Shown: one piece after another, positions 1-34,110 of the stretch | How positions within the stretch are numbered: the first letter of the stretch is position 1 | How the letters are laid out: every line of letters starts with the position of its first letter | Source of the DNA: Candidatus Microgenomates bacterium | GTDB lineage: Bacteria > Patescibacteriota > JACPGU01 | Assembly: GCA_016188915.1 (NCBI GenBank) | Contig: JACPGU010000001.1 | Coordinates: forward strand, 1 to 34,110 | Length of the DNA stretch: 34,110 nucleotides | Reading direction: 5' to 3' | Notes under the pieces: model-generated | Databases searched by the model: none | What the model saw: the letters and a program-made list of their open reading frames with translations, nothing else | What the model was told of the DNA's origin: nothing | Made by a program: the position numbers and the translations under genes

Positions 1-1
1 T

Positions 2-994
2 GTTTCTGCTCAACTAGACACTTATTTGTACAATCTAACTAAAAATGTTAGAACCTACACTCAGTCTGTTGAAGCAGAAAGAGGCGATGAATTGATCTAT
101 CGTGTGACGATCAGAAATACCGGCAATACTACTTTGACCAATACTGGCTTCAAAGTAGAGGTTCCTGCCGGTCTAGAATTCGTTGACGGTTATTCTCGCT
201 TCTATTACGGAGATGGTTTTGAAAACATCGGTTTGTCAGCTAATATTGTGTCTGCCGGTGGAGTCGCTTTGATGGATATTCCTGCTCAACCTTATCGTTA
301 TGTCACTTACAAAGTAAAAGTGTCTAGCAACGCTAGCGCCGGCATCTATGCCACTTCCAATAAGTTTCAAGCAAATAACAGAGCAGTTAATATTTCTGAC
401 AATGGCGGCAGAGTGAATGTGAAAGTAGCGGGTCAGCCTAGCGTCACAAGGATTCTGTCTTTGTCGGCCAAGGCTTTCAATGGCACCAGTTATGCCAATA
501 GTATCTCCGTTAAACGCGGCGATGCTGTCAAATTCCGTGTTGATTTCAAAAACGACGGTTCACAAGATTTGTCCAATATCCGTATTACCAATAGTTTGCC
601 AGCCAACATGACCTATGTAGCCGGCTCTATGAAGGTAGTACTGGGTAGCGCGACTATCTCTACCTCTGATTCTGTTTTCAACGCTGGGATCAATCTTGGT
701 TCCTTGACTGTAGGCCAAAATGGCTATATGGAATTTTCCGCTAAGGTCAATAGTGACACAGCGGACAATGTCACACAATTGGTATATACCGCGACCGGTA
801 ACGCTGATAACACAGCGCAAATCTCTTCTCTGGTGACGATTAATCTTGCCAAAGACGGAGTTTTGCCAGATACCGGTACGCCTGGTAGCATTGCTTCTCT
901 GATCTTGCTGGCGATGTTCATTGCTATTGCTTCTTACATTTATTTTAAAGAAACCAATGGTCTGAACAAAGTCTTGAGCATAATCAAGAAATAA
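2..994 (+). CDS. Surface protein with DUF11-type repeats, partial at 5' end, C-terminal LPDTG sortase-like signal
   Basis: Frame is open to the window edge upstream of the TTG at 26. Two DUF11-like segments ('[40 protein letters not shown]'). C-terminus LPDTG + hydrophobic helix + positive residues. Confidence 0.8.
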
Positions 995-1031
995 CAGTCA
1001 AAACGCCTCTCTGCCTTAAAAAGCAGGAGCC

Positions 1032-1059
1032 AAAAAGCCCCGTAAAAACGGGGTTTTTT
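1032..1059 (+). terminator. Rho-independent terminator
   Basis: AAAAAGCCCCGT-aaaa-ACGGGGTTTTTT. Confidence 0.85.
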
Positions 1060-1095
1060 GGTGAAAAAAAATATGACCTATGTTATAATGGTTTT

Positions 1096-2196
1096 ATGGC
1101 TAAAGAACTTTTGACTTTGGATCAGCTCAAAATTGAAACGGACAAAAACATTGAAACCCTCAAAAATAGAGGGGTTTTTGAGCAGATTGAAAAATTAGAA
1201 AAAAAATCTAGAGAGCCTGATTTTTGGCAAGATTCTAAAACTGCCGGAAGTTTAATGCAAAAATTGGGAGATTTGCAGAAAGAAGTAAGGGAGTGGCAAG
1301 AATTACAAGAAAATATAAAATCAACCACCGCCTCTGGCGGGGTCCCGCCAACAGTAGATTCGAATAGGGGAGACGGGAGAAATCAAGAAAACAAGGAATT
1401 AAGATTACACGAATTGAATAAAATTTTTACCCAATTGGAGGCCAAGATGTATCTGGCAGGAAAATACGACACGGGCAATGCCGTTTTGTCAATCCACGCC
1501 GGAACGGGAGGGGTGGACGCAATGGATTGGGCTGAAATGCTACTTCGCATGTATTCGCGTTATGCCGAAAGGCAGGGTTGGCGGACAGAGGTTTTGCACT
1601 TATCAGCAGGGGAGGAGGCGGGCATCAAAAGTGCTTCGGTGGAAATCTTCGGGCGTTATGTTTATGGATTTTTGAAGCAAGAGCAGGGGACGCATCGGTT
1701 GGTGCGCAAATCTCCCTTTAATGCCAAAGGCTCTCGCGAGACCTCTTTCGCCTTGGTTGAAGTGACGCCGGTGGTTGAAGAAATGGGAGAGATTATCATT
1801 GATGAAAAAGATTTGAGAGTGGACACATTTCATGCTTCCGGCAAGGGTGGACAAAAAGTCAATGTGACGGATTCGGCAGTGAGGATTACTCATCTGCCGA
1901 CAGGAATAGTTGCCTCTTGCCAGTCAGAAAGATCGCAACATCAAAACAAAGAACACGCGATGAAGGTTTTGCGATCAAGGCTTATTTTGCTTGAAGAAAC
2001 CAAATCCGAAGCCGATCTGAAAAAAGAAAAAGGAGAATTGGGTCTAGCAACTTGGGGTTCGCAAATTCGTTCGTATGTATTGCAGCCCTATCAGATGGTC
2101 AAAGACCACCGCACGAATTTTGAAACTTCTGATGTGGAGGAGGTGTTAGATGGCGGGATAGAAGAATTCATTGACGAAAGCGTCAAAAAGGCCTAA
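1096..2196 (+). CDS. prfB: Peptide chain release factor 2
   Basis: GGQ motif ([25 protein letters not shown]) and RF2-type SPF tripeptide ([16 protein letters not shown]). Confidence 0.97.
1324..1378 (+). repeat. Dispersed palindromic repeat, copy A (inside prfB)
   Basis: ACCACCGCCTCTGGCGGGGTCCCGCC...GACGGGA; resembles the reverse complement of 3024-3078. Confidence 0.65.
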
Positions 2197-2313
2197 ACCG
2201 CTTGCTAAAACTTATCCACTTGCCATTTGGAGCTATTTACAATATGGTATTATGGTATGGGTAGAAAAAATCATTCCAGTAATTTGTCTTAATTCGAACA
2301 ATTCGCGCTTCCA

Positions 2314-2994
2314 ATGATTTCTATTGAAAAAGTTTCCAAAACTTATCCACCGAAAATTGTCGCGCTAGATGATGTGGACCTGACGATAGAGTCAGGCGAT
2401 TTTCTTTCTTTGGTTGGGCCTTCAGGGGCGGGTAAATCTACTTTGATCAAATTGTTAATCGCGCAAGAAAAACCTAGCCGTGGCCGGATTATGATTGGCG
2501 GCAAAGACATCACCAAATTGCGTGGCGGACAAGTACCTTTTTATCGCCGCAAAATAGGCGTTGTCTGGCAAGACTTCAAATTGCTCAACAACAAAACAGT
2601 TTTTGAAAATGTGGCCTACGCCTTGGAGGTGGTGGAAAAATCAGTGGCAGAAATTATGGCCAAAGTGCCGCAGATTTTGCGTCTAGTAGGCCTGGAAGGC
2701 AAAGAACACCGTTTTCCTCACGAATTGTCCGGCGGAGAGATTCAGAGAACAGCTATTGCTCGCGCCTTAGTCCATGAGCCATACCTTTTGATAGCCGATG
2801 AACCGACCGGCAATCTCGATCCAGTTAATACCGAGGAAGTTATTCAGCTTTTGCAAAAAATAAACAAAATGGGCACAACCGTGCTTTTGGCTACTCATAA
2901 TAAAGACGTAGTGGATAATTTGAAAAAAAGAGTGGTGGTTTTGGAGAACGGACGTGTCGTTTCCGATAGAAAAATAGGACGCTATTCGCTTTGA
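2314..2994 (+). CDS. ftsE: Cell division ATP-binding protein FtsE
   Basis: Walker A GPSGAGKST, ABC signature LSGGEIQR, Walker B LLIADEPTGNLD; followed by ftsX. Confidence 0.96.
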   Translation: MISIEKVSKTYPPKIVALDDVDLTIESGDFLSLVGPSGAGKSTLIKLLIAQEKPSRGRIMIGGKDITKLRGGQVPFYRRKIGVVWQDFKLLNNKTVFENVAYALEVVEKSVAEIMAKVPQILRLVGLEGKEHRFPHELSGGEIQRTAIARALVHEPYLLIADEPTGNLDPVNTEEVIQLLQKINKMGTTVLLATHNKDVVDNLKKRVVVLENGRVVSDRKIGRYSL

Positions 2995-3023
2995 AAATCC
3001 CTTTGTCCTTAAATTCTAAATCT

Positions 3024-3078
3024 TCCCGCCACCTATTTTTTACTAAATAGTAGGCGGGACCCCGTCGAAGGCGGTGGT
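3024..3078 (-). repeat. Dispersed palindromic repeat, copy B (ftsE-ftsX gap)
   Basis: Minus strand ACCACCGCCTTCGACGGGGTCCCGCCTACTATTTAGTAAAAAATAGGTGGCGGGA; 55 nt like copy A, 23/26 identity over the first 26 nt. Confidence 0.65.
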
Positions 3079-3091
3079 AAATCCTGAGGGT

Positions 3092-3997
3092 ATGCTTTCT
3101 TACAGAATCTTCAAAAATGCTATCATCGGACTCTGGCGCAACAAATGGCTCACTGTCGCCACAGTTATTGTGATGACCTTGGCTTTGTTCACGGTGGGAC
3201 TTTTTATCATCATTAATATTTTAGTCAATTCCACGGTGGATACGGTCAAATCACGCATTGACCTGGAGGTCTATTTCAAAAAAGAGGTAACAGCCGATAC
3301 TATCATGGCAGCGCAGGATGATTTGAAAAAATTGTCAGTAGTCAAAAATACTCGCTACATTTCGCCGGAAGAAGCGCTCAATATTTTTCGTGAACAGAAC
3401 AAAAATGATCCGGGGTTACTTTCCGCTATTTCCGAAGAAGAAAACCCACTTCCCGCCAGTCTAAAAATTGATCTTTATCGGGCCGAAGACCTGGACCAAT
3501 TGAGTAAATTGTTCCACGAAGGAAAATATGATGAGATTACCGATAGCACGAGCTATGAAAACAATAAATTAATTGTTCAAAAATTAATCAATATCGGCAA
3601 TTACGTCAAAAAAGGGGGAGTGGCGCTGTCTCTGATATTCCTTTTAACGACCCTTATCGTGGTTTTCAATACCATCAGAATCAATCTTTACACCAGGAAA
3701 GAGGAAATAGAGATTATGCGCCTGGTGGGAGCGACTAATTGGTATATCCGCTGGCCTTTTATTTTGGAAGGTTCTTTTTATGGGCTGATTTCTGTCCTGC
3801 TTTCTTCGCTGGTTCTTTTTGTGGGTTTGAAATTGACTGCACCCTATTTAGAATCTTACTTGCAGGAATTTAGCGCCAATTTTTTCAACTACATTACTCT
3901 TTATAGCCTACAGATAATTGGTTTGCAGATTGTTATCAGTATCGCTATCGGCATTATCAGCTCAACTCTAGCAATCAGGAGATATTTGAAAGTATAG
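3092..3997 (+). CDS. ftsX: Cell division protein FtsX
   Basis: FtsX-like topology and sequence (IMRLVGATNWYIRWPFILEGSFYG). The ORF extends to GTG 3074, but that start lies in the repeat; ATG 3092 preferred. Confidence 0.93.
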   Translation: MLSYRIFKNAIIGLWRNKWLTVATVIVMTLALFTVGLFIIINILVNSTVDTVKSRIDLEVYFKKEVTADTIMAAQDDLKKLSVVKNTRYISPEEALNIFREQNKNDPGLLSAISEEENPLPASLKIDLYRAEDLDQLSKLFHEGKYDEITDSTSYENNKLIVQKLINIGNYVKKGGVALSLIFLLTTLIVVFNTIRINLYTRKEEIEIMRLVGATNWYIRWPFILEGSFYGLISVLLSSLVLFVGLKLTAPYLESYLQEFSANFFNYITLYSLQIIGLQIVISIAIGIISSTLAIRRYLKV

Positions 3998-4122
3998 AAA
4001 TAGGCGATAATCATTATCATTCTGTGAAAAAGTGAACTATTGATGGGCTGTGGATAACTATAAAACCTATATTAGACAATACGCTAGAAAAATGAAAAAA
4101 AGCTATTTTGGCGAAATTTGAC

Positions 4123-4145
4123 AAAGGGGGCGAGGAGCCCTTTTT
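4123..4145 (+). terminator. Putative terminator after ftsX
   Basis: AAAGGGggcgaggagCCCTTTTT. Confidence 0.55.
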
Positions 4146-4249
4146 GCGTATAGGTAAAAAATAGCTATTTTTAGCCCCAAAGACGATGTTTTTGTCAAAC
4201 TACCTGTCTAGATAAAAATACGCAAAAGATAGTTATTTAAGCTAAAACA

Positions 4250-4278
4250 TTGACTTTTTGCTTTTTTTGTGATATATT
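4250..4278 (+). promoter_or_regulatory. Sigma70-type promoter upstream of M23 peptidase gene
   Basis: TTGACT (4250-4255), 17-bp spacer, TATATT (4273-4278). Confidence 0.8.
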
Positions 4279-4292
4279 TAGGTGGTTTGCTA

Positions 4293-4385
4293 ATGAAGAA
4301 ATACGAGCAAACGAAAGAAGGAGGGTTCTTTCGTCCAGGCAAGCCACTTTACAAAAAAAGTAACCCGCTTCTTAATGAAAGCTAA
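4293..4385 (+). CDS. Candidate 30-codon leader peptide/uORF overlapping the M23 start
   Basis: ATG...TAA encodes MKKYEQTKEGGFFRPGKPLYKKSNPLLNES; stop lies 8-10 nt inside the next ORF; AGGTGG precedes the ATG. Confidence 0.4.
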   Translation: MKKYEQTKEGGFFRPGKPLYKKSNPLLNES

Positions 4386-5646
4386 AAACACAAACAAATT
4401 AATGCTAATGGAAAAAGCCAAGATCTTTCTGGGGATTGCCCTGATGGTTTTGGTTCTTTTTAGTTCTAGCGGGGGAGTACTGGCTGGCGAGCTAGATGAT
4501 CAAATCATAGCCAAGAAAAAGCAAGCCGATCAGGTTAACCAACAAATCAAAAACCTGCAAAATTCTTTGGCCCAAAAACAAAAAGAGATCAAATCTTTGG
4601 GTGATCAATTGAATGTTATTGACTCCCGCATTGAGCTGATTCAATTACAATTGCAGGCCAATCAGAGAGATATAGAGCAGACCTCAGCCGATATTGCTCG
4701 TACTGAAAATGAAATCAAAGACAAAGAGGAAGAGATTGCCCGTCAGAAAGAGACTATGGAAAGGGTTATCCGTAAAATCTATATGGATAAAGGCGTTAAC
4801 GCTGTCTCTATCATAGTAGAGTCGCAGAGCTTTTCAGAGCTGGTAGAAAAAACAGAGTATCTGGCTCGTATTCGCGCCAAGCTGAAAGATACGGTTGATC
4901 GCTTGAAGGTTTTGAAGGCCGAGTTGGAAACCAAAAAAGAACAGTTGGACGAAAAAATGAAAGGTTTGGAAACTTTGCGCCACGACAATCAATTAGAAGA
5001 GAGCGCTCTAGAAGACCAAAAATATACCAAGGCCAAGATAGTAGAGATGACGCGTGGTCAGGAATCAGAATTCAAATCTCGTTTGAGCGCTGCTCAGGCG
5101 GAAGAGGCCGCGGCCAATAGAGAAATAGTTCGTCTGGTCCAAGAGCAAGCTCGTCGTAACCGTGCTTCAGGCGTAGAGGGTCGTCCTGGTCGCGATCAGG
5201 TAGTCAATACAGGCGGTTTTGGTTACCCTTTGGCTGGGCCTAATCGCATCTCTATTACGGGTGGTGACTTTATGGACGCGTCTTACGGTCTAGGTTTTCC
5301 CCATACTGGTATTGACTTGGCTGCTTCTCAAGGCACGACTATCTATGCGGCCGGTTCTGGTGCGGTAATCGTGGCTCACGATAGTGGTAACGCTGGCTTG
5401 TCCTATATCGCTATTGATCACGGTAATGGCTTGATTACCAAATATCTGCACGTTTCGGCTATCTTTGTCCAAGCTGGAGACATAGTCAATATCGGGGATC
5501 CGATAGGTCAATCTGGCGGTTCTCCTGGTACTCGCGGAGCTGGTATTTTTACTACCGGGGCTCACTTGCACTTTGAGATTAATGACTATCAGGGTCGTGC
5601 TGTTAACCCACACAATTACCTGTCTTTCTTGCCACCATTATTTTAG
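4375..5646 (+). CDS. Coiled-coil murein hydrolase activator / M23 (LytM) peptidase, EnvC-like
   Basis: Signal peptide, long coiled coil, M23 motifs HTGIDLAAS... and HLHFEI; downstream of ftsEX. Confidence 0.92.
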   Translation: MKAKNTNKLMLMEKAKIFLGIALMVLVLFSSSGGVLAGELDDQIIAKKKQADQVNQQIKNLQNSLAQKQKEIKSLGDQLNVIDSRIELIQLQLQANQRDIEQTSADIARTENEIKDKEEEIARQKETMERVIRKIYMDKGVNAVSIIVESQSFSELVEKTEYLARIRAKLKDTVDRLKVLKAELETKKEQLDEKMKGLETLRHDNQLEESALEDQKYTKAKIVEMTRGQESEFKSRLSAAQAEEAAANREIVRLVQEQARRNRASGVEGRPGRDQVVNTGGFGYPLAGPNRISITGGDFMDASYGLGFPHTGIDLAASQGTTIYAAGSGAVIVAHDSGNAGLSYIAIDHGNGLITKYLHVSAIFVQAGDIVNIGDPIGQSGGSPGTRGAGIFTTGAHLHFEINDYQGRAVNPHNYLSFLPPLF

Positions 5647-5676
5647 AGGCACGAATTACACTAATAGAAAAACTTA

Positions 5677-5710
5677 AAATATCGGTCTGAATACTCGGAC
5701 CGATATTTTT
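5677..5710 (+). terminator. Rho-independent terminator
   Basis: AAATATCGGTC-tgaatactcg-GACCGATATTTTT. Confidence 0.85.
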
Positions 5711-5759
5711 ATGCAGAAATAGGGCATCTGGATATCTGTGACCATAAATAAGAGTCGGC

Positions 5760-5802
5760 TTCCTGCTACTTGCGAAGGTGTCACCTTCGCAAGTAGCGGG
5801 AA
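5760..5802. repeat. 43-nt near-perfect palindrome
   Basis: TTCCTGCTACTTGCGAAGGTG T CACCTTCGCAAGTAGCGGGAA; 21-nt arms with a single G/T wobble. Confidence 0.85.
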
Positions 5803-5837
5803 ATAAGTGCTTCCATATCTTTTAGGCTTTCGCTACA

Positions 5838-7070
5838 ATGAGAAAGCGTATGGCAAAAATAGATGAAGAGAAAAAACCAAAAAGTTTTCTACTAGAGAAA
5901 AGACCAAAAGGTCTGTTGCTTTTTGTGTTGGGTTTTTTTATATTTTCTTTGGGCTATTGGACGCATTTCGGTATTTCTTTGGCTATTCAAAAAAGTCTAG
6001 TAAACGCTCCAACTCCCGAGCGCTTCAAAGATATCGATTTTTCTTCTTTTTGGGACGCTTTGGAGAAAGTGCAAATGTCCTATGTCGGCGAGATTGATTA
6101 TAAAAAATTAGTGGAAGGAGCTATCGGTGGCATGGTGGGGAGTCTGGGAGACCCTTTTTCCGCCTATATCGGGCTGGAAGATGTAAATGCTTTCAATAAT
6201 GAACTCAATGGAACATTTGAAGGGATAGGAGCCGAGATTGGCTTAAAAGAAGGGCAATTAGCCATCATAGCGCCTCTGGAAGGCTCTCCGGCGGAAAGAG
6301 CGGGGATAAAGACGGGCGATATTGTCCAGGCTATTGACGATTACCCGGCGCAATATTTGTCTATTGATAAGGCAGTAGAAATGATTAGGGGGGAGAGGGG
6401 GACAAAGGTTAGGCTCACTATTTCGCGCGCTAGTGAGATATTGGAAATTAGCGTTTGGAGAGAAACAATTAATGTCAAAAGCTTGACCTACAAGAATCAG
6501 GGCAATGGTATCGGCTATGTCAAAATCACTCGTTTTGATGAAAAAACAGCCAATCTTTTGACGGCATCCGTTGACAAAATCAGAGAGGATAATATCGGCG
6601 GGCTAATAATTGATTTGCGCAATAATCCTGGTGGCTATTTGACGACAGCCGTAGAGGCAGCTTCGCAATTCATTAGAGATGGGGTGATAGTGACAGAAGA
6701 ATCCAAGACGGGGGAGAAGCAGGAGCTGAAAGCTTCTGGTCGCGGACTTTTGCTAGAGATGCCAATAGTTGTCTTGGTTAATGAGGGGAGCGCTTCGGCT
6801 TCGGAAATAGTGGCAGGAGCGATCAAAGACCACAAGCGAGGGATAATAATAGGTACCCAGACTTTTGGAAAGGGGACGGTACAGGAATTAAGGCCTTTGC
6901 TCTATGGGGGCGCTTTAAAAATAACAGTAGCCAAATGGTTGACGCCCAATGGGCTGGTGATAGACGGGAATGGACTTTCTCCTGATATTGAGGTAAAATG
7001 GGACGGGACTGGCGAAGATGCCCAGTTAAAAAAGGCGGCAGAAGAGATTGATAAGAAAATAAGAAATTAA
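5838..7070 (+). CDS. C-terminal processing peptidase, S41 family with PDZ domain
   Basis: GDPFSAYI, PDZ 'AERAGIKTGDIVQAID', catalytic 'NEGSASASEIVAGAIKDH'. Confidence 0.94.
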   Translation: MRKRMAKIDEEKKPKSFLLEKRPKGLLLFVLGFFIFSLGYWTHFGISLAIQKSLVNAPTPERFKDIDFSSFWDALEKVQMSYVGEIDYKKLVEGAIGGMVGSLGDPFSAYIGLEDVNAFNNELNGTFEGIGAEIGLKEGQLAIIAPLEGSPAERAGIKTGDIVQAIDDYPAQYLSIDKAVEMIRGERGTKVRLTISRASEILEISVWRETINVKSLTYKNQGNGIGYVKITRFDEKTANLLTASVDKIREDNIGGLIIDLRNNPGGYLTTAVEAASQFIRDGVIVTEESKTGEKQELKASGRGLLLEMPIVVLVNEGSASASEIVAGAIKDHKRGIIIGTQTFGKGTVQELRPLLYGGALKITVAKWLTPNGLVIDGNGLSPDIEVKWDGTGEDAQLKKAAEEIDKKIRN

Positions 7071-7160
7071 AAAAATAAGAAAATAAATGGATGCTTTTTG
7101 CTCAAGTATCCTTTACTTTTTTACTTTTTTACTTTTTTAATTTTTTAATTTTTTAATCCT

Positions 7161-7688
7161 ATGGAAATTGTCTTACTAAAAACTATCAAAACGCTAGGGC
7201 GCTCAGGCGAAGTAAAAGAAGTAAAGAAAGGTTATGCCTTAAATTTTTTGATTCCTTACGGCTGGGCGTTGCCAGCAACGAAAGGGTTTGTCAAGGAAGC
7301 GCAAAATCGTACTAAAAAAATAATCAAAGAAACGGCGGGATTGGATGTGGAGGCCTTAAAGACTATTTTTGCGGCTATCTCCGGCGTCAAATTGACGATT
7401 ATCGCCAAGGCCAAAAATGGCAAATTGTTCGGTTCAATAAAAAAATCCGACATTGCCGAAGCTATTGCCGACAAAACCCGAGAAAATATTGACGAAAAAT
7501 TGATTGTTCTGGAAGAGCCGATCAAAAAAACAGGCGATTACGAAATAACGCTAGCAATGCAGGATTTGTCTGCCCATGTTTTGCTAACGGTTAAAGAAGA
7601 AGAATCCGTCAAAAAACCAGTTAAAAAAGTATTGAAGAAAACGCCGATGAAGAAAACACAGGCAAAGGCGAAGAAATCAAAAAAATAA
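7161..7688 (+). CDS. rplI: 50S ribosomal protein L9 with Lys-rich tail
   Basis: MEIVLLKTIKTLGRSGEVKEVKKGYALNFLIPYGWALPAT. Confidence 0.95.
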   Translation: MEIVLLKTIKTLGRSGEVKEVKKGYALNFLIPYGWALPATKGFVKEAQNRTKKIIKETAGLDVEALKTIFAAISGVKLTIIAKAKNGKLFGSIKKSDIAEAIADKTRENIDEKLIVLEEPIKKTGDYEITLAMQDLSAHVLLTVKEEESVKKPVKKVLKKTPMKKTQAKAKKSKK

Positions 7689-7752
7689 AAAATTAAGAAA
7701 TTATTGGGACTAATTCGGATAGAAATTCGGATTTTCCAACGAGGGAGGAACC

Positions 7753-8055
7753 ATGTTTGACAAAATAAAGGACCTTTATCATTTAAAAAAACAAGCTTCT
7801 GCTTTGCAGAAAGAGCTGTCTGAAACTATTATCGAAGTGACCTCTCCGGATGATTTGATAAAAGTAGAAATGTCTTGTGACCAAAAAGTGAAATCTATTC
7901 ATATTGACGCTAGTTATCTGGATCCTTCTCGCCAAGAAAATTTGGAGTTGCAATTAAAAAATGTTTTGGCTTCGGCGCTTTCTCAGTCCCAGCAAGTAGC
8001 AGCGAATAAAATGAAAGAAATGGGAGGGCTGGAAGGACTAATGGGGGGAATGTAA
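7753..8055 (+). CDS. YbaB/EbfC family nucleoid-associated protein
   Basis: Size and pattern 'VTSPDDLIKVEMSCDQKVKSIHID'; C-terminal 'KMKEMGGLEGLMGGM'. Confidence 0.88.
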   Translation: MFDKIKDLYHLKKQASALQKELSETIIEVTSPDDLIKVEMSCDQKVKSIHIDASYLDPSRQENLELQLKNVLASALSQSQQVAANKMKEMGGLEGLMGGM

Positions 8056-8060
8056 TAATC

Positions 8061-8081
8061 GCAAATTGCAGATTTCAGATT
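8061..8081 (+). repeat. Heptanucleotide repeat (GCAAATT GCAGATT TCAGATT)
   Basis: Three 7-mers; shares ATTGCAGATTTCAGAT with 8192-8206. Confidence 0.7.
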
Positions 8082-8114
8082 GAAAAATTATAAATCTACA
8101 AGCATAAATATATA

Positions 8115-8639
8115 ATGAAGCTGATCGTTGGCCTCGGCAATCCGGGCAAAGAATATGAAAAAACCCGCCATAATGCGGGATTTATTGCAATTGCAGATTT
8201 CAGATCGCAGATCGCAGATTGCGAGGAGTTTTCTTTTGAAGGTAAATTTAACGCAGAGATAGCGCAGGGGATCTTTGATGGCGAAAAAATCATATTGGCA
8301 AAACCCATGACTTTTATGAATAATTCCGGCGAGGCGGTGAAAAAAATTGCTGATTTTTATAAGATTGCGCCGGAGGATATCACCGTTATCCATGATGATT
8401 TGGACATTCCTTTTGGCGAAGTAAGGGTGAAAAATGATGGCTCTTCCGCTGGGCACAATGGCGTGCAGTCTATTATTGACAATTTGGGCACAGAGGTCTT
8501 CCGGCGCGTCAGAATAGGCATAGGAAGGCCAATGGGAGACATTCCTGCCGATAAATATGTCTTGCAATCCTTCAGTGAGGAAGAACAGGCCAAACTGCCG
8601 GAGATATTAGAAAAAATTGGGAAGATAATCAGTAATTAG
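8115..8639 (+). CDS. pth: Peptidyl-tRNA hydrolase
   Basis: MKLIVGLGNPGKEYEKTRHNAGF; FMNNSGEAV; HDDLDIPFG. Confidence 0.96.
   Translation: MKLIVGLGNPGKEYEKTRHNAGFIAIADFRSQIADCEEFSFEGKFNAEIAQGIFDGEKIILAKPMTFMNNSGEAVKKIADFYKIAPEDITVIHDDLDIPFGEVRVKNDGSSAGHNGVQSIIDNLGTEVFRRVRIGIGRPMGDIPADKYVLQSFSEEEQAKLPEILEKIGKIISN
8194..8221 (+). repeat. In-frame heptanucleotide repeat inside pth
   Basis: GCAGATT TCAGATC GCAGATC GCAGATT. Confidence 0.75.
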
Positions 8640-8762
8640 CATTACGAATATCATATTTTCGTAAAAAGGAATAGCCGCACAAAGATGATGTGCGGTAAAA
8701 GCAGTGCCAATCCCAAATCTATTCATAATAATTAGCTCAAATTGGATTAATTCGCGACAAAC

Positions 8763-8800
8763 AAAAAGCCCTCTGGCTGATAAGATCTGCCAAAGGGCTA
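8763..8800 (-). terminator. Rho-independent terminator of minus-strand ncRNA
   Basis: Minus: AGCCCT-TT-GGC...GCC-AG-AGGGCT followed by TTTTTGTTTG. Confidence 0.85.
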
Positions 8801-9198
8801 GGGGACAGGAGGGTGATGAACCACCGACCTGTATGGATGATCTGGCCGGATCCTCTGGGTGAAGAGCTTTCATCTGTATCTCTTAATTAACCTTGCGGTT
8901 AAAAAACAGGCAGGGAGATAAAAGCTTTTCATCCAGACGATCTGGCCAAAAGTCTCCTCGCTAGACTGCTCCCAAGATCTGTCTAGGCGACATTTATCCC
9001 TGTCTCAAAAAATAGAATTTTAGGCAGGTTTTGTGGGTGCCTAACGAAGAGGGTACTACCTGCGAGTGAAACCTTAAAGGAGGGCTAAAAGGTTGTCGCA
9101 TTACCGATTGCTCGGCAATGTCGCAAGTAGTACTATCTTCATTAGGCAAATCTTGGAGAAGAAGCGATGAAAAAACTAAATTTTTAATGTTTGTTTAT
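8763..9198 (-). ncRNA. Structured ncRNA of unrecognised family (~435 nt)
   Basis: Strong minus-strand promoter and terminator; many hairpins, including a long branched arm (GCCTAA.GAAGA..GTACTAC / GTAGTAC..TCTTC.TTAGGC), TTAACC-GCAA-GGTTAA, and ACAGG-tc-GGTG/CACC-ct-CCTGT; no credible ORF. Confidence 0.75.
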
Positions 9199-9204
9199 GA
9201 TTAG

Positions 9205-9233
9205 AATATAGCACAATAGGGCAGGCTTGTCAA
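9205..9233 (-). promoter_or_regulatory. Near-consensus sigma70 promoter for the 8763-9198 ncRNA
   Basis: Minus: TTGACA (9233-9228), 17-bp spacer, TATATT (9210-9205); predicted start ~9198. Confidence 0.88.
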
Positions 9234-9240
9234 CATAAAA

Positions 9241-9327
9241 CTGTCTAATCTAAAAATAATTGCTTTATTTAGATAATAAAATATTGTGTCTAGACAATAT
9301 AATATAGCTTTTATCTAGGCTAGACAG
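9241..9327. promoter_or_regulatory. Cluster of nested inverted repeats upstream of mfd
   Basis: CTGTCTA 9241-9247 / TAGACAG 9321-9327; ATCTAAA 9248-9254 / TTTAGAT 9268-9274; GTCTAGAC 9288-9295; TATAAT 9298-9303. Confidence 0.6.
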
Positions 9328-9369
9328 ATTATAAAAAGTATTATTTAGAGCGCCTGTGGATAACTTTTT

Positions 9370-12300
9370 ATGCATAGACAGAATATATTTTTAGATAGTG
9401 TCCATTCTAGTATTTTTTCTTCCGAAGAATTTGTCCAGGCAAAAAATAAATTAACTTTGTCTGGCGAAGTCTCTTGCGGAGAATTAGGGTATTTAGCCAA
9501 AGCACTTTTACTTTCTGCCATAATATCCACCGATTGGCAATCTGCCGCAATGTTGGTGGCCGATAGAAAAAAAATTGATTTTTACGAAAATATTTTTCAA
9601 AGTATTGGCTTTGATGACCATTTGATTTTTACGGAAGAAAACAAACCGAAAATATTGTCTCTTGAGGCAAAACCAAGATTTGTCATTCTATCTGCTGAAG
9701 ATATATTGTCTTCTGCTCTCACTCCTGACGAATATTTGGCCAAAATCATTACTCTGACAGCAGGGAAGAAACTGCCAAATGATTTCAGTAAAAAATTAAT
9801 CAATCTAGGCTACGAAAAAGTAAAAAAAGTGAACAGAGCAGGAGAATTTTCTTTTTCAGGAGATATTTGGGAAATAGGCACTTTCTCTGGTGTCTTTCGA
9901 CTGGAATTGTTCGGCTTTAATCTGGAAAAGATATTTTTTTATGCTTTTTTATCTGGTCAAAATAATGATTTATTACGAATAGATACCAAGGAACAGAAGA
10001 AAAAAATCACTATCGCGCCTCTTGCTGTTGGTGATGGAAATGGTTTGGTTTGGGATTTTTTGGCCGATCATTTACTTTTTATTGACGGCCGAGAAAATAT
10101 TAATATGGCTCTAACGAATTGGCTTGATTTGGCCACTAATAAAAAGCTGGCAATTTCTGCCAGCAAATTTTTTTCTAATCAAAAGAAGGTATTTTTAGAA
10201 ACTTTTTTAGTATCAGAGAAAGAGGGAATTAATTTTTCTTGGTTTGCTCCTCAAAAATATAATCGTGCTTTGGCCTCTTTTTTTACTGAAGTAAAAAATG
10301 ACATCAAAAGCAAAAAAGTTTTCATTTTGTCTTCTGAAAAAGAAAAAATAGAAAAGCTATTAACCCATCATAATGTTCCTTTTGTTTCTTGCAACGAAAC
10401 AGGAATGGGAGTAAGGGTTTTTGAAGGCAGCGCCGTGGAAGGGGTAGATGCCAAAAGCGCTTCGCTCAAAATTTTTACCGATGAAGAACTCTTCGGCTTA
10501 AAGAAGAAAAAGAAAAAGGTAAAATTTTCCGCTCTGACCAATTTGAAAATAGGGGAGCATATAGTACACGTTGATCATGGCATTGGCAAATTTACCGGCT
10601 TTGGCACTATTACGGTGGACAATATTTCCAGAGAATATATTTTTATAGAATACAATAAAGGAGATAAAATATATGTTCCATTGGATCAGGCAGATAAAAT
10701 AACAAAATATATTACTGTCGGTAATCAACCGCCAAATCTATCTAGTCTTTCTAGTGGTCAATGGCTAAAAATAAGGAGTAAGGTAGAAAAAAATGTAGAA
10801 CAAATAGCCAAAAATTTGCTAGAAACACAAGCGATGAGAGAAGACGGTAAAGACTTTTCTTATATTGATGACGCGTCTTACCAAAAAAAAATAGCCAATA
10901 CTTTCCATTACAAAGTCACGCCAGATCAAGAAAAAGCGATAGAAGATATTCTGGAGAATATGAAAGAAAAAAAACCGATGGACAGAATACTGGTTGGCGA
11001 TGTTGGCTATGGCAAAACAGAGGTAGCCGTGCGAGCCGCTTTAAGGGCAGTAGTGTCCGGGGGGCAAGTGGCTATTTTGGTGCCAACAACTATTTTGGCC
11101 GAACAGCACGCTCAAACTTTCATTGAAAGATTAAGTGATTTTGGTATAAAGATTGAATCTTTGTCTCGCTTTACTGATAGGGCGAGACAAAAAAAGATAT
11201 TGGACAGATTAAAAATGGGCGGAGTAGATATTGTTATCGGCACCCATAGGCTCCTGTCTCCTGACGTAAAATTCAAAAAATTAATGTTAGTAGTGATCGA
11301 TGAAGAGCAAAAATTTGGGGTAAAAGACAAAGAAAAATTAAAAGCTTTGCGTCGTGGAGTAGATATTTTGACAATGACAGCCACACCTATCCCTCGCACT
11401 CTTTATTTTGGTCTAAGCTCACTGAAAGACATCAGCCTAATCGCTACTCCGCCAGAAGGGAGAAAACCTATCAAAACAATGGTGGCGCGCTATGATGATG
11501 AGATTATTAAAGAGGTTGTCAACAAAGAAATAGCGCGCGGTGGACAAATTTATTTTGTCCATAATAGGGTAGAGACTATAATAGCCTACAAAAATTATCT
11601 TCAGAGGCTTTTGCCAAAGGTAAAAATAGCTATCGGTCATGGCCAGATGTCAGAAAAAGATTTGGCTAGAGCCATTAACGATTTTGCAGCCGGCAAATAT
11701 GATATGTTGCTTTGTAGCACTATTATAGAGTCTGGGCTGGACATTTCTTCGGTTAATACTTTGATTATTGATCGTTCTACTCATTTGGGCTTGGCGCAGC
11801 TTCACCAATTACGCGGGCGTATTGGTAGAGGAGCTGTTCAGGCTTTTGCTTATTTTCTTTATAAAGAAGAAGATTTGCGAGGTAACGCGGAAAAAAGATT
11901 GAAAAGTATTGTGGAGAAAGGAGAATTGGGCTCTGGCTATGAATTATCGCTGGAGGATTTGGATATCAGGGGGTCCGGTAATATTTTAGGGCAAGAACAG
12001 CATGGCAGTATGCAGATGGTGGGAGTGGGCTATTATATGCGTCTCCTGGAAGAAGCCGTAGAAAGAATACGAGACAATAAATCAAAAAATATCAGTCATG
12101 ATTTTGATATAAAGATAGATTTACCGCTATCTGCCTTTATCCCCGATGATTTTTACAAGGGAAGCAATGAAGGCGAGAGTGAAAAAATCCGTGCCTATCA
12201 AAATATTGCTGATGCCGAAGACGAAGATGATTTGGCAGAATGCCTAGACAAATTCAAAAAAAACAAAGCAGAAATCCCGGCAGAGATATATCATTTGCTG

Positions 12301-12582
12301 GATGTGGCAAAAATAAAAATACGCGCTCGCGCCATTGGGCTCAAATCTGTTATTACTAAAGATTTAGAAAATATCTCCGGAAGAAAAAATAAAAAGCTCT
12401 ATCTGGACTTTGATCACATTTTGTCTCGCGATGAGATTCATGTCCTTTTTCTAGTAAGCGCCGATTGGCATTTTGGTAATACTCAAGCTAAAATAGATCT
12501 GGAAAGACTTGGCAGGAATAATGACTGGCTTCCCAGATTTTTAACAATTCTGGACAGATTAAAAGATTTGGCAAAAAAATAG
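9370..12582 (+). CDS. mfd: Transcription-repair coupling factor
   Basis: CarD-like RID (HVDHGIGKFTGFGTI), Walker A GDVGYGKTE, DEEQ box, GRIGR, C-terminal TRCF domain. Confidence 0.97.
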   Translation: MHRQNIFLDSVHSSIFSSEEFVQAKNKLTLSGEVSCGELGYLAKALLLSAIISTDWQSAAMLVADRKKIDFYENIFQSIGFDDHLIFTEENKPKILSLEAKPRFVILSAEDILSSALTPDEYLAKIITLTAGKKLPNDFSKKLINLGYEKVKKVNRAGEFSFSGDIWEIGTFSGVFRLELFGFNLEKIFFYAFLSGQNNDLLRIDTKEQKKKITIAPLAVGDGNGLVWDFLADHLLFIDGRENINMALTNWLDLATNKKLAISASKFFSNQKKVFLETFLVSEKEGINFSWFAPQKYNRALASFFTEVKNDIKSKKVFILSSEKEKIEKLLTHHNVPFVSCNETGMGVRVFEGSAVEGVDAKSASLKIFTDEELFGLKKKKKKVKFSALTNLKIGEHIVHVDHGIGKFTGFGTITVDNISREYIFIEYNKGDKIYVPLDQADKITKYITVGNQPPNLSSLSSGQWLKIRSKVEKNVEQIAKNLLETQAMREDGKDFSYIDDASYQKKIANTFHYKVTPDQEKAIEDILENMKEKKPMDRILVGDVGYGKTEVAVRAALRAVVSGGQVAILVPTTILAEQHAQTFIERLSDFGIKIESLSRFTDRARQKKILDRLKMGGVDIVIGTHRLLSPDVKFKKLMLVVIDEEQKFGVKDKEKLKALRRGVDILTMTATPIPRTLYFGLSSLKDISLIATPPEGRKPIKTMVARYDDEIIKEVVNKEIARGGQIYFVHNRVETIIAYKNYLQRLLPKVKIAIGHGQMSEKDLARAINDFAAGKYDMLLCSTIIESGLDISSVNTLIIDRSTHLGLAQLHQLRGRIGRGAVQAFAYFLYKEEDLRGNAEKRLKSIVEKGELGSGYELSLEDLDIRGSGNILGQEQHGSMQMVGVGYYMRLLEEAVERIRDNKSKNISHDFDIKIDLPLSAFIPDDFYKGSNEGESEKIRAYQNIADAEDEDDLAECLDKFKKNKAEIPAEIYHLLDVAKIKIRARAIGLKSVITKDLENISGRKNKKLYLDFDHILSRDEIHVLFLVSADWHFGNTQAKIDLERLGRNNDWLPRFLTILDRLKDLAKK

Positions 12583-12602
12583 GTATAAAAGTAAATACTT
12601 TT

Positions 12603-13703
12603 ATGGATTCCCAGGAAGTTTTTTATAGATTAGGCTTTGCTTTGATTCCCCAGATTGGCGCTGGCCGTGGACGCAAACTTTTGAATTTTTTCGGTTCGGC
12701 CCAAAAAGCTTGGAAGGCCGATTACGTCGACTTGCTCCAAGCGGGGCTAGAGGATGTTGCCGCCAAAGAATTAGCAGCAGGGAGAAAGCTGTTAGATCTG
12801 GGTAAAAAGATGACAGAAGTAAAAAGTTTTGGTATTCGTTTGGTTTTGCTGGAAGATGAAGAATACCCAAAGCTTTTACGGGAGATTTACAATCCTCCCT
12901 TGCTTCTTTTTGTGCGTGGACAAATTATCGATGCCGATCATTACGCGGTAGCAATAGTAGGGTCGCGTCGTTTTAGCGAGTATGGTCGACAAGCGACAGC
13001 CGATATTGTTTCACATTTGGCCGAAAACCAGGTGACGGTGGTTTCTGGATTGGCCTTGGGGATAGACAGCTTTGCCCACCAGACAGTTTTGAAAAATCCC
13101 AATGCCAGAACAATAGGGGTTTTAGGCTGTGGCATTGATGATTTGACCATATACCCTTCTGAAAATAAGAATTTGGTTCATCGTATCATAGAAGGTAGAG
13201 GAGCTATCGTTTCTGAATATCCTCCAGGCACCCCACCTCTAAAGCAGCACTTTCCGGCCAGAAATCGTATTGTTTCGGGATTGTCCCAGGGAGTAGTGGT
13301 AGTGGAAGCATCTAGCACTTCCGGCTCGCTAATTACCGCGCGGCATGCATTAGAGCAGGGGAGAGATGTTTTTGCCGTGCCGGGCAATATCTATCACAAA
13401 AATGCCGCAGGACCGAATAGTTTGATAAAATTAGGCGCTAAATTGGTGGAAAAGCCGGAAGATATTTTGGAAGAATTAGACTTGCGACAATTATCAAATC
13501 GAGTGGCAGTACAAAAAATGATACCAGAAAATCTTGACGAGCAAAAAATTTTAAGTTTTTTAGAAATAGAACAATTGCATATTGACAGATTGGTAGAATT
13601 ATCAAAACTTTCCATCAATGATCTCAATCCGCTTTTGGTGACGATGGAGATGAAGGGGCTGGTTCGCGATATGGGAGGAGGAAATTATATCGCGGTGAGA
13701 TAA
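12603..13703 (+). CDS. dprA: DNA processing protein DprA
   Basis: AIVGSRRFSEYG, VVSGLALGIDSFAH, Rossmann core and C-terminal winged helix. Confidence 0.96.
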   Translation: MDSQEVFYRLGFALIPQIGAGRGRKLLNFFGSAQKAWKADYVDLLQAGLEDVAAKELAAGRKLLDLGKKMTEVKSFGIRLVLLEDEEYPKLLREIYNPPLLLFVRGQIIDADHYAVAIVGSRRFSEYGRQATADIVSHLAENQVTVVSGLALGIDSFAHQTVLKNPNARTIGVLGCGIDDLTIYPSENKNLVHRIIEGRGAIVSEYPPGTPPLKQHFPARNRIVSGLSQGVVVVEASSTSGSLITARHALEQGRDVFAVPGNIYHKNAAGPNSLIKLGAKLVEKPEDILEELDLRQLSNRVAVQKMIPENLDEQKILSFLEIEQLHIDRLVELSKLSINDLNPLLVTMEMKGLVRDMGGGNYIAVR

Positions 13704-13727
13704 GAATTTCCCAGTTTCCGGAAACCG

Positions 13728-13763
13728 GACAGCAAAAAGCCCCCGGGGAGGGGACTTTCTTGT
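13728..13763 (-). terminator. Terminator of the RT gene; copy 1 of a 36-bp repeat
   Basis: Minus: AAAGTCCCC-tcccc-GGGGGCTTTTTG; 35/36 identical to 15331-15366. Confidence 0.85.
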
Positions 13764-13810
13764 TGGAGGATGTCTATGATTCCAGTAGTGAGATAGCCCA
13801 CGGAGCGATT

Positions 13811-15046
13811 TCACTGGGGTTTTGTATCGGAAAGGGGGATGGCCTTCAAATAATAAGGCTTAGCGCCAGTCATTTTCAGGAAATTAGCCATTGGTCGGCG
13901 CAATCTAGACGGCAAAAGTTTTGGCGGGAAAATACGACAGATGTGCGCCGTAATTCCCATGGCCGAACGAGACAGCTTTTCGTCGCCGGGATTCTGATAA
14001 GCGCTATGCAAAATCGCCCGAAAACGATCCTGATCCTTTCTTCGTAGGGTAATCTGTCGCCCTTCCAGCATCCTGACCGTTTGTATTGGCGGCCAATCAA
14101 TTTTCACGCGAAGACTCAAGCCCAACATTCTCGGCGAGCATTTATTTAAACGATAGTAGTGGATCTTTCCTCTGTTCACCGAGAAGGTATTGGGTTTTGC
14201 CTCTATCGCCGTCACAACTTTCTCTCGCACTTTTTTCGGGATAGGCTGATTGGACGAGATAATAATGTCGTCAGCGTAGATAGTGATAATCGGATGCTTG
14301 ATGCCATTATTTTCAAGAGCGAGATGGATTTTTTTGATTAGTCCGTCAGCATAGGTGGCGTAGACAAAAAAATCCGGAGAAGTAGGGGCGCCCTTGGGAA
14401 GAGAGTCTTTGTCGGTAATCAAGTCCACTACGGCAACAGTAAATTCATAGAGCAAATAAGTCAGATGACGATTGAGCTTGTACTGGAGAAAGTATCGGTG
14501 AAATCGACCACGAAGAAATTCTGCTTCGACATCTACGATAGATTGTCGATGCAAGAAGTGATTGCTGATGCTGGCATTAAATCGACCGCAGAGACTTTTG
14601 GAAAAAAGCTTACTTTTCTGAAACATGCTCTCCCGCCAAAGAATGCGCATCAAGGCAGGGAAGCATATTGTTATCAGAAAGTTTCTTTTTGTTGATCCGA
14701 AAGCGTTTTTCAGGTCTAGCTTGAAAAAGTATTCAGAGTCAGCGTGCGGATGGACTGCAGTCAAGATTGATTTGTTTCGCAAAAATCCATGAAAGCGATA
14801 GTAATGGTGGGTATTTGGATCAAATTTCTGAAAGACAAAATTGTCCATAAGTCTCAAGCCTATTATCCTGTGAAGCCGTTCCTGCACTACTTTCAGAATG
14901 GGAGTGGGTACCGAAATAGTATGCTTGCCCAATTTGTGGCTTCGGTAACGATCTTCGAGCAAAAGGATCTCAATGTATTCTTCTGGCGTAATATCCAGGA
15001 CTCGGCAAAGTAGTCGTTCTCCTTCAAGCAAACCTCTCTGGTCCAT
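13811..15046 (-). CDS. Retron/DRT-like reverse transcriptase
   Basis: RT1-like 'ISVPTPILKVVQERLHRII'; RT2/3 'HGFLRNKSILTAVHPHADSEYFFKLDLKNAF'; RT4 'LPKGAPTSP'; RT5 'IYADDIIIS'. Intact 411 aa. Confidence 0.93.
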   Translation of the reverse strand: MDQRGLLEGERLLCRVLDITPEEYIEILLLEDRYRSHKLGKHTISVPTPILKVVQERLHRIIGLRLMDNFVFQKFDPNTHHYYRFHGFLRNKSILTAVHPHADSEYFFKLDLKNAFGSTKRNFLITICFPALMRILWRESMFQKSKLFSKSLCGRFNASISNHFLHRQSIVDVEAEFLRGRFHRYFLQYKLNRHLTYLLYEFTVAVVDLITDKDSLPKGAPTSPDFFVYATYADGLIKKIHLALENNGIKHPIITIYADDIIISSNQPIPKKVREKVVTAIEAKPNTFSVNRGKIHYYRLNKCSPRMLGLSLRVKIDWPPIQTVRMLEGRQITLRRKDQDRFRAILHSAYQNPGDEKLSRSAMGITAHICRIFPPKLLPSRLRRPMANFLKMTGAKPYYLKAIPLSDTKPQ

Positions 15047-15113
15047 CTAGCCACCACCACCTTTCTGCCGGGATTTTTTTGAGCGAGATTTTAATATGCG
15101 AAAAGAAAAAAAA

Positions 15114-15291
15114 GGAGGGGGCAAGCAAACGCACCTTTTTTGAAACCACCCGCTACCCGCGCGAGCGGAAAGTTCCGGGGGAAATGCCGGTCCTTATAAA
15201 ATCCGTCGCAGGAAGCCCGCGACGACCCCTTTGGGGCTGGGGAGACAAATAGCACTCATCCCTTTTTCTGAGTTCTTGTCGCCCCCTCCAT
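15114..15291 (-). ncRNA. Structured RNA leader upstream of the RT (candidate msr-msd-like or DRT-type template RNA)
   Basis: Perfect 9-bp long-range inverted repeat GGAGGGGGC (15289-15281) / GCCCCCTCC (15122-15114) enclosing several hairpins; 5' end coincides with predicted +1. Confidence 0.65.
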
Positions 15292-15296
15292 AGAGT

Positions 15297-15325
15297 ATTT
15301 TACAAAAAAGACGATAAAATAGCAA
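15297..15325 (-). promoter_or_regulatory. Sigma70-type promoter for leader RNA + RT
   Basis: Minus: TTGCTA (15325-15320), 17-bp spacer, TAAAAT (15302-15297). Confidence 0.75.
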
Positions 15326-15330
15326 CTTCA

Positions 15331-15366
15331 GACAGCAAAAAGCCCCCGAGGAGGGGACTTTCTTGT
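15331..15366 (-). terminator. Terminator of the 78-aa/67-aa operon; copy 2 of a 36-bp repeat
   Basis: Minus: AAAGTCCCC-tcctc-GGGGGCTTTTTG. Confidence 0.85.
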
Positions 15367-15381
15367 CAGGGGGGGTCGGTT

Positions 15382-15585
15382 TTACCGCTTGATTCTTTTG
15401 ATTATTGGAGAGCCAACGTGGGCCATTCTCCTGCTGTTGCATTTGGGGCAAGGGGCCTTGGTAAAAGGGATATTGAAGCCGAGGAACCGTCTTAAGACAA
15501 AATAGGTACCTTGGCAGGCGGTACATTTCGTCTGTTGCCGAGTAAGTGGCGGAGTGAATTGTACCAGGGGATTTTTTGGTATCAT
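15382..15585 (-). CDS. Small zinc-ribbon protein (67 aa)
   Basis: CxxC...CxxC (KCTACQ...PCPKCN); SD-like GAGGTG before the ATG; 13 nt after the upstream ORF. Confidence 0.7.
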   Translation of the reverse strand: MIPKNPLVQFTPPLTRQQTKCTACQGTYFVLRRFLGFNIPFTKAPCPKCNSRRMAHVGSPIIKRIKR

Positions 15586-15598
15586 GGCTTCACCTCTT

Positions 15599-15835
15599 TC
15601 ATTGATCTAAGAATTTTCGAATAGTCTTTTCTGCGGTGGCCAAGTCATCTCCTGGTTTGATCAGCTTTCTCAGACCATTGGGCAGTGGCCCTCCTCTTTT
15701 GAATCGACCATTCCATAATGCCTGAGCGCGGTCAAGGCCGGTAGTTTTCATACTAATGTCGACCTCTATTTTTTTACCGCGCCGACATATTTTCTGCCAA
15801 AAGTCAAGGAACATCTTGGCGACTTTTTTTCCCAT
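15599..15835 (-). CDS. Hypothetical small basic protein (78 aa)
   Basis: SD-like GAGGTGG before the ATG; minus-strand promoter TTGAAA-17-TAAGAT upstream. Confidence 0.65.
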   Translation of the reverse strand: MGKKVAKMFLDFWQKICRRGKKIEVDISMKTTGLDRAQALWNGRFKRGGPLPNGLRKLIKPGDDLATAEKTIRKFLDQ

Positions 15836-15925
15836 AGTCCACCTCGGAGTGTTTTTTTGAGCTGTTAAGGAAGCGTCTATATCTTAGCTCTTGCCACAAC
15901 TTTTTTCAATAGGAAGCTTGATTTT

Positions 15926-15955
15926 TTGACAAAGGGCGGGAGGATAGTGTAAAGT
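15926..15955 (+). promoter_or_regulatory. Putative promoter of topA
   Basis: TTGACA (15926-15931), 18 bp, TAAAGT (15950-15955); ATG at 15964. Confidence 0.55.
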
Positions 15956-15963
15956 GGGCGAGT

Positions 15964-18255
15964 ATGAAAAATCTGGTTATCGTAGAATCGCCGGCGAAGG
16001 CGAAAACTATTGAGAAAATGTTAGGACGGGGCTTTTTAGTTCGCGCCTCTTTTGGTCATGTCCGCGATTTGCCAAAAAGTAAACTGGGCGTGGATACTGA
16101 ACACGATTTTGAACCGCAATACTTAATTCCCGCCAAAGCCAAAAAAGTAATCAAGGAGCTGAAAGAGCAAGCGGAAAAATCTGACACAGTCTATTTGGCC
16201 ACCGACTTGGACCGTGAAGGAGAGGCGATCTCTTGGCATTTGAGCCAAGCGTTAGGACTTGGAAATCACAAATCACAAATCACAAATCACAAACAATCTT
16301 TAAAAACTAAATCAAAAACTAAATCCCAAACAAAAGAAGGTTCAGATATACAAGTTCATCGCATAGTTTTCAATCAGATTACCGAAAAAGCAGTAAAGGA
16401 AGCGGTGGCCAGCCCCAGAGAACTGGACATGAATTTGGTCAACGCCCAGCAGGCCAGGCGCGTCTTGGATCGTTTGGTGGGCTACAAGCTCTCACCTTTC
16501 CTATGGAAAAAGGTAAAAAAAGGCCTGTCTGCCGGTCGCGTGCAATCGGTGGCGGTCCGATTAATTGTAGAACGGGAAAGAGCGATAGGAGCTTTCAAAG
16601 CGGAGGAGTATTGGGAATTGACAGCGGAGCTAAAAAAATCCCAAACAAATTCTAATGACCAAAATTCAAATGGGGAGAAATTTACAGCTAAACTTCTCAA
16701 AAAGGATGATAAAGAATTAAAGGTTACCAGTAAAGAACAAGCAGACGAGATATTGCAAGATTTGGAGGGGGCGGAATATATAGTAGGAGAGGTGAGACGG
16801 AAAGAAAAAAATCGCAATCCTTCGCCACCTTTTACCACCTCCACGCTTCAACAAGAATCGGCTCGAAAGCTCGGGTTCTCGGCCAAAAAAACCATGATGT
16901 TGGCGCAGAGACTTTACGAAGGTATGGATTTGGACGCGCTCGGCCACAAGGGCTTGATTACCTATATGCGTACCGATTCCCTCAATCTCGCCCCGGAAGC
17001 AATAGAAGCCATACGGGGGAAAATCGCCCAAGATTTCGGCAAAAATTACATTCCCGAAAAACCTAATTTTTATAAAAACAAATCCAAGGGCGCGCAGGAA
17101 GCCCACGAAGCGATTCGTCCCTCCCATCCGGAACTCTCGCCTGATGAAGTGGAAAAATTTTTAGAAAAAGACGAACACCGGCTTTACTCTTTAATTTGGA
17201 AAAGAGCGTTGGCTTCCCAAATGGTGCCGGCAATTATGGACAGTACTTCGGTAGACATAGGCGCGGATAAGCGCGGATATTTATTTAGGGCGACAGGTTC
17301 AGTCATCAAATTTGACGGGTTCATTCGTGTCTATATAGAAGATATTGATGAAGACGAAAAGATAGCTGACGAGGATCGCGAGGGCTATCTGCCACCATTA
17401 GAACAAAATGAAAAACTGGATTTGGAAGAATTGCTTCCTGAACAAAAATTCACTCAACCGCCACCTCGTTTTACCGAAGCATCGTTGGTTAAAGAGTTGG
17501 AAAAAAACGAGATTGGTCGGCCTTCCACCTACGCGCCGACTCTTTCCACTATTCAAGAAAGAGGCTATGTCCAATTGGAAGAAAAAAAGTTCAAACCGCA
17601 AGAAATCGGCTTAATCGTCAATGATGTCTTGGTGGAGCATTTTCCGCAGGTAGTGGATGTCGCTTTTACTTCTCATGTAGAGGAGGAATTTGATGATATC
17701 GCCGAAGGCAAGATGGAGTGGCACGAGATGATCAGGGAATTTTGGACGCCTTTTGAAAAGAACTTGAAAGAAAAAGAAGTGGAAGTGAAAAAAGAGGATA
17801 TTATCGGTGACGAGGCGACCGATATTCCCTGTCCCAAATGTGGCAAAATGCTGGCGATCAAATTCGGCCGGTTCGGTAAATTCTTGGCCTGTACCGGATT
17901 CCCCGAATGCAAACATACTCAACCTTTGAATGAAACTAAGGATGAAGAAAAGCAACTGGAAGCGGTTAATCACGGTAATTGCGAGAAATGCGGACACGAG
18001 TTCGTCATCAAAGAGGGGCGTTTTGGTAAATTCATTGCTTGTTCCAATTATCCGGAATGCAAAAATATCAAAAATCTAGACAACAAAATCGATATGAAAT
18101 GCCCGAAGTGTAGCGAGGGCGATGTGGTGGTGAAGATGACCAAGAGACGCAAAAGATTTTGGGGGTGCAATAAATATCCTGATTGCGACTGGGCGAGCTG
18201 GGTAAATCCGCAGAAAAACGCCGATGAAGCGCAAAATAGCACAGAAAAAGAATAA
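15964..18255 (+). CDS. topA: DNA topoisomerase I with three C-terminal zinc fingers
   Basis: MKNLVIVESPAKAKTIEKMLG; LATDLDREGEAISWHL; TYMRTDS; three C-terminal Cys clusters. Confidence 0.97.
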   Translation: MKNLVIVESPAKAKTIEKMLGRGFLVRASFGHVRDLPKSKLGVDTEHDFEPQYLIPAKAKKVIKELKEQAEKSDTVYLATDLDREGEAISWHLSQALGLGNHKSQITNHKQSLKTKSKTKSQTKEGSDIQVHRIVFNQITEKAVKEAVASPRELDMNLVNAQQARRVLDRLVGYKLSPFLWKKVKKGLSAGRVQSVAVRLIVERERAIGAFKAEEYWELTAELKKSQTNSNDQNSNGEKFTAKLLKKDDKELKVTSKEQADEILQDLEGAEYIVGEVRRKEKNRNPSPPFTTSTLQQESARKLGFSAKKTMMLAQRLYEGMDLDALGHKGLITYMRTDSLNLAPEAIEAIRGKIAQDFGKNYIPEKPNFYKNKSKGAQEAHEAIRPSHPELSPDEVEKFLEKDEHRLYSLIWKRALASQMVPAIMDSTSVDIGADKRGYLFRATGSVIKFDGFIRVYIEDIDEDEKIADEDREGYLPPLEQNEKLDLEELLPEQKFTQPPPRFTEASLVKELEKNEIGRPSTYAPTLSTIQERGYVQLEEKKFKPQEIGLIVNDVLVEHFPQVVDVAFTSHVEEEFDDIAEGKMEWHEMIREFWTPFEKNLKEKEVEVKKEDIIGDEATDIPCPKCGKMLAIKFGRFGKFLACTGFPECKHTQPLNETKDEEKQLEAVNHGNCEKCGHEFVIKEGRFGKFIACSNYPECKNIKNLDNKIDMKCPKCSEGDVVVKMTKRRKRFWGCNKYPDCDWASWVNPQKNADEAQNSTEKE
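16263..16290 (+). repeat. (AAATCAC)x4 heptamer array inside topA
   Basis: Four exact copies, followed by AAAAACTAAATC x2. Confidence 0.85.
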
Positions 18256-18264
18256 TTTTGTAGA

Positions 18265-18289
18265 GGGCGGGTTTTTAACCCGCCCTTTT
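18265..18289 (+). terminator. Rho-independent terminator of topA
   Basis: GGGCGGGtttttaaCCCGCCCTTTT. Confidence 0.85.
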
Positions 18290-18367
18290 GGCTATTGTCT
18301 GATAAGCAAAATAATTATAAAGTAAAAGTGGTCTTATTTATCAAAATAATTAAAAGTAGGAGGTTTT

Positions 18368-18943
18368 ATGGCAAAAAGTCGTTTTATTATTCGTCCCTGG
18401 ATGTGGGTAGCGGCAATAGCTATTGTCATCGCTTTGGTTTTGGCTGGTTATTACAATAATTTCGTAGGGCTGGGTCAGAGCGTAAAAAGCCAATGGGCTG
18501 ACGTGGAGAGTTCTTATCAGCGTCGTTTTGATTTGATCCCCAATCTGGTAGAAACGGTCAAAGGAGTGGCTGATTTTGAAAAAGAAACTTATTTGGCGGT
18601 CACCGAAGCGCGCACCAAATGGCTGGACGCGCAATCTATTAATGACAAAGTAACGGCCGGAGCTGCAACTCAATCGGCCCTAGCCAGACTTTTAGTGATG
18701 GTAGAAAATTATCCCGACTTGAAGGCCGCGGCTAATTTTGCCGATATGCAGACGCAATTGGAGGGAACAGAAAATAGAATCAATGTGGAGCGCAATCGTT
18801 ATAATGAAAAAGTTCGCGCCTATAATACGGCCGTTGCTCGTTTCCCAGCGAATATTTTTGCCCGTTTGTTCGGTTTTTCCGACTACCTTTTCTTTGAAGC
18901 TGTTGACGAGGCAGACAAAGTGCCGGTGGTTAATTTCAAATAA
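18368..18943 (+). CDS. lemA: LemA family protein
   Basis: N-terminal TM then 'QSVKSQWADVESSYQRRFDLIPNLVETVKG'. Confidence 0.93.
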   Translation: MAKSRFIIRPWMWVAAIAIVIALVLAGYYNNFVGLGQSVKSQWADVESSYQRRFDLIPNLVETVKGVADFEKETYLAVTEARTKWLDAQSINDKVTAGAATQSALARLLVMVENYPDLKAAANFADMQTQLEGTENRINVERNRYNEKVRAYNTAVARFPANIFARLFGFSDYLFFEAVDEADKVPVVNFK

Positions 18944-18975
18944 GAGCAAAAAAACTGAAAAGTAATAATTAAAAA

Positions 18976-19842
18976 TTGATCTCATCGGCAAAAAAAATCG
19001 GGTTGGTTTTTTGTGGCGCTTTTTTGGTATTTTCTTTTGCCCATAAAGCGCAGGCTTTAGATTTGCCTGAATATATGGGCTTCGTTAATGATTACGCGAA
19101 AATTTTAAAAGATGAGACAAAAATTAATCTAGAAAACCAAATCACAGAGCTAGAAAAAGAAACTCATCATGAAATAGCGATAGCTATCGTGCCGAATTTG
19201 CAAGAGACGACAATAGAAGATTACGCTGAAAAACTTTTTCAAAAATGGGCGATTGGTAAAAAAGAGCTGGATAATGGTGTACTGCTTCTAATAGCTATTA
19301 ATGACAGGAAATTAAGAATAGAAACTGGATATGGCCTGGAAGGAATTTTGCCCGATATTACGGCCGGTCGTATTGTTAATGATATCATCACGCCAGAATT
19401 CAAAAATGGCGATTATGACAGTGGTGTAGTAAAGGGGGTTGAAACAATAGCGCAAACTATCAAAGGGGAGGTAGTGGACTATCCCGATAAGATAAATTTT
19501 GATGGCAGATGGTTTGAGTACATATTTTTCGGTATTATCTTCCTTTTTAGCATTTTAGGGCAATCCAAAAGATGGTGGCCAGGCGGGGTTTGGATGGGTG
19601 GTGGAGCGCTAGTTTACGCCCTGATCGCGGGTATGGCAATTATCGGAGCCGTGGTTTTAGTTTTTTCTATGACGCTTTTTGGTCTGATATTAGATTATAT
19701 TTTTTCTAAAATGCCTCAGAATAAAGGCCGAGGAGGAAGTAATTTCTGGTATTGGGGCGGAGGCGGAGGATCGAGTGGCGGTGGTTTTGGAGGATTCGGC
19801 GGAGGATCGAGTGGTGGTGGCGGAGCAAGTGGTTCTTGGTAA
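18976..19842 (+). CDS. TPM-domain (YgcG-like) membrane protein, Gly-rich C-terminus
   Basis: 'DYAKILKDETKINLENQITELEKETHHEIAIAIVPNL', 'GVLLLIAINDRKLRIETGYGLEG', GGGSSGGG tail; TTG start. Confidence 0.9.
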   Translation: MISSAKKIGLVFCGAFLVFSFAHKAQALDLPEYMGFVNDYAKILKDETKINLENQITELEKETHHEIAIAIVPNLQETTIEDYAEKLFQKWAIGKKELDNGVLLLIAINDRKLRIETGYGLEGILPDITAGRIVNDIITPEFKNGDYDSGVVKGVETIAQTIKGEVVDYPDKINFDGRWFEYIFFGIIFLFSILGQSKRWWPGGVWMGGGALVYALIAGMAIIGAVVLVFSMTLFGLILDYIFSKMPQNKGRGGSNFWYWGGGGGSSGGGFGGFGGGSSGGGGASGSW

Positions 19843-19868
19843 GACAGGTTATAATTGATAAATTATTT

Positions 19869-21167
19869 ATGAAAATAAAAAATATTCACGCGCGAGAGAT
19901 TTTGGACAGCCGTGGCGATCCGACGGTAGAATGTGATGTTGTTTTAGACGATGGTTCTATCGGACGAGCCTCTGTTCCATCTGGTGCTTCTACTGGCGTG
20001 CACGAAGCAGTGGAATTACGCGATAATGATCCCAAAAGATATGGCGGCAAGGGCGTTTTGACTGCGGTAAAAAACATCAATACCGAAATAAAAAATGCTC
20101 TTTATGGCATGGACGCGACGGAAATTCGCAAAATAGATGGAACACTTCTTCGTCTGGATGGGACGGAAAACAAATCACGTCTGGGGGCTAACGCTATTTT
20201 GGCTGTTTCTCTCTCTTGCGCCAGGGCGGCGGCGGTATCGGCCAAAATACCGCTCTATCAATATCTACGCAAGACTTTTGCCGAAAATTTGAAAGATAAC
20301 TTTATTTTACCGGTGCCTTTGGTTAATATTCTCAACGGAGGTAAACACGCTGATTCCAATCTGGATTTTCAGGAATGTATTATTATCCCAATTGGCGCAA
20401 GCAGTTTTCCGGAAATTGTGAGAATGGGTAGCGAAATATTCCATTCTTTGGGGCAGATCTTGAAAGAAAAACATCTTTCCACCAATGTCGGTAATGAAGG
20501 CGGTTACGCCGGCTATTTCAAAAATCATGCTGAAGCTTTTCAGCTTTTCACACAGGCGATAGAGAGCGCCGGATACAAATCTGGAGAAGATGCTTGTTTG
20601 GGTATTGATGTGGCGGCATCATCTTTTTTTGGCGGTGGGATTTATGATGTTACTTCAGAAAAAAAGAAATTTAGTACAGAAGAAATGATAGGTTATTTGC
20701 GTGATTTGACGGAAAAATATCCCATTATTTCTATTGAAGATCCTTTGGGTGAAGATGAGTGGGGTGCTTGGCAAAAATTTACGCAAGAATTTGGGAGTAG
20801 ATTGCAAATCGTTGGCGACGACCTCTTCGTCACCAACGTCAAAAGAATTCAGCAGGGGATAGAGCAAAAAGTGGCCAATGCGGTGCTTATCAAAGTCAAT
20901 CAAATCGGCACGCTGTCGGAAACAGCAGACGCGATCCTTTTGAGCCAGAAAAATAATTATCGCACTATCGTTTCCCATCGTTCCGGTGATACGGAAGATT
21001 CCTTCATTGCCGATTTGGTGGTGGCGCTTGATTGCGGGCAGATCAAGACCGGTTCGATGAGTCGCAGCGAAAGAGTAGTCAAATATAATAGGCTCTTGCA
21101 GATATCGGAAGAACTAGGGGGCAAGGCCAGATTTTTGGGGAAGAAGACTTTTGGATTTCTGGGATAG
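19869..21167 (+). CDS. eno: Enolase
   Basis: MKIKNIHAREILDSRGDPTVE; SHRSGDTEDSFIADLVV; GQIKTGSMSRSERV. Confidence 0.97.
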   Translation: MKIKNIHAREILDSRGDPTVECDVVLDDGSIGRASVPSGASTGVHEAVELRDNDPKRYGGKGVLTAVKNINTEIKNALYGMDATEIRKIDGTLLRLDGTENKSRLGANAILAVSLSCARAAAVSAKIPLYQYLRKTFAENLKDNFILPVPLVNILNGGKHADSNLDFQECIIIPIGASSFPEIVRMGSEIFHSLGQILKEKHLSTNVGNEGGYAGYFKNHAEAFQLFTQAIESAGYKSGEDACLGIDVAASSFFGGGIYDVTSEKKKFSTEEMIGYLRDLTEKYPIISIEDPLGEDEWGAWQKFTQEFGSRLQIVGDDLFVTNVKRIQQGIEQKVANAVLIKVNQIGTLSETADAILLSQKNNYRTIVSHRSGDTEDSFIADLVVALDCGQIKTGSMSRSERVVKYNRLLQISEELGGKARFLGKKTFGFLG

Positions 21168-21211
21168 CGACCTTAATCTGCGAATACGCACGAATTTCAC
21201 AAATATTATCC

Positions 21212-21241
21212 TTGACAGGATAGTATTTTTTATATTATAAT
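21212..21241 (+). promoter_or_regulatory. Consensus sigma70 promoter of the 206-aa orphan ORF
   Basis: TTGACA (21212-21217), 18 bp, TATAAT (21236-21241). Confidence 0.8.
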
Positions 21242-21279
21242 ATTATCAGTTTAAAAATTCACCGAAAGAGAGAGACGAA

Positions 21280-21900
21280 ATGAAAAAACAGCGCGAAGGC
21301 GAATGTTTTGATGCGGTGCAAGAAAAGATGTTCTACTCTTTTTTCATTGAAAGATCAGTGCGAGCCTTTCTGAAAATAATGACTTTTTCATTGTGGGAGG
21401 AAAAACGCAATTCTCCCTTTTCTCTCAAGGCATCGTCATTAGGAACAAAAGAAAAAGGGTGTTATCCTATGGGGCTTTTGCGCCTTCGCCTCAATCACGA
21501 AGAGCTCACCGGGCACGAAATATTTGTCGTGGATCTATCGGGCGCTTTTGATTTCGTCAGCGAAGAAGACCTTTGCGGCAAATATCATTTTGACGACTTT
21601 CTTTCTTGGCTTGCTCGGTGGAGCTGTTCTGACAAATACGCCAATTTGCGTCGGGATATGTATATTTTTTCCGGCAACGAGTTTTTCTGCGCGGCCATTA
21701 ACGAAAAAATGCGATCAAAAAAAGAGCTGTTCGATCTCGAAACCAAAGTCTCCAATGTCCATGTTTTTTCTTGCGCCTGTCCGGAGAATAGAATGGGAAA
21801 AGGACTCGCCTACATAACCGAGAGAGATCTCGAATGGCGGCGTCAGGCCATTAATTCCCAAATGGCTCTCAACATGCTACTGTCTAAAGAAAACCGCTGA
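21280..21900 (+). CDS. Hypothetical protein, 206 aa
   Basis: Monocistronic unit with its own promoter and a terminator overlapping the stop codon; no family recognised. Confidence 0.75.
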   Translation: MKKQREGECFDAVQEKMFYSFFIERSVRAFLKIMTFSLWEEKRNSPFSLKASSLGTKEKGCYPMGLLRLRLNHEELTGHEIFVVDLSGAFDFVSEEDLCGKYHFDDFLSWLARWSCSDKYANLRRDMYIFSGNEFFCAAINEKMRSKKELFDLETKVSNVHVFSCACPENRMGKGLAYITERDLEWRRQAINSQMALNMLLSKENR

Positions 21901-21913
21901 AAGGCGGTTTTTT
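21890..21913 (+). terminator. Terminator overlapping the stop codon of the orphan ORF
   Basis: AAAACCGCtgaaaGGCGGTTTTTT. Confidence 0.8.
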
Positions 21914-21929
21914 GTTATCTATTTTGTTT

Positions 21930-22071
21930 AGGGCTTACGCACCTAGCTCCCTCCGCAAAGATGTCCGACATCAAAGGATGCTCGATGTCGGACATCAAAA
22001 TACGCAACAATCATTAGAAATTACCTGGCGGTGTACGGTGGCTAGATGATAAGGTCAAGTGCGTAAGCCCT
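21930..22071. mobile_element. MITE-like element (~142 bp)
   Basis: Terminal inverted repeats AGGGCTTACGCAC / GTGCGTAAGCCCT (13/13), flanking TA, internal inverted repeat GATGTCCGACATC / GATGTCGGACATC; no ORF. Confidence 0.75.
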
Positions 22072-22136
22072 ATAGTAATTATAATTGTCGGATTCTCTTT
22101 CCCGATGTATTATGGTAGAGAATCATTCTTCAGCCT

Positions 22137-22171
22137 AAAATCTAAAATCTGCAATCTGCAATCTTAAATCT
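22137..22171 (+). repeat. Heptanucleotide repeat upstream of recR
   Basis: AAAATCT AAAATCT GCAATCT GCAATCT TAAATCT. Confidence 0.8.
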
Positions 22172-22179
22172 GCCCCCTC

Positions 22180-22779
22180 ATGTTTCTCCCAGATTCTGTC
22201 CAAAAAGCCATTGATGCCTTTTCCCGTTTGCCGGGGATTGGTAACAAAACCGCCCAGCGGTTGGTTTTTTATTTACTGCGTCAAGACAAAATAACTTCCG
22301 AACATATCGGACAGGCGATATTGGAGCTCAAAGAAAAAATCAATTTTTGTCCCGATTGTCAAAATATTTCGGATAACGGCCAGTGCAAAATCTGCGCGGA
22401 TTCCTCTCGCGACAAAACGATAATTTGCGTGGTGGAGGAGCCACTTGATATAATGGCTCTGGAGAAAGCCGGTTATTATCAAGGCCTCTACCATGTCTTG
22501 CAAGGGTCTCTCTCGCCGGTGGACGGTATCGGGCCGGATGATTTGAATATCAAAGAATTATTGGATAGACTCCACAAAAAATCTGGCGTCAAAGAAATAA
22601 TCTTAGCGACCAATCCGACCACCGAAGGAGAGGCCACCGCGCTCTACATTCATCGTTTGGTTGAGCCTTTGGGCATTACCATCACCCGCATCGCTCGCGG
22701 CATTCCTTTCGGTGGCGATATTGAATACGCCGACGAAATGACGCTGAAAAAAGCTTTGGAGGGGAGGAAGGAGTATTAG
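22180..22779 (+). CDS. recR: Recombination protein RecR
   Basis: LPGIGNKTAQRL, Cys4 zinc finger CPDCQNISDNGQCKIC, Toprim 'VVEEPLDIMALEKAGYY'. Confidence 0.96.
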   Translation: MFLPDSVQKAIDAFSRLPGIGNKTAQRLVFYLLRQDKITSEHIGQAILELKEKINFCPDCQNISDNGQCKICADSSRDKTIICVVEEPLDIMALEKAGYYQGLYHVLQGSLSPVDGIGPDDLNIKELLDRLHKKSGVKEIILATNPTTEGEATALYIHRLVEPLGITITRIARGIPFGGDIEYADEMTLKKALEGRKEY

Positions 22780-22828
22780 GGGGAATTTCTAATTTCTAAA
22801 ATTAATAATCTAAGTAGGAGGTTCTATA

Positions 22829-23464
22829 ATGAACAATCTAGGGCAAGGTCTTAGCGCAATGGAGGGGAAAAAAGAGAAAATGTCTTTGCATGAAAAACAT
22901 CAAAGATGGAAAGAAAAAATAGATTCCGGCTTACCGTTTGCGCTTGGTATTGGGACTACGGCGACGATAATGTTGGTCGGAATGTATTTTCGCGCCAAAG
23001 GCATAACTGATGAATCTTTAAACGCTAATGTTAGAGACGCGATGATGACCTATGGCAGAATGGTCTATTTGCCAGCGGCTACTGTCGGAGCACCGGCCAT
23101 GTTTATTTTCCAAGGTATAGAAAAAATAAGGACTAAACGATTAGAAGATAATTATTATTCAGCGAAAACGAGCACAGAGTATTTGCCAGGATGGATCGAT
23201 CAAGAAGAAAGGACTCTAGCGGGATGGGAAAGAAGTATAGATGATCTTTTGGCCAGTTATGCTAGTGGCAAACAAAAAATAGAAAATATGAAAGATCTGA
23301 CAGATGAAGCGAAAAAAGAGCGTATGGATTTTTCCCAAGAACATGTCCACGGTATCCTTAAGGTGGATATGAAGGCAATCGAAGCAACAAAAAAGCGAAT
23401 ATTGTCGCTGAAAAGACAATTGGCTCGGAGCAAGGTCTATTCAGAAAAAATGGATAAAAAATAA
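22829..23464 (+). CDS. Hypothetical membrane protein
   Basis: Good SD (GTAGGAGG); likely TM segments then coiled coil. Confidence 0.75.
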   Translation: MNNLGQGLSAMEGKKEKMSLHEKHQRWKEKIDSGLPFALGIGTTATIMLVGMYFRAKGITDESLNANVRDAMMTYGRMVYLPAATVGAPAMFIFQGIEKIRTKRLEDNYYSAKTSTEYLPGWIDQEERTLAGWERSIDDLLASYASGKQKIENMKDLTDEAKKERMDFSQEHVHGILKVDMKAIEATKKRILSLKRQLARSKVYSEKMDKK

Positions 23465-23499
23465 TTTGTCAAATAAAATAACAAAGGAGATGAATAATT

Positions 23500-23862
23500 A
23501 TGCTTAACGAAGTATTAAAAAAAATAGCCAATATCTATGGTTTTGTTGGGAAAGAAGCCGAAGATGTAGCTGAAGACTTATTTTCTGTCATCATTGAGGA
23601 AATGTCACTTAGAATGAATGAGAAAGAAATCATGGATGATAGCAAACTTCTTCACGGGGAAGGCAAATTTGATCTGGAGAATGGCATGCAAGTAATAGAT
23701 TCCTTAAAGAATAGACCTGAATTTTCTGAAATATTTTCACAATCTTTGTCAGCCGTTTTGGATGATTGGAGAAAAGAGATAGAGCAAGATTTTTCTGAAG
23801 AAAAGAAAAATCTTGTCAAAGAGCAAGTGGAAGAATTGATAAAGGAGATAGATAAAAAATAA
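23500..23862 (+). CDS. Hypothetical protein, 120 aa
   Basis: SD AAGGAGATG; abuts cysS. Confidence 0.75.
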   Translation: MLNEVLKKIANIYGFVGKEAEDVAEDLFSVIIEEMSLRMNEKEIMDDSKLLHGEGKFDLENGMQVIDSLKNRPEFSEIFSQSLSAVLDDWRKEIEQDFSEEKKNLVKEQVEELIKEIDKK

Positions 23863-25251
23863 ATGATCAAATTTTTCAATTCACTAACTAAGAAAAAGGA
23901 AGAGTTTCGGCCGATAACATTGGGCAAGGTTTTGATGTACCAATGTGGACCGACGGTCTATTGGATCCAACATATTGGCAATTTGCGGGCGATGGTCATG
24001 GCCGATCTTATCACGCGCGTCTTGCGCTACAATGGTCTGGAAGTTACTTTCGTTCGCAATTATACCGATGTCGGGCATCTAGTGTCCGATAGCGATGAAG
24101 GGGAAGACAAAATGGAAGAGGGAGCAAAAAGAGAGGGGAAAAGTCCGCAAGAAATAGCCAGTAAATACATCGGGATATTCGAAGAAGATTGCAAAAGATT
24201 GAATATCATAGAGCCGACGGCCAAGCCAAGAGCAACGGAATACATCAAGCCAATGCAGGAGATGGTGCAGACTTTGCTGGACAAAGACTACGCCTACCAG
24301 ACCAATCTTGCTATTTATTTTGATATCACCAAGGCCAAAGATTACACGCGACTTTCCGGGCAGAAATTGGAAGAAAATAAAAAAGGCGCGGGACACGCTG
24401 ATGTTTCGGATTCGGAAAAGAAAAATCCGGCCGATTTTGCTCTCTGGTTTTTCAAAAAAGGCGCGCACGCAAACGCCCTGCAAACATGGGAAAGCCCGTG
24501 GGGCGCGGGATTTCCCGGCTGGCACCTGGAATGTTCCGTGATGAGCAAGGCGCTCCTCGGCGCGACTTTTGATATCCATATGGGCGGAATAGAGCATATT
24601 CCGGTTCATCATACCAACGAGATCGCCCAAAGCGAAGGGGCTAATGGGGTGGAAATAGCGCATTATTGGTTGCATAACGAACATCTTTTGGTGGATGGTA
24701 AAAAAATGGCCAAAAGCGAGGGAACGAGCCATACTTTGGCAGAAATCCAAGAGCATGGCTTTGACCCTCTTGCTCTCCGTTATTTTTTCCTGCAAGCGCA
24801 TTATCGGTCAAAGCAAAATTTTACTTGGGAAGCTTTAACTGGAGCGAAAAACGCTTTGAAAAAATTGACCGCGCTGGTGGCCAGTTTTGAGGAAGCAAAA
24901 GTAGGTTGCGCCGAGTTTGAGGAAAAGTTTCTGGAAGCTATTAATGACGATTGTAATACACCGCAGGCTCTGGCAATACTTTGGGAAGTAGTAAAATCTG
25001 ATTATCCCGATAGCGCCAAGGCGACTACCATCTTGAAATTTGACGAAGTTTTGGGCTTGGGGCTGAAAGAAGTAGTGGGGAAAAAAGAGGATATCCCACA
25101 GGAAATCTTAAAACTTGCCGAAGAGCGCCAAAGAGCCAAAGAACAAAAAAACTTTGCATTAGCAGATGAGATTCGTGATAAGATAGAGGCAATGGGATAT
25201 GTAATTAATGACCTGGAGGACAATAGTTATCAAATAGTTGGGAGTAGGTAG
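23863..25251 (+). CDS. cysS: Cysteinyl-tRNA synthetase
   Basis: YQCGPTVYWIQHIGNLR, GWHLECSVMS, KMAKSEGT. Confidence 0.96.
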   Translation: MIKFFNSLTKKKEEFRPITLGKVLMYQCGPTVYWIQHIGNLRAMVMADLITRVLRYNGLEVTFVRNYTDVGHLVSDSDEGEDKMEEGAKREGKSPQEIASKYIGIFEEDCKRLNIIEPTAKPRATEYIKPMQEMVQTLLDKDYAYQTNLAIYFDITKAKDYTRLSGQKLEENKKGAGHADVSDSEKKNPADFALWFFKKGAHANALQTWESPWGAGFPGWHLECSVMSKALLGATFDIHMGGIEHIPVHHTNEIAQSEGANGVEIAHYWLHNEHLLVDGKKMAKSEGTSHTLAEIQEHGFDPLALRYFFLQAHYRSKQNFTWEALTGAKNALKKLTALVASFEEAKVGCAEFEEKFLEAINDDCNTPQALAILWEVVKSDYPDSAKATTILKFDEVLGLGLKEVVGKKEDIPQEILKLAEERQRAKEQKNFALADEIRDKIEAMGYVINDLEDNSYQIVGSR

Positions 25252-25350
25252 TAGGGGGGAGCGTTAGTGAGTTGCAGGGGGTGAAGTCACAACGTAAGAT
25301 ATAAAAAGTATAAAAGTATAAATAATACAGGCTAACAACAAGGAGGCAAA

Positions 25351-26073
25351 ATGGCAGTAGCAAAAACAAAGCGTCTAGACGGGATTTTTCGTCAAATAGG
25401 ATATTCAAAATGGGTTTTCGCGCGCGCATTTTTGCCCAGTCTTAAAATATTAATCCCTCTTGCTATTTTTTCTTTTGCTTTCACGACGACCATGTCTTTG
25501 AGCCTAGACGGGTCGATTGTTGTTATCGCTCTCGTGCTTTTTATTTTGTTTTCTTTTTATGCGGCTATCGTGACAATGTATATTATTGATAGCGTGTATC
25601 GCAGGGAGAAAATTGACTTCAAAAAGCTCTTGCCTACGTCCAGAAAAAATTTTTGGAAATTTTTTATCGTGAAATTTCTAACCGCTTTAATTATTATTAT
25701 TGGCTACTTACTTTTTATCATCCCGGGGATTTTTCTCTCCGTACGCTATGCTTTTACCGGATTCGTTGCTCTTTTTGAGAAAAAAAGTATTGGAGATACG
25801 ATGGACTATGGTTTTGAGCTTACTCATGGGTATTGGTGGGCGCTTTTTGGTCGTTTCGTTATTTTGGGATTTTTGATTTCAGTGCTCTATGTCCTAATAA
25901 TTAGCGCTCTTCTTTATGTAGGATCGCTTTTGGCTCCAATCACTAGCACTATTAATAGCGGGATTATTCTCAACGCAATTACATCTTTTGTTTCTCCCTT
26001 TGTTGGCTTGTGGATAACATCATTCTATTATGTTCTTTATAGAGATATCGCGAAGAAATCGGTAACAATTTAG
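25351..26073 (+). CDS. Multi-pass membrane protein
   Basis: SD AAGGAGG; several hydrophobic helices. Confidence 0.8.
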   Translation: MAVAKTKRLDGIFRQIGYSKWVFARAFLPSLKILIPLAIFSFAFTTTMSLSLDGSIVVIALVLFILFSFYAAIVTMYIIDSVYRREKIDFKKLLPTSRKNFWKFFIVKFLTALIIIIGYLLFIIPGIFLSVRYAFTGFVALFEKKSIGDTMDYGFELTHGYWWALFGRFVILGFLISVLYVLIISALLYVGSLLAPITSTINSGIILNAITSFVSPFVGLWITSFYYVLYRDIAKKSVTI

Positions 26074-26076
26074 TTT

Positions 26077-26751
26077 ATGCGTCCAAAGCAATTTGACTAC
26101 AAAAACAATCCGGCGTGGAGAATGTTTCGGATCATGGGGGAGTTCTCGGAGGGTTTTGAATTCATCTCTAGTCTCAAAAAGGCGGTGACGATCTTTGGTT
26201 CGGCGCGCACCAATCCGCGCGACAAATGGTACAAAGAGGCGATGAAGCTCGGAGAATTATTGGCCGGCAAAAATTACGATGTCGTCACCGGCGGAGGACC
26301 GGGGATAATGGAGGCGGCCAATCGTGGCGCTTTCGGTCGGCACAAAAAAGGTGATTCGGTGGGACTCAATATCCAATTACCGCGCGAGCAAAGAGTCAAT
26401 CCTTATGTGGAGCGTTCCATCGCTTTCCATTATTTCTTCACTCGCAAAGTGATAATGAGTTTCGTGGCCAATGCCTATGTTTATTTCCCCGGCGGGTTTG
26501 GCACGCTGGATGAGCTGTATGAAATCGTTACTTTGGTGCAAACGAAGAAATTGGAACCGGTGCCGATTATCTTGGTGGGGCGTGATTTTTGGCGACCATT
26601 GCTTGATTTTTCCAATAAGATGATGGTGGGCAAATACAAAACAGTCAACCGCAATGAGCTGAAAATAATTCAGATTGTTGATACTGCGGAAGGAGCTTTT
26701 AAGATAATTGAAAAAGCTTTGAAGAAAAATGGGAAGAAGAAACAAGAATAA
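26077..26751 (+). CDS. LOG family (TIGR00730) Rossmann-fold protein
   Basis: VVTGGGPGIMEAANRGAF; FPGGFGTLDELYE. Confidence 0.93.
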   Translation: MRPKQFDYKNNPAWRMFRIMGEFSEGFEFISSLKKAVTIFGSARTNPRDKWYKEAMKLGELLAGKNYDVVTGGGPGIMEAANRGAFGRHKKGDSVGLNIQLPREQRVNPYVERSIAFHYFFTRKVIMSFVANAYVYFPGGFGTLDELYEIVTLVQTKKLEPVPIILVGRDFWRPLLDFSNKMMVGKYKTVNRNELKIIQIVDTAEGAFKIIEKALKKNGKKKQE

Positions 26752-26793
26752 CGCAGGATATAGGATGCAGTGCCCAGGATTCAGAAATTGATA

Positions 26794-27483
26794 ATGAAGC
26801 AGATCAAAATCATTTTTGAGGACAAAGATATTTTGGTGATAGATAAACCGGCGGGGTTGGTAGTGGAGAAAGACGCAAAGACCAAGCCATCACAAGGGGA
26901 AACGCTGGAAGATATTTTGAAAAAAGATTTTCAAATCAATCTCCCGCGCGCCGGGATAGTGCACCGATTAGATCGCGATACCTCCGGGCTGATGGTGGTG
27001 GCAAAAACTGAAAAAGCTCTCGTTAATTTGCAAAATCAATTTCAGAGCCATCAGGTGGAGAAAAAATACATCGCCTTGGTTCTTGGTAGAATGGAAGCAG
27101 GGGAGGGGACGATTGATATTGCCTTAAGGCGCGATCCGAAAAACGGAACGCGATTTATTGCCTCAAAAGCGAAAGATGCTCGGAGAGCAGTAACGCATTA
27201 TAAGACAGCAGAGACGATTCGCGGACTGTCTTTACTGGAGATAAATCTGGAAACCGGGCGGACGCATCAGATTCGGGCGCATTTTTTTAGCATAGGTCAT
27301 CCGGTGATAGGGGATCAGATTTATAAAAATGGTCTTTCCGAAAGCATTTCAAAAGAGTTAAATATAGATAGGCAGTTTTTGCATGCAGAAAAACTTTCTT
27401 TTACACATCCTGTGACAGGCAAAAAATTAAATTTTCAAAGCAATTTGCCAAATGATCTAGTAAAAATAAAAAACAAACTATGA
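26794..27483 (+). CDS. RluA-family pseudouridine synthase
   Basis: GIVHRLDRDTSGLMVVAKT; ETGRTHQIRAHF. ORF opens at 26770 but ATG 26794 preferred. Confidence 0.94.
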   Translation: MKQIKIIFEDKDILVIDKPAGLVVEKDAKTKPSQGETLEDILKKDFQINLPRAGIVHRLDRDTSGLMVVAKTEKALVNLQNQFQSHQVEKKYIALVLGRMEAGEGTIDIALRRDPKNGTRFIASKAKDARRAVTHYKTAETIRGLSLLEINLETGRTHQIRAHFFSIGHPVIGDQIYKNGLSESISKELNIDRQFLHAEKLSFTHPVTGKKLNFQSNLPNDLVKIKNKL

Positions 27484-28673
27484 ATCTAGAAAACATTCTC
27501 CCGCCACCAATGCCAGAAAAAAAATTGCCTTCTGGCGAAAATCTTTTTGATAAAGAACTTTTTGATGAACTGGGAAAAAGAACAAGGCAAGCTTTTGATC
27601 TCGGGAAAGAAATGGCAGAAAGCCCAAAAGGTAGAAATCTCGCTAGTTGGTTCAAGAAATCGCCAAGACTCAAGGCGGCGCTTTTTGCTGGCCTTGTAGC
27701 TTCCTCTATCCCTGCTCCCGGAGCGCAAGCCAAAACTAGCGAAGATTTATTTAATATAGGCAAAGGTATAGCGATAGGCAAGGTAGTAGATGGCATCAGC
27801 AAAACAAAGGTAGGGGCCAAAAACGAAAAACAAGAAGTCAAAGACGCGCTGGAGACCATAAAACAAATTCTTTACCTATATAGTTTAGTCAAGGGCGAGG
27901 ATTCTTTGGACGCGCAAGAACTAGAATCGCTTCACCAAATAATAGATATGGCGGAAGCGGAGCCAGATTCACTAGATGAGGAATCCATTGCTAGAATAAT
28001 CCGCATTTTAAATCAGCCCAATAGAGGCGAAAACGAAAGAGAGAAAAAAATGGAAAGAGTTATTAAATTGAGAGAAATCGCGTCCATTTTGCGGGAAAAA
28101 ATGGACGAAATAGAAGCATATAGGCAAGAGGTGGCGGCAAAAGAAAGAGAATTGAAAGAAGAACTGGCCAGTCGCCAGCGAGAGCAAGAAGCGGAAAACG
28201 CGAGCGCCCAATGGGACAAGGAAGCAAAAGAAAGAGAAAGGGCTTTTTATGAAGTGGATTGGGAAGACGATTCCGATATCTCAAATTACGATATGAAATT
28301 TCAACGTTCCTACGACAAAGAGCAAACAGTTTTGCCGGAAAAAGATGGAGCAAAATGGCATTTTGAAAATTGGACGAAGACTATTGATAATAAAAAAACA
28401 ATTGGCCCCTCTGTTTTGGTCAAAGAATATGATGATGGAGAATATGGCAAAGTAAAGCTTGAGATAATTGTTATGTCCACAGACAGTCCTGACAAAAAAG
28501 AAGTAATTGTTTTGTTGTCGGACAATGCCTATCAAAGGGAAAATGTGACCGATCTGGATTCTGACACGCCTAAAAAAGCCCTAGAACTTTTCAACAAAAA
28601 AAATAGAGAAAAGGAGATAATGACAGGAGAAAAAGAAGATGCCAGGGTGGAAAGGGCAAAAGATTTATTCTAA
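27480..28673 (+). CDS. Hypothetical coiled-coil protein, 397 aa
   Basis: Overlaps the preceding stop by 4 nt; Lys/Glu-rich coiled coil. Confidence 0.75.
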   Translation: MNLENILPPPMPEKKLPSGENLFDKELFDELGKRTRQAFDLGKEMAESPKGRNLASWFKKSPRLKAALFAGLVASSIPAPGAQAKTSEDLFNIGKGIAIGKVVDGISKTKVGAKNEKQEVKDALETIKQILYLYSLVKGEDSLDAQELESLHQIIDMAEAEPDSLDEESIARIIRILNQPNRGENEREKKMERVIKLREIASILREKMDEIEAYRQEVAAKERELKEELASRQREQEAENASAQWDKEAKERERAFYEVDWEDDSDISNYDMKFQRSYDKEQTVLPEKDGAKWHFENWTKTIDNKKTIGPSVLVKEYDDGEYGKVKLEIIVMSTDSPDKKEVIVLLSDNAYQRENVTDLDSDTPKKALELFNKKNREKEIMTGEKEDARVERAKDLF

Positions 28674-28678
28674 ATAAA

Positions 28679-28706
28679 AAAATGCCCCGCAGATGCGGGG
28701 CAAAAA
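28679..28706. terminator. Bidirectional terminator between convergent genes
   Basis: GCCCCGCagatGCGGGGC with A-tract 5' and T-tract on the other strand. Confidence 0.85.
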
Positions 28707-28744
28707 GACGGAGAGGGTAGCGCCCCCTCCCAAGGAGGACAAAA

Positions 28745-29674
28745 TTATTGAGGCGGAGGGTTCTCCTCCAAGGCCTTTTCCTTGCAAGTGGACTCATCGC
28801 CCACATACAAGGCACCTGCCGCCTCGTTTAAGCCGACGATTTTGCCGACTTTTTTCTTTTCATCGCCCTCCAGGAGGAGGGCGGTGCCGTATGCCAGGCG
28901 AAGACTTTTTCTTTTCTTCGCCACCTGAGACATACAGCCAGCTTCCGCGTATTGGACGCGGATTTCCCAGGCGCGGTAATCTTTCTCCGCCTGGGAGGCC
29001 TTGGCATTTTGCCCGAGGCGAGTCTCCACCGTGGACTGGAGGGTGTCAATTTTCCTCTCCAGAGGCGCCACTGCGGTCGCCACTTCTTCTTTGATCACCT
29101 CGCGTAGCCTTTTGCCGAAGGCGGCGAGGTGATCCTCCAACTCCTCTTGCGTCAGACTGTCCGATAGGGGCTTTACCTCCACCATCAGGACATGCCCCTT
29201 TTGGCCTGGATAGCCCAAGAGGACCATCCGGCCTTTCTTCAAAATGATGTCGCCCTCCATGGCGACATCGTGCCGGAGCCAACCGATCCCAACGGTGTGA
29301 TGTTGGGGCTGGGTTCCGTCACAGGAAATCTCCTTGAAGGTCAAGATGAAAGCCGATCCATCCTGACCTTTCGCGTAGACGCAGGCCGCGCCGTCGGTGA
29401 CGGCGATGTCGGCGTCACTCCCGAAGGGCGCTCCCAGTTGATTCAAGTCCGCGTTGGCGGTAAGAACCCCTGGAAGTATTTTCACGAAAATCCCCTGTTC
29501 GGCAGAGGCGACCGTGGCGCTGATGAAAAAAGCGCCGAGGAGAGAGAAAAACCCGAAAACGCGGGCTTTCTTCCTTCCAAAAATCTTGGCGATCATCCGA
29601 CCGAAAACGGCCGTAATGATTGCCGCGACAATCATTACGATTGCCAAAAAAACGAGTTTTTTCATCTTTTTCAC
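28745..29674 (-). CDS. Hypothetical membrane/secreted protein, GC-rich
   Basis: Minus ORF of 309 aa, N-terminal TM helices and coiled-coil middle; promoter upstream; visibly higher GC than neighbours. Confidence 0.8.
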   Translation of the reverse strand: MKKMKKLVFLAIVMIVAAIITAVFGRMIAKIFGRKKARVFGFFSLLGAFFISATVASAEQGIFVKILPGVLTANADLNQLGAPFGSDADIAVTDGAACVYAKGQDGSAFILTFKEISCDGTQPQHHTVGIGWLRHDVAMEGDIILKKGRMVLLGYPGQKGHVLMVEVKPLSDSLTQEELEDHLAAFGKRLREVIKEEVATAVAPLERKIDTLQSTVETRLGQNAKASQAEKDYRAWEIRVQYAEAGCMSQVAKKRKSLRLAYGTALLLEGDEKKKVGKIVGLNEAAGALYVGDESTCKEKALEENPPPQ

Positions 29675-29743
29675 GCGTCGCCCCTGGCGTGGGGCGTTCC
29701 TTTCAGTTTTTAAGGTTCGCTTCGCGATACCTGGTTTGAACGC

Positions 29744-29772
29744 AATATAGCATAATTTTACAAAAAAGTCAA
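29744..29772 (-). promoter_or_regulatory. Sigma70-type promoter for the 309-aa gene
   Basis: Minus: TTGACT (29772-29767), 17 bp, TATATT (29749-29744). Confidence 0.85.
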
Positions 29773-29920
29773 TAGTTTTTTAAATAAACATACGACAAAT
29801 AGGACGAATAAGACAAATAGGGCAAAGGAGAAGAGAAAAAATAGCGAAAAACCATCTTGAACAATGAGAAAACTCGGGTTAAGATGGGGGAGCGAAGATT
29901 CATAATTTAAAGAGATTTTT

Positions 29921-31249
29921 ATGCGGAGAAAAATTTGGTTTATCTTTATTTTTATTCTAACTTTGGCTGTTTTCGCCGGTGTGGTGGATTGGCCTAAGGG
30001 GCCGGATATCAAAATCGGTAGTTTTTATCGTAAATTGGATATCCACCAGGGGCTAGATCTTTTAGGAGGAACACATCTGGTTTACGAAGCCGATATGATC
30101 AAAATAAATCCCAAGGAGCGTGATAGCGCGCTGGAAGGAGTAAAAAAAGTAATTGAGCGTCGCATCAATGGCTTGGGCGTGTCCGAACCGATTATTCAAA
30201 CAACCTCGTCGCTTAATTCTTATCGCATTATTATTGAGCTACCTGGTATATCTGACGTGGAGGAAGCAGTCAATCTGATCGGCCAAACAGCCCAATTGGA
30301 ATTTCGAGAAGGGATAGCAAGTCAAAGCCTGGACGAAAATGGACAATTCAAAGTGCCTGGGGCTGAAGACATCAACAATTGGAAAGATATCGGTCTAACC
30401 GGTGCCTTGTTCAAAAAAGCCAATGTGCAAGTCAATCAGAGCACTTTTGAGCCAGAGATCAATATCTCCTTTAACGACGAAGGAGCGACTATTTTTACGG
30501 AAGCAACGGGGCGTAATGTTGGCAAGCCTCTGGCAATATTTTTAGACAAAAAATTGCTTTCCGCGCCCAAGGTCAATCAAAAAATAGAAGAAAGCAACGC
30601 GGTAATCAGTGGCGGTTTTGATATCAAAGAAGCCAAAAATCTAGCCATTCAATTAAATGCTGGCGCTCTGCCGGTGCCTATTTCTTTGGCCGAGCAGAGA
30701 AACGTAGGGGCAACATTGGGTCAGGATTCTGTTCACAAAAGTTTTGTCGCCGGACTGATCGGTGTTTTGGCGGTAATTTTGTTTATGTTGGTTTATTACC
30801 GTTTGCCAGGACTACTTTCTGCCTTGGCGCTATCCATCTATTCTTTGATTGTCATGGCTTTGTTCAAAATTATTCCGGTGACCATGACCCTGGCGGGTAT
30901 CGCCGGTTTCATTTTGTCCATCGGCATGGCCGTGGACGCTAATATTTTGATTTTTGAAAGGATGAAGGAAGAGTTGCGTCGGGGCAAAACTTTTTCTTCA
31001 GCGGTAAAGGCTGGTTTTGATCGTGCTTGGAGCTCTATCCGCGATTCCAATGTTTCGTCTTTGATTACTTGTATTATTTTGTTTTATTTTGGTACTGGCC
31101 TAATCAGAGGCTTTGCTCTAACTTTGGCTATCGGTATTTTGGTCAGTATGTTTTCCGCCATTACGGTGACCAGGATTTTTTTACTGCTTTTGATTGGGAC
31201 AAAAATTTCTGAAAAAAAATGGCTTTTTGGTAGCACGAACTATAAATAA
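29921..31249 (+). CDS. secD: Protein translocase subunit SecD
   Basis: LDIHQGLDLLGGTHLVYEAD; SIGMAVDANILIFERMKEELRRGK. Confidence 0.96.
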   Translation: MRRKIWFIFIFILTLAVFAGVVDWPKGPDIKIGSFYRKLDIHQGLDLLGGTHLVYEADMIKINPKERDSALEGVKKVIERRINGLGVSEPIIQTTSSLNSYRIIIELPGISDVEEAVNLIGQTAQLEFREGIASQSLDENGQFKVPGAEDINNWKDIGLTGALFKKANVQVNQSTFEPEINISFNDEGATIFTEATGRNVGKPLAIFLDKKLLSAPKVNQKIEESNAVISGGFDIKEAKNLAIQLNAGALPVPISLAEQRNVGATLGQDSVHKSFVAGLIGVLAVILFMLVYYRLPGLLSALALSIYSLIVMALFKIIPVTMTLAGIAGFILSIGMAVDANILIFERMKEELRRGKTFSSAVKAGFDRAWSSIRDSNVSSLITCIILFYFGTGLIRGFALTLAIGILVSMFSAITVTRIFLLLLIGTKISEKKWLFGSTNYK

Positions 31250-31258
31250 TATCTGCGC

Positions 31259-32143
31259 ATGAGAATTATTGAGCACTGGAAAATTTGGTTTTTTATTTCG
31301 GCCTTGGCTATTGTGCCGGGAATAATCGCCCTATCCTTGTGGGGATTAAAACCGGGAATTGATTTTGCCGGTGGGACGCTTTTGGAAATGAACTTTCCAA
31401 ACATTAAAGAATTGGACGCGCGTGAGGTGGCGGATGTTTTTGCCAATCAAGGCATAGAAGGCGCGCAAATTACTTTGACTGCTAGCAATACTTTTTTGGC
31501 GCGTTCGCATAGCATTGGTAATGCCCAATACAAAGAATTAGCGACTGCTCTAAATCAAGAAGTAGGGGAGGCCAAAGAATTGCGACTGGAAACAGTTGGA
31601 CCCACTATCAGTCGCGATTTAACAAAGAAAGCCGTTTGGGCGATTATCCTAGCTATTTTGGCTATTATTTTTTATATCGCTTGGGCTTTTCGCACTGTTC
31701 CTAGCGGGTATTCCAGTTGGAAATTTGGCCTTTCCACCATTGTCGCGTTACTTCATGATGTAGTCATCGTGATGGGTGCTTTCGCTATTTTGGGTCATTA
31801 CAAAGGGGTAGAAGTGGACAGTCTGTTTGTCACTGCTATTTTGACAACTCTTGGTTTTTCGGTGCACGATACTATCGTAGTTTTTGACAGGATTAGAGAA
31901 AATCTGCGTACGACAACCGGCACTTTTACTCAGGTAGCCAACAAAAGTATCGGCGAAACAATGAGCCGATCTATCAATACATCGGCTACGGTAATTTTTA
32001 CACTTTTGGCTTTGCTTCTTTTTGGTGGCGCCTCCATTTATTATTTTGTGTTGGCTTTAGTTATCGGTATTATTGCCGGAACGTATTCTTCAATTTTTAA
32101 TGCTTCCATCATCTTGGTTCTTTGGCACAAGAAAAAGGTTTAG
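31259..32143 (+). CDS. secF: Protein translocase subunit SecF
   Basis: GIDFAGGTLLEMNF; TTLGFSVHDTIVVFDRIREN. Confidence 0.96.
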   Translation: MRIIEHWKIWFFISALAIVPGIIALSLWGLKPGIDFAGGTLLEMNFPNIKELDAREVADVFANQGIEGAQITLTASNTFLARSHSIGNAQYKELATALNQEVGEAKELRLETVGPTISRDLTKKAVWAIILAILAIIFYIAWAFRTVPSGYSSWKFGLSTIVALLHDVVIVMGAFAILGHYKGVEVDSLFVTAILTTLGFSVHDTIVVFDRIRENLRTTTGTFTQVANKSIGETMSRSINTSATVIFTLLALLLFGGASIYYFVLALVIGIIAGTYSSIFNASIILVLWHKKKV

Positions 32144-32151
32144 GGTGTAGC

Positions 32152-32179
32152 AAATCCTAAATCCTAAATCCTAAATCCT
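32152..32179 (+). repeat. (AAATCCT)x4 abutting the next start codon
   Basis: Four exact heptamers immediately followed by ATG 32180. Confidence 0.9.
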
Positions 32180-32524
32180 ATGTTTTACACTATTTTTGGG
32201 ATAATTTTGGGGATCGTTTTCGGCGCTTTAGTGCCGATTAATATTCCCGTGGAGTATTCTCGCTATACAGCGGTGGCTATTTTGGTTATTTTGGATATTC
32301 TGATTGCTGCCGTGCGCGATCGGGCGGAAAAGCAATTTTCTACCGCCAACACCGTTACTAGCCTGATTTTTTATGTTGTTTTGACATCATTTTTTGTTTA
32401 CCTAGGAGACAAATTAAACATAGACCTTTATCTTGGAGTGACGGTGGTTTTTATGTTTCGTATTATTCAGAATATTTCTATTTTGAAAGATATTTATTTT
32501 GGCCGTTTTTGGGACGGAAAATAG
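32180..32524 (+). CDS. DUF1290 small basic protein
   Basis: Three-TM 114 aa; 'FGIILGIVFGALVPINIPVEYSRYTAVAILVILDILIAAVRDRAEKQF'. Confidence 0.85.
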   Translation: MFYTIFGIILGIVFGALVPINIPVEYSRYTAVAILVILDILIAAVRDRAEKQFSTANTVTSLIFYVVLTSFFVYLGDKLNIDLYLGVTVVFMFRIIQNISILKDIYFGRFWDGK

Positions 32525-32548
32525 GACAGCAAACCTGGTTTTTGGAAG

Positions 32549-32572
32549 ATCTCTCTCTTGAGAGATTTTTTG
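32549..32572 (+). terminator. Rho-independent terminator
   Basis: ATCTCTCtcttGAGAGATTTTTT. Confidence 0.8.
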
Positions 32573-32606
32573 TTTAGGGCCTCAAGAGAAAAAAACAGGA
32601 TAACCA

Positions 32607-32635
32607 TTGACAAGATTTTCAATATCAGGTATAAT
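32607..32635 (+). promoter_or_regulatory. Perfect-consensus sigma70 promoter
   Basis: TTGACA (32607-32612), 17-bp spacer, TATAAT (32630-32635). Confidence 0.9.
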
Positions 32636-32690
32636 AGACAATATCAAAAATAATTTACCAGCTTAAAGTCTTTTTTCCCCTGGTAGGGAG

Positions 32691-33824
32691 GTGAAAATCT
32701 TTTCAGCTGAAAAAGTTTTTATGAACAGTAACGCAGAAAAAATCTTAGATACCTTTACCGAGAGCAAGGTCAAAGACGCGCATTTTACAAAATTTGCGCG
32801 AGATTTGGTGTCTCACCTGAAAGACAAACAACAGAAAGTTATCTCTAAAAGATTTGGCTTGTCTGGCAGAAAGCGTTCCACTCTGGATGCTATTGGTAAA
32901 GAATTCGGAGTCACTCGCGAGAGTGTCCGCCAGATTGAAGTAGCCTCTATGGGCAAATTGCGCAAAGTATCCAAACTGGATCATAATAAAGAGATCTTTG
33001 TTAAGATTCGCACTCTGATTACTCAAAAAGGAGGCATTGTTTCCGAAGACGCCTTGGCGACTGAGCTAATCGCTGATCTTGAAGAAAATCGCAAAGATGA
33101 AATCAAAAAAACAATGCGCTTTCTTCTGCTCTTAGACGAAGAAATTAGCGCTATTCCTGAAGGAGAACACACAAAATCAGGCTGGTCTTTGTCTTCTTAC
33201 GCCTTGAATATGATTGAAGATATTATCAAAGCCTACGTCGCTATTTTGGATCAGCACGGAGAAGTTTTGGCCGATGAAGCTTTGCTATCGGCGATTGCTC
33301 AAAATGAAGTATCGGAAAAGCACAAAAAAAATATCTCCCCGGAATTTTTGACTTCTTCTCTGGATTTGGCCAGCAAAATTCATCTTCATGAGGGCGGTAA
33401 GAGAGGATTGATCACTTGGCCATGGATTAAGCCACGTACTGTACGCGACAAAATTTTCTATGTTTTGAGCAAAAAAAATGAGCCCATGCATTTTGCCGAT
33501 ATTGCCACCGAAATTGAAAAATCTAATTTTGATCACAAAAAGGCAACAGTTCAAACCGTGCATAATGAATTGATCTCTGACAGCCGTTTTGTTCTTGTCG
33601 GACGGGGTTTGTATGGTCTCTCTACTTGGGGTTTTGAGGCGGGAACAGTAGAAGAGGTGATTGAAAAAATCTTAAAAAAGGCCGATGGACCGATGGATCA
33701 AAAAGATATCGTCAACGCGATTATGGCCAAAAAGAGAGTAAAAAAAGCAACTATTTTAATCAATCTGCAAAATTCTAAAAAGTTCAAAAGAACCAAAGAA
33801 GGTTGGATGCTGGTGGAGGGATAA
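32691..33824 (+). CDS. Sigma70 region-4 domain fused to HARE-HTH (RpoE-delta-like) protein
   Basis: N-terminal sigma4 HTH 'QQKVISKRFGLSGRKRSTLDAIGKEFGVTRESVRQIEVASMGKLRK'; C-terminal HARE-HTH-like 'VRDKIFYVLSKKNEPMHFADIATEIEK'. Start ambiguous (GTG 32691 or ATG 32721). Confidence 0.85.
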   Translation: MKIFSAEKVFMNSNAEKILDTFTESKVKDAHFTKFARDLVSHLKDKQQKVISKRFGLSGRKRSTLDAIGKEFGVTRESVRQIEVASMGKLRKVSKLDHNKEIFVKIRTLITQKGGIVSEDALATELIADLEENRKDEIKKTMRFLLLLDEEISAIPEGEHTKSGWSLSSYALNMIEDIIKAYVAILDQHGEVLADEALLSAIAQNEVSEKHKKNISPEFLTSSLDLASKIHLHEGGKRGLITWPWIKPRTVRDKIFYVLSKKNEPMHFADIATEIEKSNFDHKKATVQTVHNELISDSRFVLVGRGLYGLSTWGFEAGTVEEVIEKILKKADGPMDQKDIVNAIMAKKRVKKATILINLQNSKKFKRTKEGWMLVEG

Positions 33825-33903
33825 GAAATTAAAAAAGTAAGAAAGTAAGAAAGTAAAAAATTAAATAAATAAGGTGTGCGAAAAAAATTGAGCAAAAAAC
33901 ATG

Positions 33904-33952
33904 AAGTAAAAAGCCCCTGTCGACAACTCTTGCGAAGGGGCTTTTTACTTTT
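33904..33952. terminator. Bidirectional terminator hairpin
   Basis: AAGTAAAAAGCCCC...GGGGCTTTTTACTT, 14-bp stem. Confidence 0.8.
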
Positions 33953-34110
33953 CAAAATAAGAGTATAATATTTCATTAGGAAAGGATCTCCTGATTCATT
34001 TTTCTGTTTAGACAGAGCATCGTTCTGTCTAAGGGGGATACAAGACAATGCTTTGTCTCTACTGACAAATAATAGAATTCTACTCTCTTATTTTCTTATT
34101 TTATTAATTT

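Follow-up and report, generated by a model that had tools for sequence, protein, structure and literature searches.

A reverse transcriptase (RT) encoded between dprA and topA in a genome of Candidatus Microgenomates bacterium is a retron-type RT of retron ancestry and not a new DRT. The locus is, at odds of about three to one, a divergent solo retron, in which the leader would supply msr-msd RNA, the RT would prime near the a1 segment and hold the resulting msDNA, and no toxin gene would be linked. In the usual view, retrons are sensors built of RT and msDNA that restrain a toxin.

The stretch of DNA analysed (the window) comprises 34,110 nt from contig JACPGU010000001.1. A preliminary description had reported an intact 411-aa RT, behind a promoter-like site and a ~245-nt leader and ending in a terminator; the RT and its motifs were found, as were the site, the leader and the terminator. 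Features of the locus, in window coordinates, are as follows.

13728-13763, minus strand: terminator of the RT unit and copy 2 of a 36-bp palindromic repeat; hairpin with a T run at 13753-13728
13811-15046, minus strand: retron-type RT, 411 aa; YADD intact, AVHPH in region X, MLG in motif 7, long insert between motifs 3 and 4
15114-15289, minus strand: predicted msr-msd RNA; a1 (15289-15279) and a2 (15124-15114) pair over 11 bp, mean pair probability 0.97
15146-15168, minus strand: putative msd stem, an 8-bp hairpin with a 7-nt loop, pair probability 0.60
15204-15224, minus strand: triloop hairpin with a 9-10-bp stem and a CUU loop, candidate RT-recognition element of the msr, pair probability 0.99
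15225-15237, minus strand: small hairpin GCCCC-AAA-GGGGU beside the triloop hairpin, part of the predicted msr, pair probability 0.90
15267-15270, minus strand: CAGA, candidate context of the priming guanosine (G at 15268), right after the extended a1 stem
15297-15325, minus strand: promoter-like site TTGCTA-17-TAAAAT, 9 of 12 consensus matches, weak alone
15331-15366, minus strand: upstream terminator and copy 1 of the 36-bp repeat, near-identical to copy 2, closing the unit of two small ORFs
15382-15585, minus strand: 67-aa zinc-ribbon-like ORF; weak family matches below cut-offs, frame not favored by codon score
15599-15835, minus strand: 78-aa ORF, no family

Classification of the RT

The RT frame contains HGF...SILTAVHPH, LDLKNAF, LPKGAPTSP, TIYADD and MLGLSLRVKID, and the catalytic YxDD is kept (TIYADD). 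The preliminary description had likened this part of the RT to the retron NAxxH region; region X, between motifs 2 and 3, is present and retains its His, but reads AVHPH and not NAxxH. C-terminal region Y is present and aligned as well, and the position of VTG reads MLG, in agreement with the earlier report of no clear VTG after YADD. NAxxH occurs in 14 of 16 validated retrons, as does the VTG that starts region Y; Ec48, Mx65 and Vc81 are validated exceptions to the signature motifs, with VTG deviating in Ec48 and Vc81 (PMC6868368). Because two validated retrons have no Asn in region X, this residue is not strictly required (PMC6868368). VTG deviates in several CPR retrons too. As aligned, AVHPH and MLG read as substitutions inside regions that are present. 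The long insert noted between motifs 3 and 4 is real. Its position is common to three CPR relatives, L086, L087 and L093, with only faint likeness in sequence. An AlphaFold model of the RT had a mean pLDDT of 78.5 and fell below 50 at residues 148-170 and 181-190, which are parts of the insert.

The 25 PADLOC models that matched the window RT best are all retron RTs. Types X and III-A scored highest, with hits that were weak and broken into two parts by the insert; for the window, no effector was found. NCBIfam returned three retron families with scores below their cut-offs, and Pfam returned RVT_1. When the AlphaFold model was compared with PDB folds, the 18 best chains were all retron RTs, ahead of any other RT, with Ec86 and Ec67 the best matches and DRT2 and DRT9 well below. 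Ec86 (Eco1) and Ec67 (Eco2) resemble the window locus in fold, msr hairpins and a1/a2, but their effectors are present or fused to the RT, their NAxxH and VTG motifs are intact and they have no long insert.

A phylogeny had been proposed as a check, and in trees with retron, DGR and group II rows the RT was nested in neither the DGR nor the group II clade. In a 46-row tree it fell with retrons, split from DGR and group II RTs at 100/99. In a 52-row tree it belonged to a CPR-only retron clade of 25 rows (support 96/90) and grouped with L005, L085, L088, L091, L086, L087 and L093 at 88/85, which is below the strong mark. The window RT sits on a long branch. It did not form an exclusive clade with L086, L087 and L093, but such a grouping was not rejected either (p-AU 0.33). 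A DGR or group II intron RT might be expected on the grounds that CPR genomes are rich in DGRs and that the source genome seems to have one elsewhere, but the 100/99 split, the weaker fold matches to both classes, the position outside both clades in both trees and, for group II introns, the lack of any Rfam match in the window leave this explanation with a negligible probability.

The preliminary description had allowed for either a divergent retron-like or a new DRT-type system. HMMs, trees, fold and leader RNA uphold the retron-like reading in a CPR genome; the DRT-type reading was not borne out, with retron RTs taking all of the 25 best PADLOC ranks and 18 retron chains placed above the DRT2 and DRT9 folds. 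The trees covered retron, DGR and group II rows, and the exclusion of DRT, UG and Abi RTs comes from HMM and fold rankings, in which retron RTs are closer. A DRT/UG/Abi-type defence RT that used its leader RNA otherwise, for example in rolling-circle or protein-primed synthesis, would share the effector-less RNA-RT layout of DRT2 and DRT9 and would suit the altered signature motifs. We regard it as highly improbable: HMM and fold scores favor retrons by several orders of magnitude, and the a1/a2 layout and triloop hairpin described below are retron traits.

No close homolog of the window RT was found among 145 relatives, phages, plasmids, IMG/VR and GTDB genome contigs. IMG/VR matches were at best generic viral retron RTs, and a 379-genome sample of the phylum gave distant retrons only. 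Search queries A3, A4 and A5 consisted of the RT plus artificial variant rows that steered the patterns, and these rows were kept out of trees and folds. Nor did these searches yield a homolog close enough for covariation of the whole window RNA.

The predicted leader RNA

With transcription predicted to start near 15291, the leader is 245 nt long (about 15291 to 15047). Promoter-like sites of the quality of TTGCTA-17-TAAAAT are not rare, with five in the region versus 2.7 expected from shuffles. The 11-bp a1/a2 stem begins at the predicted start. It was equaled at that position by 2 of 500 shuffled sequences, anywhere in the leader by 13 of 500 and in a longer stretch by 7 of 100. In the longer-stretch test, none of 100 shuffles did as well for four of the six plasmid retrons, and the same held for one of the six DGR leaders; because that DGR leader scored like known retrons, the stem test is not decisive when taken by itself. 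Between the predicted start and a point slightly beyond a2 (15112-15291), the 180 nt have a folding energy of -78.9 kcal/mol (z -3.6; matched by none of 200 shuffles), with an end point that was picked after a2 had been seen. The whole 245-nt leader folds like its shuffles (z -0.7), and the end point therefore matters. Among 754 window stretches of 180 nt, five fold more stably, all in the GC-rich 28.7-29.5 kb, and by z-score the leader stretch ranks about 25th. Retron RNAs have complementary ends of 8-30 nt and one to three msr hairpins of 7-10 bp, a layout matched by the predicted 11-bp stem and 9-10-bp triloop hairpin. The leader is thus predicted to hold a retron-like RNA with retron layout. 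Rfam had no match for the leader or elsewhere in the window.

As a separate observation, the interval 28693-29720 has a GC content of 56%, against 42% for the window, and contains the window's most stable RNA folds; overlapping frames lie on both strands, with no Pfam match.

The triloop hairpin, whose likeness to hairpins of relatives was spotted by eye and then tested, lies 156 nt upstream of the RT. Triloop hairpins with 9-10-bp stems stand 147-183 nt upstream in the three long-insert relatives. Shuffles equaling the hairpin amounted to 0.3, 1.7, 0 and 0.7% across the leaders of the window and these relatives, while more than 8% did so for the DGR and group II leaders tested. Strong triloop hairpins occur at other positions in the leaders of some other CPR and plasmid retrons. 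The hairpins of L086, L087 and L093 are alike in sequence (GGCGGUYAG...CURGCCG), and one of their stem pairs is changed on both sides, from C-G to U-A; with the window hairpin they have only geometry and position in common. Pair counts over five hairpins gave 96% paired and changes on both sides in 7 of 10 pairs, with each row being the best hairpin of its leader, so that the high pairing arises partly by construction. In Ec86, the stem bound by region Y of the RT is 8 bp long and capped by a UUU loop (PMC6868368). By analogy, the triloop hairpin most likely represents the RT-recognition hairpin. L086, L087 and L093 also have hairpins with 6-8-nt loops near a2.

A conserved upstream RNA in homologs had been another proposed check, and structured RNA was found both in these three leaders, as the triloop hairpin, and in L005 (G183, next to gyrB). 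L005, among the closest CPR relatives, is like the window in its broad clade, RT, upstream a1/a2 RNA and lack of an effector; it differs in having no motif 3-4 insert and in keeping NATEH and VTG intact. Its RNA, of ~312 nt with a perfect 15-bp a1/a2 stem and several hairpins (z -5.5), is unmistakably a retron RNA and is longer than that of the window. A MAFFT alignment of the two RNAs was not meaningful.

Genomic setting and the search for an effector

The RT unit and two small upstream ORFs sit between dprA (12603-13703) and topA (15964-18255). On the minus strand, 5′ to 3′, the order is the 78-aa ORF, the 67-aa ORF, a terminator (15366-15331), the promoter-like site (15325-15297), the 245-nt leader, the RT (15046-13811) and a second terminator (13763-13728). 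The two 36-bp palindromic terminators are direct repeats that bracket the RT unit, with one difference between copies, and no further copy was found in the rest of the 769-kb genome with up to three mismatches allowed. Retron Ec107 (Eco5) replaces a palindromic 34-bp intergenic sequence (PMC6868368), whereas the window unit has its 36-bp palindrome on both sides and no empty single-copy site was seen. The flanking repeats may mark how the retron unit was inserted or duplicated. In G002, which belongs to the same family and is the genome where topA was located, dprA directly neighbors topA at a distance of ~0.27 kb and the island is missing; either one lineage acquired it or the other lost it. 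The repeat pair, the a1/a2-like stem and triloop hairpin, and the dprA-topA siting relative to G002 are all additions to the preliminary description.

No retron effector was recognized beside the window RT when the RT and adjacent ORFs were searched with PADLOC, Pfam and NCBIfam. The earlier statement that no standard effector is adjacent holds, and it extends to L086, L087 and L093, next to which none was recognized either. In typed tripartite retron systems (I-XIII), an effector of known type is linked to the RT or fused with it, with type definitions taken here from PADLOC names and from papers citing Mestre et al. 2020. Because no known effector was found in the RT or adjacent ORFs, the locus is filed under no retron type. 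Earlier work had already recorded retrons that lack a clear effector (PMC8867640), and its absence alone is therefore not new.

The three long-insert relatives (L086 in G656, L087 in G477 and L093 in G758) share with the window the motif 3-4 insert, the upstream triloop hairpin, the lack of a recognized effector and housekeeping-type neighbors. Their RTs are just 25-28% identical to the window RT; L086 and L087 keep NAxxH, L093 has NAHIH and these relatives keep ITG, where the window has AVHPH and MLG. None of the neighbor families of L086, L087, L093 and L005 is shared with the window. These four loci lie between unrelated, mostly housekeeping genes, among them infB, gyrB and an EF-P-like gene (translations read by eye).

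The locus could instead be a complete retron whose effector went unrecognized, encoded by the 67-aa ORF, the 78-aa ORF or a gene elsewhere in the genome. Both small ORFs lie just upstream on the RT strand and in the same island absent from G002. Small effectors do exist: one plasmid-encoded protein of 67 aa carries the annotation of a retron Se72 family effector. Zinc-finger proteins, too, have been recorded next to retrons (PMC8867640). Against this, a terminator and the promoter-like site stand between the small ORFs and the retron unit. No homolog of the 67-aa ORF was found beside any relative's RT, its one weak relative being in G023 (E 0.004), and the codon score does not favor its frame. 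Both ORFs are weak candidates for an effector, and we consider an unrecognized effector unlikely, though a serious alternative.

Decay is a further explanation, in which the RT or RNA no longer works and just the reading frame is left. The degenerate region X and VTG, the long branch and the lack of an effector would all be consistent with it. However, 411 codons are open, YADD, LPKGAPTSP and LDLKNAF are intact, and the promoter-like site, structured RNA and terminator are all in place, and we consider decay improbable.

Proposed activity and relation to other CPR retrons

If the locus is a solo retron, its transcript would start near 15291 and the 5′ part would fold into an msr-msd RNA closed by a1/a2. 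Region Y of the RT would bind the triloop hairpin, and the RT would prime on the 2′-OH of a guanosine next to a1, perhaps G15268. CAGA is the priming context in retron Ec67 (PMC6868368), although so short a motif also arises by chance. The msd part would then be copied, giving a branched RNA-DNA product (msDNA) held by the RT, and the RT-msDNA particle would act without an adjacent toxin gene, alone or with a partner encoded elsewhere. The retron ancestry of the RT, its conserved catalytic residues, the retron layout of the leader RNA, the matching hairpin in the three long-insert relatives and the lack of a recognizable linked effector are computational results. We infer that msDNA is made, where it is primed, how far the msd extends, how long the product is and that the particle acts with no toxin gene alongside.

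In a sister CPR retron clade (L059 and L100-L107; G263, G465, G476, G513, G556, G572, G624, G631 and G707), a ~380-aa AAA_5 (MoxR/CbbQ-like) ATPase was seen downstream on the RT strand in all nine loci examined, although in one locus a contig end leaves just a fragment of it. In eight of the nine, the ATPase is followed by a protein of ~600 aa that matches VWA/CobT weakly. The pair is absent from the window and from one other stretch of the source genome. MoxR-vWA couples have been described in conflict systems of other kinds, where DGRs provide the variation (PMC7159879), and a partial literature search found nothing tying them to retrons. It is possible that the pair is an unreported retron effector module.

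Other RTs were observed in the survey. A second RT in the source genome (G000:C1:187023-187418, within L065, 183000-192000) has a 341-aa frame that the RT_X model hits at 3.3e-10; its length and the partial nature of the hit suggest a DGR RT. The retron RT at L006 (G144) has YADN for YADD, with a second RT match ~7 kb away in G144, and no frame of YxDD type was seen at the matches in L014 and L015. The RTs at L006, L014 and L015 may be inactive or altered.

More tentatively, CPR bacteria could have a deep retron lineage of their own, one branch of which would carry an undescribed MoxR ATPase-VWA effector module, while the branch of the window RT would have no linked effector and, at housekeeping loci, would put RT and msDNA to some use apart from classical toxin-release defense. 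The MoxR-VWA pair of the sister clade gives such an unreported effector module a concrete candidate, and the lineage extends the variety of motifs known from retron RTs. If the RT is intact and the predicted template RNA is present but no toxin gene is adjacent, a CPR lineage of this kind, in genomes of ~1 Mb or less, would make a function of msDNA in its own right testable.

Follow-up and report, generated by a model that had tools for sequence, protein, structure and literature searches.

What is known of retrons concerns chiefly defence systems of three parts in ordinary bacteria, and the locus described here raises the question of whether a 769-kb genome of the phylum Patescibacteriota carries a relative of them composed of just an RNA and a reverse transcriptase (RT). 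In the stretch of 34,110 nt that was analysed—the window—an RNA with paired ends lies beside a retron-type RT, a layout that recurs in relatives. The RNA is probably the RT's own template and primer, the two together representing a stand-alone, divergent cousin of retrons, which are elements of phage defence. The parts of the cassette are as follows:

15114..15289, minus strand: retron-like ncRNA of 176 nt, recognised by its closing stem, a fold z-score of -2.4, a U8 tail and its site directly upstream of the retron-type RT
15279..15289, minus strand: a1-like arm GGAGGGGGCGA, pairing with 15124-15114 (P 0.81-1.0)
15114..15124, minus strand: a2-like arm UUGCCCCCUCC, partner of the a1-like arm in the fold
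15106..15113, minus strand: U8 tract, possible 3' end of the RNA, read from the sequence directly after the closing stem
15297..15325, minus strand: promoter-like site (-35 TTGCTA, 17-nt spacer, -10 TAAAAT) from a consensus scan, weak evidence when taken alone
15225..15237, minus strand: msr-like hairpin GCCCC-AAA-GGGGU (P about 0.93 for the C-G pairs)
15204..15224, minus strand: msr-like hairpin CGUCGCGGG-CUU-CCUGCGACG (P 0.96-1.0), positioned like a conserved hairpin of seven relatives
15134..15203, minus strand: msd-like part, the presumed cDNA template, with two short hairpins (CCGG...CCGG and CCGCU...AGCGG) in the folds; role assigned by analogy with retrons
15267..15270, minus strand: CAGA with the candidate priming guanosine G15268, proposed from its position in the fold directly after the extended closing stem
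13811..15046, minus strand: retron-type RT of 411 aa, assigned from PADLOC, NCBIfam, Pfam RVT_1, a profile match to the Ec86 RT and alignment

The arms GGAGGGGGC (15289-15281) and GCCCCCTCC (15122-15114) of the minus strand pair perfectly over 9 bp, 158 nt apart; this long-range stem had been pointed out in the initial annotation and is borne out both by the sequence and by pair probabilities of at least 0.98. In the fold, the closing stem reaches 11 bp by the addition of one G-U and one A-U pair, the nine core pairs having probabilities of 0.98-1.0 and the two added ones 0.86 and 0.81, and it is continued inwards by an imperfect extension, GAAC-U-CA with UG-C-GUUU. It is the sole 9-bp stem in the window with at least eight G/C pairs and a span of 100-260 nt, for which shuffled sequences give an expectation of 0.2; in local shuffles, any such 9-bp stem occurred in 23 of 1000 sequences and one followed by at least six T in 2 of 1000. 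The 176-nt RNA as a whole is also more stable than its shuffled counterparts (z -2.4). The U8 tract described earlier as following the stem is indeed present, at 15113-15106, and 67 nt separate the end of the RNA from the start of the RT gene. As for the earlier proposal that the RNA starts at the stem, the one line of support is the promoter consensus, the site at 15325-15297 predicting a +1 near 15290. A search of the window against Rfam, with gathering and E-value thresholds, retrieved nothing relevant, and a DNA search for the RNA sequence in 40 relatives matched its own genome only.

Within the RNA, the list of inner hairpins given previously stands in part: CCCC-AAA-GGGG and CGUCGC...GCGACG are solid (P about 0.93 and about 1.0, respectively), those with CCGG and CCGCU are of moderate probability (P about 0.6), and GACAAG...UUUGUC is disfavoured in the fold, where its 5' half is taken up by the extension of the closing stem. 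One long msd hairpin of about 10-50 bp, by which retrons are recognised, is absent from the folds, two short hairpins being found instead. The remark in the initial annotation that serial short hairpins are atypical is correct with respect to classical retrons and their single long msd hairpin. Since short hairpins occur in this part in two of the relatives treated below as well (L034 and L029), they represent a feature of the group and not a reason for doubt. The canonical TAGC priming context is absent as well; the candidate CAGA named above, picked by eye, corresponds to the priming context in Retron-Eco2 (Ec67) (PMC6868368), which would be a likeness between the window RNA and that retron.

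Concerning the RT, its best PADLOC matches are retron RT models (top 6.5e-18), with no DRT model among the best, NCBIfam gives retron models at about 1e-13, and Pfam gives RVT_1 only. When a family profile built from the window RT and seven relatives from the phylum was compared with the PDB, the retron Ec86 RT was matched at 2e-44, group II intron RTs at 9e-17 and DRT2 at 1.4e-5; judged by these sequence comparisons, the window RT is retron-type, by many orders of magnitude over other RT groups. The single RT sequence matched one protein in the PDB, Retron-Eco2 (Ec67), in two deposited sequences and weakly (0.009). The alignment shows the catalytic residues to be intact (YADD at 257-260 and D111 of motif A). 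It also shows AVHPH in region X instead of NAXXH, of which H101 alone is kept, and MLG in region Y instead of VTG; each of the two motifs occurs in 14 of 16 validated retrons. Elsewhere in the phylum, region Y reads exactly VTG in L014 (the same gene as L003), ITG in L024 and MLG in L029 and L034. A large insertion lies between motifs A and B in the window RT and in L024, and less so in L002. The AlphaFold model of the RT is poor (pLDDT 47), and its fold matches, headed by retron RTs, would lend weak support at most. No effector domain was found in the RT with Pfam and PADLOC. It should be added that two other identities were considered and rejected: that of a group II intron, on account of the missing maturase domain (RVT_1 being the only Pfam match), the missing Rfam match and a profile match weaker than that to retrons, and membership of the DRT2 RT group, on account of the profile values given above for DRT2 and Ec86.

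Close homologues of the RT were not found in single-protein scans of viral and genome contigs or by tblastn against plasmids, and alignment-based scans gave only distant RTs; two other genomes of the same class, those covered by the search, had no RT match, nor did viral contigs scanned with the relatives L003 and L029/L034. A profile search did reveal 25 further, distant RTs, the matches lying in the window's genome and in 21 others of 389 genomes of the phylum. In the tree of these 26 RTs, that of the window groups with L014, L002 and L024 (94/93), all of them on long branches, and its identity to L014, L002, L029/L034 and L025 is about 19-28% where aligned. Strong long-range helices (z <= -2) are present upstream of 8 of the 26 RTs, the window included (17 bp in L034, 15 in L029, 15 in L014, 11 in L002, 12 in L025, 11 in L038, 11 in the window and 12 in L033), as against none of 24 downstream and none of 26 within-gene controls; by this simple test, the remaining 18 upstream regions, including that of L024 from the same clade, have no significant helix.

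The loci L014, L002, L029/L034 and L025 resemble the window in that a closing stem immediately precedes a gene for a retron-type RT, but differ from it in that arms and msd parts are unrelated in sequence and the U-tract after the stem is absent from all five. The perfect 15-bp stem of L014 and the 11-bp stem of L002, for example, are quite unlike the window's in sequence. Since the arms are unrelated between most loci, it is the pairing that is kept and not the sequence, and the stems of L029 and L034, whose RTs are 54% identical, differ by two compensatory pairs. In several loci (window, L025, L029, L034), a -10-like box lies a few bases ahead of the 5' arm. In the RNAs of L029 and L034, it is the 5' half that is conserved and the 3' half that varies, which resembles the behaviour of msr and msd in retrons. 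The likening of the window's stem to retron a1/a2 repeats, made at the outset from the one sequence, is accordingly in a better position than before: this phylum-wide comparison supports it, through the retron-type RT and the same layout, with unrelated arm sequences, beside related RTs.

A hairpin of the form YUGYCRG-loop-CUGRCRG is found upstream of seven RTs (L014, L020, L024, L027, L029, L034 and L035), covarying with all pairs kept and with changes on both sides, and L002 carries a similar one. The window hairpin at 15204..15224 matches the covariance model of the relatives' hairpin, R1, weakly (8 bits, E 0.088, in a search of 301 bases with filters off) and was not recovered when the whole window was searched with R1; the two are at best putative homologues. 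The L029 and L034 loci, from two genera, occupy the same chromosomal position, with nrdR on one side and, on the other, a gene of ~145 aa that precedes ftsZ. This indicates that the ncRNA and RT have been kept over a long time; the names nrdR and ftsZ, like dprA and topA below, are our presumed assignments, read off the protein sequences and not from library matches. In the surroundings of L014, L029 and L034, no recognised effector gene accompanies the closing stem and RT.

In the window, too, no effector gene adjoins the cassette, its neighbours being dprA, topA and two small genes. These and the repeats that bracket the cassette are:

15382-15585, minus strand: zinc ribbon ORF of 67 aa, preceding the cassette; below the Pfam cut-off, no PHROGs match
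15599-15835, minus strand: ORF of 78 aa with no function assigned, preceding the cassette; below the Pfam cut-off, no PHROGs match
15331..15366, unstranded: 36-bp direct repeat beside the RNA promoter, with the terminator of the upstream 67-aa gene; 35/36 identical to the other copy
13728..13763, unstranded: 36-bp direct repeat downstream of the RT, with the RT terminator; 35/36 identical to the other copy

The repeat, each copy of which contains an intrinsic terminator, has only these two copies genome-wide; it may have been left behind by an insertion or have arisen through recombination between terminators. A search of the other loci gave no flanking direct repeats. In G002, a genome of the same family, the dprA-topA gap measures 282 nt and holds neither RT, RNA, zinc ribbon nor 78-aa ORF, so that the 2.2-kb interval (13704-15963) was either inserted in the lineage of the window or lost in that of G002. 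The base composition of the RT gene is close to that of its neighbours. The 67-aa zinc ribbon was considered as a linked partner and set aside, the search having given no convincing relatives.

Retrons are defined by a ncRNA beside an RT, with complementary ends of about 8-30 nt (PMC6868368); the ends of the window RNA pair over 9-11 bp (P 0.81-1.0), and the RT is of the retron group with YADD. Like Ec86 (Retron-Eco1) and its relatives, the element has its RNA upstream of the RT on the same strand, complementary ends, and msr-like hairpins in the 5' half. Unlike in these retrons, NAXXH and VTG are inexact, the priming context is CAGA at best, and a single long msd hairpin and an adjacent effector are lacking. 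An effector gene or a fused effector domain is usual in retrons, not universal. The RT of Ec67, by comparison, has 596 aa with a Toprim effector domain, while that of the window has 411 and none. Because of the two divergent RT motifs and the missing long msd hairpin, the element is classed as a retron-like solo element and not as a retron.

A retron-like solo element of this kind, in which the paired-end RNA would act as primer and template for the downstream RT, is in our opinion the likely explanation. RNA polymerase would start near 15290 and the ends of the transcript would pair in the a1/a2-like manner, over 9-11 bp plus the imperfect extension. The RT encoded downstream would bind the msr-like hairpins of the 5' half and prime where retrons do, at the inner end of the stem, with G15268 in CAGA as the candidate guanosine. 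The 3' half (about 15134-15203) would serve as template for a short single-stranded DNA still attached to the RNA. Since no effector gene adjoins, an element serving in defence would have its effector encoded elsewhere, or the RNA-DNA-RT complex would act alone. Expression, the priming site, the extent of the cDNA, the production of msDNA and the use of the product are what we infer by analogy with known retrons.

The same features could be read differently if the RNA served the RT gene as a structured leader or attenuator and not as a template, with either the paired ends and U8, or the CGUCGC hairpin and the AUUUUAU after it, terminating transcription and setting RT expression. The U8 does follow the closing stem, a terminator-like site lies at 15225-15203, and separating the RNA from the RT requires some terminator; a stem of 9-11 bp closing a 158-nt loop would, however, be atypical of a terminator hairpin, and the relatives L014, L002, L025, L029 and L034 keep paired ends without the U-tract, so that what these loci have in common is the stem rather than termination. 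We consider such a leader unlikely. That the element is the remnant of a retron once acquired, now drifting and in decay after the loss of its effector and canonical motifs, seems somewhat less likely still: NAXXH and VTG are altered, the effector is missing and the cassette is missing from G002, but the 411-aa frame is intact with its catalytic residues, the stem is perfect, a promoter-like site is present, and MLG is shared with L029 and L034, whose ncRNA and RT persist at one chromosomal place in two genera.

A DRT-type system, in which no 2'-5' branch is formed and the RNA template is used otherwise, e.g. by a rolling mechanism or with a protein primer, would fit the altered retron-specific motifs of the RT, and an RT with ncRNA and no separate effector gene is the layout of DRT2 and DRT9 (PMC12039810, PMC12489045). 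Against this, the RT profile is retron-type by so wide a difference, with no DRT model among the best PADLOC matches, that we regard this reading as highly improbable. The window element also differs from these systems in an RT sequence far from that of DRT2 and in an RNA closed at its ends.

No description of retrons in Patescibacteria was found in the literature searched, the main retron classification paper (PMC7736814) lying outside that search. As a compact RNA and RT unit of about 1.5 kb, with no neighbouring effector and in a reduced genome, the retron-like solo element would offer a test of whether a linked toxin is needed for retron DNA to work, and elements of its type would supply new RT/RNA pairs for the production of DNA in cells. 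It may tentatively be suggested, as a rather doubtful generalisation, that effector-less retron-like elements are scattered in this phylum of small-genome bacteria between housekeeping genes, several of them with a shared msr-like hairpin and altered NAXXH/VTG, and that their RNA-DNA does something different from guarding a neighbouring toxin.

As to L025, its RT of 505 aa has both YADD and VTG and is extended by a long stretch at the C-terminus; a closing stem of 12 bp lies upstream, and this locus looks closer to a canonical retron.
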